A model generated the notes under the pieces. It ran no database searches and was not told the DNA's origin. It saw nothing but the letters and a program-made list of their open reading frames with translations. A stretch of 64,000 bases of DNA from Devosia sp. (GTDB taxonomy: Bacteria > Pseudomonadota > Alphaproteobacteria > Rhizobiales > Devosiaceae): contig NZ_JACZKG010000070.1 in assembly GCF_014860165.1 (NCBI RefSeq), positions 1 through 64,000 on the forward strand. Reading direction: 5' to 3'. Below, in pieces: positions 1-64,000 of this stretch (positions are counted from its first letter, which is position 1; each line of letters starts with the position of its first letter). Position numbers and translations under genes: made by a program.

Positions 1-154
1 CCCTTGATCCCGCCCCTCAAGGGGAGGGAGACGACTGCGAGATTTGCACACCGCACGCTTTCGCCACCGCGCGACCCCAAGGAATGCTCACGCACCTGTT
101 AGGGAACCGCACCTACCCCTGTGCGCATTATCCTTGCATAGACCCGCGCCAGCA

Positions 155-231
155 CGCGGGGCCCAGGGTGAAAGCCCCCAAATGCGAGGGAGGATGGGCC
201 AAAAACTCGCCTCCCCCGCGCTTCTTTTGGC
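155..231. repeat. Direct repeat, copy A (about 77 bp)
   Basis: This stretch recurs, in the same orientation and with a few substitutions, at about 768-843. Shared blocks include CAGGGTGAAAG, CCCAAATGCGA and GCGCTTCTTT. The two copies lie on either side of the GlsB-type gene. Neither copy is part of a convincing gene. The rest of the first 376 bases shows no gene that I can support. Confidence 0.7.
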
Positions 232-376
232 CAACGCGCGGCAAGCTTGTCCCATGTCGAATGAGTGCCCGTCGTTGCCACCCGTAAAGCGATGCGGCTT
301 GTGGAACGGCTTCGGTTCTGAAACCGAGTAGGCAAACGGGCCGACTGCCAGAAGGCAGCCGACCGGATTTTTCATG

Positions 377-658
377 TCAACGGCGCCAGAAGCCCCGGCC
401 ACCGCGACGCACCAGCCCCAAGACGACAAGCAGCAGGATCGCTCCCACGGTTGCATTGACAATCGACGCGACGATGCCGCTCCCAAGGATGATTCCAAGC
501 TGTGGTAACAACCAGCTGCCGATCAGTGCCCCGACTATGCCGACTGCGATGTTGCCCAAGATACCGAAGCCGTAGCCACGAACGATCTGGCCAGCAAGCC
601 ACCCAGCGACCGCCCCCACCAAGAGGATGATCAACAGGCTTTCCGTGCTCAATTGCAT
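377..658 (-). CDS. GlsB/YeaQ/YmgE family stress-response membrane protein
   Basis: A 93-residue, very hydrophobic protein belonging to the transglycosylase-associated / GlsB family of small inner-membrane proteins, which are often induced by envelope, acid or general stress; their exact role is not settled. Three hydrophobic segments are visible (about residues 7-25, 32-50 and 58-83), separated by short Gly-rich turns such as GxLGNIAVGIVGALIG, the family signature. It ends in a basic Arg-rich tail. Length is typical for the family. It stands alone, between two copies of a direct repeat. No clear promoter was identified. Confidence 0.85.
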   Translation of the reverse strand: MQLSTESLLIILLVGAVAGWLAGQIVRGYGFGILGNIAVGIVGALIGSWLLPQLGIILGSGIVASIVNATVGAILLLVVLGLVRRGGRGFWRR

Positions 659-767
659 TTTGTAGCTCCAGCGCCGAATGACGCCCTGCGGACGCTATAG
701 ACTCGCGAGTGTGAGGTCTATGATTGAGGCGGCTCCCCATCGCTTCCCAACGACGCATCCGCGAGCG

Positions 768-843
768 GACGTGGGGCCAGGGTGAAAGCGCCCAAATGCG
801 AAGGAGGAAGGGCCAGAAGCTCGCCTCCCCGCGCTTCTTTGGC
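768..843. repeat. Direct repeat, copy B (about 76 bp)
   Basis: Second copy of the repeat at 155-231, in the same orientation, starting about 110 bp upstream of the GlsB-type start codon. The copies differ at scattered single positions and by single-base indels, as expected of a dispersed intergenic repeat and not of a recent duplication. Confidence 0.7.
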
Positions 844-845
844 GT

Positions 846-1194
846 GGCATGAATGCCCAATCAGACATGACCGATTTGGGGTGGATAGCGGCCATGCCGA
901 TAACCAACGGCTGACGGCAGCTTCGCGCCAGAAGCAGTCGCAGAACGCCGCCCCGTCACTCACCTACGTTCACACTCGCCCAGCGCGGGGGTGTGGTTCG
1001 TTATCAAGGATGCTGGCTCAAGTTGGGCCGGTTAGCGCACGAGGCCCCTCAGACACTCTAGCGCAGTCGAACCGCCGTCGGACTAGGCAAGGCGATCAGG
1101 GACGGCAGGGGACAAGTGCATACACGCGCGTGGCCGCCTTTCGCGACGTTCTAACCGAGGTCTCAAGAAACAATCCCAGCTCAACTGCCGGTGG
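846..1194. other. Gene-poor stretch, nothing recognised
   Basis: About 350 bases between repeat copy B and the acidic secreted protein gene. Open frames cross it, but none has a good ribosome-binding site, a recognisable product or homologous-looking motifs. I see no RNA gene or clear hairpin. Confidence 0.5.
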
Positions 1195-1545
1195 TCACCT
1201 AGTTGGTCGCCTTAAGACCGAATGGGAATTGAGGACGCCGTTCGTCCCGCCAACGTCGAGAGTTGTGAGGTCAACGGTGTTGGGCTTTTTGATCCTCTTG
1301 CCGTTCGCGTCGAGTATGTAGTTGCCGTTCTCGTCGACTAGGTACTCGGCATCTGCGGTGTCTGAGACATCTGCGGTGTCTGCGGCATCTGCGGCGTCTG
1401 AGACGTCACCGGCATTTTCTCCGCCGTCATCACTACCACCGTCGCCGCCATCCTCCTGTGCGTAGGCCGGCGGGCTATGGGCGACCAAAAAGCTCGGAAC
1501 CCCAAAGCCTATCATCAACATCATGAATGCACGCGACAGGCTCAT
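1195..1545 (-). CDS. Hypothetical secreted acidic protein with Asp/Ala repeats
   Basis: Predicted 116-residue protein of unknown function. The start at 1545 is chosen because AGGAACGA lies about 5-8 bases upstream; an in-frame ATG at 1587 would spoil the signal peptide. Residues 1-30 form a signal peptide ending near AYA-QE. The mature part opens with a Gly/Asp-rich stretch and then short repeats of the type ADAAD / ADVSD, encoded by imperfect 12-15 bp DNA repeats at about 1345-1410. After this comes a segment containing YLVDENGNYILDANGKRIKK. That segment is rich in Asp and Asn and could bind a divalent cation, but this is only a guess. Confidence 0.55.
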   Translation of the reverse strand: MSLSRAFMMLMIGFGVPSFLVAHSPPAYAQEDGGDGGSDDGGENAGDVSDAADAADTADVSDTADAEYLVDENGNYILDANGKRIKKPNTVDLTTLDVGGTNGVLNSHSVLRRPTR

Positions 1546-1912
1546 GGCTTCGTTCCTAAACAAAAGGATGCGAGCTGAGACGACCACGGCCTCTCAACAA
1601 TAGCAAGGACGTCCGGGGAACGTGATCCGCAGTTGTTCCGTATCCGGCACTTTGCCAGCCATGAACAGCAGTTCCGGCAGGCTAACTCTCCCACGTATGG
1701 CCGGGTACTACGCCCTTAAGTGCTTACGTCAGCATACCGAGAGCACAGCTCTTTCGCTGGCTGACAAGTTCGCCGCTCGCCGGAACACCGCGATCCCTGA
1801 GATTGCGGTATCCGATGCAGCGTCGTGAGTGGCTGCTTCGGGCCAAAAGCGGTCATCGCGGGACGAAACTCAAACGGCCGAAACGGGGTCGACTGCGGTC
1901 AAAGTCCACGCC
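1546..1912. other. Intergenic stretch, nothing recognised
   Basis: About 365 bases upstream of the acidic secreted protein gene and downstream of dnaE. It should contain the promoter of the secreted protein gene and the 3' end of the dnaE transcript. I could not find a convincing terminator or gene. Confidence 0.4.
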
Positions 1913-5371
<3,459 letters not shown>

Positions 5372-5438
5372 GCATGACCTTTAGCATCAGCGCCGGGTGA
5401 TCCCCACCTCACCGTGGGCGCAATCCACAACGGGATCG

Positions 5439-5537
5439 TCACACGAGTCGGGTGATCACATCCATCCAGGTGAGCGAGCCGATGGTGAAGGCCCCAAGCG
5501 TGACGAAGGCGGCGAAGTCCTTGATGAAAGTGAGCAT
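5439..5537 (-). CDS. Predicted SOS-controlled membrane micro-protein (32 residues)
   Basis: A short frame, MLTFIKDFAAFVTLG followed by AFTIGSLTWMDVITRLV. The start is set by GGGAG six bases upstream; an ATG at 5543 directly abuts that GGGAG and is less likely. It has one hydrophobic segment (about residues 8-28), a Lys near the start and an Arg near the end, so it looks like a single-pass inner-membrane peptide. Its promoter region holds a consensus alphaproteobacterial LexA box. LexA-repressed single-pass micro-proteins are known from Caulobacter, where SidA (29 residues) blocks division at FtsW. Function here is inferred from size, membrane segment and promoter only; I see no clear sequence match. 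Confidence 0.6.
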   Translation of the reverse strand: MLTFIKDFAAFVTLGAFTIGSLTWMDVITRLV

Positions 5538-5561
5538 CTGCATCTCCCGTGTTGCTATAAT

Positions 5562-5593
5562 GTTCTTATAAGTTCGTCTTTTGTTCTTGTCGA
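5562..5593 (-). promoter_or_regulatory. LexA (SOS) box within a sigma70-type promoter
   Basis: On the minus strand, GAACAAAAGACGAAC (5586-5572) matches the alphaproteobacterial LexA site GAAC-N7-GAAC exactly. A third GAAC follows after six bases (5565-5562). The box fills the spacer between TCGACA (5593-5588) and TATAAG (5570-5565), which are 17 bases apart as in a sigma70 promoter. LexA bound here would cover the promoter core. The first downstream gene is the 32-residue micro-ORF, about 25 bases on. Confidence 0.7.
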
Positions 5594-5709
5594 GGGACAA
5601 GAGCGGGAACAGCGGGGATTGGGCCTGCGTGGTTAGCGAAGTGTTAGGAAATGTTCACGGAGCGTTAGCGTCGACGGGCCGCACGAGTGAATCGGCGGCC
5701 CGCCGGAGG

Positions 5710-7191
5710 TCAGTGACCCAGCACGATATCGGCATCGGCTTTCTGGTGGATGCCGAGATTGTCGACGATCGTGGCGCTGGCCTTGTTGAGGCCGCTGAGG
5801 GACACGTCCACCCCCTGCTTGCGGAACTTGAGCACCGCCTTGTCGATGCTGGCGACGCTGGAAATGTCCCAGATATGGGCATGGGTCAGGTCGATGATCA
5901 CGCGGCTGACCTTCTCGTTGAAATCGAAGGCCGCCATGAACTGCTCGGCGGACGCGAAGAACAACTGGCCCTGCACGTGATAGACACGCACCTTGCCGTC
6001 CTCGCTCAGTTCCTTGCGGACGTCGAAGATCTGAGAAATCTTCCAGGCGAAGAACACGCCGGACAGCAGCACCCCCACCAGCACACCGATGGCCAGGTTA
6101 TGCGTCCCCACCACGAAGGCGACCGTGGAGAGCATGACGAAGGAGGAGCTGCGCGGATGCTCGCGCAGATTGAGGATCGAGCGCCAGTCGAAGGTGCCGA
6201 TCGACACCATGATCATGACGGCGACCAGCGCCGGCATGGGAATGATGCGCAGCAGATCGCCCAGCAGCACCATCAGGACCAGCAGGTAGCCCCCCGCGAG
6301 GAAGGTCGAGAGCCGCCCGCGTCCACCCGAGGCGACATTGATGCCCGATTGGCCGATCATGGCGCAGCCCGCCATGCCGCCGAAAAAGGCAGAGGCGATG
6401 TTGGCCATGCCCTGCCCCAGACTTTCCTGGCGCTTGTCGCTCGAGGTGTCCGTCGCCTCATCGACGATCTGCGCCGTCATCAGCGATTCCAGCAGACCCA
6501 CCGCCGCCACGGCGACGGCGTAGGGCAGGATTATCCAGAGCATGTCGAGACTTAGCGGCACCTGCGGAATCAGAAGTTCAGGCAGCGAGCGCGGCAGCTC
6601 GCCCATCTGTCCGACGGTATGGACATCGAAGCCCCAATACCAGGCAGCGAGGGTGAGCACGATGATGGCCACCAGCGGCGACGGCACCAGGGTGGTAATG
6701 CGGGGAAACAGGTAGATGATGGCAAGGGCGGCAGCGAGCAGCGGATAGGTCATCCACGGCACGCCGATCAGCTCGGGCAATTGCGCCATGAAGATCAAGA
6801 TCGCCAGCGCATTGACGAAGCCGGTCATCACCGACTTCGAGACAAAGCGCATGACCCGGTGCAGGTTGAGCCAGCCAGCGAGCAGTTGCAGCAACCCGGC
6901 CAAGATGGTGGCGGCCAGCAGATATTGCAGGCCATGGTCGCGCACCAGCGACCCCATCAGCACCGCGGTTGCCGCCGTGGCGGCCGAGATCATCGCCGGA
7001 CGGCCGCCCACGAAGGAAATGACAATGGCGATGACCACGGAGGCATAGAGCCCCACCTTGGGATCGACGCCTGCAATGATGGAAAAGGCGATGGCCTCGG
7101 GAACAAGTGCCAGCGCCACCACGAGGCCGGACAGGGCATCGCCCCTGATATTGCCGAACCACTCGCGGCGGTATTGGTCGAGATTGAACAT
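5710..7191 (-). CDS. SulP family inorganic anion transporter with STAS domain
   Basis: A 493-residue permease of the SulP/SLC26 family, which moves sulfate, bicarbonate or other anions across the inner membrane. The N-terminal part has the family signature ([20 protein letters not shown] and [20 protein letters not shown]) and about ten to twelve membrane segments. The C-terminal part, from about residue 390, is a cytoplasmic STAS domain ([18 protein letters not shown], then [16 protein letters not shown]). The start [11 protein letters not shown] is preferred over an in-frame ATG 13 codons upstream because family members begin here, although no good ribosome-binding site is visible. The transported anion cannot be told from sequence. 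Confidence 0.9.
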
Positions 7192-7434
7192 GGATGAAAC
7201 CCAACAGGCATCCCGCGCGGCAACGCACATCAGCGGAAGCGATTAGTTGGTGACCGGGGGATAGGCGCCCGGAGAAGCCACCCGGGACAGGGCCCGAGTC
7301 CGACGAAGGCCCTCCTGATGACGGCATGCAGCCAAAAAATCAACCGCCAAAACCGCATGGCCCGCGCCCACCCGCACGAGCGGCTTGCGCAGCGGCGACA
7401 GACTCGCTCAATGTCGGCCAACCCCGGAGCCGCG

Positions 7435-8088
7435 ATGACGCCCACCCCTCAACTCAGCCTTGGCCTGTTGCTGACGGGCGCCGCCGGATTCGTCGATGTG
7501 GTGGGCTTCATCGAGCTGGGCGGCCACTTCACCTCGTTCATGAGCGGCAACATCACCCAGCTGGGCGATGCGCTGGCGCTGGGCGCCTGGCCAGTGGCGC
7601 GGATCACCGCCTCGCTGGTGGTCTTGTTCCTGCTCGGCAGCATTGCGGGGTCCACCCTGGCCTTGATGGCCGGCCCGCGCTGGGGCTCGGCCGCCGTGAC
7701 CGGCCTCGTCGTGGCCACCTTCACCCTCACGCTCGTCCTGGCTTTTTTGGGCTTTTCACCCAACCAGTTCATGCTGACCATGGCCGCAGGCGCCGGCGCC
7801 CAGAACGCCATCCTGCCCTCGACAGGCTCGGTGCGCCTGGGCACCACTTTCGTCACCGGCACATTGTTCGCCACCGGCCAGGACCTAGCCCGCGCCATCT
7901 ACCGCCTCGCCCCACCCTGGCGCTGGGCCCAGCACCTGCTGGTGTGGCTATCGCTACTGCTGGGCGGATTGCTGGGGGGCTTGGGCTACCGGGTGATGGG
8001 GATCAACGTACTGCTGGTCCCGGGCGCGGTCTATCTGGGGTTTCTGGTGGCGTTTGTGGTTCGGCGGCCGAGCAAGGTCGTGCCTTAG
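7435..8088 (+). CDS. DUF1275 (YoaK-like) membrane protein
   Basis: A 217-residue, six-segment membrane protein of the DUF1275 family, of unknown biochemical role. The family hallmarks are FVDVVGFIELGGHFTSFMSG near the N-terminus and a central AAGAGAQNAI motif. The start at 7435 has GGAG six bases upstream; in-frame ATGs further up would add a non-conserved hydrophilic leader. It is divergent from the SulP gene, with 243 bases between the starts. Confidence 0.85.
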   Translation: MTPTPQLSLGLLLTGAAGFVDVVGFIELGGHFTSFMSGNITQLGDALALGAWPVARITASLVVLFLLGSIAGSTLALMAGPRWGSAAVTGLVVATFTLTLVLAFLGFSPNQFMLTMAAGAGAQNAILPSTGSVRLGTTFVTGTLFATGQDLARAIYRLAPPWRWAQHLLVWLSLLLGGLLGGLGYRVMGINVLLVPGAVYLGFLVAFVVRRPSKVVP

Positions 8089-8291
8089 TTGGTCTGGTTC
8101 GGTTCTCCGCTAGATCGGCGCTCGCTGGTTTCCTTAGCGAAGTAGCGCCCCAATGGATTTCCCGTCACCTTCTTGCAATGGGCCTTCACTGATCCGCGAA
8201 TACGGCTGGCGGCGCGTGCCTTCCCCTACCCGCCCGGGCATTGCCGCGCCGCGATGGGGACGCTAGGTTCCGGGCTTTCCTGGGGGGATAG

Positions 8292-8759
8292 ATGCTGGAT
8301 CTCAAAACGCCTGAGCTGCAGCCTTTCTGTACGCTGGAGGTCGAAGTCGGGACCGTGCGGAGCCTCGGAATGGGGCGGCTCGGCCAGCGGCGCATCATTC
8401 CCATCACGGGCGGCCGGGTCAGCGGTCCGCGCGTCAGTGGCAGGATACTGCCGGGGGGCGCGGACTGGATGACCACGACCCACGACGGCGTGTCGCTGAT
8501 GGAAGCCCGCTATGCGTTCGAAACCGATGACGGGGCGATCATCGAGATCATCGACCAAGGCTTCCGCCACGGACCCGAAGCCGTGATGCGCAGCCTCGTG
8601 GCCGGGGAGGCCGTGTCGCCTGACGATTACTACATGCGCTCCACCATCCGGCTCGAGACGGGCCACCCGGCCTACGCCTTTGTCAACCGGATGGTCTTTG
8701 TCGGGACTGGCGCCAAGACGGCGACCGGGGTCCAGGTCAACATCTATGCCGTCGCATGA
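8292..8759 (+). CDS. DUF3237 domain protein
   Basis: A 155-residue soluble protein matching the DUF3237 family over its whole length. Family-typical stretches are GRRIIPITGGRVSGPRVSG and ILPGGADWMTTTHDGVSLM, followed by YAFETDDGAIIEI; they build a small beta-barrel. Function is not established. It sits 70 bases ahead of an FAD monooxygenase on the same strand and may share its transcript. The ribosome-binding site is GGGGGGATAG directly ahead of the ATG. The 200 bases upstream hold no gene. Confidence 0.85.
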   Translation: MLDLKTPELQPFCTLEVEVGTVRSLGMGRLGQRRIIPITGGRVSGPRVSGRILPGGADWMTTTHDGVSLMEARYAFETDDGAIIEIIDQGFRHGPEAVMRSLVAGEAVSPDDYYMRSTIRLETGHPAYAFVNRMVFVGTGAKTATGVQVNIYAVA

Positions 8760-8829
8760 CGCGGGCGTTGGACTTGGTCCAGCGGCTCGTCTATGACCGT
8801 TATGAAACATAACAATTGGGCGGGGGAAC

Positions 8830-10128
8830 GTGTCCGAACCACATGTCATCATAGCCGGCGGCGGTATCGGCGGCCTGGCAACGGCGCTCACGCTGCAACA
8901 GATCGGCGTCCCGTTCACGGTGTTCGAGTCGGTCCGCGAGCTTGCGCCGCTGGGCGTGGGCATCAACATTCAGCCCAATGCGGTGCGGGAGCTCTATGAT
9001 CTCGGCATCGGGCCCGATCTGCTCGACACGGTCGGCATCCCGGCGCGGGAATGGGCGCTGGTCGGGCTGAACGGCAACGACGTCTATTCCGAGCCGCGCG
9101 GCCTGCTCGCCGGCTACAATTGGCCGCAATATGCGGTGCATCGCGGCCCGTTCCATATGCTGCTCCATCGGACCCTGGTGGAGCGCGCCGGCCCTGGTGT
9201 CGTCAAGCTCGGGCACAGGGTGACGGGCTACGAGAAGAATTCAGATGGGACGGTCACTGCACTCGTGCAAAAGGCCGACGGCACCCTGCTGCGCGAGAAG
9301 GGCACCCTGCTGCTCGCGGCGGACGGCATTCATTCCGCGATCCGCGCCACCATGCATCCCGACCAGCCGCCCATCCACTGGGGTGGCGCCATCATGTGGC
9401 GCGGCACCACACTGGCCAAACCGATCAGGACCGGCTCGTCTTTCGTCGGTCTCGGCACGCACCGGCATCGCGTCGTGTTCTATCCGATTTCCCATCCCGA
9501 TCCCCAGACCGGGCTGGCCATGATCAACTGGATCGCCGAGCTGACCGTCGACGCCAACGAGGGGCGCAACACCAGCGGCTGGTTCAGGCCGGTCGCGGTC
9601 GAGGAATTTGCCCACCATTTCGCGGGCTGGACGTATGACTGGCTCGACGTGCCCGACCTGCTGGCGCGGTCGGACGTGGCCTATGAGAACCCCATGATCG
9701 ACCGGGACCCGGTCTCCACCTGGCAGGATGGGCCGGTGGCGCTGATGGGTGATGCGGCACACGCCATGTATCCAACCGGCTCCAACGGCGCCAGCCAGGC
9801 CATCATGGATGCCCGCCATCTCGGGGCGGCCATGCTGGAGCATGGGGTGACGCCAGCGGCCCTGGCCGCCTACGACGCCAGGTTCTGCGGACCAATCTCG
9901 CAGCTTGTGCTGCGCAACCGGGGCGCCGGCCCGTTTGGTCTGCTCAATCTCGTCGACGAGCGCTGCGCGGGCAAATTCGACAATATCGACGATGTGGTGC
10001 CGCCCGACGAGCGCAACGCGTTCGTGGCCAAGTACAAGGCCGCAGCCGGTTTTGCGATTGAACAATTGAACAATGCCCGGCCCACCATCGCGGCTGGCGC
10101 AAGCGTGCGTTCGATGGTCGAGGCGTAA
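8830..10128 (+). CDS. FAD-dependent monooxygenase (aromatic hydroxylase-like)
   Basis: A 432-residue class A flavoprotein monooxygenase, of the group with salicylate and 3-hydroxybenzoate hydroxylases and PhzS-like enzymes. These use NAD(P)H and oxygen to hydroxylate an aromatic or related ring. The FAD-binding GGGIGGLATAL lies at residues 10-20, the DG motif (LAADGIHSAIR) near 162 and the GD motif (ALMGDAAHAMYPTGSNG) near 306. It starts at GTG with GGGGG a few bases upstream. Its neighbour is a DUF3237 gene. The substrate cannot be assigned from sequence. Confidence 0.88.
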   Translation: MSEPHVIIAGGGIGGLATALTLQQIGVPFTVFESVRELAPLGVGINIQPNAVRELYDLGIGPDLLDTVGIPAREWALVGLNGNDVYSEPRGLLAGYNWPQYAVHRGPFHMLLHRTLVERAGPGVVKLGHRVTGYEKNSDGTVTALVQKADGTLLREKGTLLLAADGIHSAIRATMHPDQPPIHWGGAIMWRGTTLAKPIRTGSSFVGLGTHRHRVVFYPISHPDPQTGLAMINWIAELTVDANEGRNTSGWFRPVAVEEFAHHFAGWTYDWLDVPDLLARSDVAYENPMIDRDPVSTWQDGPVALMGDAAHAMYPTGSNGASQAIMDARHLGAAMLEHGVTPAALAAYDARFCGPISQLVLRNRGAGPFGLLNLVDERCAGKFDNIDDVVPPDERNAFVAKYKAAAGFAIEQLNNARPTIAAGASVRSMVEA

Positions 10129-10156
10129 CCGCACCGTTACGCAACGACCGCAGAAG

Positions 10157-10185
10157 CAAAAGGCCCGGATGCTCCGGGCCTTTGT
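10157..10185. terminator. Bidirectional intrinsic terminator
   Basis: A GC-rich hairpin with arms AAAGGCCCGGA and TCCGGGCCTTT and a three-base loop. A-rich and T-rich flanks are present on both sides, so it can serve both the monooxygenase gene (plus strand) and clpA (minus strand), which converge here. Confidence 0.85.
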
Positions 10186-10187
10186 TC

Positions 10188-12527
<2,340 letters not shown>

Positions 12528-12536
12528 ATGATGTTC

Positions 12537-13004
12537 CTATTGCTTTTCCATCACGCATTGCAGCGGATGCTGGTTCTTGCGTGCCGTATCCATGACGCGT
12601 GTGACCTTGGTCTCGGCCACTTCGTATGGATATACGCCGCACTCACCCACCCCCTTCTGGTGAACGTGCAGCATGATCTGCATGGCGTCTTCACGCGATT
12701 TGTTGAAGACATCCTGCAAGACCAGAACGACGAATTCCATCGGCGTGTAGTCGTCGTTGAGGAGCAGCACCCGGTAGAGATTCGGGCGCTTGGTCTTGGG
12801 ACGGGTCTTGGTGATCGTCCCGGTCTCGGTGCTGCCTTTGCCATCCCCGCCCTTGCCAGGATCGTCCTCCTTGGGCCCCGCATGGGCGGGCACAGGCACC
12901 AGTCGCAGCGCGGCTGGGGCCTCATCGGTCAAAGCGAGGAGGTCATTGGCATACATGGGATACATCTGTCGTAGAGGAAAACGAAGCAGCATGGTGAGGA
13001 CCAT
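12537..13004 (-). CDS. clpS: ATP-dependent Clp protease adaptor ClpS
   Basis: Adaptor that binds N-degron substrates and hands them to ClpA. The conserved core begins near residue 75 ([16 protein letters not shown], with the Asn-Asp-Asp substrate pocket) and ends at HPLQCVMEK. Before it lies an unusual extension of about 70 residues, rich in Pro, Lys and Gly. ATG codons at 13004, 12992, 12965 and 12956 are all possible starts and none has a good ribosome-binding site, so the N-terminus is uncertain. Operon with clpA. Confidence 0.93.
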
Positions 13005-13100
13005 TATGTAGGCAAAAGATCGCCGGTGTTAAGGGGCAATGGTTCTCGATTTTGTGAAGGGGTGACGAGGGGCTTAGCCCTGCCCCTTCCTCAACCACGG

Positions 13101-13134
13101 GGTCATTCCCGCGCAGGCGGGAATCTCCGTTGCC
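13101..13134. repeat. Palindromic repeat, left arm of the GIY-YIG unit
   Basis: A 34-base repeat that contains its own palindrome (ATTCCCGC, four bases, GCGGGAAT-type arms). It matches the reverse complement of 13468-13501 at 33 of 34 positions; the single difference lies in the palindrome loop. It is REP-like in size and structure. Confidence 0.85.
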
Positions 13135-13163
13135 AAACGACGAACGCGCGCCAGCTTACCCTA

Positions 13164-13463
13164 ATGGCGCCCTTCGGACGGTACTTTGTTTACATCCTCG
13201 CGAGCCGAAAGTACGGCGCGATCTATGTTGGCGTCACCGGCAATCTGATTGCCCGGACTTACGTCCATCGCGAGGACATCCTCGATGGCTTTTCGTCCCG
13301 TTACAAAACGCACTTGCTGGTCTTCTATGAGCAGCACAGGGACCCAATCGAGGCGATTACTCGGGAAAAGCGGATCAAGAAATGGCTTCGCCCATGGAAG
13401 ATCCGGTTGATCGAGGAAAACAACCCGGAGTGGCGGGACCTCTACCCCGATCTGCTGGGATAG
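13164..13463 (+). CDS. GIY-YIG nuclease family protein (COG2827-like)
   Basis: A 99-residue protein consisting of one GIY-YIG domain. The GIY element is FVYILASRKYGAIYVGVT, with YVG standing for YIG. Arg and His follow in a helix, and the catalytic Glu is in ITREKRIKKW. The C-terminal EENNPEWRDLYPDL is typical of the short UPF0213/COG2827 class. Their biological role is unknown. The start MAPFGRYFVY is chosen because earlier codons run through the palindromic repeat. The ribosome-binding site is poor. The gene is enclosed by inverted palindromic repeats. Confidence 0.85.
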   Translation: MAPFGRYFVYILASRKYGAIYVGVTGNLIARTYVHREDILDGFSSRYKTHLLVFYEQHRDPIEAITREKRIKKWLRPWKIRLIEENNPEWRDLYPDLLG

Positions 13464-13467
13464 CCCC

Positions 13468-13501
13468 GGCAACGGAGATTCCCGCCTTCGCGGGAATGAC
13501 C
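13468..13501. repeat. Palindromic repeat, right arm of the GIY-YIG unit
   Basis: Reverse complement of 13101-13134 with one mismatch. Its inner palindrome has arms ATTCCCGC and GCGGGAAT around CTTC, the same core and loop as the solo copy at 28712-28739. Between this repeat and the next gene lie about 220 bases. They include a small hairpin (CGGGCGC-AGAA-GCGCCCG, 13686-13703) just upstream of the carboxypeptidase start. Confidence 0.85.
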
Positions 13502-13725
13502 CGGTGGGTGTGCAGGGTCTTGGATCCCTCCACCCCCTCACCCATCCGTGACCACCTTTCCACACCCCCGCCTAAATCGCTCGCATTTTACGGAATGGTA
13601 ACGGCGCGGGCCTATTCTCTCACGGATAGAGGACTGTTCGGGAGCGTGGGGCTCACCCGGATGGTCCACCCAGTTGTGTTGCGTACGGGCGCAGAAGCGC
13701 CCGAGAGTAAAGTTTGGAGTACCGG

Positions 13726-15330
13726 GTGGCTTCCCAGGCGAAATCCCCATGGCGCGTCGTGATCACTCGCGCCTTTGCCGCAATCGTCATCGCCCTCGCG
13801 GTCAGCGCTCATATGGCTGCGCCCGTCCAGGCCATCGAAAATCTCCGCAAATATGCCGGCATCGTGGTCGACGCCAAGTCGGGCCAGGTGCTCTATGAGG
13901 AAGCCGCAGACTCCAGGCGCTATCCGGCCTCGGTCGCCAAGGTGATGACGCTCTATGTGTTGTTCCAGGAGCTGAACGCCGGCAATCTCAAGCTGTCCAC
14001 CAAGATGACCGTGTCGCGTCACGCCGCGGCCGCCGTGCCGACCAAGCTGGGCCTGCGCGCCGGGGCGGAAATCACCGTGGAAGACGCGATCAAGTCGCTG
14101 GTGACCCTGTCGGCCAATGACATGGCCCGCGTCATTGCCGAGCACATTTCAGGCACCGAATCCAAGTTCGCCGAGCGCATGACCGCCACCGCCCGTGCGC
14201 TGGGCATGCGCAACACCACCTATCGCAACGCCTCGGGCCTGCCCGATGGCGGCCAGGTCACCACTGTGCGCGACCAGGCGATCCTGGGCATCGCCATCTA
14301 CCAGCACTTCCCGAGCTATTACGAATTCTTCCAGACCCGCAGCTTCAGCTACGGCAAGTCCACCTATGGCAACCACAACCGCGTGCTGGGCTATATGGGC
14401 GCCGTCGACGGCATCAAGACCGGCTATATCAACGCCGCCGGCTCCAATCTGTTGACCGCCGCCCGCAAGGATGGTCGCCACATCGTCGTGGTCGCCTTCG
14501 GCTTCAACTCGGCCGGCGCCCGTGACGAAAAGGTGCGCCAGCTCGTCGCCAATTACCTGCCGCAGAGCCGCCGTGGCGACTACCTGCAGACCGCCATGAT
14601 CCCGGTGCCAGGCCGTCAGGGCAATGGTAACGTGCAGGTTGCCGTTGCCCAGCCCAGCCAGCCGATCTTCGTCATGCCCATGCCCCTGCCCGGCTTTCGC
14701 CTGGCGCAGCTGGTGGCCGCCAATGGCGCCCAGGCGCAGCCTGCCGCCATCCAGCCCATCCCCCAAATCGTGGTGGCCAGTGCCGCGCCGGCTCCGGCAC
14801 CCATGCCGGCCGATCTGGGCCTGCAGCCGGCCGTACAGGCGGCCAACACTCTTGCCGCCCCGTCGCAGGCGCCGCAGCCGGCCTATCCCAGCCAGGACAT
14901 CATCGGCGCCTGGCTCTCGGAGAGCTACAACCTGGGCGCGCCGCCTTCCGCCCTCGGCCAGACCGCGCCTTCCGCCCCGCTCGGCTTCCAGCCGCCGCCG
15001 GCCGATGTCGGCAACCCGCAGCAGGGTGGCCAGCCGGTCGACCTGATGACTTCAGGCGCTGTTCAGACCGCAGATGCCGGCATCACCCCCGGCTGGGTGG
15101 TGCAGATCGGCGCTGGTCCGTCCGAGGACAGCGCCCGCGCCATGCTCTCCGATGCTGCTGGCAAGGTCGGCACGCTCGGGGACTTCCGCTCCTATGTCGA
15201 GCGCTTCGAAAAGAACGGCCAGACCTTCTATCGCGCCCGCTTCATCGGCTTTGGCGGCCGCGACGATGCGACGGCCATGTGCAACCAGCTCAAGCAGCAG
15301 GATATGAGCTGCCTGGCCATGCAGAGCTAG
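13726..15330 (+). CDS. D-alanyl-D-alanine carboxypeptidase with C-terminal SPOR domain
   Basis: Low-molecular-weight penicillin-binding protein (peptidase S11, DacC/DacF-like) that trims peptidoglycan stem peptides in the periplasm. GTG at 13726 is chosen because GGAG lies six bases upstream; a TTG at 13714 is in frame. A signal peptide ends near PVQA. The three active-site motifs are all present: SVAK (SxxK), SAN and KTG (GIKTGYINAAG). A Pro/Ala/Gln-rich linker of about 130 residues leads to a SPOR domain in the last 80 residues (GWVVQIGAGPSEDSARAML). SPOR domains bind denuded glycan at the septum, so a division-site role is likely. The mipZ genes downstream fit this. Confidence 0.93.
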   Translation: MASQAKSPWRVVITRAFAAIVIALAVSAHMAAPVQAIENLRKYAGIVVDAKSGQVLYEEAADSRRYPASVAKVMTLYVLFQELNAGNLKLSTKMTVSRHAAAAVPTKLGLRAGAEITVEDAIKSLVTLSANDMARVIAEHISGTESKFAERMTATARALGMRNTTYRNASGLPDGGQVTTVRDQAILGIAIYQHFPSYYEFFQTRSFSYGKSTYGNHNRVLGYMGAVDGIKTGYINAAGSNLLTAARKDGRHIVVVAFGFNSAGARDEKVRQLVANYLPQSRRGDYLQTAMIPVPGRQGNGNVQVAVAQPSQPIFVMPMPLPGFRLAQLVAANGAQAQPAAIQPIPQIVVASAAPAPAPMPADLGLQPAVQAANTLAAPSQAPQPAYPSQDIIGAWLSESYNLGAPPSALGQTAPSAPLGFQPPPADVGNPQQGGQPVDLMTSGAVQTADAGITPGWVVQIGAGPSEDSARAMLSDAAGKVGTLGDFRSYVERFEKNGQTFYRARFIGFGGRDDATAMCNQLKQQDMSCLAMQS

Positions 15331-15411
15331 GCCACGAGAAATAACGAGCCGACGCCTTCGAGCGCCGGCCACCCGGGGAAGCAAATTGGTGCCTGTGTTT
15401 GGAGTAGCCCA

Positions 15412-15687
15412 ATGAGCGAAAATACTGCCCTTACCGAGCTGGCCAACTTTGTCGGCCGCTCCAGCCTCGCATCCGAGGACATGGCCGCGCGCAATCGCGT
15501 TCTGGCTGGCATTACCCAGCGCCTGCTGCCCAAAAAGCGCGGCGTCGGCGACCTGCTCGGCGTGGTGCTGGCCCTCTCGGCCCGCACAAGGCGCATGGTG
15601 CAGGAGCCGGTGACCATCGATATCGACGTCTTCGCACCCGGTGGCAGCCGGGCCGTCGATCTCATCTTCGGCAACCGCGACGCCTAA
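15412..15687 (+). CDS. Hypothetical protein, 91 residues
   Basis: Not recognised. The gene has a good ribosome-binding site (GGAG eight bases upstream) and neighbour-like codon use. The protein is soluble, with an N-terminal helical part (SLASEDMAARNRVLAGITQR), a basic KKRG turn, and a C-terminal part ending in DIDVFAPGGSRAVDLIFG. It follows the carboxypeptidase gene by 81 bases on the same strand. It converges on mipZ, and the two stop codons overlap. Confidence 0.6.
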   Translation: MSENTALTELANFVGRSSLASEDMAARNRVLAGITQRLLPKKRGVGDLLGVVLALSARTRRMVQEPVTIDIDVFAPGGSRAVDLIFGNRDA

Positions 15688-16586
15688 GGCTCGGTCTGCA
15701 ACATGTGAATAAACCGCTGGGCGGAATCGCCCGGCTTCGGCGCCGCCAACTCCCTTCGCGCCGCCAATATCTCGCTGGTCGGCAGATGCAGCGCTGCCAC
15801 CAGGCTTCGATATTCCTGCCGCGCACTCATATGCGACATGGACGGCAGCCCGCCCAGCAGATCATCGTCGAGCGGATCGAACACCGTCATCCCGGTGGGA
15901 AACAGCGACCTGAAGATCACCCGTTCGGCAATGCCTTCGGCCACCCGGCAGCCCAGTCGCAGGGCGATCCGCTCCAGCATGGTCTGCACCTGCCGCATGT
16001 TGCGCGACGACAGCATGGAGATGCGGTTGCGCACCAGCACCCAGTCGATGGTCTTGCCATCGATCGCCATGCGCTCGGAACGAGCGCGCTGCACCAGCCT
16101 TGCATAGTGGCTCATCTCGGTCGGCTCGCCCGTCACCGCATCGAACCGGGCCATGACATTGAGGTCGATCAGGCTGTCATTGACCGGTGTCACCAGCGTA
16201 TCGGCCAGCGAATGCGCCAGCCGGGTCAGGTTGGTGTCAAAGCCCGGCGTATCGATGACCAGGAAATCGGCATCGTCTTCCACCTCGCCGATCGCCTGCC
16301 GGAACAGGTCGAACTCGGCGCGGTGGTTTTCGCGGATGGAATCGCCGCGCGACAGCGGCAGGTGGAAATGGGTGGTATGGGGAATGCTCAGCCCGCGGCT
16401 GCGCGCCCATTCGCGGCGGTTGCGCACATAATGCGTCAGCGTCTGCTGGCGGCTGTCCACATCGATGGACGCAACCTTGAAGCCCCCGTACAGCAAATGG
16501 ATGGCCAGATGGAAGGCCGTGGTCGATTTGCCCGACCCACCCTTCTCATTGCCCACCACGATGACATGCACGCCCCGCCGAGCCAT
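15684..16586 (-). CDS. mipZ: Division-plane positioning ATPase MipZ, copy 1
   Basis: A ParA/MinD-type ATPase of 300 residues. The deviant Walker A is GNEKGGSGKST and the second nucleotide motif is DTPGFDTNLTRLAHSLAD. The MipZ-specific ending ERVIFRSLFPTG, then a conserved ARQEYRSL, matches Caulobacter MipZ. MipZ forms a gradient from the ParB-bound origins and prevents FtsZ assembly away from midcell. MARRGVHVIVVGN is taken as the start because AGGTGG lies five bases upstream. It follows a second, very similar mipZ gene by 99 bases. Compared with that paralogue it has a longer C-terminal tail of about 25 residues. Confidence 0.9.
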   Translation of the reverse strand: MARRGVHVIVVGNEKGGSGKSTTAFHLAIHLLYGGFKVASIDVDSRQQTLTHYVRNRREWARSRGLSIPHTTHFHLPLSRGDSIRENHRAEFDLFRQAIGEVEDDADFLVIDTPGFDTNLTRLAHSLADTLVTPVNDSLIDLNVMARFDAVTGEPTEMSHYARLVQRARSERMAIDGKTIDWVLVRNRISMLSSRNMRQVQTMLERIALRLGCRVAEGIAERVIFRSLFPTGMTVFDPLDDDLLGGLPSMSHMSARQEYRSLVAALHLPTSEILAARRELAAPKPGDSAQRFIHMLQTEP

Positions 16587-16685
16587 CGAACCACCTGCCT
16601 GCGCCTGGCGTGACTTTTCGGGGGTTCGACCGTCACAGGCAAGGTGCACAGGGTGAATATTTCGTTAATGGCTTAACGGGGCCGC

Positions 16686-17531
16686 CTAGGCCGAGAGCCG
16701 CACCGGCTCGGCGGCGCCATGCAGCGGCAGGTGCAGCGCGGCCACCAGGTTGCGATATTCCTGCCTTGCGCTGACATGGGACACCGACGAGGACTCGCCG
16801 CTCCCCTCCTCGTCCAGCGGATCGAACACGGTCGTCCCGCTGGCGAACAGCGAGCGGAATATGACGCGCTCGGCAATGCCATCGGCCATGCGGCAGCCGA
16901 AACGGGTGGCGATGCCCTCGAGCGTGGCATGGACCTGCCTGGCATTGCGGGAGGCCAGCATGGAAATGCGATTGCGCACCAGCACCCAGTCGATGCTCTC
17001 GCCACCCAGGGCCATGCGCTCGGACCGGGCCCGCTGCACCAGCCTTGCATAATGGCTGGTCTCGATCGGCAGCCCGCTTTCGGGATCGACCCGCGCCAGC
17101 ACGTTGATGTCGATCAGGCTGTCATTGACCGGCGTCACCAGCGTATCGGCCAGCGAATGCGCCAGCCGGGTCAGGTTGGTGTCGAAGCCCGGCGTGTCGA
17201 TGACCAGGAAATCCACCTTGTCCTCGACCTCGCCCACCGCACGGCGGAACACGTCGAACTCGGCCTTCTGGTTTTCCTTGATGGAATCGCCCCAGGCCGA
17301 TGGCAGGTGAAAATGCAGCGGATTGGGCAGTGGGCGCCCGGTATCGCGCGTATGCGCGCGCCGGTTACGGACATAGTGCGTCAGTGTCTGCTGGCGGCCG
17401 TCGACGTCGATGGTGGCGACGCGGTACCCGGCATAGAGCAGGTAAATGGCCAGGTGGAAGGCCGTGGTCGACTTGCCGGACCCACCCTTCTCGTTCCCCA
17501 CCACAATGACATGCGCACTGTCACGCGCCAT
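16686..17531 (-). CDS. mipZ: Division-plane positioning ATPase MipZ, copy 2
   Basis: Second MipZ-like ATPase, 281 residues. It shares long identical stretches with copy 1, including HVIVVGNEKGGSGKSTTAFH, the DTPGFDTN region and TLVTPVNDSLID. The paralogues differ mostly in the segments that follow the arginine-rich NRR region, in the acidic loop before the last helix and in the C-terminal tail. GGGGGG lies a few bases upstream of the ATG at 17531. All nucleotide-binding motifs are intact, so this is not a decayed copy. Confidence 0.9.
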   Translation of the reverse strand: MARDSAHVIVVGNEKGGSGKSTTAFHLAIYLLYAGYRVATIDVDGRQQTLTHYVRNRRAHTRDTGRPLPNPLHFHLPSAWGDSIKENQKAEFDVFRRAVGEVEDKVDFLVIDTPGFDTNLTRLAHSLADTLVTPVNDSLIDINVLARVDPESGLPIETSHYARLVQRARSERMALGGESIDWVLVRNRISMLASRNARQVHATLEGIATRFGCRMADGIAERVIFRSLFASGTTVFDPLDEEGSGESSSVSHVSARQEYRNLVAALHLPLHGAAEPVRLSA

Positions 17532-17612
17532 CGCCGCCCCCCAAATCAGTGCATGCACCCTGGGTGCTAACAAGAGCCGCCATGGTTAACAGGGCATTAA
17601 CGCCATGATGCC

Positions 17613-18311
17613 CTACGACTTGAGCAGCCGGTCCCGCGCCGCATTGATCTTGGCCGCGAGATAGCTCGAACCACCGTGATCGGGATGCACACCCTTCATG
17701 AGCTCGTGATGCGCGGCCCGGATTTCCGCGTCGCTGGCGCCCGGCTGCAGGCCGAGTATGGCATAGGCCTCGGCGTCGGAATCCTCTGGGGCACTTTCGG
17801 AGGCCGCGCCAGCCGCCGAGGTCTCGGCAAAATATTCGCGCCAGCCACTTCTATTGGCATCAAGCCAGCTTTCGAGCAGGCTCACACTATCGGGGTCGCC
17901 TTCGATTTCCGCGATCAGCTGGCGCGTATCCATCTCGCCCAGATCCATGAGGTCGGCGCCGGCGAACCGCCCCGCCAGCACCCGGCCAGCGACCGTGCCG
18001 GTATCGTGATCGAGCTCCATGGCAAAGTATCGGCTCTTGATGCGCGAGACATTGCCGGCCTGGGCCGTGACACTGTCGAACGAGAACGGCCCCAGCCGCC
18101 CATAGCGGAGCACCGAAAACGCGCCAGCGCCCACGAAGACGGCAATATCGAATCGCCGCGCCAGCAGCAGACCAACCGCCAGCAGCGCCGCGCCGCCGCC
18201 GACCGCCCAGCGCAGGCCGCGCATGAGCTGCCCCCGGCTGACGCCGCGCAGATATTGGTAGGCCGCCAAACCGGCCAGCAGCGCCACGCCGCCCAGAAAG
18301 AAATAGGTCAT
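17613..18311 (-). CDS. Membrane-anchored J-domain protein
   Basis: A 232-residue protein with two N-terminal membrane segments (about 1-20 and 33-65), a middle region of unknown fold, an acidic linker and a C-terminal J domain (about 175-232). The domain carries the DnaK-stimulating HPD tripeptide in GVHPDHGGSSYLAAKI. The layout, with the J domain at the C-terminus after membrane helices, resembles TIM14/DjlA-like proteins and not classical DnaJ. It probably recruits DnaK to the cytoplasmic face of the membrane. Its start overlaps the stop of the VWA-like gene by four bases. Confidence 0.85.
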   Translation of the reverse strand: MTYFFLGGVALLAGLAAYQYLRGVSRGQLMRGLRWAVGGGAALLAVGLLLARRFDIAVFVGAGAFSVLRYGRLGPFSFDSVTAQAGNVSRIKSRYFAMELDHDTGTVAGRVLAGRFAGADLMDLGEMDTRQLIAEIEGDPDSVSLLESWLDANRSGWREYFAETSAAGAASESAPEDSDAEAYAILGLQPGASDAEIRAAHHELMKGVHPDHGGSSYLAAKINAARDRLLKS

Positions 18312-19030
18312 CGCGGCAATTGCGCCAGCAGCGCCTGCGCCTGGCCGCTGCCCTGGAGCTTGAGCAGGTCCCGGCCGCCGCTGGCATAGGCCGCCACCGC
18401 CTTGAGCAGCGCCGCCAGTTCCCCGGGCGCCGCGGCATCGAACCGCGCATAGGCGCCCTTGGTCAGCCGCGCAAATTCACGGAACGCCGCCTCGACCCTG
18501 CTGTCGCGCCCCTCCTGGAACACGAAGATCGGGCAGTTCAGCAGCCCCAGTTGCCCGGCCTTCTCGGCCAGGTCATCGACATTCTCCTCGATGGCGTCCC
18601 CGACATAGACCACGGCATTGATGCGCCTTTTGGCGTGCTCGGCCCGCGCATGGGCAAACACCTTGCCGATCTGGGTATTGCCACCGCGACAGTCGATCCC
18701 GGTCATCAGCCGCGCCAGCGCCCCGGCATCCAGCACCCATTTGGAGGCCCGGCATTCGCCGAAACCGCGAAAATACAGCAGCTGCACCTGGAGCGCGCTG
18801 TCCTTGGGAATGGCTTTGAACATCTCCGCCTGCAGCGAGCAGGCCAGGTCCCAGGTCGGCTGGCGGCTCATGGTGGCATCGAGCGCAAACAGCAGGCGCC
18901 CATCCTGCGCCGCATTGGGCCGCGCCATGGTGCCGACCTTCTTTACAAAAGCCGCAATATCGCCGCTGACCTTGCCCTGTTGAGGCAAGCCACTGGTCGT
19001 CGTCCGGGCAATCGGGTCTTTCTCCGCCAT
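18308..19030 (-). CDS. VWA-like domain protein
   Basis: A 240-residue soluble protein with a von Willebrand A-type fold. It shows LLFALDATMSRQPTWD, an altered MIDAS start (DATMS where DxSxS is usual), then DCRGGNTQIG carrying the expected Thr, and VVYVGDAIEE with the expected Asp. A divalent-metal site is therefore plausible. The function is unknown. It is translationally coupled to the downstream J-domain protein (four-base overlap), suggesting a two-protein membrane assembly. A hairpin without a T-run (19079-19108) lies between it and the DUF1489 gene. Confidence 0.75.
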   Translation of the reverse strand: MAEKDPIARTTTSGLPQQGKVSGDIAAFVKKVGTMARPNAAQDGRLLFALDATMSRQPTWDLACSLQAEMFKAIPKDSALQVQLLYFRGFGECRASKWVLDAGALARLMTGIDCRGGNTQIGKVFAHARAEHAKRRINAVVYVGDAIEENVDDLAEKAGQLGLLNCPIFVFQEGRDSRVEAAFREFARLTKGAYARFDAAAPGELAALLKAVAAYASGGRDLLKLQGSGQAQALLAQLPR

Positions 19031-19107
19031 GGATTCAATATGTGGCGGCTGGGCATGGACGGCAAGGGCGGCTACTCTTCACCTCTCCCTTCGGGGCAGG
19101 TGAAGGC

Positions 19108-19533
19108 CTAGATCAGCCCCAGCTTCGCCAGGTCGGCCGCCAGCGCCAGCGACTCGGCGTTTTCATTCGCGCCCAGGTCGGGCGGCGCGTCTTCGGGCCG
19201 CAGGTAGCGCCAGCCCTGGAACGGTCGCTTGGGATAGGGCGCCGTGCGCACCATGTCGGGCGACATGATGATGTCGCAATAGTCGATGCCCTCGGCATTG
19301 GTGAACCGGGCCAGCCGCAGGATGGGCTGCCGGCACACCACCTGCCCCGCAATCACCCAGTAGATCGAGGCCTGCCCTTCCATCTCGGCGGCCCGCTTGG
19401 GCATCATCCGCGTCCGGTGGACATGCACGTCCTCGCCATAGTCGGCGTCCCACCAATGGGCCCGCTCGTCGCGATAGTCCTCGAGCTCCTGCAGGCTCGA
19501 GACCCCGACACAGAGCTTGATCATGTGGATCAT
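19108..19533 (-). CDS. DUF1489 family protein
   Basis: A 141-residue protein of the DUF1489 family, found mainly in alphaproteobacteria and without known function. The family signature is visible at the N-terminus (MIKLCVGVSSLQELEDY) and in the centre (HRTRMMPKRAAEM, then IYWVIAGQVVCRQ). It begins inside the end of the upstream glutathione transferase gene (four-base overlap), so the two are co-translated. The second Met (residue 4) is an equally possible start. Confidence 0.85.
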   Translation of the reverse strand: MIHMIKLCVGVSSLQELEDYRDERAHWWDADYGEDVHVHRTRMMPKRAAEMEGQASIYWVIAGQVVCRQPILRLARFTNAEGIDYCDIIMSPDMVRTAPYPKRPFQGWRYLRPEDAPPDLGANENAESLALAADLAKLGLI

Positions 19534-20207
19534 ACCAGCGTCCCCGGCTTGACCCGGCCCTGGATTACATCGATCTCGTCATCATCGACGATCCACGGCT
19601 CGTGCCGCGCCATGGCCAGCCACTCCTGGAAGGCAGGCAGGGCATAGATGGCGTCGACATAGCCCGTGGCTACATCGGACACCGGCAGCGCGTAGGTGCG
19701 GATGCGGGTCGCCACGGGGGCAAACATGGCGTCAGCCGCTGTGAAGGCGCCGAACAGGAACGGGCCGCCCGAACGGGTCAGCAACTCGCCCCACAGGGTT
19801 TCGAGACGATGCAGGTCCTTCACCACCGTGTCGACATTGACCTTGCCCGGATGGGAGGCGCGCAGATTCATCGGTGCGTGGCTGCGGAGCGCCTGGAACG
19901 CCGAATGCATCTCGGCCGCCGCCGCCCGCGCCAGCGCGCGCTCCCCGATATCGTCAGGCCAGATGGCCCGATCAGGGAACCTGTCCGCCACATACTCGAT
20001 GATGGCGATGGTTTCGACGACCTTCAGTTCGCCATCCTCGAGCACCGGCACCTTGCCGGTCGGCGAGCGTTGCGCCAGCACATCGCGGAAACCCTCGCCC
20101 TGCAGCTGCAGCACCTCGTCCTCGAACGGAATGTCGAAGTGCTTCAGCACCAGCCAGGGGCGCAGCGACCACGACGAATAGTTCCGGTTGCCGATCAAGA
20201 GCTTCAA
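19530..20207 (-). CDS. Glutathione S-transferase family protein
   Basis: A 225-residue protein with an N-terminal thioredoxin-like domain and a C-terminal helical domain. NYSSWSLRPWL holds the Ser-Ser pair that would sit at the active site of zeta/theta-like enzymes. TGKVPVLEDG contains the cis-Pro, and VETIAIIEYVAD contains the glutathione-binding Glu-Thr. The substrate is unknown. It is the first gene of a probable operon with DUF1489. Confidence 0.88.
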   Translation of the reverse strand: MKLLIGNRNYSSWSLRPWLVLKHFDIPFEDEVLQLQGEGFRDVLAQRSPTGKVPVLEDGELKVVETIAIIEYVADRFPDRAIWPDDIGERALARAAAAEMHSAFQALRSHAPMNLRASHPGKVNVDTVVKDLHRLETLWGELLTRSGGPFLFGAFTAADAMFAPVATRIRTYALPVSDVATGYVDAIYALPAFQEWLAMARHEPWIVDDDEIDVIQGRVKPGTLV

Positions 20208-20220
20208 GGTCTGTCTCCCG

Positions 20221-20260
20221 GGAAAGAAGAAGGGCGCCCCTGTGGCCCGGGCGCCCTTCC
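20221..20260 (-). terminator. Intrinsic terminator after the 35-residue micro-ORF
   Basis: An 11-bp perfect stem (GAAGGGCGCCC / GGGCGCCCTTC) with a nine-base loop, followed on the minus strand by a pyrimidine tract TTCTTCTTT. It lies between the 35-residue micro-ORF and the glutathione transferase gene, so it probably insulates the micro-ORF as its own transcript. Confidence 0.7.
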
Positions 20261-20295
20261 GAATTGCTGTTAGTGAAGAACTCTAGCGTTTCAAA

Positions 20296-20403
20296 CTAAA
20301 CGCCAGCAACGACGGAGAAAACCAGTCCCATTGAGAGCAGGCAGACCAGGGTCCAGGTCGCTGCTCGCCACAGCGTGGCGGTGGTCTTCGGTTGACTTCG
20401 CAT
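20296..20403 (-). CDS. Predicted membrane micro-protein (35 residues)
   Basis: MRSQPKTTATLWRAA followed by TWTLVCLLSMGLVFSVVAGV. A strong ribosome-binding site (AAGGAG, six bases ahead of the ATG) and a terminator downstream argue that it is real. The N-terminal 13 residues are basic and the rest is one membrane span of about 20 residues, giving an N-in orientation. I do not recognise it. The 190 bases upstream hold no other gene and must contain its promoter. Confidence 0.55.
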   Translation of the reverse strand: MRSQPKTTATLWRAATWTLVCLLSMGLVFSVVAGV

Positions 20404-20593
20404 GATCGCTCCTTGTCAGCCGTTCACTTCGGGCCCTGTCGCGTTGCACGGCTGCAGCACCCGATAGCAAATCGTTAACCGCGTCATAAATGCTTTGCAA
20501 GCGGCCAAGTTGCCACACTCCACAGGCAGATCGATTGGGCTGGTTAAGCGCGACCAACCACATTTCCGGGCTTTTTAGACGCTGGCTGTAAGT

Positions 20594-21148
20594 TCAGGTC
20601 CCGAGGAGACTCCTGAAAACCGACATGGGCGACCGATTATTCCAGGCCGCGAGGATAGAGCCGACATTTTCGGTCGCGTCGCCCTCGCCCTGCACCTCGA
20701 AGTCATAGGTCTTGCCACGGTGAATGGTGCGGAAATCCTGCTCGGCGCTGCCCGCCGGCCGGTCGCCCCTCGCCTTCTCGCGCTCGATGAGCAACGGCAA
20801 CGGGCAACGGACGCCCACAAAAAACACGTCGAACGGCGCAAACAGCTGCACCAGTTGCTCAAGCCAGCCCTCGCCATCGAGGATATGCTCCAGCACCAGA
20901 TTGTTCCCAGCTCCCGCATAGGCCGCCAGCGAGCGGTGAAATCCGTCGAAGAACGGCGCCCGCGCCGCCTTCCAGTCGAATTCGCCCGACTTGAACCGCG
21001 CCATTGGCAACACGCCCGAGTCGCGCAGGTGATCGATGGAAATATGCCAGAACGGCTCGCCGATGCGCGCCTGAACCCCGCGCGCCAGCGTCGACTTGCC
21101 GCTGCTCGATGCACCATGCAGGAAGATGATCTTGCCCGGCTCCACCAT
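20594..21148 (-). CDS. Chloramphenicol phosphotransferase-like P-loop kinase
   Basis: A P-loop protein of about 184 residues of the CPT family. The nucleotide loop is FLHGASSSGKSTLARG. The DHLRDSGVLP segment and the VRCPLPLLIEREKARGDR segment are family-typical. In Streptomyces this fold phosphorylates chloramphenicol, but most family members are not resistance genes and the substrate here is unknown. The start at 21148 lies two bases past the mgtE stop; an ATG at 21169 would overlap mgtE. Either way it is co-transcribed with mgtE. Confidence 0.78.
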   Translation of the reverse strand: MVEPGKIIFLHGASSSGKSTLARGVQARIGEPFWHISIDHLRDSGVLPMARFKSGEFDWKAARAPFFDGFHRSLAAYAGAGNNLVLEHILDGEGWLEQLVQLFAPFDVFFVGVRCPLPLLIEREKARGDRPAGSAEQDFRTIHRGKTYDFEVQGEGDATENVGSILAAWNNRSPMSVFRSLLGT

Positions 21149-21150
21149 GG

Positions 21151-22566
21151 CTAGAACAGCCCGAACCACAGCCCCGCAATGCCCAGGAATGCGAAGAACC
21201 CCACCATGTCGGTGATCGTGGTCACGAACACCGCCGAGGCAATCGCCGGATCGGCCTTGAACTTGTCGAGCATGATCGGGATGAGGATGCCCGCCGTGCC
21301 AGCCACCACCAGGTTGATGACCATGGCCAGGGCAATGACGATGCCCAGTTGCAGGTCGTTGAAGCGCAGCCAGGTCACCAGACCAATGAGAATGGCGAAG
21401 ATCACCCCATTGGCGCAGCCGACCACCATCTCGCGGGTGATCAGCCGCCGCAGGCGCCGTCCGTCCAGCTCGCGCATCGCCAGCGCGCGTACCGTCACCG
21501 TCATGGTCTGGGTGCCGGCATTGCCGCCCATCGAGGCCACGATGGGCATGAGCACTGCCAGCGCCACCATCTGGTCGATGGTGGCGCCAAACAAGCCGAT
21601 CACGAAGGACACCGCCACCGCGGTGAACAGGTTGATCACTAGCCAGGGCACGCGGCTGCGCACGGTATCGACGGTGGAGTCGGAAATATCCTCGTCGCCC
21701 ACGCCGGCCAGCAGCTTGATATCCTCGTCCGCCTCTTCGTGGATGACGTCAACGATGTCATCGATGGTGAGCACGCCGACCAGCCGCTTGCTCTCATCGA
21801 CCACACCCACTTCCACCAGGTCGTAGCGCTCGAAATCGCGCGCGGCCTCTTCCTGGTCTTCGTTGGCATCCACCAGCACGAAATTGGTGTTCATCAGCGC
21901 TTCGATGGTCGTGGCGCGCTGGGCCCGCAGCATCTTGTCGAGCGGAATGGTACCGAGCACCTGATAGGACGCGTCCACCACGTAGATCTGGTAGAATTCG
22001 TCCGGCAGGTCTGGCTCGCTGCGCAGATAGTCGATGGTCTGCCCCACCGTCCAGAAGGGCGGAATGGCGATGAAATCGGTCTGCATCCGCCTGCCGGCGG
22101 ATTCTTCGGGAAAATCAAGGCTGCGCTTGAGGCTGAGCCGCTCGAAGGTCGGCAGCTTGGCCAGCACCTCGTCGCGGTCTTCCTGCTCCAGATCCTCGAG
22201 AATGGCCACGGCATCGTCATTGTCGAGACCGCTGACGCCGCGGGCGATTTCCGCATTGTGCAATGCGTCCATCAGCTCGACGCGAACAGATTCGTCCACC
22301 TCGGTGAGGGCGGCGTAGTCGAAGCGGTCGCCCAGCAGCCGCACCAGGTGCAGGCGCTCCTCGGCATCGAGCGATTCGAGCACGTCACCCACATCCGCGG
22401 GGTGCAGCGGCGCCATCGCCGTGGCGACATCTTCGTCCCGTTCGGCAGCCAGATAGGCGCGCAGGCGTTCCAGCCACAGCGGGCTGATCCGGTCCTCGGC
22501 GTCGCGCAGCGCATTGAAATCTATCCCGGCGTCATGGCCGGGCACTGTCTCGGGATCTGTGCTCAT
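21151..22566 (-). CDS. mgtE: Magnesium transporter MgtE
   Basis: Mg2+ channel of 471 residues. An N-terminal MgtE domain (HPADVGDVLESLDAEERL region) is followed by two CBS domains (ending RLVGVLTIDDIVDVIHEEAD) that sense cytoplasmic Mg2+, and then five membrane segments. These include the conserved LMPIVASMGGNAGTQTMTV pore motif and a GFFAFLGIAGLW end. MSTDPETVPG is taken as the start, with AAAGGG upstream; the open frame runs further up but without conserved sequence. The CPT-like kinase gene follows directly. Confidence 0.96.
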   Translation of the reverse strand: MSTDPETVPGHDAGIDFNALRDAEDRISPLWLERLRAYLAAERDEDVATAMAPLHPADVGDVLESLDAEERLHLVRLLGDRFDYAALTEVDESVRVELMDALHNAEIARGVSGLDNDDAVAILEDLEQEDRDEVLAKLPTFERLSLKRSLDFPEESAGRRMQTDFIAIPPFWTVGQTIDYLRSEPDLPDEFYQIYVVDASYQVLGTIPLDKMLRAQRATTIEALMNTNFVLVDANEDQEEAARDFERYDLVEVGVVDESKRLVGVLTIDDIVDVIHEEADEDIKLLAGVGDEDISDSTVDTVRSRVPWLVINLFTAVAVSFVIGLFGATIDQMVALAVLMPIVASMGGNAGTQTMTVTVRALAMRELDGRRLRRLITREMVVGCANGVIFAILIGLVTWLRFNDLQLGIVIALAMVINLVVAGTAGILIPIMLDKFKADPAIASAVFVTTITDMVGFFAFLGIAGLWFGLF

Positions 22567-22673
22567 TGGGAGCCCTTTGTGTGTCCGGAGTTTCGGGGGC
22601 AGCCAAGCTGTAGCCAATCGGGTCGGGATGCGCCAGACTGGCAAATGGGATTTGCATTGGTTAGGCACACACA

Positions 22674-23039
22674 ATGACTGCTGATCTCGACCAGGTATTC
22701 GGCCGCATCGAGCAGCTCGCGCAGGCGCGGCGCCTGCCTGAGGTGGCGCGCACGCGCAGCGAGGGCCTGCCATCGCTCCGGGTTGGCGGCAAGACCATCG
22801 CACGGCTCAAGGATGCGGCCACGCTGGTGCTGCTCTGCCCCTCCGAGCAGAAGACCCTGCTGATGGACATCTCGCCCGACATCTATTTCGAGACCGACCA
22901 CTATGTCGGCTACCCGGCGGTGCTGATCCGGCTCGATACGGTGGACGACGAGGAGCTGTCGCTGCGGCTGGAGGATGCATGGCGCTTCGTGCAATCGGCC
23001 GGAAATGGCAAGGCCCCAGCCGACCCGCGCGCCGACTAG
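22674..23039 (+). CDS. MmcQ/YjbR family protein
   Basis: A 121-residue protein of the MmcQ/YjbR family (CyaY-like fold, DNA-binding suspected). The family pattern is seen in LPEVARTRSEGLPSLRVGGK and KDAATLVLLCPSEQKTLLM, then YVGYPAVLIRLD. It is divergent from mgtE with about 107 bases between. The stop codon TAG lies within the first bases of a 25-base sequence repeated at 24042 that marks the end of an IS630 relic, so the natural C-terminus may have been altered by that insertion. Confidence 0.82.
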   Translation: MTADLDQVFGRIEQLAQARRLPEVARTRSEGLPSLRVGGKTIARLKDAATLVLLCPSEQKTLLMDISPDIYFETDHYVGYPAVLIRLDTVDDEELSLRLEDAWRFVQSAGNGKAPADPRAD

Positions 23040-23345
23040 TGGATGGAATCTAACACTTGGTGCCCTCGTCTGACGGCGGCGATGATGCGGTCTGAGTCGG
23101 CGGTCCATGTGAAGGGCTTTGGGTTTGCATTGGTCTCGGTGACGAAGCGGTTGATGGCGGCTTGCAGGTCGACGACGGATCACAAGACGCCGCGCTTGAG
23201 GCGACGACGACTGAGCTTGGCGAAGAAGCCCTCCACCGCGTTCAGCCATGAGGCGCTGGTAGGCGTGAGGTGGAAGACGAACCGTGGATGCCGCTCGAGC
23301 CACGCCCGCACCTTCGGGTGTTTATGGGCGTCCTGCGTCGTGGCG
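23036..23345 (-). pseudogene. IS630-family transposase, C-terminal fragment
   Basis: On the minus strand the frame reads HKHPKVRAWLERHPRFVFH, then TPTSASWLNAVEGFFAKL. This is the DDE-transposase end of IS630, with the last catalytic Glu in NAVEGFF. A TGA interrupts it after RRLKRGVL, and the frame then continues with SVVDLQAAINRFVTETNANP and ends in QVLDSIH. The N-terminal two thirds are missing. The left end is fused to the MmcQ-like gene and the right end to an EamA fragment. Confidence 0.8.
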
Positions 23346-23560
23346 ACCGGCCTCAACGGCCTCGCCATCTTCTGGCTGATCGACCGGGCGTCGCCGCAAT
23401 TCGTGGCGCTGGGCAATTACATGATGCCGATCGGCAATATCATCCTCGCCATGGCGGTGCTCGGCGAAGTGCTGGCGCCGGGACAGTATCTGGGAACAGT
23501 GGTGATCCTGGTCGGCATGGCGCTGTCGAATGGCGGCCGCGGGCGCCAGCCATCGGCCGT
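23337..23560 (+). pseudogene. EamA/DMT-family transporter, C-terminal remnant
   Basis: The frame reads TGLNGLAIFWLIDRASPQF, NYMMPIGNIILAMAVLGEVL, then GTVVILVGMALSNGG. This is the last two to three membrane helices of an EamA drug/metabolite exporter. The first two thirds of the gene are absent and the junction with the IS630 fragment is at about 23337, which points to an IS-mediated deletion. The frame stays open into the next gene by chance. Confidence 0.75.
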
Positions 23561-23702
23561 TCCTCGCCCGCGGAGTGACGGGGCGGCGAGATCGGCGTTT
23601 CGCGTCACGACTCTAGAGTCGACAGGGCGTGCTGCGGGGCTTAGGCTCTCCCCAGCCCGTGGATGTGCAGCCCGCGGTTCGAGCTTGATCGGGGAGTCAC
23701 AG

Positions 23703-24014
23703 ATGAAGCATCTGCTTGCGGCCGTCGCTCTACTCGCAGTTCTCGGGACCCATCCGATAACGCTAGCCGACGACGCAACCGACGACGCAACCGACGACGA
23801 GCCCGCTGCCGCGGTTGAGGACCCTTTCGCTTTGCCACCGGAGTTGCAGGGCCCCTTCAACGTAAACGCCCTACCCGACCCGAACCTTACCGTCGAACAG
23901 GTCAAGGCCGAAGCGGAAGCCGCGGTACAGCAGATGTTGAAGGAGCTCGGCCCAAATCCAACCCCCGAGCAGATTGCCGACTGGATGCAGCGGCACAGGT
24001 CGCGGAAGAACTAG
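23703..24014 (+). CDS. Hypothetical secreted protein
   Basis: A 103-residue protein of unknown function. GGGGAG lies eight bases ahead of the ATG. The signal peptide (MKHLLAAVALLAVLGTHPI) is followed by a short acidic repeat (DDATDDATDDE). The rest is soluble, with a Pro-containing motif GPNPTPEQIADWMQRH near the end that looks like a short helical segment. It sits between IS630 relics, so it may be acquired material. Confidence 0.55.
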   Translation: MKHLLAAVALLAVLGTHPITLADDATDDATDDEPAAAVEDPFALPPELQGPFNVNALPDPNLTVEQVKAEAEAAVQQMLKELGPNPTPEQIADWMQRHRSRKN

Positions 24015-24041
24015 GGCCGGTCCGTAGCCACGGTTCAGTAG

Positions 24042-24253
24042 CTAGTGGATGGAATCTAACACTTGGCCGTCCGGCGCATGATCTCGACGGTGCCAATGCC
24101 GTCGGCGCTCAGCAAGAGGATGGCCGCTCGCCAGGCGTGCTTTTGCGCAGCGTTGCGGTCGTTGCTGATGGCTTCGAGCCGGCGACGGTCAGCCGACGTC
24201 AGGGTGATGGAAATCCCGGTGGCATGCATCAGACTCGCATGCGCGGCGATCAA
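24042..24253 (-). pseudogene. IS630-family transposase, internally deleted copy
   Basis: On the minus strand an N-terminal IS630 segment (TSADRRRLEAISNDRNAAQK, HAWRAAILLLSADGIGTVE, IMRRT) runs out of frame straight into the last bases of the transposase gene. These are the same 25 bases (24042-24066) that end the other fragment at 23036-23060. The middle of the gene, about 80 percent, has been deleted while the end was kept. It may behave as a defective miniature copy. Confidence 0.75.
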
Positions 24254-24392
24254 TAGGAATCCCCAACCGGACTCTTATGTCAGGCGGATACCACTAGCAT
24301 CCGCTCAGCCCTATCTTCGCCCCATTGGGGCCATTAGCTCACGGACGCTTGAAGACCAAGATCAATCTATGGTTCAAACCAAAGGAGATCCT

Positions 24393-24548
24393 ATGTCCCG
24401 AATTCTGCTTGCGCCGCTGGCCCTTGTGCTGGCGCTTGCCCTGGCTGCCTGCGGAGGCGCCCCGGACAATTCCACCGCGCCGCCAGCCGATGCCGCGCCG
24501 GCCGATCCGGCCGCCCCTGCCGATCCGGCTGCGCCGCCCGCCACCTAA
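24393..24548 (+). CDS. Small predicted lipoprotein
   Basis: A 51-residue protein. AAAGGAG lies six bases ahead of the ATG. A lipoprotein signal peptide MSRILLAPLALVLALALAAC has its lipobox LAAC, and the mature part is about 30 residues of Ala, Pro and Asp repeats (PADPAAPADPAAP). The mature part is too simple to suggest a function. An intrinsic terminator follows immediately. Confidence 0.65.
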   Translation: MSRILLAPLALVLALALAACGGAPDNSTAPPADAAPADPAAPADPAAPPAT

Positions 24549-24551
24549 GAC

Positions 24552-24582
24552 AAAAGGCCGTCCCGAGGGACGGCCTTTTTCG
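24552..24582 (+). terminator. Intrinsic terminator
   Basis: A 12-bp stem AAAGGCCGTCCC / GGGACGGCCTTT followed by T residues, directly after the small lipoprotein gene. Confidence 0.88.
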
Positions 24583-24600
24583 TCTCATCCGTAGGATGAA

Positions 24601-24685
24601 TGGTGCGGTCGAGAAGACTCGAACTTCCACGTCTTGCGACACAGCGACCTCAACGCTGCGCGTCTACCAATTCCGCCACGACCGC
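24601..24685 (-). tRNA. tRNA-Leu (anticodon GAG)
   Basis: A class II tRNA of 85 bases. The acceptor stem is GCGGTCG / CGACCGC, with discriminator A and an encoded CCA. The D arm is GGCGGAATTGGTAGACGCG. The anticodon arm is CAGCG-TTGAGGT-CGCTG, so the anticodon is GAG (reads CUC/CUU). A long variable arm is followed by the T arm with GTTCGAGTC. Its 3' end faces the IS630/EamA relic region. Confidence 0.95.
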
Positions 24686-24818
24686 ACACTTTGGTAGAGC
24701 CCCACCCCAAGGGGCGAAGCGAGTGGGGATGTAGCAAAGGTCTCTCCCAACCTCAAGCGCTTAAATCGAGATTTGCGCGCAGGCTGTGGAGACGGGCTTG
24801 TCCCGAACGTTACAACCC

Positions 24819-24891
24819 GTCATCACCCGGCTTGTCCGGGTGATCCATCCAGGATCCGAAAATGGATTGCCCGGACGAGCCGGGCAATGAC
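24819..24891. repeat. Paired palindromic repeat (BIME-like)
   Basis: Two 30-base arms (24819-24848 and 24862-24891) form an imperfect inverted pair around 13 bases. Each arm also has its own palindrome: TCACCCGG / CCGGGTGA and TTGCCCGG / CCGGGCAA. It is intergenic, between tRNA-Leu and the FliN-like gene, and unlike the GIY-YIG-associated family in sequence. Confidence 0.7.
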
Positions 24892-24919
24892 GGAAGCACG
24901 AGTGAACGCGGTCGCTCAC

Positions 24920-25153
24920 CTATCCCCGCCTGAAGATCTTCTCCGATATCACCACACGCAGGTGGCCGTCCTCGACACTCACCTCGCCATGAGCGATCAG
25001 CGTGCTGTTGGCATAAATGTTGAGCGGATCGTTCTCATGGGCGTCCAGCTCGATCACCGCGCCGCGACCCATCCGCAGCAGATGGTGGATCGGCATGGTG
25101 GTCGCGCCCAGTTCGACCGTGATATCCACTTCAATATTGTCTAGCGTGTTCAT
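24920..25153 (-). CDS. Solo FliN/SpoA (SPOA) domain protein
   Basis: A 77-residue protein consisting of one SPOA domain, as at the C-terminus of FliM and FliN. IEVDITVELGATTMPIHHLL, GAVIELDAHENDPLNIYAN and AHGEVSVEDGHLRVVISE give the classical pattern. It lacks the N-terminal FliN extension. No other flagellar gene lies in this window. It may be a motor-switch subunit encoded away from the flagellar cluster or a regulator built on the same fold. It is divergent from lipB. Confidence 0.85.
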   Translation of the reverse strand: MNTLDNIEVDITVELGATTMPIHHLLRMGRGAVIELDAHENDPLNIYANSTLIAHGEVSVEDGHLRVVISEKIFRRG

Positions 25154-25227
25154 AGATAAGTGCGTAACCCCGGCCCGGCCGACATGATGCGGCCGCTGAA
25201 TCTCTCACAGCTAACTCTCTGGCAAGC

Positions 25228-25992
25228 ATGGTTATGGAAGCGTTAACGTCAGGCAGCGATGCATGCGAAACCAGTAACAAACTGGTACGCTTGGATGCCC
25301 GGCCTGTGGAATGGATCATTTCGGCCGATCCCGTGCCCTATCCGGTGGCGCTGGAAACGATGCGCGCCCGTGCCGCGGCCGTCGCCGCAGGCCAGGCCGA
25401 GGAGGCCGTCTGGCTGCTTGAGCACCCGCCCCTCTATACGTCTGGCACCTCGGCACATCCCGAGGACCTGCTGTCGGATCGCTTCCCGGTCTATGACGCC
25501 GGGCGCGGCGGGCAATATACCTATCATGGCCCCGGCCAGCGCGTGGCCTATGTCATGCTCGACCTGACCCGGCGCGGTCGCGATATCCGCTGCCTGGTCA
25601 AGGGCCTCGAAGGCTGGGTGATCGACACGCTGGCGGCGCACAATATAGCCGGTGAGCGCCGCGACGGCCGCATCGGGGTCTGGGTCAAGCGCCCGGACAA
25701 GGGTCTGCTCAAGGAAGACAAGATCGCCGCCATCGGCGTGCGCGTTTCCAAATGGGTGACCTTCCACGGCATTTCGCTCAACGTCATGCCCGATCTCAGC
25801 CACTATGACGGCATCGTGCCCTGCGGCATCTCCGACCAGGGCGTGACCAGCTTCGAGGACCTTGGCCAGCTCGTTTCCATGCCCGAAGTTGATTCCGTGC
25901 TGCGCCGGGCCTTCGAAGGCCGCTTCGGCCCTACCGTTTCCGCATCAGAGGAAAGCCTTGTCAGCACTGGTCCGCATGGCCAAGTTGCGTAA
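25228..25992 (+). CDS. lipB: Octanoyltransferase LipB
   Basis: Transfers octanoate from acyl carrier protein to the lipoyl domains of 2-oxoacid dehydrogenases and the glycine cleavage H protein. About 254 residues. The substrate-binding [13 protein letters not shown], the catalytic Lys in [12 protein letters not shown] and the catalytic Cys in [13 protein letters not shown] are all present. ATGs at 25228 and 25234 are both possible and neither has a clear ribosome-binding site. The DUF4282 gene follows 27 bases later. Confidence 0.95.
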
Positions 25993-26019
25993 CAATCGAA
26001 TCGAGCCTTGGAGGACGCG

Positions 26020-26544
26020 ATGACCCTGGACGACCTGAAGCGCCTGTTCACCCGGCAAACGCTGTTCCGCCTCGATGCGATCCTGTCGCCGCGGCTGGTG
26101 CCCATCTTCTATGCGCTCGGCCTCGCCGGCATCCTTCTCTGGGCCGTCAGCCATCTGTTCTGGAGCTTCGGCTTCGGCTTCGGCAATGGTCTGTGGGGCC
26201 TGCTCGAGATCGCCGTCTTCGGCCTGCTCTCCCTGGTGGGCCTGCGCATCGCCAGCGAGGCACTGCTGGTCTGGTTCAAGGCGCACGAGCAGAGCGGCGA
26301 GACGGTCAACCGCTCGCGCTACTCGGCTTCGCTGCTCGATGAGGTGCGCGAGGCGATCAGGGACCTGGCCGAGGAAGGCGACAATCTCGATTATGCCGAG
26401 GCCGACGAATACATCACCCCGGCCACCGAGCCTGCCCCCTATGTCCCGCCCGCCAGCGAGGTGCCACGCGCCCCGGCCACGACCCCCGGCGAAGTGTTCA
26501 AGCCACGTCGCACCGCCAAGCGGACGCCGCCGCCCAAGGGGTAA
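26020..26544 (+). CDS. DUF4282-like membrane protein
   Basis: A 174-residue protein with two membrane segments (about 28-47 and 58-82) separated by a short Phe/Gly loop, and a soluble C-terminal half. The last 50 residues are rich in Pro, Ala and Lys. The N-terminal FTRQTLFRLDAILSPRLVPI resembles the DUF4282 family; no function is known. GGAGG lies five bases ahead of ATG 26020. It probably shares a transcript with lipB. Confidence 0.7.
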   Translation: MTLDDLKRLFTRQTLFRLDAILSPRLVPIFYALGLAGILLWAVSHLFWSFGFGFGNGLWGLLEIAVFGLLSLVGLRIASEALLVWFKAHEQSGETVNRSRYSASLLDEVREAIRDLAEEGDNLDYAEADEYITPATEPAPYVPPASEVPRAPATTPGEVFKPRRTAKRTPPPKG

Positions 26545-26557
26545 CCTGAGCCTCAAT

Positions 26558-26600
26558 GAAAAGGGGCCGCCGGATGTCAGTCCGGCGGCCCCTTTGATTT
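26558..26600. terminator. Bidirectional intrinsic terminator
   Basis: A 15-bp stem (AAAGGGGCCGCCGGA / TCCGGCGGCCCCTTT) with a six-base loop, A/T-rich on both sides, between the convergent DUF4282 and doxX genes. Confidence 0.88.
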
Positions 26601-26612
26601 CTGCGCGGCAGA

Positions 26613-26990
26613 CTACTGCTTGTTGACGCTCCAGGCGCCCGGACCGGCAAACACCAGGTAGAGGAACACGAAGCAGAACAGGATGGCAGCGTCGCCGCCA
26701 TTGTTGGCCGGGAACAGGTTGCCCGGCGCATGAACCATCCAATAGGCGACGGCCATTGTGCCCGAGGCGATAAACACGGCCGGGCGGGTGAAGAAACCGA
26801 CAATGATCATGACGCCGGTGATCAGCTCGATCACGCCGGCAGCGCCGAACAGGCTCATCAGCGGCGGCTGGAATTCAGTTGCGGGGAAGCCGAACAGCTT
26901 CTGCGTGCCATGCAGCACGAACAGCAGGCCGGTCACGATGCGCAGGACAGCGAGGGCCTGCGGCGCATAGGCGGAGAGACGATCGAACAT
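26613..26990 (-). CDS. DoxX family membrane protein
   Basis: A 125-residue, four-helix inner-membrane protein of the DoxX family. LRIVTGLLFVLHGTQKLFGF, GVIELITGVMIIVGFFTRP and AYWMVHAPGNLFP are characteristic. Members are linked to thiosulfate oxidation in archaea and to redox stress in mycobacteria, but the role here is open. AAGGA lies seven bases ahead of the ATG. The 261 bases between its start and that of rimO hold no gene. Confidence 0.9.
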   Translation of the reverse strand: MFDRLSAYAPQALAVLRIVTGLLFVLHGTQKLFGFPATEFQPPLMSLFGAAGVIELITGVMIIVGFFTRPAVFIASGTMAVAYWMVHAPGNLFPANNGGDAAILFCFVFLYLVFAGPGAWSVNKQ

Positions 26991-27251
26991 GTGTTAGTCC
27001 TTGAACTAAGGGGGGAGTGCCGCGCCACCCCATCAGGCGCATCGGCAAAAACCCCGATAAAGCAATCGCTTGCGTTCAAGTACCGGACAAATAGCAGACA
27101 CACTGTTCACCGTAGCCAGCGATCACCTTCGCGTGTCCATCGCCTTGGACAGGCCAGCCCCGCGTCGCGCGGGAGGCAGTCACATTGCGTAACCGTCAAA
27201 CATTCTGTATGACGCGCGCAACCATTTCCCACATCGGAACTCAAAGCTCTC

Positions 27252-28583
27252 ATGAGCCAAGCGCCAAAAATTGGCCTCGTCAGCCTCGGCTGCCCCAAAG
27301 CCCTCGTCGACAGCGAACGCATCATGTCGACCCTGCGCAGCCAGGGCTATTCGTTCAGCCGCGATTATGCGGGTGCCGACATCGTCCTCGTCAACACCTG
27401 CGGCTTCCTCGACAGCGCCAAGCAGGAATCGCTCGAAGCCATCGGCGAGGCCCTGAACGAAAACGGCCGCGTCATCGTCACTGGCTGCCTGGGCGTCGAG
27501 GAAGAGCTGATCCGCAAGACCCATCCGTCGGTGCTCGCCATTTCCGGCCCGCACCAATACGAGAACGTGGTCAGCGCCGTGCATGAGCACCTGCCGCCCG
27601 TGCCCAATAAGTTCGTCGACCTGGTGCCGGAAGCCGGCCTCAAGCTGACCCCGCGCCACTACGCCTATCTCAAGATTTCCGAGGGCTGCAACAACCGCTG
27701 CTCGTTCTGCATCATCCCCCAGATTCGCGGCGACCTGGCCTCGCGCCCGGCAGCCGGCATTCTCGGCGAGGCCGAAGGCCTGATCCGCTCGGGCGTCAAG
27801 GAGCTACTGGTCATCAGCCAGGATACGTCAGCCTATGGCGTCGATATCAAATATGCCGAAAGCAACTATCGCGGCCGCCCGGTCAAGGCCAAGTTCTATG
27901 ACCTCGCCAAGGAACTGGGCCAGCTCGGCGCCTGGGTGCGCCTGCACTATGTCTACCCCTACCCGCATGTCGACCAGGTGATGGAACTGATGGCCGACGG
28001 CCTGGTCCTGCCCTATCTCGACATTCCGTTCCAGCACGCCTCCCCCAAGGTGCTCAAGGCCATGCGCCGCCCCGCGCATCAGGAAAAGACCCTGAATCGA
28101 ATTCTCGACTGGAAGCACCAAGTCCCTGATCTGACTGTGCGATCCAACTTCATCGTCGGTTTCCCCGGCGAGACCGAGGAAGATTTCGAGATGATGCTCG
28201 ACTTCATCGAGGAAGCCGAAATCGACCGCGCCGGCTGCTTCAAATATGAGCCCGTCACGGGCGCCCCGGCCAACGAGCTCGAAGGCATTGTCCCCGACGA
28301 CGTGATGCAGGATCGCTGGGAACGCCTGATGGAAGTGGCGCAGAACGTCTCCACCGGTCAGCTCGCCAAGAAGGTCGGTCGCACCATCCAGGTGCTGGTG
28401 GACGACGTACAGCCCGAGGCCAACAAGGCCATCGCCCGCTCCAAGTGGGACGCCCCCGAGATCGACGGCCAGGTCATCATTGCCAATGCCACTGGCATCA
28501 AGCCGGGCGACATGCTCGACGTTGTGGTGACCGACAGCGACGAATACGACCTGTTCGCCGAGCCGGCGAAAGCGCTGAACTAA
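27252..28583 (+). CDS. rimO: Ribosomal protein S12 methylthiotransferase RimO
   Basis: A radical-SAM enzyme that methylthiolates an Asp of ribosomal protein S12. The 443 residues are near the usual 440. The N-terminal UPF0004 domain ([15 protein letters not shown] with its Cys) is followed by the radical-SAM domain with CNNRCSFC binding the 4Fe-4S cluster and [17 protein letters not shown], and a C-terminal TRAM domain from about 375. It lies alone, ended by its own terminator. Confidence 0.96.
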
Positions 28584-28618
28584 GAGCGACTTAGCCGCGA
28601 ATTCGGACTCAAGTTCAG

Positions 28619-28645
28619 AGGCGTCGCGCCAGCGGCGCCTTTTTG
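28619..28645 (+). terminator. Intrinsic terminator of rimO
   Basis: Stem AGGCGTCGC / GCGGCGCCT (one G-U pair) with loop GCCA and a run of four T residues. Confidence 0.8.
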
Positions 28646-28711
28646 TTGGTCGGCTGGAGCCTGGCCCCCTCCAGTGCGGTCAGCACTGCGGCAGGATCAT
28701 ACCCATCACCA

Positions 28712-28739
28712 CGTCATTCCCGCCTTCGCGGGAATGACG
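28712..28739. repeat. Solo palindromic repeat of the GIY-YIG-associated family
   Basis: A perfect 12-bp palindrome, CGTCATTCCCGC-CTTC-GCGGGAATGACG, with the same core as the repeats around the GIY-YIG gene at 13.1-13.5 kb. It lies between the convergent rimO and HPP-CBS genes and has no adjacent nuclease gene. Confidence 0.85.
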
Positions 28740-28763
28740 CGGGGTTGTAGAGCGGATCGTCGC

Positions 28764-29927
28764 CTACAGCCCCTTGCCGCTCGCCACCGCGAACATCGCC
28801 GCCATCACGTCCGACTGCGTTACCATCCCCACAAGGTGTCCCGCCTCATCCACCACTGGCAGGTGGTGCAGCCCGGCATCGGCCATGAAGGGCACGATCT
28901 GCGCGATATGGGTCTCGGGCCGCGCCGCCTTGACCGGGGCGCTCATGATGTCTTCCACCTGGCCCTTGAGCCGCCGATCCGAATTGCTGATCGAGCGCAA
29001 GCGCCAGCCCAGGCCCGACCCCGTCGCCGACATGCCCCAGTCGGCTTTGTCGAGCAGGTCGGTCTGCGTCAGGATGCCGATCACCCGGTTGTCGAGGTCG
29101 ACCACAGGCAGCGCCTTGATGTGATGCTCGCGCAAATGTCGCAGCGCCTCGCGCAGGCCGGTCTTGGGCCCGACCGATTGCACATCGCGGCCCATGATGT
29201 CAGCGCAGGTAACGCCGCCCGAGCGCCGGTCATAGGCGCGGATTTCTGCCCGGTGCAGGATGTCTTCGAGATCATCGGTCGCGACAGGCAGCACCAGGTC
29301 ATACTGCGCCAGCACGGCGCTGATATCGTCCTGCGTCACGCCCAGCCTGCCCATCGGCAGCGGATCGGCGGTGCGGTGCGGATTGCCGGGCACCGGCGCC
29401 AGATGCGGATAGCGGCGGCCGGTGAGATTGTTGAACAGCAGCGCCGCCAGCAGCAGCAGCACCGAATTGACCAGCACCGGCCACACCACGAAGCCATAGC
29501 CGGCCGACTGGATAGCCGGCCCGCCCAGCACCGCCGTCAGCGCCACTGCGCCACTCGGCGGATGCAGGCACCGCAGCGCCATCATGACAGCGATGGCAAG
29601 GCCCGCCGCCAGCGCGGCCGCCAGCATCGGCTCGCCGACATAGCGGGCGCAGGTCACCCCGATCAGCGCCGCGATCGTATTGCCGCCAATAATCGACCAG
29701 GGTTGCGCCAGCGGGCTCGTCGGCACCGCGAACAGCAGCACGGCCGACGCCCCCATCGGCGCGATCAGCAGTGGCACGTCGCTTGTGCCCCCCAGCGCCA
29801 GCCCCGCCACCGCCCCGGTGACCAGGATGCCGATCAGCGCCCCGATCGACGCACGCAGCCGCTCGCCCAGGCTGACAGGCGCCAGGCCGGGCACGAAGCG
29901 CTTGATGAAGGGAAGAACCGCGGACAT
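28764..29927 (-). CDS. HPP family membrane protein with two CBS domains
   Basis: A 387-residue protein. Residues 1-190 form an HPP domain with four to five membrane segments: LLIAPMGASAVLLFAVPTSP and MMALRCLHPPSGAVAL, the latter carrying the HPP tripeptide that names the family. The C-terminal half is a CBS pair (GLREALRHLREHHIKALPVV, then DAGLHHLPVVDEAGHLVG) that probably binds an adenine nucleotide. HPP proteins have been linked to nitrite transport in plastids. The open frame extends far upstream, but residues there are only a shadow of the hydrolase gene; MSAVLPFIKRF is taken as the start. Confidence 0.88.
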   Translation of the reverse strand: MSAVLPFIKRFVPGLAPVSLGERLRASIGALIGILVTGAVAGLALGGTSDVPLLIAPMGASAVLLFAVPTSPLAQPWSIIGGNTIAALIGVTCARYVGEPMLAAALAAGLAIAVMMALRCLHPPSGAVALTAVLGGPAIQSAGYGFVVWPVLVNSVLLLLAALLFNNLTGRRYPHLAPVPGNPHRTADPLPMGRLGVTQDDISAVLAQYDLVLPVATDDLEDILHRAEIRAYDRRSGGVTCADIMGRDVQSVGPKTGLREALRHLREHHIKALPVVDLDNRVIGILTQTDLLDKADWGMSATGSGLGWRLRSISNSDRRLKGQVEDIMSAPVKAARPETHIAQIVPFMADAGLHHLPVVDEAGHLVGMVTQSDVMAAMFAVASGKGL

Positions 29928-30080
29928 CGCGTGCGGATGTAACAGGCCGCACGGCGGTCGCCAACTGGTTGCTCGCCCACGGTTTTCCATAATCAACGGC
30001 AAGGCCAGAATATTCTTCCGCCCGCTTGTCGATCCGGTCCGCTTCCGCTCGTCGCCAAGGCATACCCCGAGGAGGTTCCC

Positions 30081-30983
30081 ATGCTCAGACGTACATTCCT
30101 GTCCCTGACCACCGCGCTTCTGCCGCTCCTGGCATTGCCCGTGCATTCCCAGCAACCCACCCAGCCTGCCCAAGGAGCTGCCATGCTGCCCGCCCCGTCC
30201 AAATCCGGTTACGCCCCCGTCAACGGCGTCGAGGTCTACTACGCCGTTTTTGGCGAAGGAGAGCCTCTGGTGCTGCTCCATGGTGGCCTGATGAATATGG
30301 GAATGTTCGGTCCGGTCCTCGCCAAGCTGGCTGAGACTCGCCAGGTCATCGGTGTCGATCTCCAGGCGCATGGCCGCACCCTGCCCTTCGACCGGCCGAT
30401 GACATTCGAGGCCCTCGCCACCGACATTGCCGAGCTCATCGGGTGGCTCGGCTTCGAAAGGGCCGACATCATGGGCTATTCGTTCGGCGGCATCACTGCC
30501 CTGCGCACCGCCATCGATCACCCCGAGGTGGTGGACAAGCTGATCGTGGTCTCGGCGCCCTTCGCCTATTCGGGCTGGCACGACTACAATGCCGAGGGCA
30601 TGCGCCAGATAGGCGCGCACCTGGCCGAGGGCATGATGGGTACGCCGATGTACGAGGCCTACGTTTCCGTCGCGCCCGACCCGGACAACTTTCCCAAGCT
30701 GCTCGAGCAGATGGGCAGCATGATCGGCAAGGACTACGACTGGTCCGCCGAAATCCCCGGCATCACGGCGCCTACCCTGCTGGTAGTCGGCGACTATGAC
30801 GCCGTCCGTATCAGCCACGCCACCGCATTTTTCGAGCTGCTAGGCGGCGGCAAGATCGATGGCGGCTGGGACGGTTCGGGGATGACGCCCAATCGCTTCG
30901 CCGTCATTCCCAGCGTCACCCACTATGCCATCGGCAGCGATTTACGCCTGGCCGAGGCTGCCATCGGGTTCCTCGATCTGTAA
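30081..30983 (+). CDS. Secreted alpha/beta hydrolase
   Basis: A 300-residue hydrolase with a signal peptide of about 24 residues (ending VHSQ). The catalytic Ser lies in the nucleophile elbow MGYSFGGITAL, the oxyanion region in LVLLHGGLMNMG, the acid residue in VVGDYDAVR and the His in SVTHYAIG. GAGGAGG is well spaced ahead of the ATG. The substrate is unknown. It is divergent from the HPP-CBS gene and convergent with the small 31.0 kb gene. Confidence 0.88.
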   Translation: MLRRTFLSLTTALLPLLALPVHSQQPTQPAQGAAMLPAPSKSGYAPVNGVEVYYAVFGEGEPLVLLHGGLMNMGMFGPVLAKLAETRQVIGVDLQAHGRTLPFDRPMTFEALATDIAELIGWLGFERADIMGYSFGGITALRTAIDHPEVVDKLIVVSAPFAYSGWHDYNAEGMRQIGAHLAEGMMGTPMYEAYVSVAPDPDNFPKLLEQMGSMIGKDYDWSAEIPGITAPTLLVVGDYDAVRISHATAFFELLGGGKIDGGWDGSGMTPNRFAVIPSVTHYAIGSDLRLAEAAIGFLDL

Positions 30984-30998
30984 TCCGCCCGCTGGGGC

Positions 30999-31202
30999 TC
31001 AATGCCAGCTCTTGAGCCCCAGCAACTTCTCGCCCAGCAGCGTGAGCTTGGCCGTCGTCGCATGCTTCCTTTCCCATTCCCGCGGATCACCCGGGAAGGC
31101 GTCGCGCTGCGGGTGGTCCAACTCGCGCCACAGCCGGATGTGCTCGGTGCGCTCGGCCACATTGCCCGCGTCGGCCGGGAACATCGAAATATACTGCGCC
31201 AT
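30999..31202 (-). CDS. Hypothetical protein, 67 residues
   Basis: A soluble, charged protein: MAQYISMFPADAGNVAERTE, then REWERKHATTAKLTLLGEKL and a GLKSWH end. I do not recognise it. ATG 31202 has AAGGA about ten bases upstream; a GTG at 31259 that touches the stop of the phosphotriesterase gene would add 19 residues. It is probably co-transcribed with that gene. Confidence 0.55.
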   Translation of the reverse strand: MAQYISMFPADAGNVAERTEHIRLWRELDHPQRDAFPGDPREWERKHATTAKLTLLGEKLLGLKSWH

Positions 31203-31259
31203 CCGCACCCGGTCCTTGGGGTGGTTGGGCCGAGTGTGTCGTCGGGCGCAGTGCCCCAC

Positions 31260-32174
31260 CTACCGCGCAAACGCCTCGAACGGATTGACCTCCGTCAGCT
31301 GCACCATGACAGCCTCACTCACACCCGCTGCCCGCAGCTTGGGCAGCACGCTGTCCACCAGATGCGTATAGGGCCGTGGCTCGCCACCACCGGGCTTGGC
31401 CGGGTCGAACCAGCCCATGTCGTGGCTCAGCAACAATTGCCCGCCCAGCCCAGCTTCCAGCGCCTTGAGGATCAGCGGCACGCTCTCCTCGTCCGGCACC
31501 CAGCCAAGATTGTCATATTCGATCCAGGCGCCACGCGCCGCGACGGCCTTGTGCATCTCGAAATCCGGCTCGGCCTGGGTATGGATCGAGATGAACCGGC
31601 TGGCCGTGTAGCCCTCCGCCTCGATGATATCGAGCTGGTCCATCACCACGCGCCCCTTGATCGTATGCGAGCCGATGACCGCCCCCGTCGCCTTGGCGGC
31701 GCGAGCGGCGGCGCGCAGGATGCGGGCCTCGATCGGGGTAATGCCGTCATCGCCGGCGCTGATCTTGATCCAGGCGGCCTTGACACCCGTATTGCCGACG
31801 CCCTGGGTGAGATCGCGCAGCATCGCCGCCTCGAGCTCGGCTTCGCTGGCTGTGCTCACCCATTCCGGAATCCATGGCTCGCGATAATTGCCCGTGGGTA
31901 CCACGATGGGGAAATTGGTCGCCTTCGACACGGCCAGGTCGAGATCCACGCGCAACCCTACGCCACCGGTCGAACACTCGACCAAAGCCGTGATCCCCTG
32001 CGCCTTGATCGCCTCGATCTGCGGTGCCATCAGCGCCACGACGTCGGCCGCCTCGGCCTGGGCATAGCCCGGCTGGTCGGGTGTGCGCAGGTCGACAAAG
32101 ACATGCTCGTGCGGCAGGATTTTGCCCAGTTGGGCCTTGGTCAGTGGCCCAAGCGTGGTGAAAAGCTGCTTCAT
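31260..32174 (-). CDS. Phosphotriesterase-family metal-dependent hydrolase
   Basis: A 304-residue TIM-barrel amidohydrolase. The metal ligands are visible: the HxH in ILPHEHVF, the Lys in AAWIKISAG that is carbamylated in relatives, His in GSHTIKG and in SIHTQAEPDF, and Asp in LLSHDMGWFDP. Relatives hydrolyse phosphotriesters or lactones, and many members of unknown specificity exist. No clear ribosome-binding site. It starts 130 bases away from the divergent SLC13 gene. Confidence 0.88.
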   Translation of the reverse strand: MKQLFTTLGPLTKAQLGKILPHEHVFVDLRTPDQPGYAQAEAADVVALMAPQIEAIKAQGITALVECSTGGVGLRVDLDLAVSKATNFPIVVPTGNYREPWIPEWVSTASEAELEAAMLRDLTQGVGNTGVKAAWIKISAGDDGITPIEARILRAAARAAKATGAVIGSHTIKGRVVMDQLDIIEAEGYTASRFISIHTQAEPDFEMHKAVAARGAWIEYDNLGWVPDEESVPLILKALEAGLGGQLLLSHDMGWFDPAKPGGGEPRPYTHLVDSVLPKLRAAGVSEAVMVQLTEVNPFEAFAR

Positions 32175-32304
32175 CCGGACTCCTCCGCCATTCGGCGCAA
32201 TTGGGTTGGGTTTCGCATCTAATACTGCAATGGGACGATTTTGGCACTTGCAGACGCGCCCCGATCTGCGGTGTGTTGCGCTGGCCGCTATCGGTGGAGC
32301 CCCA

Positions 32305-34074
32305 ATGACCCTGCCTCAAGTGTTCGTCTTCCTGACCATCGGGCTCATGATGCTGGCCTTTGTCTGGGGGCGCTGGCGTTATGATGTCGTGGCCGTCGCC
32401 GCACTGATCGCCGCCATGGCGTTGGGCATTGTGCCACCGTCCGAGGCTTTCAGCGGCTTCTCCGACGATATCGTCATCATTGTCGGCAGTGCGCTGGTGG
32501 TCAGCGCTGCAGTCTCCTATTCCGGCATCATGGAGGTCGCCGTCCGGCGCTTTGCCCCCGGAATCAGCTCGCCCCGGGCCCAGCTCATCCTGCTGGTCGT
32601 GGTCGTGACCGTGCTCAGCGCCTTCATCAAGAATATCGGCGCACTCGCCATCATGATGCCGATCGCCTTCCAGATGGCGCGCAAATCCAGTGTGTCGCCG
32701 TCGCTATTCCTCATGCCCATGTCGTTCGGCTCGCTGCTCGGCGGGCTGATGACCCAGATCGGTACCTCGCCCAACATCATCGTCTCCCGCATTCGCGAGG
32801 AGATGACCGGCCAGCCCTTCACCATGTTCGACTATACGCCCACCGGCCTGGCACTTTCGGTGGTCGGGGTGATCTTCCTCAGCCTCTGCTATCGCCTGCT
32901 GCCCGAGCGCCAGCGGCAGGGCATCGGCATGGACAGCGCCATCGAGATCAAGAACTACACGACCGAAGCCCGCGTAGCCGAGGAATCCCCCGCCATCGGC
33001 AGGACTGTGGCCGAGATCCAGCGCAATGCCGACGGACGCGCCATGATCATCCGCATCCTCGGCGCCTCCGGCCAACGCCGCACGCCCCTGCCCGACATGA
33101 AGCTGCGGCTCGGCGACATCCTGGTCATCGAGGGCGCCGCCGATGCGCTGGACAATATGGTGACCCAGTCCGGCCTGGTTTTTTCCGAGCGGCGCGGCGC
33201 CGCCACCAAGGATGCGGCCCATATGGGCACCATCGAGGCGGTGATCGGGGAAAGTTCGGCGCTGATCGGGGCGACAGCGCAGGAGCTGACCCTGTTCGAC
33301 CGCACCGGGCTCAATCTGCTCGCGGTCAGTCGGCGCGACCAGCGCTTCACCGAGCGGCTGGGGCAGATCCGCTTCCAGAACGGCGACGTCATCCTGCTGC
33401 AGGGGCATATGGGGCGGCTGCCCGAACTGCTGCGCGAGTGGGATTGCCTGCCACTGGTCGAGCGTGGCCTGCGCCTGGGCAGTGTCCGCAACGGTCTCGT
33501 CCCTCTGGCCATCCTGCTGGTCGCCATGGCGGCGACCGCCTTCGGCGTCGTTCCAGTGGCGCCGGCCTTCTTCACTGCCGCCGTCGCCATGGTGCTGAGC
33601 CGCTCGATCCCGCTGCGGGACGTCTATTCCGCCCTCGATGCACCGATCCTGATCATGCTGGCCTGCCTGATTCCCGTTTCGGATTCGCTGCGCAGTTCGG
33701 GCGGCACCGATCTCATCGCCAACTGGCTTTCGGCCACCGCCAGCACCCTGCCCGACTGGGGCGCCCTGGCCCTCATCATGGTGGCGACCATGGCGGTCAC
33801 CCCCTTCCTCAACAATGCCGCCACCGTGCTGGTCATGGCCCCCATCGCCGCGACTTTCGCCACCAGCCTGGGCTATGCTCCCGAAGCCTTCCTGCTCGCC
33901 GTGGCCATCGGCGCCGGTTGCGACTTCCTTACCCCCATCGGCCACCAGTGCAACACCCTGGTCATGGGCCCGGGCGGCTACAAGTTCGGCGACTATTGGC
34001 GGCTCGGCGCGCCCCTCTCGATCCTGGTCGTACTGGTCGCCGTGCCTGTGCTCATGCTGGTCTGGCCGTTCTGA
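32305..34074 (+). CDS. SLC13-type permease with embedded TrkA-C domains
   Basis: A 589-residue divalent-anion:Na+ symporter-type permease. The N-terminal membrane half contains MSFGSLLGGLMTQIGTSPNI, the SNT-type signature; the C-terminal half repeats it (FLNNAATVLVMAPIAATFA, then FLTPIGHQCNTLVMGPGG). Between them (about residues 205-380) are two soluble TrkA-C/RCK-C modules (LPDMKLRLGDILVIEGAADAL and RFQNGDVILLQGH), a common layout in bacterial SLC13 proteins. ATG 32305 has GGTGGAG six bases upstream. The transported ion is not known; sulfate or dicarboxylate is possible. Confidence 0.9.
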   Translation: MTLPQVFVFLTIGLMMLAFVWGRWRYDVVAVAALIAAMALGIVPPSEAFSGFSDDIVIIVGSALVVSAAVSYSGIMEVAVRRFAPGISSPRAQLILLVVVVTVLSAFIKNIGALAIMMPIAFQMARKSSVSPSLFLMPMSFGSLLGGLMTQIGTSPNIIVSRIREEMTGQPFTMFDYTPTGLALSVVGVIFLSLCYRLLPERQRQGIGMDSAIEIKNYTTEARVAEESPAIGRTVAEIQRNADGRAMIIRILGASGQRRTPLPDMKLRLGDILVIEGAADALDNMVTQSGLVFSERRGAATKDAAHMGTIEAVIGESSALIGATAQELTLFDRTGLNLLAVSRRDQRFTERLGQIRFQNGDVILLQGHMGRLPELLREWDCLPLVERGLRLGSVRNGLVPLAILLVAMAATAFGVVPVAPAFFTAAVAMVLSRSIPLRDVYSALDAPILIMLACLIPVSDSLRSSGGTDLIANWLSATASTLPDWGALALIMVATMAVTPFLNNAATVLVMAPIAATFATSLGYAPEAFLLAVAIGAGCDFLTPIGHQCNTLVMGPGGYKFGDYWRLGAPLSILVVLVAVPVLMLVWPF

Positions 34075-34141
34075 CTACTGACCGCGCCGAATCTGCAGTA
34101 GACCACATGGCGAGCCTGCCCAACCACGAGGTCGTGCCGCC

Positions 34142-34990
34142 ATGCACACCACCCACACCATCCCGCTGCCCGGCCGCGCGCCGCTGATCCTCGGCCAGAC
34201 GCCTCTGGTCATGGGCATCCTCAACGTCACCCCCGACAGCTTCTCCGATGGCGGCCAGCACAACCTGCTCGACAGCGCCCTGGCCCATGCGCGGCAGATG
34301 ATCGCCGAAGGCGCCGATATCATCGATGTCGGTGGCGAAAGCACCCGGCCGGGCTCGGAACCGGTGGGCGTGCAGGAGGAACTGGATCGCGTCATGCCCG
34401 TCATCGACGCACTGGTCGCTGACGGCATCGGCGTGCCCCTCTCCATCGACACCTACAAGCCCCTGGTGGCCGACCAGGCCATCCAGGCCGGCGCCACCAT
34501 CATCAACGACGTCCACGGCCTGCAGGGCGCCCCGCAAATGGCCGAGGTCGCCGCCCTGCACGACGTGCCGGTCATCGCGATGCACTGGCAGAAGGATCGC
34601 GACACGACCCGGCCGCTGTTCGACGACATGCAGGACTACTTCACGCACAGCATCGCGCTGGCGGAACGGGCCGGCATGGGCCGCGACGGGCTGATCCTCG
34701 ACCCCGGCTTTGGCTTCGGCAAGTCGCTTGCGGAAAACTACCAGCTTCTTGCAGGCTTTCTTGCGGCATGCCCGCAGCAATTTCCGATCCTGATTGGCAC
34801 CTCCCGCAAGTCGATGATCGGGAAGCTGCTCGACAATACGCCCGACCAGCGCCTGGCGGGGACGATCGCAACCACTGTGCTCGGCTATATCAATGGCGGT
34901 CACATCTTCCGGGTGCACGATGTCAGGGCGAACCGCGACGCCCTTCGCGTGGCGCAAGCGACGCTGTATGGTCCGCCCGCGGGCCTATAG
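34142..34990 (+). CDS. folP: Dihydropteroate synthase
   Basis: Condenses p-aminobenzoate with dihydropterin pyrophosphate in folate synthesis; the target of sulfonamides. The 282 residues have MGILNVTPDSFSDGG near the start, DIIDVGGESTRPGSEPV, and LILDPGFGFGKSLAENY followed by GTSRKSMIG. It is the first gene of the folate cluster folP-folB-folK, 28 bases ahead of folB. Confidence 0.97.
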   Translation: MHTTHTIPLPGRAPLILGQTPLVMGILNVTPDSFSDGGQHNLLDSALAHARQMIAEGADIIDVGGESTRPGSEPVGVQEELDRVMPVIDALVADGIGVPLSIDTYKPLVADQAIQAGATIINDVHGLQGAPQMAEVAALHDVPVIAMHWQKDRDTTRPLFDDMQDYFTHSIALAERAGMGRDGLILDPGFGFGKSLAENYQLLAGFLAACPQQFPILIGTSRKSMIGKLLDNTPDQRLAGTIATTVLGYINGGHIFRVHDVRANRDALRVAQATLYGPPAGL

Positions 34991-35017
34991 GCTCCGCCTG
35001 CAGAACGGGGATAGCAG

Positions 35018-35404
35018 ATGAGCCAAGGCTTCACGGGCGACCGTATCATCCTGAAAGATCTGGGTTTTTATGGCTATCACGGCGTCTTCGCCGAGGAGGC
35101 CAAGCTAGGCCAGCGATTCTTCATCGATCTGGAACTGGGTGTCGACCTGTCGGGCCCCGCCACCACCGATCGCCTCAGCACCGGCATATCCTATGCGGAA
35201 ATCTATGACGTGGTGAAATCCGCCTTCGAGACCCGTCGCATGAAGCTGCTCGAAGCCGTGGCGCAGAACATCGTCGACGCAATCTTCGAGGCATTTCAGA
35301 CTGTTAACTGGGTCGTCATCCGCGTTCGCAAGCCGGAAGCGCCCATTGCCATGGTCCGCGGCGAAGCGGCGATTGAACTGCACCGCGAGCGGAAAACGCA
35401 ATGA
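35018..35404 (+). CDS. folB: Dihydroneopterin aldolase
   Basis: Cleaves dihydroneopterin to 6-hydroxymethyl-dihydropterin and glycolaldehyde. At 128 residues it is the usual size. LKDLGFYGYHGVFAEEAKLG carries the active-site Tyr and Glu, and the TRRMKLLEAVAQNI segment and the C-terminal VRKPEAPI follow, with the conserved Lys. Its stop overlaps the folK start by four bases (ATGA). Confidence 0.96.
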   Translation: MSQGFTGDRIILKDLGFYGYHGVFAEEAKLGQRFFIDLELGVDLSGPATTDRLSTGISYAEIYDVVKSAFETRRMKLLEAVAQNIVDAIFEAFQTVNWVVIRVRKPEAPIAMVRGEAAIELHRERKTQ

Positions 35405-35847
35405 GCTCAAAGGCCTGGCTGAGCCTCGGCGCCAATCTGGGTGATCCGCCGGCGCAACTCGCCGATGCGGTCCGGCGCATCGCCGCACACCCCCAGATCA
35501 CCATAATCGCCCAATCCAGCGTGCTCAGCACCGAGCCATGGGGCAAGACCGACCAGCCGGACTTCGCCAACATGGCCATCGGCATCGATACAACGCTCAA
35601 GCCTATGGAATTGCTGGATGTTCTGCTCGGCATCGAAGTGGCCATGGGCCGCGTGCGCGAAGAGGTCTGGGGGCCGCGGCTGATCGATATCGACATCATC
35701 GCCTACGACCAGTTCGAAATCCGGACACCTCGCCTGACCCTGCCGCACCCCTATGCGCATGAGCGCAGCTTCGTGCTGGTCCCCTTGGGCGAAATCGCCC
35801 CCGAGGTCAACGACTGGGTCAAGGCGACAGCGGCCAAGCCGCGCTAG
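35401..35847 (+). CDS. folK: HPPK (hydroxymethyl-dihydropterin pyrophosphokinase)
   Basis: Adds pyrophosphate from ATP to 6-hydroxymethyl-7,8-dihydropterin, providing the FolP substrate. The 148 residues are slightly short but complete. Diagnostic parts are LSLGANLGDPPAQL, the Mg-binding WGPRLIDIDIIAYD, and LPHPYAHERSFVLVPL. Translationally coupled to folB. Its stop overlaps that of the convergent ATP12-like gene by four bases. Confidence 0.97.
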   Translation: MSSKAWLSLGANLGDPPAQLADAVRRIAAHPQITIIAQSSVLSTEPWGKTDQPDFANMAIGIDTTLKPMELLDVLLGIEVAMGRVREEVWGPRLIDIDIIAYDQFEIRTPRLTLPHPYAHERSFVLVPLGEIAPEVNDWVKATAAKPR

Positions 35848-36623
35848 GCGCGCATCGCGTCCAGCACCGCCACGGCGGTATCGAACTCGACCCGGCGCTT
35901 GACACGGCGCTCGGCGGCCTCATCGTCCTCGCCCCAGTGGCTGATCTGGTAATCCTCGTCGACATGCGCCGCCTGCCACACCTGGTCGGGTGAAAACAGT
36001 TTGTGCCAGAGGCCCATGGCCAGAAGACCTGAACCGGTCAGTCCGGTGATCGACACCAGCGCGGTCAACACGAACAGGTTTTCTCCCACCAGCGCCTCCG
36101 CCAGGCGGTCGAGCGTCGCCTTGGGCTGCGACTGGTGGATGATGCCCATTGTCGGCTGAAAGCTGACGCCGAAATGGCGGGCAATGGCGGTCAGCGCCTT
36201 GTCCCAGGCCAGTTCCTGCTCCGAAACCAGTTCCCGCGGGCTTTCGGCGCGATAGAGCATCAGATCGCTGGCGGCGAATTTGACGACTTCCTCGCGGAAG
36301 GCCGGAATCATCTCCTCGCCGCTCTCAATGGCCGAATTGATGAGCCGAACCATGGGCATGGTGGCCGGGTCGATGAACTCGCCCTGAGCCGCCCATTCCT
36401 CGGCCATGGCGGTGGCAATGGCCGCGGCGGGCACGAGCACCGGCAGCTTCCGCCCCGGCGTGCGCACAGGCCTACCATCGAGCGTGACGACGAAGCCGCC
36501 ATCGATCGGACCCGCCGCGACTTCCTTGTAGAAGCGCTTGGGCAGTTCAACCCTGTTAAGGTGCTGGGCGCGGCCATAGCCATCGTCGCGATGTTGGTGG
36601 GCGTCCTCGAGCTGATCACGCAT
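35844..36623 (-). CDS. ATP12-family F1-ATPase assembly chaperone
   Basis: A 259-residue homologue of mitochondrial Atp12, which binds the free F1 alpha subunit before assembly. The family is restricted to alphaproteobacteria and mitochondria. Diagnostic parts are RFYKEVAAGPIDGGFVVTLD, the GRPVRTPGRKLPVL stretch, and SDLMLYRAESPRELV. It begins inside the end of the HAD phosphatase gene (eight-base overlap), the last gene of the crcB-rluA-gph operon. Confidence 0.93.
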   Translation of the reverse strand: MRDQLEDAHQHRDDGYGRAQHLNRVELPKRFYKEVAAGPIDGGFVVTLDGRPVRTPGRKLPVLVPAAAIATAMAEEWAAQGEFIDPATMPMVRLINSAIESGEEMIPAFREEVVKFAASDLMLYRAESPRELVSEQELAWDKALTAIARHFGVSFQPTMGIIHQSQPKATLDRLAEALVGENLFVLTALVSITGLTGSGLLAMGLWHKLFSPDQVWQAAHVDEDYQISHWGEDDEAAERRVKRRVEFDTAVAVLDAMRA

Positions 36624-37284
36624 GGGTCTTTTCTTCCAGCAATTGGTCGATGCGATCATAGAGCGCATTGAAGCGGTCGACAGTGGCCGTGGCCCCGGCG
36701 GCCACGAGTGCCGCCACCGGTTGCAGGCCCCAGGCCACGCCGATGGATCGCACCCCGGCAGCATTGGCCATCTGGATGTCGAACACCGCGTCGCCGATCA
36801 TCACCGTCTCGCCTGGCCCGACGCCGCACTCGTCCATGGCAGAATGGAGCATGCCTGGATGGGGTTTGGACGGATTGTCATCCGGCGTCTGCAGGCTCGT
36901 GAAATAGTGGGCCATGTCGTTCTGCGCCAGGGTCTTGTCCAGCCCTGCCCGCCCCTTGCCGGTCGCCACGGCAAGCTGCATTCCCGGCCGCGCCTTGAGC
37001 CGATCCAGCAGCGCCCGCGCGCCATCGAACATGGGCATCTGGCCCGGCAGGGAGGCCGCGGCGGCGGCCCGGTAAGCGTCGAACAGCGCCGAGATCACCT
37101 CCGGATCGTCGCTGCCGGATACGGCGCTGAGGTAGATCGGCAGCGACAGGCCGACATTGGCCCGGATCACCTGTTCGGACGGCGCCGCCAGGCCAACAGC
37201 GGCAAAGGCCTTGAAGACCCGCGCCGTGATCTCGGCGCCACTATCGATCAGCGTGCCGTCCATGTCGAAAACGACCAGGCTCAC
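36616..37284 (-). CDS. HAD-family phosphatase (Gph-like)
   Basis: A 222-residue hydrolase of the phosphoglycolate-phosphatase type. The HAD motifs are VVFDMDGTLIDSG (two Asp nucleophile motif), VATGKGRAGLDK (motif II/III) and MIGDAVFDIQMA (motif IV). A helical cap lies between the first two. The substrate in this operon position (after a pseudouridine synthase) is unknown. It overlaps both neighbours. Confidence 0.9.
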   Translation of the reverse strand: MSLVVFDMDGTLIDSGAEITARVFKAFAAVGLAAPSEQVIRANVGLSLPIYLSAVSGSDDPEVISALFDAYRAAAAASLPGQMPMFDGARALLDRLKARPGMQLAVATGKGRAGLDKTLAQNDMAHYFTSLQTPDDNPSKPHPGMLHSAMDECGVGPGETVMIGDAVFDIQMANAAGVRSIGVAWGLQPVAALVAAGATATVDRFNALYDRIDQLLEEKTHA

Positions 37285-38267
37285 GCGCCATCCTCCGGGT
37301 CGCCGCTGACATCGTAACGATCGGGGTCGAAGCCCAGCGTTTCAAAGCTCGCCCGCATATGCGGCGGCAAGGGCGCCGAGATATCGAGGCGCTTACCGTT
37401 GCGCAGCGGAATGGCGATGCGGCGGGCATGCAGGTGCAGGCCCTCGCTGAGGCCCGGAGCGCCCTGCCAGTTCTCGATATTGAAATAGCGCGGATCGCCG
37501 ATAATCGGCGTGCCGAGCTGGGCCATATGCACGCGCAACTGGTGGGTGCGGCCGGTGACGGGCTTGAGCGTGACCCAGGCGAAGCGCTTGCTGGCCGTGT
37601 CGGTGGTCGAATAGTAGCTCATTGAGTGCTGGGCGCCCGGGGTGCCATTCTTGACCACCACCATCTGCTCGCCGTCTTCCGTGCTCTGGCGCGCCAGGAA
37701 GCAGGAGATTTCGCCCTGCTGCGGATGCGGGTTGCCGGCGACCACCGCCCAGTAGATCTTGCGGGCCGAGCGAGAGCGGAACACGTTGCCAAAATGGCTC
37801 GCCGCCTGCTTGGTCTTTGCGACGACGAGGCAGCCAGATGTGTCGCGGTCGAGGCGATGCACCAGGCGCGGCGCCTCGCCCTTCTTGTTGGGCAGGCTTT
37901 TCAGCATGCCGTCGAGATGGCGCTTGGTGCCGCTGCCGCCCTGCACAGCCAGGCCATGGGGCTTGTTGAAGACATAGATGTCGTCGTCCTCGTAGAGGAT
38001 GAGGTCGCGCAGGAACTGGGCATCGGCCTCGTTGAGCTTGACCGGCTTGACCACATCCGGATCGTCGATCGGCGGGATGCGCACCGTCTGGCCACCAACC
38101 AGCCGCGTGCTCGTGGTCACCTTCGCCTTATCGACCTTGACCTCGCCATTGCGGATGAGCTTTTGCAGGCGTCCGAAGCCGAGCTGGGGGAAATGGGTGG
38201 CGAACCAGCGATCCAGACGCATCCCGTCTTCGTCGTCATTCACCTGCCGCTGTTGAACGCCACTCAT
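37281..38267 (-). CDS. RluA-family 23S rRNA pseudouridine synthase (RluC-like)
   Basis: A 328-residue enzyme with an N-terminal S4 RNA-binding domain (MRLDRWFATHFPQLGFGRLQ) and a catalytic domain carrying RLVHRLDRDTSGCLVVAKT with the active-site Asp. The C-terminal GRTHQLRVHMAQLGTPIIGD is also conserved. By homology it modifies 23S rRNA, probably at the RluC positions. The start MSGVQQRQV overlaps the crcB stop by four bases; the frame stays open upstream only as a shadow of crcB. Confidence 0.93.
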   Translation of the reverse strand: MSGVQQRQVNDDEDGMRLDRWFATHFPQLGFGRLQKLIRNGEVKVDKAKVTTSTRLVGGQTVRIPPIDDPDVVKPVKLNEADAQFLRDLILYEDDDIYVFNKPHGLAVQGGSGTKRHLDGMLKSLPNKKGEAPRLVHRLDRDTSGCLVVAKTKQAASHFGNVFRSRSARKIYWAVVAGNPHPQQGEISCFLARQSTEDGEQMVVVKNGTPGAQHSMSYYSTTDTASKRFAWVTLKPVTGRTHQLRVHMAQLGTPIIGDPRYFNIENWQGAPGLSEGLHLHARRIAIPLRNGKRLDISAPLPPHMRASFETLGFDPDRYDVSGDPEDGA

Positions 38268-38644
38268 GCCACGCCTCGGGTCACCAAAAGCCCGAGATAA
38301 AGCCCAATGAGGCAGAGCACAACCGACAACAGCACATAGAAGCCCGCCTGCAGCAGTTCGCCACGCTCGATCAGCGCGACGGTATCGAGCGAGAAGGTCG
38401 AGAAGGTCGTGAAACCGCCAAGGATGCCGACGGCGACGAACAGCCGGGCATCTCCCTGCCATGGCGGCAGGAAGCGGGCCATGAGGCCGATGAATATGCC
38501 CATGGCGACCGAGCCGATCATGTTGATGAGCAGGGTGGCGAGCGGAAAGCCCATTGGCCAGAGCCGACCGACAAGACTGGCAATGCCGAAGCGCGCCATG
38601 GCGCCAATGGCACCGCCCGCCCCGACCAACAAGAATGCCTGCAT
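38264..38644 (-). CDS. crcB: Fluoride efflux protein CrcB (Fluc)
   Basis: A four-helix fluoride channel of 126 residues. Signatures are GGAIGAMARFGIASLVG, LLINMIGSVAMGIFIG and the central VGILGGFTTFSTFSLD, in which the Phe-Thr-Thr-Phe-Ser run lines the pore. MQAFLLVGAGG is taken as the start, with GGGG seven bases upstream. No fluoride riboswitch was recognised upstream. It heads the operon with rluA, gph and the ATP12 chaperone. Confidence 0.93.
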   Translation of the reverse strand: MQAFLLVGAGGAIGAMARFGIASLVGRLWPMGFPLATLLINMIGSVAMGIFIGLMARFLPPWQGDARLFVAVGILGGFTTFSTFSLDTVALIERGELLQAGFYVLLSVVLCLIGLYLGLLVTRGVA

Positions 38645-38756
38645 CTGCTGCCCCGCTCCACCAATAACCAATTGAACACCTCAATATGCAAGGCTCGCGC
38701 CGCTGCATACCAATATCGCCTAGTCTACCTGCCAGTCCCAGCGAGCGTCGAGCCAT

Positions 38757-39884
38757 ATGCCCCTAAAGGCCGCCCTGCAAACCGCGATCACCATAGCAGT
38801 GCTGCTGGCCGTGGCCGCCTGCAGCACCATGCAGCCGCGTCAGCAAATCCCCCCGCAACTGGTGGCCGAGGCAATCATTCCGGCCGATCAGCGTGTACGC
38901 TACTGGGGCGACGATGATGAATTTGCCCGCATTCAGGCGCAGGTTGCTCCGGGCCCCGACGGCGATGTGGACTATCTGACACTCTCGGGCGGCGGCATCA
39001 ATGGCGCCTACGGCGCCGGCTTCCTGGTCGGCTGGACCGCCAAAGGCGGGCGCCCCGAGTTCGAAGTCGTCACCGGCATCAGCGTCGGCGCCATGATCGC
39101 ACCCATGGCCTTTCTGGGACCCAGCTACGACGAACGGCTGCGCACAGTTTTTTCCAGTCTGACCCAGAAGGACAGCTCATCCGGCACCAACTTCCTGGGC
39201 GCGCTCTTCGGCGCGCCGTCGGTGATGAGCAATGCTCCCCTGCAAGCAGCCATCCGCGGCCTGGTCGACCACCAGACGCTCGACGCCATCGGCGCAGCCC
39301 ACAGGAAAGGGCGTCGGCTCTATATCGGCACCACCAATCTCAATGCGCAGCGCCCCATGATTTGGGATATCGGCGCCATTGCCATCAGCAACATCCCGAA
39401 CAAGCTCGACCTGGTGCACCGCATCATTCTGGCCTCAGCCGCCGTGCCCGGCATCTTCCCGCCTATCCTGCTCGACGTTTCGGCCCAGGGCATGGCGTTT
39501 GAGGAACTGCATGTCGATGGCGGCGTGACCGAGCAGGTTCTGTTGCTGCCAGGGGGCTACGAAGCCTTTGTCAGGAACCGCCGTGGCGTACAGAAGCTCT
39601 ATGTGATCTTCAATGGCGTGGTGGCGCCCAGCCCCGCCACGGTGCGGATATCCAGCCTGTCGCTGCTTGAGCGCGCCGTGCCAACGTTGCTCAAATATCT
39701 CGGGCGCAGCAATCTCGAACAACTGAGCAATTCTGCCCGCAAGGCCGGGTTGGCCTTCCGCCTGACCGCCATTCCAGCCGATTTCCCTGAAAGCGCCAGC
39801 GTGTTCGGCAACCCGCAATGGCTGACCGCGCTCTATCAATATGGCTATCAGAGCGGCCGCGCCGGCACCTGGCAGACACGCTAG
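38757..39884 (+). CDS. Patatin-like phospholipase lipoprotein
   Basis: A 375-residue lipoprotein. The signal peptide has the lipobox VAAC near residue 21. The patatin core follows: LSGGGINGAYGAG (oxyanion hole), GISVGAM (GxSxG with the catalytic Ser) and DGGV (catalytic Asp in HVDGGVTEQ). It probably deacylates lipids at the periplasmic face. The gene is divergent from crcB, and its 3' end meets that of rarA. Confidence 0.9.
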   Translation: MPLKAALQTAITIAVLLAVAACSTMQPRQQIPPQLVAEAIIPADQRVRYWGDDDEFARIQAQVAPGPDGDVDYLTLSGGGINGAYGAGFLVGWTAKGGRPEFEVVTGISVGAMIAPMAFLGPSYDERLRTVFSSLTQKDSSSGTNFLGALFGAPSVMSNAPLQAAIRGLVDHQTLDAIGAAHRKGRRLYIGTTNLNAQRPMIWDIGAIAISNIPNKLDLVHRIILASAAVPGIFPPILLDVSAQGMAFEELHVDGGVTEQVLLLPGGYEAFVRNRRGVQKLYVIFNGVVAPSPATVRISSLSLLERAVPTLLKYLGRSNLEQLSNSARKAGLAFRLTAIPADFPESASVFGNPQWLTALYQYGYQSGRAGTWQTR

Positions 39885-39890
39885 CGCCGA

Positions 39891-41207
39891 CTACTCGTCC
39901 TTTTCGGCCTTTGCCGCACGCAGGCGCTCGAAATAGTCCAACCGCTTCTTGAGGTCGCGTTCGAAGCCACGCTCCACCGGCTCGTAGAACTTCTGCCGGC
40001 CGATCTTCTCAGGAAAATACTCCTGCCCTGAGAAGGCTTCCGGCGTGTCGTGGTCGTAGATGTAGCCGTCGCCGTAGCCCGAGCCCTTCATGAGCTTGGT
40101 GGGCGCGTTGAGAATGACCTTGGGCGGCATGGGCGACCCAGTTTCCCTGGCGACGCTCATGGCGGCCTTGAAAGCGGTGTAGACTGCGTTGGACTTGGGT
40201 GCGAGGGCCAGGTGGACCACCACTTGCGCCAGCGCTAGTTCGCCCTCGGGCGAACCCAGCATCTGATAGGCATCGCGCGCGGCGATGGCCATGGGCAGCG
40301 CCTGCGGGTCGGCCTCCCCGATATCTTCCGACGCCATGCGGATCAGCCGCCGCGCCAGAAAGAGCGGATCTTCACCGGCCACCAGCATGCGGGCGAAATA
40401 GTAGAGCGCAGCATCGGGATCGGAGCCCCTGATAGTCTTATGCAGCGCCGAAATCAGGTTGTAGTGCCCGTCCTGCGCCTTGTCGTAGATCGGCGCGCGA
40501 CGCTGCACCACGGTAAGCAGACCCGCCGCATCGAGTGTCTCGCCCGCCTTGGCCGAGGCCAGCACTTCCTCTACCAGGCCCAGCAAGGCGCGGCCGTCGC
40601 CATCGGCCAGGGTGAGCAGCGTCTGGCGAGCCTCCGCATCGAGCGGCAGGGCCGCGCCGGTCAGCGCCTCGGCGCGCTGCACCAGCTTTTCGAGATCGTC
40701 GAGGTCCAGCGACTCAAAGCGCAGCACCTGGCTGCGCGACAGCAGAGCTGCGTTGAGCTCGAAGGATGGATTTTCGGTGGTCGCGCCAACCAACACGACC
40801 GTCCCGTCTTCCATGACGGGCAGGAAGCCATCCTGCTGCGCGCGGTTGAAGCGGTGGATCTCGTCGACGAACAGCAGCGTCCGATGGCCGGAAAGACGCT
40901 GGAAGCGGGCTTTCTCGAACACCTTCTTGAGGTCGGCGACGCCCGAAAAGACCGCCGATATCTGCTCGAACGTGTAACCGATCTGATCGGCCAGCAGCCG
41001 CGCCACCGTGGTCTTGCCCGTGCCCGGCGGCCCCCACAGGATCAGCGAGCCCAGCCGCCCGCTGGCAATCATGCGGCGCAGCGTGCCGTCAGGTCCCAAC
41101 AGGTGGCTCTGGCCGATGACCTCGTCGAGCGAGCGCGGTCGCAATTGATCGGCCAGCGGCCGGGCGCGGTCGGTTTCGGAAGGATCGGCAGCGAAGAGAT
41201 CGGACAT
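39891..41207 (-). CDS. rarA: Replication-associated recombination protein RarA (MgsA)
   Basis: A AAA+ clamp-loader-like ATPase that acts at stalled forks. The 438 residues include the Walker [15 protein letters not shown], Walker [17 protein letters not shown], sensor 1 ([11 protein letters not shown]) and the C-terminal MgsA tetramer domain with [19 protein letters not shown]. It follows degQ by 48 bases on the same strand. Confidence 0.95.
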
Positions 41208-41255
41208 GAGGCTCTTCTAGCCGATTGCCGAAGGCCGTGCCACGCCCTCGCGCCC

Positions 41256-42719
41256 CTATCCGCTGACAATGCTGCGCGTCACGCGGCCCTCGCGCTGCAG
41301 GATGATCTGCCAGGTGCGCACGCGCTGGCCGGCGGTGCCGGCAAAGGCCCGGGCGGTCTCCATCGGGATGTCGTTGAGCGCCAAAATGATGTCATCGACG
41401 CGCAGGCCCATCTGCTCGGCGGGGGACCCCGGCTGGACTGCGGTGACGATCACGCCACGCGCGTCATAGGGCAGCCCCTTGGCCTCGGCCAGGGCCGCAT
41501 CCAGCTCCCGCACGCTGGTGCCGGCGAAGCGGGAATTGCCGGTGATGCTGGCCAGCATGTCGTCGGTCGGCGACGGCGCGGGCTCGACCGTGAAGGGAAC
41601 GGTCTCGGTGCCGCCGCCGCGCAGGCGCTCCAGCATGGTCGACTGCCCGATGGGCTTGGTCGCCAGCCGGAAGTTGAAAGCGCTGGGATCATCGACCGCC
41701 ACGCCGTCGACGCTGAGAATGACATCGCCTGCCGCAAAGCCGGCACGCGCTGCCGGCCCATCCGGCGCCACTTCGGCGATCAGCGCCCCATGCGGCGCCG
41801 CCATGCCCAGGCTCGCCGCAATGTCTGATGTGACCGCCTGCAGCTTGGCGCCGAACCATGGCCGCACAATCTCGCCGCCGCTGACCCCCGCCTCGGCCAC
41901 CAGACGCGCCATATTGGCCGGAATGGCAAAGCCGATGCCGACCGAGCCGCCACTCTGGGAATAGATGGCGGTGTTGATGCCGACCAGCCGCCCGTCGAGA
42001 TCGACCAAGGCGCCGCCCGAATTGCCCGGATTGATCGCCGCATCGGTCTGGATGAAGAACTCATAATCCGAGCTCTCCACCCCGGTGCGCGCCAGCGCCG
42101 AAACAATGCCTGATGTTACCGTCTGCCCCACGCCGAATGGATTGCCGATGGCCAGCACCAGGTCGCCCACCTGCAGTGCATCGGAATCGGCAAAGGCAAT
42201 GGCGGGAAAGCTCGCATCGCCCGGCTGACGCACGCGCAGCACCGCCAGATCGGTCTGCGCGTCCTCGATGACGATATCGACCGCGAATTCCCGCCCGTCC
42301 GACAGCGCGATCCGCACATCCGTCGCACCCTCGATGACGTGGCGGTTGGTGAGGATCACCCCGCTTTGGTCGACGATGACGCCGGAGCCGAGCGATCGCG
42401 ATTCCCGCGGCCGGCTCTGGAACTGGCCTTCGCCAAAGAACCGGGAGAAGAACGGATCATTGGCAAACGGCGACAGCGCCTGTTGCTCGATGCGGGTGGC
42501 GTAGACATTGACTACCGAGGGGGCCACCGAGCGGACCACCGGGGCGAAGCTGAGCTTGACCTGGGCTTCGCTCTCGGGAACCTGCCGCGACTGTTCGGCA
42601 GGCAATCGCAGCTCACTCTGCGCCAGGGTGGGCGTATGCCAGGGCATCAGGGCAAGAGTGCCGCCAACGGCGAATGTGGCCATGGCAACGCCGGCAAGCA
42701 GCAGCGGGCGCAACATCAT
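41256..42719 (-). CDS. degQ: Do/DegQ-family periplasmic serine endoprotease
   Basis: An HtrA-type periplasmic protease and chaperone of 487 residues. A signal peptide ends near residue 25. The catalytic triad is His in ILTNRHVIEG, Asp in DAQTDLAVLRV and Ser in INPGNSGGALVDL. Two PDZ domains follow (about 270-365 and 390-480). GGAG lies seven bases ahead of ATG 42719. It is co-oriented with rarA. The divergent 42.8 kb gene starts 125 bases away. Confidence 0.93.
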   Translation of the reverse strand: MMLRPLLLAGVAMATFAVGGTLALMPWHTPTLAQSELRLPAEQSRQVPESEAQVKLSFAPVVRSVAPSVVNVYATRIEQQALSPFANDPFFSRFFGEGQFQSRPRESRSLGSGVIVDQSGVILTNRHVIEGATDVRIALSDGREFAVDIVIEDAQTDLAVLRVRQPGDASFPAIAFADSDALQVGDLVLAIGNPFGVGQTVTSGIVSALARTGVESSDYEFFIQTDAAINPGNSGGALVDLDGRLVGINTAIYSQSGGSVGIGFAIPANMARLVAEAGVSGGEIVRPWFGAKLQAVTSDIAASLGMAAPHGALIAEVAPDGPAARAGFAAGDVILSVDGVAVDDPSAFNFRLATKPIGQSTMLERLRGGGTETVPFTVEPAPSPTDDMLASITGNSRFAGTSVRELDAALAEAKGLPYDARGVIVTAVQPGSPAEQMGLRVDDIILALNDIPMETARAFAGTAGQRVRTWQIILQREGRVTRSIVSG

Positions 42720-42844
42720 CGATCGTCTCCACACCAGTTCGGCAGAGGCAGACGCCGGGATTCTGGCGCGAAAATGGCAGCGCCGATGTCGTTTGCCAGC
42801 GGTGCCAATGTACGATTAAGTCAAGCCAACCGGAGGAAATCGAC

Positions 42845-43414
42845 ATGCCGCTGCTTCGCCTTGCCGTCACCATGGTTGCCGCAATGGTTCTGGTCCTGCC
42901 GGTGACGGCCCAGGAGGAGGCCCTGGGCATTCCCGGGCCGATCATGTTCGAGGAAACCGCATTCGAGCTGGCCTGGACCAGCCACCCGAACGAAGCCTAC
43001 TACAAGCAGGAATACCTCCCCTCTGGTGAGGCGCTGGAAAGCTACAGCCAGATGTTCATGATCGACGTACTGGTCGCGGGCGCTACGCCGGAAAGCGCCG
43101 CTGCCGACATGATCGCCGGGCTGGAGCAGCGCAAGGCCAGCGATCCGGTGGTCAATTTCGACATGATCGCCAATGAGGCGACAGGCGAACTCATCCTCGA
43201 TTTCCTGCTCAGCGATTCCAGCACTGGCACCGTCATCGTCGAGTGGAACGCCTATCGCTACGTACCCTATGGCGACGGCCTTGTGTTGTTCGCCATCAGT
43301 CGCCGCGGCTATGACGACGAGGCGTCCGCCTTCATCGCCGACCTGGGCAACTGGCGGACAAGTTCAATCGAGTCGCTGGCGGTGATGGAACTCCCAAAGG
43401 TCGTGCTGGATTAG
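42845..43414 (+). CDS. Hypothetical secreted protein
   Basis: A 189-residue protein with a signal peptide of about 22 residues (MPLLRLAVTMVAAMVLVLPV, cleaved near TAQ). The rest is soluble and mildly acidic. EAYYKQEYLPSGEALESYSQ, then a VVNFDMIANEATGELILDFL strand region and VIVEWNAYRYVPYG, suggest a mixed alpha/beta fold. GGAGG is well placed ahead of the ATG. I do not recognise the family with certainty. Confidence 0.65.
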   Translation: MPLLRLAVTMVAAMVLVLPVTAQEEALGIPGPIMFEETAFELAWTSHPNEAYYKQEYLPSGEALESYSQMFMIDVLVAGATPESAAADMIAGLEQRKASDPVVNFDMIANEATGELILDFLLSDSSTGTVIVEWNAYRYVPYGDGLVLFAISRRGYDDEASAFIADLGNWRTSSIESLAVMELPKVVLD

Positions 43415-43489
43415 CCTCATAACGCCCGGCAAACCCTAGGGAAAACCGCGTCATCCGACCGTCGCATTTTGCGTCCAAATAAACGTTTG

Positions 43490-43620
43490 CGCCGGGGGTC
43501 ACGTAGCCCTATATGCAGCGCTCACTTTGGCGCGTTTCCAACGGAAAACCGGGAGCCACTTTTCCCGGAAACGCGTTGCCGTTCCCGCATCCCCAGCCCC
43601 GAAAGGCCAGTCGTCAATGA
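43490..43620 (+). promoter_or_regulatory. Structured leader of the decarboxylase gene (speF-type candidate)
   Basis: The 200 bases ahead of the decarboxylase contain competing hairpins. CGCGTTTCC (43531-43539) can pair fully with GGAAACGCG (43567-43575). The same strand can also pair with GGAAAAC just after it, and CCGGGA (43549) can pair with TCCCGG (43563-43568), whose last GG is shared with the long stem. A 35-codon frame (ATG 43513) spans these arms, and its TGA overlaps the decarboxylase ATG. Alphaproteobacterial ornithine decarboxylase genes are known to have a conserved speF RNA leader. I infer that this is it but cannot align it to the model. Confidence 0.5.
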
Positions 43621-44798
43621 CCACCGAGCCGAACCACGTCTATTCGAACACCTCCGCCCTGATCGCGGCGGAAGCGCCGGATTTCCCGGCTTTCCTGTTC
43701 TCCGAACGTGAGCTTCACAAGGCTACGAAGGTGTTCCGGAAGGGCTTTGACGGGCTGCTGACCTATGCGGTGAAGTGCAATCCCTCCCCGCACATCATTG
43801 CGCAGCTGCATCGCGAGGGTCTCAAGGCCTTCGACGTGGCCTCCAATACCGAGATGGAACTGGTGCGCGACTACGCCCCCGGCGCGGTGATGCACTATAA
43901 CAACCCCATCAAGAACAAGCGCGAGATTGCCCGGGCCTACGAGGAATTCGGCGTCCGCAGCTTCACCATCGACCACCCCCAGCAGCTCGACCAGCTGGCC
44001 GCCGTCGTGTCACCCAGCCGCGACGTGGAAGTCACCACCCGCTTCAAGGCCGGCAAGGCCCTTAAATCCTATGACTTCGGCATCAAGTTCGGCGTCATGG
44101 AACAGGGCGCAGCCGAAATCGTCACGATGGTCGACCAGATGGGCTACACGCCCAGCCTCTGCTTCCATGTCGGCAGCCAGTGCGAAGACGCCTATGCCTA
44201 TGAGCGTCACATCGCCGCCGCCGCCCGCATCGTCGAAGAGAGCAACATCGAGCTCAAGCGCCTCAACATCGGTGGTGGCTATCCGGCCCCTTACCCGACC
44301 AGCGAAGCCCCGCCGATGGACTATTATTTCGAGACCATTGCCACGGCCGTTTCCGACCATTTCGGCGAGAAGCGCAAGCCCGAGCTGATCATCGAGCCGG
44401 GTCGCGCACTTGTCACGTCATCGACGTCACTTCTTCTTCGCGTAAAGCACCAGCGCGGCGGCCAGTCGGTCTATGTCAATGACGGTGCCTATGGCAGCCT
44501 GATGGAAGTCAAGTTCATGCACTTCACCCCGCCGGTGCGGGTGTGGCGCGGCGCCCGCGTGCATGACAACGACCAGGAATTCTCCGAATTCACCATCTGG
44601 GGCCCCACCTGCGACAGTTATGACGTGCTGCCCCAGGTCTTCACCCTGCCCTCCGACATCGACGAGGACGACTGGATCGAATTCGGCCTGATGGGCGCCT
44701 ATACCCAGGCCTCCCTGACCCCGTTCAACGGCTTTGACCGCCGCGACCAGTTCTGGGTCGAGGAAGTCTATACCGGCAAGGACCAGCAGCCGGAGTAA
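43617..44798 (+). CDS. Ornithine/lysine decarboxylase, PLP fold type III
   Basis: A 393-residue decarboxylase of the eukaryotic-ODC type, making putrescine (or cadaverine). The PLP Lys lies in LTYAVKCNPSP. The PLP-phosphate loop is LNIGGGYPAPYP, the EPGRALV motif follows, and the second-subunit catalytic Cys is in WGPTCDSYDVLP. The start at 43617 is supported by homology length; its ribosome-binding site (AAAGG at ten bases) is weak, which fits regulation by the leader. An intrinsic terminator follows. Confidence 0.9.
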   Translation: MTTEPNHVYSNTSALIAAEAPDFPAFLFSERELHKATKVFRKGFDGLLTYAVKCNPSPHIIAQLHREGLKAFDVASNTEMELVRDYAPGAVMHYNNPIKNKREIARAYEEFGVRSFTIDHPQQLDQLAAVVSPSRDVEVTTRFKAGKALKSYDFGIKFGVMEQGAAEIVTMVDQMGYTPSLCFHVGSQCEDAYAYERHIAAAARIVEESNIELKRLNIGGGYPAPYPTSEAPPMDYYFETIATAVSDHFGEKRKPELIIEPGRALVTSSTSLLLRVKHQRGGQSVYVNDGAYGSLMEVKFMHFTPPVRVWRGARVHDNDQEFSEFTIWGPTCDSYDVLPQVFTLPSDIDEDDWIEFGLMGAYTQASLTPFNGFDRRDQFWVEEVYTGKDQQPE

Positions 44799-44820
44799 GC
44801 CGGCCAGCGCCAAACGCCTC

Positions 44821-44848
44821 AAATCCCCGCTTCGGCGGGGATTTTCGT
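44821..44848 (+). terminator. Intrinsic terminator of the decarboxylase gene
   Basis: Stem AATCCCCGC / GCGGGGATT around a TTCG tetraloop, followed by TTCGT. Confidence 0.85.
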
Positions 44849-44900
44849 CTCTGCACCAACAGCTTTTCCACCCCGATCCTCAATCCATATCGGAACTGAA

Positions 44901-45443
44901 ATGCACCCTGTCCTCCCCTTGGCCGATCTCGGCCCTCGCATCGTTATCTTCGGGCCATCCAATGCCGGCAAATCGACGCTGGCCGAAGCGCTGTCCCAAA
45001 ACCTGGATATCCCGGCGGTTCACCTCGACCAGTTGCATCACACGCCCAATACCGACTGGGTACCGCGCCCCAAGGACGAGTTTCACGCGCTGCAACGTGC
45101 GGCAATAGCCGGCGAAGCCTGGGTCATGGACGGCAACTATAGCGAGCTGGTCGACGAGCGGCTGGCGCGCGCCACCGGCGCCATCGTGCTGGACGACAAT
45201 CACTGGGTGCGATTGGGTCGCTACTTCAATCGCACCCTGTTCCAGCGCTACCGGCCCGGGGCCCTCGCGGGCAACAAGGACAGCCTGAAGTGGTCGATGA
45301 TCCATTGGGTAACCTTTGCCTCGCGACACCACGGCGCTCGGTACCGGCAGATGGTGGAGCGCACCGCGCTTCCCCTGGTCTTTTGTGGCTCGATGGGTGA
45401 AGTCAAGGCCCTGTATCAGCACTGGGGGTTGACGGGGCGCTGA
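44901..45443 (+). CDS. P-loop kinase-like protein (FlaR/topology-modulation type)
   Basis: A 180-residue P-loop protein. The Walker A is IVIFGPSNAGKSTLAEAL. Next come AVHLDQLHHTPNTDWVPRPK with the Asp typical of small adenylate-kinase-like proteins, then VMDGNYSELVDERL. Relatives are named topology-modulation protein or FlaR, without a proven substrate. The gene begins about 100 bases after the decarboxylase. It is followed by an imperfect inverted repeat. Confidence 0.75.
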   Translation: MHPVLPLADLGPRIVIFGPSNAGKSTLAEALSQNLDIPAVHLDQLHHTPNTDWVPRPKDEFHALQRAAIAGEAWVMDGNYSELVDERLARATGAIVLDDNHWVRLGRYFNRTLFQRYRPGALAGNKDSLKWSMIHWVTFASRHHGARYRQMVERTALPLVFCGSMGEVKALYQHWGLTGR

Positions 45444-45452
45444 AGCCCCCGG

Positions 45453-45540
45453 GACCTCATAGTGAGCAGTCGAACCACGAGGTCAGGAGAGTGGAGGCTT
45501 GGGCGCCACAACCTTCCTTCGACGACCTCGGGATGAGGTC
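45453..45540. repeat. Imperfect inverted repeat between genes
   Basis: GACCTCAT near 45454 and the matching ATGAGGTC at 45533-45540 form the outer ends, with GTCGAA (45469-45474) and TTCGAC (45518-45523) further in, about 43 bases apart. It resembles the dispersed imperfect intergenic repeats common in rhizobia and relatives; no function is visible. Confidence 0.4.
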
Positions 45541-45560
45541 AAGAAGCGCCCTACGCGCCC

Positions 45561-46592
45561 TTAAGGCTTGAGCAGCCCCAGCCGGATCACACTCTCAGCC
45601 GAAGCCAGGATGGCGTCCTTCCCCGAGACAAACGGCCGCCCGAGCAGCGTCTCGCCCTTCTCGCGCGAGAAGTGCTTCTCATTGCCGATGTCGTTGATGA
45701 TCTGCCGCGTCGGGCCGCCGAAGCGGGCCAGAAGCTTGATGATCCAGTCCGGCACGACCTTCTGCGTGATTTGCCGGTCGGGATAACCCTCCCGGAGGAC
45801 CTGCGCGACCTCAGGGAACGGCACATAGTCCGACGTGGCCAGGTACCTCTGGCCGATGGAGGACGGCTGCTGCAAAGCCGCAACATGCATCGCAGCCACG
45901 TCCCGCACGTCGATGATGGAAAAGCCGTTGCTCGGCATCGCCGGGGTGGTTCCGTCGAGCAGCCCGGTGACCATGCCCAGCGAGATGCTGGCGTCTCCGT
46001 CCAGCGCCGGCCCCAGGATGGCACCGGGATGGACGGTGGTCAGTTCCAGCCCCTCAGCGCGGGCATAGGCCCAGGCGGCCTGCTCGGCCAGCGTTTTGCC
46101 GATGCAATAGGCCCAACTGAAGCGCATGGCGTCCAGATTGGTGAAATGCTCCTCGGTGTAGGTGCGTCGCCCCCTGTCATGGCCATGACCATAGCCGACC
46201 GTGGCAATCGATGAGGTCATGACGATGCGCTTTACCCCCGCCGCAATGGCGTGACGCAACACGCGCTCGGTGCCTTCCAGCGCCGGCCCGATGACCCGCT
46301 GCGCGTCCTTCGGCTCCTTGGCAAGTATCTGCGCCGCCACATGGGCCACGGCTTCCACGCCCTGCATGGCCTCGGGCCAACCCCGATCCTGCATCAGGTC
46401 GACGCGCACGAAGCTCAGGCGCTGCAGCGCCGCGTCGCCGAGTTGCCCGGCAACGGCCACCCGAACCGCCTCCGCCCTGCCCTCGGATCGCACAGTGCCG
46501 CGGACGTCAAACCCTGCGCGCAGCAGCTCGATGACAGTCCATTTGCCGACAAAACCATTGGCACCGGTAACCAGAACCAGACCCGACTGCAT
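45561..46592 (-). CDS. Extended SDR-family NAD(P)-dependent reductase/epimerase
   Basis: A 343-residue extended short-chain dehydrogenase. The coenzyme motif is LVTGANGFVGKWTVIELL, with Tyr-x3-Lys as YCIGK (catalytic) and Ser in MTSSIATVGYG. The dinucleotide loop fits NADP. The C-terminal half is substrate-specific. Aldehyde reductases and dihydroflavonol-4-reductase-like enzymes have this layout; the substrate cannot be told. MQSGLVLVTG is taken as the start. Confidence 0.88.
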   Translation of the reverse strand: MQSGLVLVTGANGFVGKWTVIELLRAGFDVRGTVRSEGRAEAVRVAVAGQLGDAALQRLSFVRVDLMQDRGWPEAMQGVEAVAHVAAQILAKEPKDAQRVIGPALEGTERVLRHAIAAGVKRIVMTSSIATVGYGHGHDRGRRTYTEEHFTNLDAMRFSWAYCIGKTLAEQAAWAYARAEGLELTTVHPGAILGPALDGDASISLGMVTGLLDGTTPAMPSNGFSIIDVRDVAAMHVAALQQPSSIGQRYLATSDYVPFPEVAQVLREGYPDRQITQKVVPDWIIKLLARFGGPTRQIINDIGNEKHFSREKGETLLGRPFVSGKDAILASAESVIRLGLLKP

Positions 46593-46702
46593 GGTCGCTA
46601 ACCCCAAACCAAGATGGCACGGAATGAACCGCACCGGTCGGCAAAAGTCCACATGGTGTGGACCGTCAGAGGCCGACGGGCCAATGGCGGAAGATGCGGG
46701 CA

Positions 46703-46746
46703 AACAAAAAGGGCGGCCGCTGATGTCGCGACCGCCCCTTTTCTGT
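46703..46746 (-). terminator. Intrinsic terminator of the ribosomal superoperon
   Basis: On the minus strand a long GC stem (GGGGCGGTCGCG / CGGCCGCCC with one mismatch and a bulge) flanked by A and T runs, ending TTTTTGTTTG. It follows rplQ by about 15 bases. Confidence 0.85.
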
Positions 46747-46760
46747 CTGGTGAAGTGCGC

Positions 46761-47186
46761 TTACGCGGCTTCGAATTCCTCGTCGTCGCGCACCTGCACC
46801 GGGCCGCTGTCCTGGCCCTTGGCATTGACGTCGCGGTCGACGAACTCGATCACGGCCATCGGCGCGTTGTCGCCATAGCGGAAGCCAGCCTTGAGGATAC
46901 GGATGTAACCGCCCTGGCGTTCCTTGTAGCGCGGGCCAAGCACGGCAAAGAGCTTGGCAACCTGGCCCTCGTCACGGATCTGGGCGATCGCCTGGCGGCG
47001 AGCATGCAGGTCGCCGCGCTTGCCCAGCGTGATCAGCTTCTCGACGATCGGACGCAGGTCCTTCGCCTTGGGCAGGGTGGTGACGATCTGCTCGTGCTTG
47101 ATCAGCGCGGCGGACATGTTGGCGAACATAGCCTTGCGGTGGCTGGCGGTTCGGTTGAGCTTGCGGCCGGAATTACCGTGGCGCAT
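46761..47186 (-). CDS. rplQ: 50S ribosomal protein L17
   Basis: A 141-residue subunit protein near the exit of the peptide tunnel. The N-terminal [20 protein letters not shown] is diagnostic. It is slightly longer than in E. coli because of an acidic tail ([10 protein letters not shown]). Last gene of the run, 31 bases after rpoA. Confidence 0.97.
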
Positions 47187-47217
47187 GGTAGTCTCCTAAA
47201 AGCTTGGCAGCGCGGGA

Positions 47218-48237
47218 TCAGTAGTGATCTTCGTAGCGCTTGGCGAGGTCATCGATATTCTCGGGCGGCCAGTTGGCCACGTCCATCCCGAGATGAAGCC
47301 CCATCTGTGCCAGGACTTCCTTGATTTCGTTGAGCGACTTGCGGCCGAAATTCGGCGTCCGCAGCATCTCGGCTTCCGTCTTCTGGATCAGGTCGCCGAT
47401 ATAGACGATGTTGTCGTTCTTCAAGCAGTTGGCCGAGCGAACCGAAAGTTCGAGCTCGTCGACCTTCTTGAGCAGGGCCGGGTTGAAGGCCAGTTCCGGA
47501 ACGGCATCCTGTGCCTTTTCCTTGCTGGGCTCTTCGAAGTTCACGAACACCGACAGTTGGTCCTGGAGAATGCGCGCGGCAAAAGCCACGGCATCTTCCG
47601 GCGACAGCGCACCGTTGGTCTCGACCTGCAAGGTCAGTTTGTCCTTGTCGAGGCTTTCGCCCGCACGGGTCGCATCGACCTTGTAGCTGACGCGACGAAC
47701 CGGCGAGAACAGCGAGTCGACCGGAATAAAGCCGATCGGCGCGTCTTCAGGACGGTTCTTGTCAGCCGCGACATAGCCCTTGCCGGTGTCGACGGTGAAC
47801 TCGATGTTGATCTCGGCGCCGTCATCGAGGTGGCAGATGACCAGCTCGGGGTTCAGCACTTCGATATCGCCGGTGACCTTGATGTCGCCAGCGGTGACCG
47901 CACCCGGGCCCTGACGGGACAGGGCAAGGCGCTTCGGGCCCTCGCCGCCCATCTTCAACGCAATTTCCTTCACGTTGAGGACGAGGTCGGTAATGTCTTC
48001 CCGCACGCCCGGAAGCGACGAGAATTCGTGCAGGATGCCGTCAATCTGGATTGCAGTCACTGCCGCGCCCTGGAGCGACGACAGCAGCACGCGACGAAGG
48101 GCGTTACCAAGGGTAAGCCCGTAACCGCGCTCAAGCGGCTCGGCAACCACCGAGGCCACGCGCGCGTTGTCGCTGCCCGAAACAATCTCCAGCTTGGTCG
48201 GCTTGATCAGTTCTTGCCAGTTCCTCTGGATCGTCAC
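47218..48237 (-). CDS. rpoA: RNA polymerase alpha subunit
   Basis: 339 residues. The N-terminal domain ([20 protein letters not shown], dimer and beta-binding) spans about 1-235 and the C-terminal domain about 255-325 ([20 protein letters not shown], then [15 protein letters not shown] with the DNA- and activator-contact residues). It lies after rpsK across a 106-base gap with a hairpin. Confidence 0.99.
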
Positions 48238-48289
48238 GGTTATGTCCTTTCAAAATCGCGGCCCCAGCCCGAGCCGCTCCGCCGCAAAC

Positions 48290-48326
48290 GCAATAAGACT
48301 CCCGGCCCATTCAATCGGCCGGGAGC
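48290..48326 (-). terminator. Hairpin between rpsK and rpoA (weak terminator or attenuator)
   Basis: A perfect 9-bp stem CTCCCGGCC / GGCCGGGAG with a nine-base loop, followed on the minus strand by TCTTATTGCGTTT. The T-run is imperfect, so only partial termination or a structural role is likely. Confidence 0.5.
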
Positions 48327-48343
48327 TCTCTAGTCGGTCTAAA

Positions 48344-48736
48344 TTAGACGCGGCGCCGCTTGCGCGGGCGGCAGCCATTGTGCGGGATCGAGGTGACGTC
48401 ACGGATCGAGGTGACGTTGAAGCCAGCGGCCTGCAGGGCGCGAAGCGCCGATTCACGGCCCGAACCGGGGCCACGAACTTCGACCTCAAGGGTCTTCATG
48501 CCGTGTTCCTGCGCCTTCTTGGCGGCATCTTCAGCAGCGACCTGAGCCGCATAGGGGGTCGACTTGCGCGAACCCTTGAAGCCCATGACACCCGAGGAGG
48601 ACCACGAAATCGTGTTGCCCTGCATGTCGGCGATGGTGATCATGGTATTGTTGAACGAAGCATTCACGTGGGCAACGCCCGAGGTAATGTTCTTGCGTTC
48701 CTTGCGCTTGACGCGCGTGGTTTCAGTCTTAGCCAT
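48344..48736 (-). CDS. rpsK: 30S ribosomal protein S11
   Basis: 130 residues. [20 protein letters not shown], then a KKSTPYAA-like [17 protein letters not shown], and the basic end [11 protein letters not shown]. Platform protein that helps select mRNA in the E site. It follows rpsM. Confidence 0.98.
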
Positions 48737-48815
48737 CTAATTCCTCTGATCGATATCAGCGCTGCCGTTAGCGAAAGTGCCCCGGCAGCTACATCGAAGA
48801 ACCCGGATCGGGTTC

Positions 48816-49184
48816 TTACTTCTTCTTGCCGGCGATCGGCTTGGCCGGACCCTTGCGGGTGCGGGCATTGGTGTGGGTGCGCTGACCGCGGACCGGCAGG
48901 CCACGACGGTGACGCAGGCCACGATAGTTACCCAGGTCCATCAGGCGCTTGATGTTCATCGCCACGCCGCGACGGAGGTCACCCTCCACGACGTAGTCGC
49001 GGTCGATGGTCTCACGGATCTGGATCACTTCGGCATCGGTGAGCTCGTTCACGCGGCGCTCAGCCGGAATGCCAACCTTGGCGCAGATATCCTCGGCGAA
49101 CTTGTCGCCGATCCCGTGGATATACTGCAGCGCAATGATAACGCGCTTATTCGTCGGGATATTGACGCCAGCAATACGAGCCAC
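48816..49184 (-). CDS. rpsM: 30S ribosomal protein S13
   Basis: 122 residues. [20 protein letters not shown] starts it and [19 protein letters not shown] near the end is diagnostic. Contacts the P-site tRNA and 16S rRNA head. Between adk and this gene lie about 174 bases; a TATAAG at about 49226-49231 may be a promoter element, but no clear -35 partner was found. Confidence 0.98.
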
Positions 49185-49358
49185 GTCTGCTCTCCTTCAT
49201 TCAGCGCGAACCATCACGGTTGGCGCCCTTATAACAACAAGGGACCGAATTCGACCCCCACTATGTGGAAAACCGAATCCAGCCCAATAATCCATGAGAC
49301 TGACGCGGTTCTTAAGGGCTCGATTCCGAGGAGTCAACCTCGAAGTCAAGCCCGAATT

Positions 49359-49922
49359 TTAGTTGGTGATGGCAGCCTTGATCGCTGCCGTCACCTGATC
49401 GACCGGCTCCATGCCGTCCACGGTCTTCACCAGGCCGCGCTCGCGGTAATACTCCACCAACGGCGCGGTATCGTTCTTGTAGACATCGAGGCGCTTGCGG
49501 ATCACCTCCGGATTGTCATCCGGGCGGTTGCTCTCCTTGGCGCGGTTGATCACGCGGGACACCAGCACATCGGCATCGGCCGTCATCTCGATGACCGCGT
49601 CGAGTTCCATGCCCTTGTCGGCAAGCATTCCGTCCAGCGCTTCGGCCTGGCCGATCGTGCGCGGAAAGCCATCGAGGATGAAGCCGGCCTTGCAGTCTTC
49701 AGCATCCAGCCGATCGGACACGATGCCATTGACGATATCGTTCGACACCAGGTCGCCACGATCCATCACTTCCTTGGCCGCAAGCCCGAGCGGCGTACGG
49801 TTCTGGATGGCCGAGCGCAGGATATCGCCAGTCGAGAGCTGGGGGATGCCGTAGGTCTCGACCAAGATCTTGGCCTGCGTCCCCTTCCCCGCTCCCGGCG
49901 GTCCGAGCAGTATCAACCTCAT
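49359..49922 (-). CDS. adk: Adenylate kinase (short type)
   Basis: Interconverts AMP, ADP and ATP. 187 residues with ILLGPPGAGKGTQAKIL (P-loop), TGDILRSAIQNRTPLG and FILDGFPRTIGQAEAL. The LID insert with its possible zinc-binding cysteines is absent (NRAKESNRPDDNPEVIRKRL passes directly), so this is the short form usual in alphaproteobacteria. Its start overlaps the end of secY by four bases. Confidence 0.97.
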   Translation of the reverse strand: MRLILLGPPGAGKGTQAKILVETYGIPQLSTGDILRSAIQNRTPLGLAAKEVMDRGDLVSNDIVNGIVSDRLDAEDCKAGFILDGFPRTIGQAEALDGMLADKGMELDAVIEMTADADVLVSRVINRAKESNRPDDNPEVIRKRLDVYKNDTAPLVEYYRERGLVKTVDGMEPVDQVTAAIKAAITN

Positions 49923-51259
49923 CGACGCTTGCCTCCTCCAAGACGGGACTTCTTCACCAGCCCCTCATACTGTTGCGCGATCAGGTGCGATTGTATCTGC
50001 GACACCGTGTCCAGCGTCACCGTCACCATGATCAGCAGCGAGGTGCCACCGATGAACTGGCTGATGGCAAGCTGGCTGAACAGCACTTCGGGGATCAGCG
50101 CCACCACGGTCAGATAGAGCGCACCGATCACCGTGATGCGGGTCAGCACATAGTCGATATGCTGGGCCGTGCGCTCACCCGGGCGGATGCCCGGAATGAA
50201 GCCGCCGGAGCGCTTCAGGTTATCGGCCGTCTCGACCGGATTGAACACGATGGCCGTGTAGAAGAAGGCGAAGAAGATGATGAAGAAGGCAAACAGCGCC
50301 AGATAGAGCGGCTGGCCACGACCCAGCAGCGCCGTCACCACCTGCAGCCATTGCGGGGCATTACCCTGCGCCGCGAAGGACGCAATGGTTGCCGGCAGCA
50401 GCAGCAGCGACGAACCGAAGATCACCGGGATAACGCCCGACGTATTGAGCTTCAGCGGCAGATGCGAGCTGTCGCCCTGGAACATCTTGTTGCCGACCTG
50501 GCGCTTTGGATACTGGATCAGCAGCCGGCGCTGGGCGCGCTCGAAGAACACGATGGCAGCGATGACCACCAGGGCAAGCACGGGCATTGCAAACCCGGCA
50601 ATGGCAGGGATGGCGCCGGTGCGAGCCAGCTCGAGCGTCTGCACGAAGGTCGTCGGCAGGTTGGCCACGATACCGGCAAAGATGATCAGCGAAATGCCGT
50701 TGCCGACGCCGCGCGAGGTGATCTGCTCACCCAGCCACATCAGGAACATGGTGCCGCCGACCAGGGTGATCACGGTCGAGACGCGGAAGAACCAGCCCGG
50801 ATTGAGCACGACGCCCTGGCTGGCCTCGAGGCCTACGGCGATGCCATAGGCCTGCACGGCGCAGAACACGACGGCGAGGTAGCGGGTATACTGGTTCATC
50901 TTGCGACGGCCAGCCTCGCCACCCTCCTTCTTCATCGCCTCTAGGCGCGGCGATGCGGTCGAGATGACCTGCACCACGATCGAGGCGGTGATGTAGGGGA
51001 TCAGGTTGAGGGCAAAGATCGCCATGCGCTCGACAGCGCCGCCGGCGAACATGTTGAACATGCCCAGGATGCCCTGCTGCGACTGTTGGAAAGTCTGCGC
51101 GAAGGCGTCAGGGTCGATGCCCGGCACCGGAATGAATGTACCCAGACGATAGACGAGCAGCGCCCCCAGTGTGAACCAGATGCGCTGCTGCAGAGCCTTC
51201 GCCTTGGAAAAGGTCGAGAAATTGAGATTACGTGCCAGCTGTTCGGCTGCGGACGCCAT
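49919..51259 (-). CDS. secY: Protein translocase subunit SecY
   Basis: A 446-residue, ten-helix channel of the Sec translocon. Signatures: YRLGTFIPVPGID in the first helix, PYITASIVVQVIS, and the cytoplasmic loop FERAQRRLLIQYPKRQVGNK. It has AGGAG eight bases ahead of its ATG. A strong intrinsic terminator lies between rplO and this gene (see 51340-51376), so its expression depends on read-through or an extra promoter. Confidence 0.98.
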   Translation of the reverse strand: MASAAEQLARNLNFSTFSKAKALQQRIWFTLGALLVYRLGTFIPVPGIDPDAFAQTFQQSQQGILGMFNMFAGGAVERMAIFALNLIPYITASIVVQVISTASPRLEAMKKEGGEAGRRKMNQYTRYLAVVFCAVQAYGIAVGLEASQGVVLNPGWFFRVSTVITLVGGTMFLMWLGEQITSRGVGNGISLIIFAGIVANLPTTFVQTLELARTGAIPAIAGFAMPVLALVVIAAIVFFERAQRRLLIQYPKRQVGNKMFQGDSSHLPLKLNTSGVIPVIFGSSLLLLPATIASFAAQGNAPQWLQVVTALLGRGQPLYLALFAFFIIFFAFFYTAIVFNPVETADNLKRSGGFIPGIRPGERTAQHIDYVLTRITVIGALYLTVVALIPEVLFSQLAISQFIGGTSLLIMVTVTLDTVSQIQSHLIAQQYEGLVKKSRLGGGKRR

Positions 51260-51339
51260 ATATCGCTCCTATGGCTTCAAGGCCAGGTGCGCTCGGAGCG
51301 CTTCGGGAGCAGATGCATCTGCGCCCTCACGCAACAAAC

Positions 51340-51376
51340 CAAAAAAAGCGCACCCGACCACTCGGCCGGGTGCGCC
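51340..51376 (-). terminator. Intrinsic terminator inside the spc gene run (rplO/secY gap)
   Basis: A 9-bp perfect stem (GCGCACCCG / CGGGTGCGC) followed on the minus strand by seven T residues. It begins about 11 bases after the rplO stop and precedes the secY ATG by about 80 bases. No convincing sigma70 promoter is visible in those bases. Confidence 0.85.
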
Positions 51377-51386
51377 ATGCCGATGC

Positions 51387-51887
51387 TTAACCGGCGTATG
51401 GGGTCTTCTTCCACGGCGCCTTTGCCGGGATGATATCGATCTTGCCACCGGCCGCTTCAATAGCAGCAGTGGCGCCGGCCGTTGCGTAGTTGACGTTGAA
51501 CGTCACCTTCTTGGCCGTGAAGCCAGCCGAACCGATCAGGCGAACGCCGTCCTTGGGACGACGGATCACGCGGGCCGCGATCAGCGCGGCGGCGTCGATC
51601 ACTGCCTTGGGGTCGAGCTTGCCGGCATCGATATAGGCCTGGAGGCGGTCGATACGGACCTCGTTCCAGTCGCCCGGGTTCAGCGCGTTGAAGCCGCGCT
51701 TTGGCATACGCATGTGAAGGGGCATCTGGCCGCCTTCGAAGCCGTTGATCGCCACGCCCGAGCGCGCAGTCTGGCCCTTGCCGCCACGACCACCGGTCTT
51801 GCCCTTACCGGATCCGATGCCGCGGCCAACGCGGATACGGACCTTGTTGGCGCCGGGATTGTCGCGAAGTTCATTCAGACGGGTCAT
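51387..51887 (-). CDS. rplO: 50S ribosomal protein L15
   Basis: 166 residues. [20 protein letters not shown], the Gly/Lys-rich [20 protein letters not shown] and the C-terminal [10 protein letters not shown] identify it. Longer than the 144 of E. coli by a C-terminal extension rich in Ala and Lys. Followed by a strong terminator. Confidence 0.98.
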
Positions 51888-51896
51888 GATTGCTCC

Positions 51897-52085
51897 TTAC
51901 TCGCCAATGACGCGGACGAGGTGCGGAAGCTTGTTGATCATGCCGCGGACTTCGGGCGTATCGATCAGCTCGCGCTCTTTGTTCATCTTGTTCAGCCCGA
52001 GACCGATAAGGGTCGCGCGCTGCACCTTGTCGCGGCGGATCGGCGAGCCGATCTGCTTGACAATGAGGGTCTTTTTCTCAGCCAT
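51897..52085 (-). CDS. rpmD: 50S ribosomal protein L30
   Basis: 62 residues, one domain. [20 protein letters not shown], then [20 protein letters not shown], and [10 protein letters not shown]. Nine bases ahead of rplO. Its presence fits alphaproteobacteria, which retain this small protein. Confidence 0.97.
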
Positions 52086-52106
52086 GATTTATCTCCTGAC
52101 CGGCGA

Positions 52107-52640
52107 TCAAGCTTCGACCGCAGTCTCGCCGCGGCGAGCCTGCAGTTCCGAAACCTTGAGGCCACGGCGGGAAGCAACCGAGCGAGGGCTGTCGACGCGC
52201 TTGAGCGCATCGAAGGTGGCCCGCACCATGTTGTATGGATTGGCAGTGCCCTGCGACTTGGCAACGATATCGTTGATGCCAAGCGTCTCGAACACGGCGC
52301 GCATCGGACCGCCGGCGATGATGCCGGTACCGGGAACAGCAGCACGCAGGATGACCTTGCCGGCGCCGTGGCGACCCTGCACGTCATGGTGCAGCGTACG
52401 GGCATCGCGCAGCGGCACGCGGATCATCTGGCGCTTGGCCTGCTCGGTGGCCTTGCGGATCGCTTCTGGCACTTCACGGGCCTTGCCGTGACCAAAGCCG
52501 ACGCGGCCCTTCTGGTCGCCGACAACCACCAGGGCGGCGAAGCCGAAGCGACGGCCACCCTTGACCACTTTGGCCACGCGGTTGATGTGGACCAGGCGAT
52601 CGACGAATTCGCTTTCGCGTTCTTGAACGTCTCTGCTCAT
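52107..52640 (-). CDS. rpsE: 30S ribosomal protein S5
   Basis: 177 residues. [20 protein letters not shown] and the loop [20 protein letters not shown] are the conserved RNA-contact and fidelity loops. [19 protein letters not shown] follows. The start [10 protein letters not shown] is chosen; the frame stays open further upstream only across rplR. Confidence 0.98.
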
Positions 52641-52663
52641 AATGTTTCTTTCCTTGTCCGTGC

Positions 52664-53026
52664 CTAGAACTGCAGGCCGCCCTCGCGGGCAGCTTCTGCA
52701 AGGGCCTTTACACGGCCATGATAGATGTACGCGCCGCGATCGAAGACCACCTCGGCAATACCGGCCTTGGTGCCGCGCTCGGCGATCAGCTTGCCGATCG
52801 TCGCTGCAGCTTCCGAGGTAGCGCCGTTCTTGACCTTGGACTTGATGTCCTTGTCGAGCGTCGAGGCAGCGGCCAGCGTACGGCCGGTCGCGTCGTCGAT
52901 GATCTGGGCGTAGATATTCTTGTCCGAACGGAAAACCGACAGACGCGGACGACCGAAGGCACGAGCCTTGAGCGCCTTGCGGACACGAGCCTTGCGGCGT
53001 TCCGCACCTTTTGCACTGATAGCCAT
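52664..53026 (-). CDS. rplR: 50S ribosomal protein L18
   Basis: 120 residues. Basic N-terminus ([20 protein letters not shown]) followed by [19 protein letters not shown], and an [19 protein letters not shown] end. Binds 5S rRNA together with L5 and L25. Confidence 0.97.
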
Positions 53027-53038
53027 TGCAGGCGCTCC

Positions 53039-53572
53039 TTACTTCTTCTTGCCTTCTTTGCGGAAGACCTGTTCGCCCAGGTACCGCACACCCTTGCCCT
53101 TGTAGGGCTCTGGCTTGCGCCACGCGCGAATGTTCGCCGCAACCTGGCCAACCTGCTGCTTGTCGATACCGGTGATGACGATTTCCGTCGGCGCCGGCAC
53201 CGCAAGCGTGATGCCCTTGGGGGCTTCGTAGATCACTTCGTGGCTGAAACCAAGCGACAGCTTGATATCCTTGCCCTGCATGGCGGCGCGATAGCCCACG
53301 CCCTGGATCGCCAGCTTCTTTTCGAAGCCGGTCGAGACACCGGTGACCATGTTCTGGATCAGTGCACGGGTCGTGCCCCAGGCCGCACGAGCAAACTTGG
53401 TGTCGTTTGCGGGCGTGATGGAGACGCCGTCGTCCCCCTGCTCCGCGTTCACGGCATCCATCAGCTCGATGCTCAGTTCGCCCTTCGGGCCCTTGGCGGA
53501 GACGGTGCGACCATTGATGGTGACCGTTACGCCGCTTACCGGTGCAACCGGTTTCTTGCCAGTACGTGACAT
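53039..53572 (-). CDS. rplF: 50S ribosomal protein L6
   Basis: 177 residues. Two related domains: [20 protein letters not shown] and the C-terminal [20 protein letters not shown], the latter contacting the sarcin-ricin region. Between rpsH and rplR; about 12 bases from rplR. Confidence 0.98.
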
Positions 53573-53625
53573 TCTAGTTCAATCCTTGAGTAATCGTCTT
53601 ACCGCGGATCCTAAGGCCAGAGGCC

Positions 53626-54024
53626 TTAGAACACGCGGCAGAGTACCTCGCCACCAACGTTGGCAGCCTTGGCTTCGTGGTCGGCCATCACACCCTTGGG
53701 GGTGGAGAGGATCGAAACACCCAAGCCATTGGCAACCTGCGGAATATTCTTGACGGAGGCATAGACGCGACGGCCGGGACGCGAAACGCGCTCGATCGTG
53801 CGGATGACGCCTTCGTTGTCCGAGTACTTGAGTTCAATCTCGTACTCGGAAGCGCCGTTCTCGAACTTGGTCTCCGAATAGCCGCGGATGAAACCCTCGG
53901 ACTGGAGAACGTCCAGCACGCGACCACGCAGGGTCGATGCCGGAGTCGAAACGGAATTCTTGCGACGCATCTGGGCGTTGCGGATGCGGGTCAGCATATC
54001 GCCGATCGGATCGGAAAAGCTCAT
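53626..54024 (-). CDS. rpsH: 30S ribosomal protein S8
   Basis: 132 residues. [20 protein letters not shown] begins it, and the C-terminal [20 protein letters not shown] with final EVLCRVF is diagnostic. In E. coli it also represses its own operon by binding mRNA near rplE; no equivalent structure was tested here. Confidence 0.98.
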
Positions 54025-54036
54025 CTTCGGTTCTCC

Positions 54037-54342
54037 TTACCAGCTCGACTTCACGAGACCCGGGATCTGCCCCAGGTTACCCAGCTGGCGCAGAGCGATA
54101 CGGCTCAGCTTCAGCTTGCGATAGTAGCCGCGGGGACGACCCGAGACTTCGCAACGGTTGCGCACGCGGACCTTGGCGGAATTGCGCGGCAGCTCGGCCA
54201 GCTTGAGCTGGGCTGCGAAGCGCTCGTCCATGGGGATCGACTGATCCTTGGTCTTTGCCTTGAGAGCGGCGCGCTTGCCAGCAAACTGCTTGGCGAGCGC
54301 AGCGCGCTTGTTGTTCTTAATGATGGAGCTGGTCTTTGCCAT
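54037..54342 (-). CDS. rpsN: 30S ribosomal protein S14 (zinc-independent form)
   Basis: 101 residues. The C-terminal [19 protein letters not shown] carries only one Cys where the zinc form has a CxxC pair, so this is the long, zinc-independent type. The gene ends 12 bases ahead of rpsH. Confidence 0.97.
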
Positions 54343-54372
54343 ATCCTGATCCTCTGTCCCTTCCCTGTCCGC

Positions 54373-54930
54373 TTACTGGCGGAAGGGGAAGTTGAATGCC
54401 TTGAGCAGCGCGCGAGCTTCATCATCGGACTTCGCGGTCGTGGTGATCACGATGTCCATGCCCCAAACCTGATCGATCTGATCATAGTTGATTTCGGGGA
54501 AAATGATGTGTTCCTTGATGCCCATGGCATAGTTGCCACGGCCGTCAAAGGAGTTCGGGTTCAGCCCGCGGAAGTCGCGAACGCGCGGCAGCGCGATGTT
54601 CACCAGGCGGTCCAGGAACTCGTACATACGAGTGGAACGCAGGGTAACCTTCACGCCGAGCGGCATGTTCTCGCGCACCTTGAAGCCGGCGATCGACTTG
54701 CGAGCGTAAGTGATGACCGGCTTCTGGCCGGCGATCTTCTCGAGCTCGGCCGCAGCCGTCTTGACCTTCTTGGTGTCGTTGACGGCTTCGCCAACGCCAA
54801 TGTTGAGCACGATCTTCTCGAGCTTGGGCAACTGCATGACGTTCTTGTAGGAGAACTGCTCCTGCAAGGCCTTGCGGATGTTGCCTTCGTATTCGCTACG
54901 AAGACGCGGAACGTAAGCTGTCTCAGCCAT
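54373..54930 (-). CDS. rplE: 50S ribosomal protein L5
   Basis: 185 residues. [20 protein letters not shown] and the [20 protein letters not shown] segment are diagnostic; the end [20 protein letters not shown] is also typical. Binds 5S rRNA. Its start overlaps the end of rplX by eight bases. Confidence 0.98.
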
Positions 54931-55234
54931 CGATCGAATCTCCGGTCGACTTGGCGACGCGCGTCTTCACGCCGTCCTTGATCTGGAAACCGACGCGGGT
55001 GGGCTTGCCATCCTTGTCGGCGATCGCGAGGTTCGACAGGTGGATCGGCGCTTCCTTGGTGAAGATGCCGGCATCGGTCGACGCGGTCTGCTTGGTGTGG
55101 CGACGGACCAGGTTGATACCCTGGACAAGCGCCTTGGTTTCGGTGGGGATCACGGACAGGACCTGACCGGTCTTGCCCTTATCCTTGCCAGCCAGGACGA
55201 CGACCTTGTCGCCCTTCTTGATCTTGGCAGCCAT
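54923..55234 (-). CDS. rplX: 50S ribosomal protein L24
   Basis: 103 residues. [20 protein letters not shown] is the KOW motif. Assembly initiator at the tunnel exit. The start at 55234 overlaps the last base of rplN; the frame is open further upstream only as a shadow. Confidence 0.98.
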
Positions 55235-55602
55235 TACAGCACCTCGGGAGCGAGCGAAATGATCTTCATGTGGTTCTTGGCGCGAAGCTCGCGCGGAACC
55301 GGTCCGAAGATACGAGTGCCGATCGGCTCTTTCTGATTGTTGATCAGAACCGCGGCGTTCTTGTCGAAACGGATCACGGTGCCATCGGGGCGACGGATGT
55401 CGAACGCGGTGCGAACGACCACGGCCTTCATGACCTGGCCCTTCTTCACGCGACCACGCGGAATGGCATCCTTGACCGATACGACGATGATATCGCCGAC
55501 CGAAGCGTACTTGCGGTGCGAACCACCAAGTACCTTGATGCACATGACCCGCTTGGCGCCGGAATTGTCGGCGACATCGAGATTGGACTGCATCTGGATC
55601 AT
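55234..55602 (-). CDS. rplN: 50S ribosomal protein L14
   Basis: 122 residues, exactly the usual size. [20 protein letters not shown] and [14 protein letters not shown] [20 protein letters not shown] are diagnostic. The start [12 protein letters not shown] overlaps the rpsQ stop by four bases. Confidence 0.98.
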
Positions 55603-55856
55603 GGCGTCGTGCCTTCCTGCTGTGCCGCGCCAACAACCAGCGTCCAGCGCTTGTTCTTGGAGATCGGCGCACATTCTTCGATCCAGACCACCTGCCCGAC
55701 CTTGGCCACGTTGGCCTCGTCATGGGCATGGTACTTCTTGGACCGGCGAACGGTCTTCTTCATCACCGGATGCGTGAAACGGCGCTCGACGCGCACCACG
55801 ACCGTCTTATCATTGGCGTCGGAGACTACAGTCCCCTGCAAAACGCGCTTTGGCAT
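55599..55856 (-). CDS. rpsQ: 30S ribosomal protein S17
   Basis: 85 residues. [39 protein letters not shown] and [11 protein letters not shown] identify it. Binds 16S rRNA early in assembly. Translationally coupled to rplN. Confidence 0.98.
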
Positions 55857-55868
55857 GGTCGCGGCTCC

Positions 55869-56069
55869 TTACTTCGCTGCGTTCTTTTCGCCGAGGATCG
55901 TCTTGATCCGCGCGATATCGCGGCGGACCTTCTTGACCTGGGCGGGCTTTTCCAGCTGCTGGGTAGCGCGCTGGAAACGCAGGTTGAACTGTTCTTTCTT
56001 GAGGTCGACGAGCTGGTCCTTCAGTTCGTCTGCGGTCTTGCTCCGCACATCACTGGCTTTCATGCTCAT
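55869..56069 (-). CDS. rpmC: 50S ribosomal protein L29
   Basis: 66 residues, two helices. [20 protein letters not shown] and [15 protein letters not shown] are the family core. Located at the tunnel exit, near the trigger-factor site. Twelve bases before rpsQ. Confidence 0.97.
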
Positions 56070-56074
56070 CGTCC

Positions 56075-56488
56075 TTAGTCGGCAATGCGGGTGACAACCC
56101 GCGTCATGATCGGAAGCTTCATCGCGCCGAGGCGCAGCGCTTCCTTGGCGACGTCCTCGGGGACGCCGTCGATCTCGAATACGATGCGGCCGGGCTTCAC
56201 GCGGGCCGCCCAGTATTCCACCGAGCCCTTGCCCTTACCCATACGCACTTCGGTCGGCTTCTTGGAAACCGGCACGTCCGGGAAAATGCGGATCCAGACA
56301 CGGCCCTGGCGCTTCATCTCGCGGGTGATCGCGCGGCGGGCCGCTTCGATCTGGCGAGCGGTCACGCGCTCAGGTTCGGTTGCCTTGAGGGCATACTGGC
56401 CGAAAGCCAGCTCGGTACCGCCCTTGGCAACGCCATGGATACGGCCCTTGTGAGCCTTGCGGAACTTGGTCTTCTTAGGTTGCAGCAT
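56075..56488 (-). CDS. rplP: 50S ribosomal protein L16
   Basis: 137 residues. [19 protein letters not shown] start, [20 protein letters not shown] and [20 protein letters not shown] are diagnostic. Positions the aminoacyl-tRNA. Five bases before rpmC. Confidence 0.98.
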
Positions 56489-56503
56489 AATGAACTAACC
56501 TTC

Positions 56504-57244
56504 TTATGCGCGTTCGCGGTCACGGTCGCCGCGCTCACGGCGCGGTTCGCGTTCTGCGCGCTGGCCACCCATGTCGGCGCCTTCGGTGGCGCGACGTTCA
56601 TGGGCAGTGGGATCGTGCTCAAGGACTTCGCCCTTGAAGACCCAGACCTTGATACCGATGATGCCATACGTGGTTTCGGCTTCGGCAGTGCCGTAGTCGA
56701 TATCAGCACGCAGCGTGTGCAGCGGCACGCGACCTTCGCGGTACCATTCGGTACGAGCGATGTCGGCGCCACCCAGGCGGCCACCAACGTTCACGCGGAT
56801 GCCGCCGGCGCCCATGCGGATCGCCGTCTGCACGGCGCGCTTCATGGCACGGCGGAAAGCCACGCGGCGTTCCAGCTGCTGGGCAATGCCCTGGGCAACC
56901 AGCGTCGCATCGGTTTCCGGCTTGCGCACTTCAACGATGTTGATGTGCACTTCGCTGTCGGTGAACTTCTTCACCTTGGCGCGGATCTTGTCGATGTCAG
57001 CGCCCTTCTTGCCGATCACGATGCCCGGACGGGCGGTGTGGATCGACACGCGGCACTTGCGGTGCGGACGCTCGATGACAATCTTGCTGACTGCGGCGGC
57101 CTTGAGGTCTTCCAGCAGCATCGTGCGGATCTTCAGGTCTTCCTGAAGCAGCGAGCCGTATTCGCCCTTGTTGGCGTACCAGCGGCTGTCCCACGTGCGG
57201 TTGATGCCGAGGCGGAAGCCGATTGGATTGATCTTCTGGCCCAT
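56504..57244 (-). CDS. rpsC: 30S ribosomal protein S3
   Basis: 246 residues. [20 protein letters not shown], the KH domain ([20 protein letters not shown]) and [14 protein letters not shown] are diagnostic. The C-terminal tail is extended and rich in Arg and Glu ([14 protein letters not shown]). Lines the mRNA entry. Its ATG overlaps the last base of rplV. Confidence 0.98.
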
Positions 57245-57624
57245 TATGCGGCCTCCTCAACTTGCCGGACGATGATCGTCAGATGCGCGAAGGGCTTCTC
57301 GATGCGCGACGACCGTCCACGGCCACGAGCGGTGAAACGCTTCATTACAAGCGAATTACCAACAAAAGCTTCCGCAACGACGAGAGCGTCGGTGTCGAGG
57401 CCATGGTTGTTCTCGGCATTGGCAATGGCGCTCTCGAGCACCTTCTTGACCTGGCCGGAGATGCGCTTGTGGCTGAACTCGAGTTCGGCCAGAGCCTTCT
57501 CGACCTTCTTGCCGCGGATCAACTGGGCCAGAAGGTTGAGCTTCTGCGGGCTGATGCGCAGCATGCGCAGCACAGCCTTGGCCTCGTTGTCCTTGAGCGC
57601 GCGCTGGGTTTTTGGCTTGCCCAT
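57244..57624 (-). CDS. rplV: 50S ribosomal protein L22
   Basis: 126 residues. [39 protein letters not shown] and the hairpin region [19 protein letters not shown], which reaches into the peptide tunnel. A single base separates it from rpsS. Confidence 0.98.
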
Positions 57625-57625
57625 C

Positions 57626-57904
57626 TTACTTCCTCTTGGCCTTCTTGTCGGCCGCGTGACCGTAATAGGTACGGGTCGGGGCGAACTCGCCGAACTTGTG
57701 GCCGATCATGTCTTCGGTGACGCTGACCGGAATGTGCTTCTGGCCGTTGTGGACACCAAAGGTGACGCCCACGAACTGCGGCAGGATGGTCGAACGGCGG
57801 CTCCAGATCTTGACCACGTCGCTGCGGCCGGACGCGAGGGCCTTCTCGGCCTTCTTGAGCATGTAGCCGTCGACAAACGGCCCCTTCCAGATTGAACGGG
57901 TCAT
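57626..57904 (-). CDS. rpsS: 30S ribosomal protein S19
   Basis: 92 residues, the usual size. [20 protein letters not shown], then [20 protein letters not shown] and [20 protein letters not shown]. In the head of the small subunit, with S13. Three bases after rplB. Confidence 0.99.
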
Positions 57905-57907
57905 GGC

Positions 57908-58747
57908 TTACCTGCCCTTCTTCACGTGACGCGAGCGAACGATGAACTTGTCCGTCGCCTTGTTGCTGCGGGTCTTCTTACCCTTGGTCGGCTTGCCCCA
58001 CGGGGTAACCGGGTGACGGCCACCAGAGGTACGGCCTTCACCACCACCATGCGGGTGATCGATCGGGTTCATGGTCACGCCGCGGTTGACGGGCTTGCGA
58101 CCCAGCCAACGGCTGCGACCGGCCTTGCCGAGCGACGTGTTGGAGTGATCCTGGTTCGACACGGCGCCGACCGTAGCAAGGCAGGTGCCATGCACGCGGC
58201 GCTGTTCGCCCGAGTTGAGGCGAAGGATCGCCCAACCCTGATCACGACCGACATACTGGGCATAAGCACCAGCCGAACGGGCGACCTGGCCGCCCTTGCG
58301 GGGCTTCAGCTCGATATTGTGCACGATCGTACCGACCGGCATGCGTTCCAGCGGCATCGCATTGCCCGGCTTCACGTCGACGGTGTTCATCGACGAGATG
58401 ACCTTGTCGCCAGCCGACAGGCGCTGCGGTGCGACGATATAGGCGAGTTCGCCGTCTTCGTACTTCACCAGAGCGATCCAGGCCGTGCGGTTCGGATCAT
58501 ATTCCAGGCGCTCGATCGTCCCGACCATGTCGAACTTGACACGCTTGAAGTCGATCATGCGGTAGGTGCGCTTGTGACCGCCACCGCGATGGAACGAGGT
58601 GATACGACCGCGGTTGTTGCGACCACCGGACTTGGACAGGCCTTCGGTCAAAGTCTTGACCGGCTTGCCCTTCCAGAGCTCCGAGCGATCGGTCGTCACG
58701 AGCTGACGACGGCCTTCGGAAGTGGGGTTGTAAGTTTTCAGAGCCAT
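57908..58747 (-). CDS. rplB: 50S ribosomal protein L2
   Basis: 279 residues. [20 protein letters not shown] near the N-terminus and the C-terminal [20 protein letters not shown] with the essential His. Required for peptidyl-transferase centre assembly. It follows rplW by 16 bases. Confidence 0.99.
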
Positions 58748-58763
58748 TTTTGTCTCTTATCCC

Positions 58764-59057
58764 TTAGAGGCCGGTCGAAATATCGATCGACTGGCCGTCG
58801 ACGAGGGTCACGATCGCCTTCTTGACGTCGTTGCGAGTTCCGAGCTGGCCGCGGAAGCGCTTCACCTTGCCCTTGCGGACCAGGGTGTTCACTGCCTTGA
58901 CCTTGACCGAGAACAGCTGCTCGACGGCAGCCTTGATGTCGGTCTTGTTCGCGTCGATCGCCACGTCGAAAACGACCTGGTTTGCTTCCGAAGCCATCGT
59001 CGACTTTTCAGTCACGACGGGGTTACGAATGATGTCGTAAGCGCTGAGCTTGTTCAT
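58764..59057 (-). CDS. rplW: 50S ribosomal protein L23
   Basis: 97 residues. [40 protein letters not shown] and [14 protein letters not shown]. The docking site for trigger factor and the signal recognition particle. Its start overlaps the rplD stop by four bases (ATGA). Confidence 0.98.
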
Positions 59058-59674
59058 GCGAACCTCGCTTCCAGCGCTTCGAGCGCTGCCTTGGTCAGGA
59101 CGAGCTTGTCGCGCTTGAGGATCGACACAACGTTGATCCCCTGCACCGGCAGCACGTCGATATGCGGGATGTTGCGGGCGGACAGAGCGAAGTTCTGATC
59201 CACTGCTGCACCATCGATGATCAGCGCGTTGGTCCATTCCAGCTTGCCGAAGGTGGCCAGCAGACCTGCGGTCTTGGCTTCCTTCTGGGCAACGCTGTCG
59301 ACAACGATCAGCGAGCCCGACTTGGCCTTGGACGACAGGGCATGCTTCAGCGCCAGGGCGCGGACCTTCTTGGGAAGGTCGATGGCATGGCTGCGCGGGG
59401 TCGGGCCGAATGCACGACCACCACCACGGAACTGCGGAGCCTTGCGATCGCCATGGCGAGCGCCGCCCGAGCCCTTCTGCTTCACGAACTTCTTGCCCGT
59501 GCGCACGCCTTCCGAACGATGCTTGACATCGTGCGTGCCGGCCATCGCCTTGAGCTGCTGGTAGCGAACCATGCGGTGCAGGATGTCCTGGCGGACTTCC
59601 AGACCGAAGACGTCGTCAGCGAGCTGGATCGTGCCAGCGGCCTTGCCGTCGAGGGTTGTGACCTTGAGTTCCAT
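59054..59674 (-). CDS. rplD: 50S ribosomal protein L4
   Basis: 206 residues. [19 protein letters not shown] and the tunnel loop [20 protein letters not shown] are diagnostic. In E. coli L4 also represses the S10 operon; here its gene abuts rplC with no gap. Confidence 0.98.
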
Positions 59675-60376
59675 TTAGTTACCTTCCCCCGCGACTTCAG
59701 CGGCGGCCTTGAACGAGCCCGGGAAGGCAGCGCCCTTGGGGGCCGGCTTCTTCACCGCGTCCTTGATCATGATCCAAGCGCCCTTGGCGCCGGGAACCGA
59801 ACCCTGGATCATGATCAGACCACGTTCCACGTCGGTCTTGACGACCTTGACGTTCTGCGTGGTGATGCGACGATCGCCCATATGGCCCGGCATCTTCTTG
59901 TTCTTGAAGGTCTTACCCGGGTCCTGACGACCACCGGTAGAACCGATCGAGCGGTGCGAAACCGACACGCCGTGCGTTGCACGCAGACCGCCGAAGTTCC
60001 AGCGCTTCATGCCGCCGGCAAAGCCCTTACCGATCGAAGTGCCGGTGACGTCCACCAGCTGGCCTTCGACGAAATGGTCTGCCTGGAGCGTCGCGCCGAC
60101 CTCGATGAGGTTGGCTTCGTCGACGCGGAATTCCGCGACGTGGCGCTTGGGCTCGACCTTGGCGACGGCGAACTGGCCGCGCTCGGCCTTGGTCGTGTTC
60201 TTGACCTTGGCCTGGCCTGCGCCAAGCTGCAGGGCGACGTAGCCGTCCTTGTCAGCGGTCCGCTGGCCCACCACCTGGCAGTTCTGCAGCTCCAGCACCG
60301 TCACTGGAACGTGCGAGCCGTCCTCAGCGAAAATGCGGGTCATGCCCAGCTTCTGTGCGATCAATCCAGAACGCAT
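59675..60376 (-). CDS. rplC: 50S ribosomal protein L3
   Basis: 233 residues. [20 protein letters not shown], then [20 protein letters not shown] with the loop close to the peptidyl-transferase centre, and [19 protein letters not shown]. Longer than in E. coli by a C-terminal Lys/Ala-rich tail. A gap of 84 bases separates it from rpsJ. Confidence 0.98.
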
Positions 60377-60460
60377 CGGTTGTTACCTTCTCTCTTGGCG
60401 CAGTACCGGGTCATGGTTTCAGAGGACCCTTTATCTGGTACGCGCGGAAAACTCGTTGTC

Positions 60461-60769
<309 letters not shown>

Positions 60770-60838
60770 CTTTGTAAATCCTGACGAAAATGGATCGCGG
60801 CGCGCGTTCATCCGCGCGCCGCGAATGTCTCTTGAGGC

Positions 60839-62029
<1,191 letters not shown>

Positions 62030-62084
62030 CGCTTCTCTCCGTATTCGTTAGCCCTGCGGCCAACCTTGAGTTTCAGTTTCTTGT

Positions 62085-64000
<1,916 letters not shown>

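Follow-up and report, generated by a model that had tools for sequence, protein, structure and literature searches.

The window, by which we mean the whole stretch of 64,000 nt analysed here, carries on its reverse strand a micro-ORF that lies between a gene for a SulP-family transporter and dnaE1 and is preceded by promoter-like elements and a LexA-box-like direct repeat (Table 1). The promoter spacer from TCGACA to TATAAG measures exactly 17 nt (AGAACAAAAGACGAACT) and accommodates the repeat. The micro-ORF frame runs from 5543 to 5439 and would encode 34 residues if its first ATG were used. We assign the start to the second ATG, at 5537, which yields 32 residues, because the first ATG is absent in several relatives and an ATG is aligned to 5537 in all 30 genus loci compared. 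The product has one hydrophobic span, with a best 15-residue Kyte–Doolittle mean of 1.81. dnaE1 begins 67 nt downstream of the micro-ORF on the same strand, and a generic scan of positions 5250-5720 listed no terminator-like site between the two genes. A reading of this DNA made from its letters alone (the sequence-only reading) had described the layout accurately, from the TCGACA-17-TATAAG promoter with its exact GAAC-N7-GAAC and further GAAC to the GGGAG and the 32-codon frame, the start of which is at 5537.

Table 1. Features of the micro-ORF locus and its neighbours, with coordinates in the window
Feature	Coordinates	Strand	Basis or remark
-35-like hexamer TCGACA	5588..5593	(-)	read from sequence
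LexA-box-like direct repeat GAAC-N7-GAAC, GAACAAAAGACGAAC, within the promoter spacer	5572..5586	(-)	exact match; GAAC copies at 5586-5583 and 5575-5572
-10-like hexamer TATAAG	5565..5570	(-)	read from sequence
Third GAAC	5562..5565	(-)	read from sequence; GAAC copy at 5565-5562
Shine-Dalgarno-like GGGAG	5544..5548	(-)	6 nt 5' of the conserved ATG
Micro-ORF encoding 32 residues (MLTFIKDFAAFVTLGAFTIGSLTWMDVITRLV) and ending in a stop codon; proposed divergent SidA-type protein	5439..5537	(-)	
dnaE1, replicative DNA polymerase III alpha subunit, 1152 aa	1913..5371	(-)	NF004226, 1426 bits, cut-off 1002
SulP-family transporter, gene upstream of the micro-ORF	5710-7230	(-)	TIGR00815, below cut-off

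The promoter-like elements recur in the relatives that we read. TnGACA or TTGAC occupies the -35 place and GGAG the Shine-Dalgarno place in most of them, and TATAAG is found at the -10 place in most genus loci and in many family loci. A generic promoter scan, the rule of which requires T at position 6 of the -10 hexamer, a base absent from TATAAG, listed no promoter at the locus. Rfam gave no match at the locus, and NCBIfam and Pfam hold no family for the window micro-protein, with weak Pfam matches to single members of the micro-protein family. The gene upstream differs in some loci of other families: in L084, L085, L086, L091, L094 and L108 an ABC-transporter ATPase ends 94-114 nt 5' of the micro-ORF, and the one that was scanned (L085) has LolD as its best match, below cut-off.

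The micro-ORF is a real and conserved gene under selection. Its protein was matched in 74 of 75 genus genomes, the single miss being a genome in 500 contigs that is 85% complete (G042), and, at E<=10, in 132 of 136 family genomes, where the lowest-scoring matches are doubtful. Family size and gene content would suit Hyphomicrobiales. For codon analysis we used the best 30 of the 74 genus loci, a set that consequently leans to close relatives. In each of them the frame is open, with an ATG at the 5537 place and the stop codon at the same place. The pN/pS ratio of these loci is 0.127 in frame versus 1.8 and 14.3 when the frame is shifted, and it is at third codon positions that substitutions concentrate (0.155 versus 0.05 and 0.003). 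Conservation is high across the promoter and the ORF and falls after the stop codon (10-base means of 0.55, 0.82, 0.55 and 0.54). The sequence-only reading had staked the ORF on its conservation and on synonymous-site bias in relatives, and both are present.

The bare box pattern alone is non-significant in the window, where exact GAAC-N7-GAAC occurs twice versus 1.55 times expected from shuffles, and we accept the operator and the gene as real on the ground of conservation, not of the box count. The other exact copy, at 55402-55416 (+), belongs to a count that fits chance. Within 150 bp of the micro-ORF start, the exact box is present in 29 of 30 genus, 32 of 40 family and 25 of 29 order loci, whereas the control, the same pattern read backwards, is found in one, three and none, respectively. 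With C or T allowed as the fourth base in each half-site, the family figure rises to 39 of 40. One locus, L065, represents a second and weak match of G089 and not its main copy. The 29 order loci come from other families and were found by the protein profile alone, blind to the box. They were read out of 37 genomes matched outside the family, with G176, G183, G191, G200, G356, G372, G402 and G403 left out (the matches of four of these lie in frames of >150 aa), and some are non-independent as several come from one genus. Four order loci have no exact box: L096 and L099 lie inside long ORFs of other genes, and L098 and L100 show a different GAAC arrangement, with GGAACATTC followed by ACGTTCC about 50 nt 5' of the ORF and GAACAAAGAGAG just before the start, which is possibly another form of LexA site. 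A pair of exact boxes is seen in none of the 30 genus loci, in 8 of the 40 family loci and in 2 of the 29 order loci. In some relatives (L046, L059, L069, L088, L092 and L274) the second full GAAC-N7-GAAC lies 3' of the first, downstream of the -10 hexamer, and perhaps provides tighter LexA repression.

Elsewhere in this genome, GAACAAANNNNGAAC occurs 12 times and its backward control not once. One site lies 47 nt before radA, in the orientation opposite to that gene, and the remaining sites showed no tie to known SOS genes among the neighbouring ORFs listed and the two pieces scanned for families. The other scanned piece, beside a further box site and a candidate imuA, matched no family. One lexA of this genome passes the cut-off, with GAACATAACTGGAAC located 65 nt upstream of the region matched by the profile; a second lexA-like match is weaker and falls below the cut-off. 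The Caulobacter LexA motif is given as GTTC-N7-GTTC (PMC12700426). The micro-ORF stands under a conserved LexA-type operator, and LexA probably controls it.

To follow the arrangement independently of the micro-protein, we searched for DnaE and read the DNA upstream of it. All 101 genomes of the order survey have DnaE and 100 were read. An exact box lies within 850 bp upstream of dnaE in 53 of these 100 versus one for the backward control, and the box in the other orientation is found in 11. A hydrophobic ORF of 22-90 codons follows the box in 50 of the 53. The class survey covered 172 genomes, of which 160 have DnaE at threshold; of these, 110 were read, largely the top scorers for DnaE, and the sample therefore leans to relatives. 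Here the box precedes dnaE in 19 of 110 genomes (control, 2 of 110). The exact box before dnaE is thus absent in 47 of 100 order and 91 of 110 class genomes. With the two surveys pooled, a hydrophobic micro-ORF stands behind the box in 66 of 69 box loci, whereas random pseudo-boxes placed on the other strand have one in 227 of 1030 cases.

Profile A2 of the family, which has 42 rows and none from Caulobacter, matches with at least 10 bits before dnaE on the same strand in 46 of 100 order genomes, versus 2 on the opposite strand. Eleven of the 46 matches are A2 rows, and 29 of the other 35 have an exact box; six order genomes contain the micro-protein without one. In the class sample, 12 of 110 genomes have an A2 match, with none on the opposite strand; all but one of the 12 lie outside A2, and each of these 11 has an exact box. 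The two samples have three genomes in common. These surveys indicate that many genomes of the order have the arrangement and that its occurrence across the class is patchy. They also agree with the expectation, set out in the sequence-only reading, that box and ORF would be conserved together upstream of dnaE in relatives. The distance to dnaE varies widely, with the starts of the picked ORFs ranging from about -110 to -722 in the order survey. The homologue and its box in G177 (L091, L321) are upstream of dnaE by ~2.5 kb and immediately follow an ABC-transporter ATPase frame.

A gene with the same surroundings exists in Caulobacter. In each of four Caulobacter genomes, found through a search with a piece of S-layer protein, a 29-codon ORF (MIR[IV]ARESLALVSVA[SG]FVWMMCTVA[QN]LVA) lies immediately upstream of dnaE, preceded by an exact box and more GAAC repeats. 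NCBIfam NF033228.1 (div_inhib_SidA; 74 bits, cut-off 35) identifies as SidA the sequence that L146 and L147 share. SidA is described as an inner-membrane protein of 29 residues that acts at FtsW (PMC4211646); sidA is listed as CCNA_02004 (PMC10769358), and Caulobacter dnaE appears in a table as CC1926 (PMC1839093).

A2 scores the three Caulobacter ORF variants at 15.2-16.3 bits, and no shuffle of SidA, out of 3000 full and 3000 segment ones, attains 16 bits. Among 145 control hydrophobic micro-ORFs, the 95th and 99th percentiles are 2.1 and 4.7 bits, with one control, at 23.4 bits, above SidA. This control, L324 (G227; MRSLMVRDVAALGALTAFATMLAVVVGGA), lies before dnaE on the opposite strand and shows no box over the preceding 90 bases; it is perhaps an inverted copy or a chance match. 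The 99th percentile of the controls is exceeded by 41 of 55 box-associated ORFs outside A2 and not by the other 14. The window protein aligns with SidA without gaps, with agreement at K6/R6, D7/E7, A10 and F17, and the agreeing SidA positions (6, 7, 10 and 17) are among the best-conserved columns of the micro-protein family. W24, equally conserved in that family, and D26 are absent from SidA. A profile comparison with hhalign gives a moderate match (probability 68, P 4.8e-5, 18 columns; probability 61 with alignment A1). The window micro-protein thus looks like a distant sequence homologue of SidA in the same gene position.

NF033228 finds no match in the window protein (limit E 10, HMMER filters on) and none in its genome; among 385 class genomes, one gives a match above the cut-off. 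At E<=1 the model matches 135 of the 385, and these weak matches mean little since 7 of 14 control genomes are matched too. Among them we examined L366, L367 and L371, bridging sequences in family f115 that score 41.9 (above cut-off), 21.4 and 18.1 bits (both below) on NF033228 and 13.6-16.8 bits on A2, and that are all found upstream of dnaE, preceded by one exact box or by two (for example, MARWVRDTLSLASCGGFVW). We call the window protein a divergent SidA-type protein rather than SidA proper, as A2 homology and the bridging sequences have to be set against the NF033228 miss.

An alternative in which a chance ORF happens to follow a chance GAAC repeat is exceedingly improbable. It would account for a bare box that is not enriched in the window and for an ORF absent from NCBIfam and Pfam, but it is contradicted by the pN/pS ratio, by the conservation of the protein and by the box surveys with their controls. 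We also regard as very unlikely that the micro-ORF is a leader peptide, with its translation or its transcript controlling dnaE, and not a free-standing protein. Its place directly before dnaE, 67 nt away on the same strand and with no terminator-like site in the scanned interval, would fit such a leader; however, the constraint acts at the amino-acid level, the distance to dnaE is variable and reaches ~2.5 kb for the G177 homologue, and the locus has no Rfam match.

The product could also be a LexA-controlled membrane micro-protein with a target outside the divisome, for instance a membrane-depolarising or other stress peptide, the likeness of which to SidA would be one of size, hydrophobicity, promoter and place. 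We consider this unlikely. Although the window protein fails NF033228 and its C-terminal half (W24, D26) differs from that of SidA, A2 ranks SidA above 144 of 145 control micro-ORFs and above every full and segment shuffle, and the bridging sequences occupy the same place behind exact boxes.

We interpret the locus as probably encoding a divergent, unannotated SidA-type membrane micro-protein, single-span and LexA-repressed, that would delay septation after DNA damage via the FtsW complex. In undamaged cells, LexA bound to GAAC-N7-GAAC between the -35 and -10 hexamers would exclude RNA polymerase. Upon damage, RecA filaments would trigger LexA self-cleavage and the promoter would fire; strong induction by mitomycin C is reported for the Caulobacter sidA promoter (PMC5189948). 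The peptide, judging from its hydrophobicity, would enter the inner membrane and, if it acts like SidA, block FtsW/FtsI/FtsN, the complex for septal wall synthesis, and so postpone division until LexA is back. The sequence-only reading had proposed an SOS-induced division inhibitor of a different lineage. It is supported in part, by a selected micro-gene of SidA size and one span beside dnaE and by a conserved LexA-type operator; gene position and distant homology place the protein closer to SidA than that reading had assumed.

Reported suppressors of SidA include the FtsW substitutions A31K, F145L and A246T (PMC4211646). FtsW of this genome retains A31 and F145 and has S at position 246; that of another family member, G113, retains A31 and has I for F145 and S for A246. 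The comparison covers three of four genomes, the longest ORF at L364, which was left out, being another gene. These residues are compatible with a target common to SidA and the window protein and do not prove it. In models described as low-confidence, TM7 of FtsW is the binding site of SidA, SosA and ChiZ alike, but SidA takes the opposite side, and its mechanism may hence differ from that of YneA, ChiZ and SosA (PMC13396833).

Read-through from the micro-ORF promoter into dnaE fits the shared strand, the short gap and the lack of a terminator-like site in the scan, but the distance varies among relatives, up to ~2.5 kb in G177. We put forward, as a tentative idea that we hold to be rather doubtful, that much of the Alphaproteobacteria inherited the SidA checkpoint from a common ancestor, with an unannotated micro-inhibitor fixed before the gene of the replicative polymerase, and that after damage a single LexA-controlled promoter would halt septation and, by read-through, also raise DnaE.

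To our knowledge, little has been described of the way in which members of the class other than Caulobacter stop dividing after DNA damage. Our data suggest that a damage checkpoint of SidA type is more widespread than its annotation and widen the SidA family beyond what NF033228 recognises. Conserved yet unannotated, the micro-gene has a place that can be predicted, before dnaE and behind GAAC-N7-GAAC; it supplies a direct candidate in many genomes and raises the question of why a division inhibitor stays beside the gene of the replicative polymerase. Titles and abstract openings, a body of literature with subscription papers largely outside it, mention no SidA relative outside Caulobacter and no LexA-controlled micro-gene before dnaE; the word 'sida' in two alphaproteobacterial papers proved to be the Sidak test, not the protein.

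Among known systems, SidA shares with the window protein a length of ~30 residues, one hydrophobic span, a LexA-type operator, a place directly upstream of dnaE and a gapless match with K/R6, D/E7, A10 and F17 in common. It differs in the C-terminal half, W24-x-D26 belonging to the family of the window protein, and NF033228 does not detect the window protein. DidA of Caulobacter is likewise a small division inhibitor with one span, is induced by damage and acts at the FtsW/I/N complex, but it has 71 aa, is induced by DriD and not by SOS, and is encoded at another locus (PMC4211646). YneA of Bacillus, which is reported to act at FtsW (PMC13396833), SosA of Staphylococcus and ChiZ of Mycobacterium are also SOS-induced small membrane proteins that block late division, whereas they belong to other lineages, some with extra domains. 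By description, they stand apart from the window protein; yneA, divS, chiZ and sidA are described as unrelated genes (PMC4211646).
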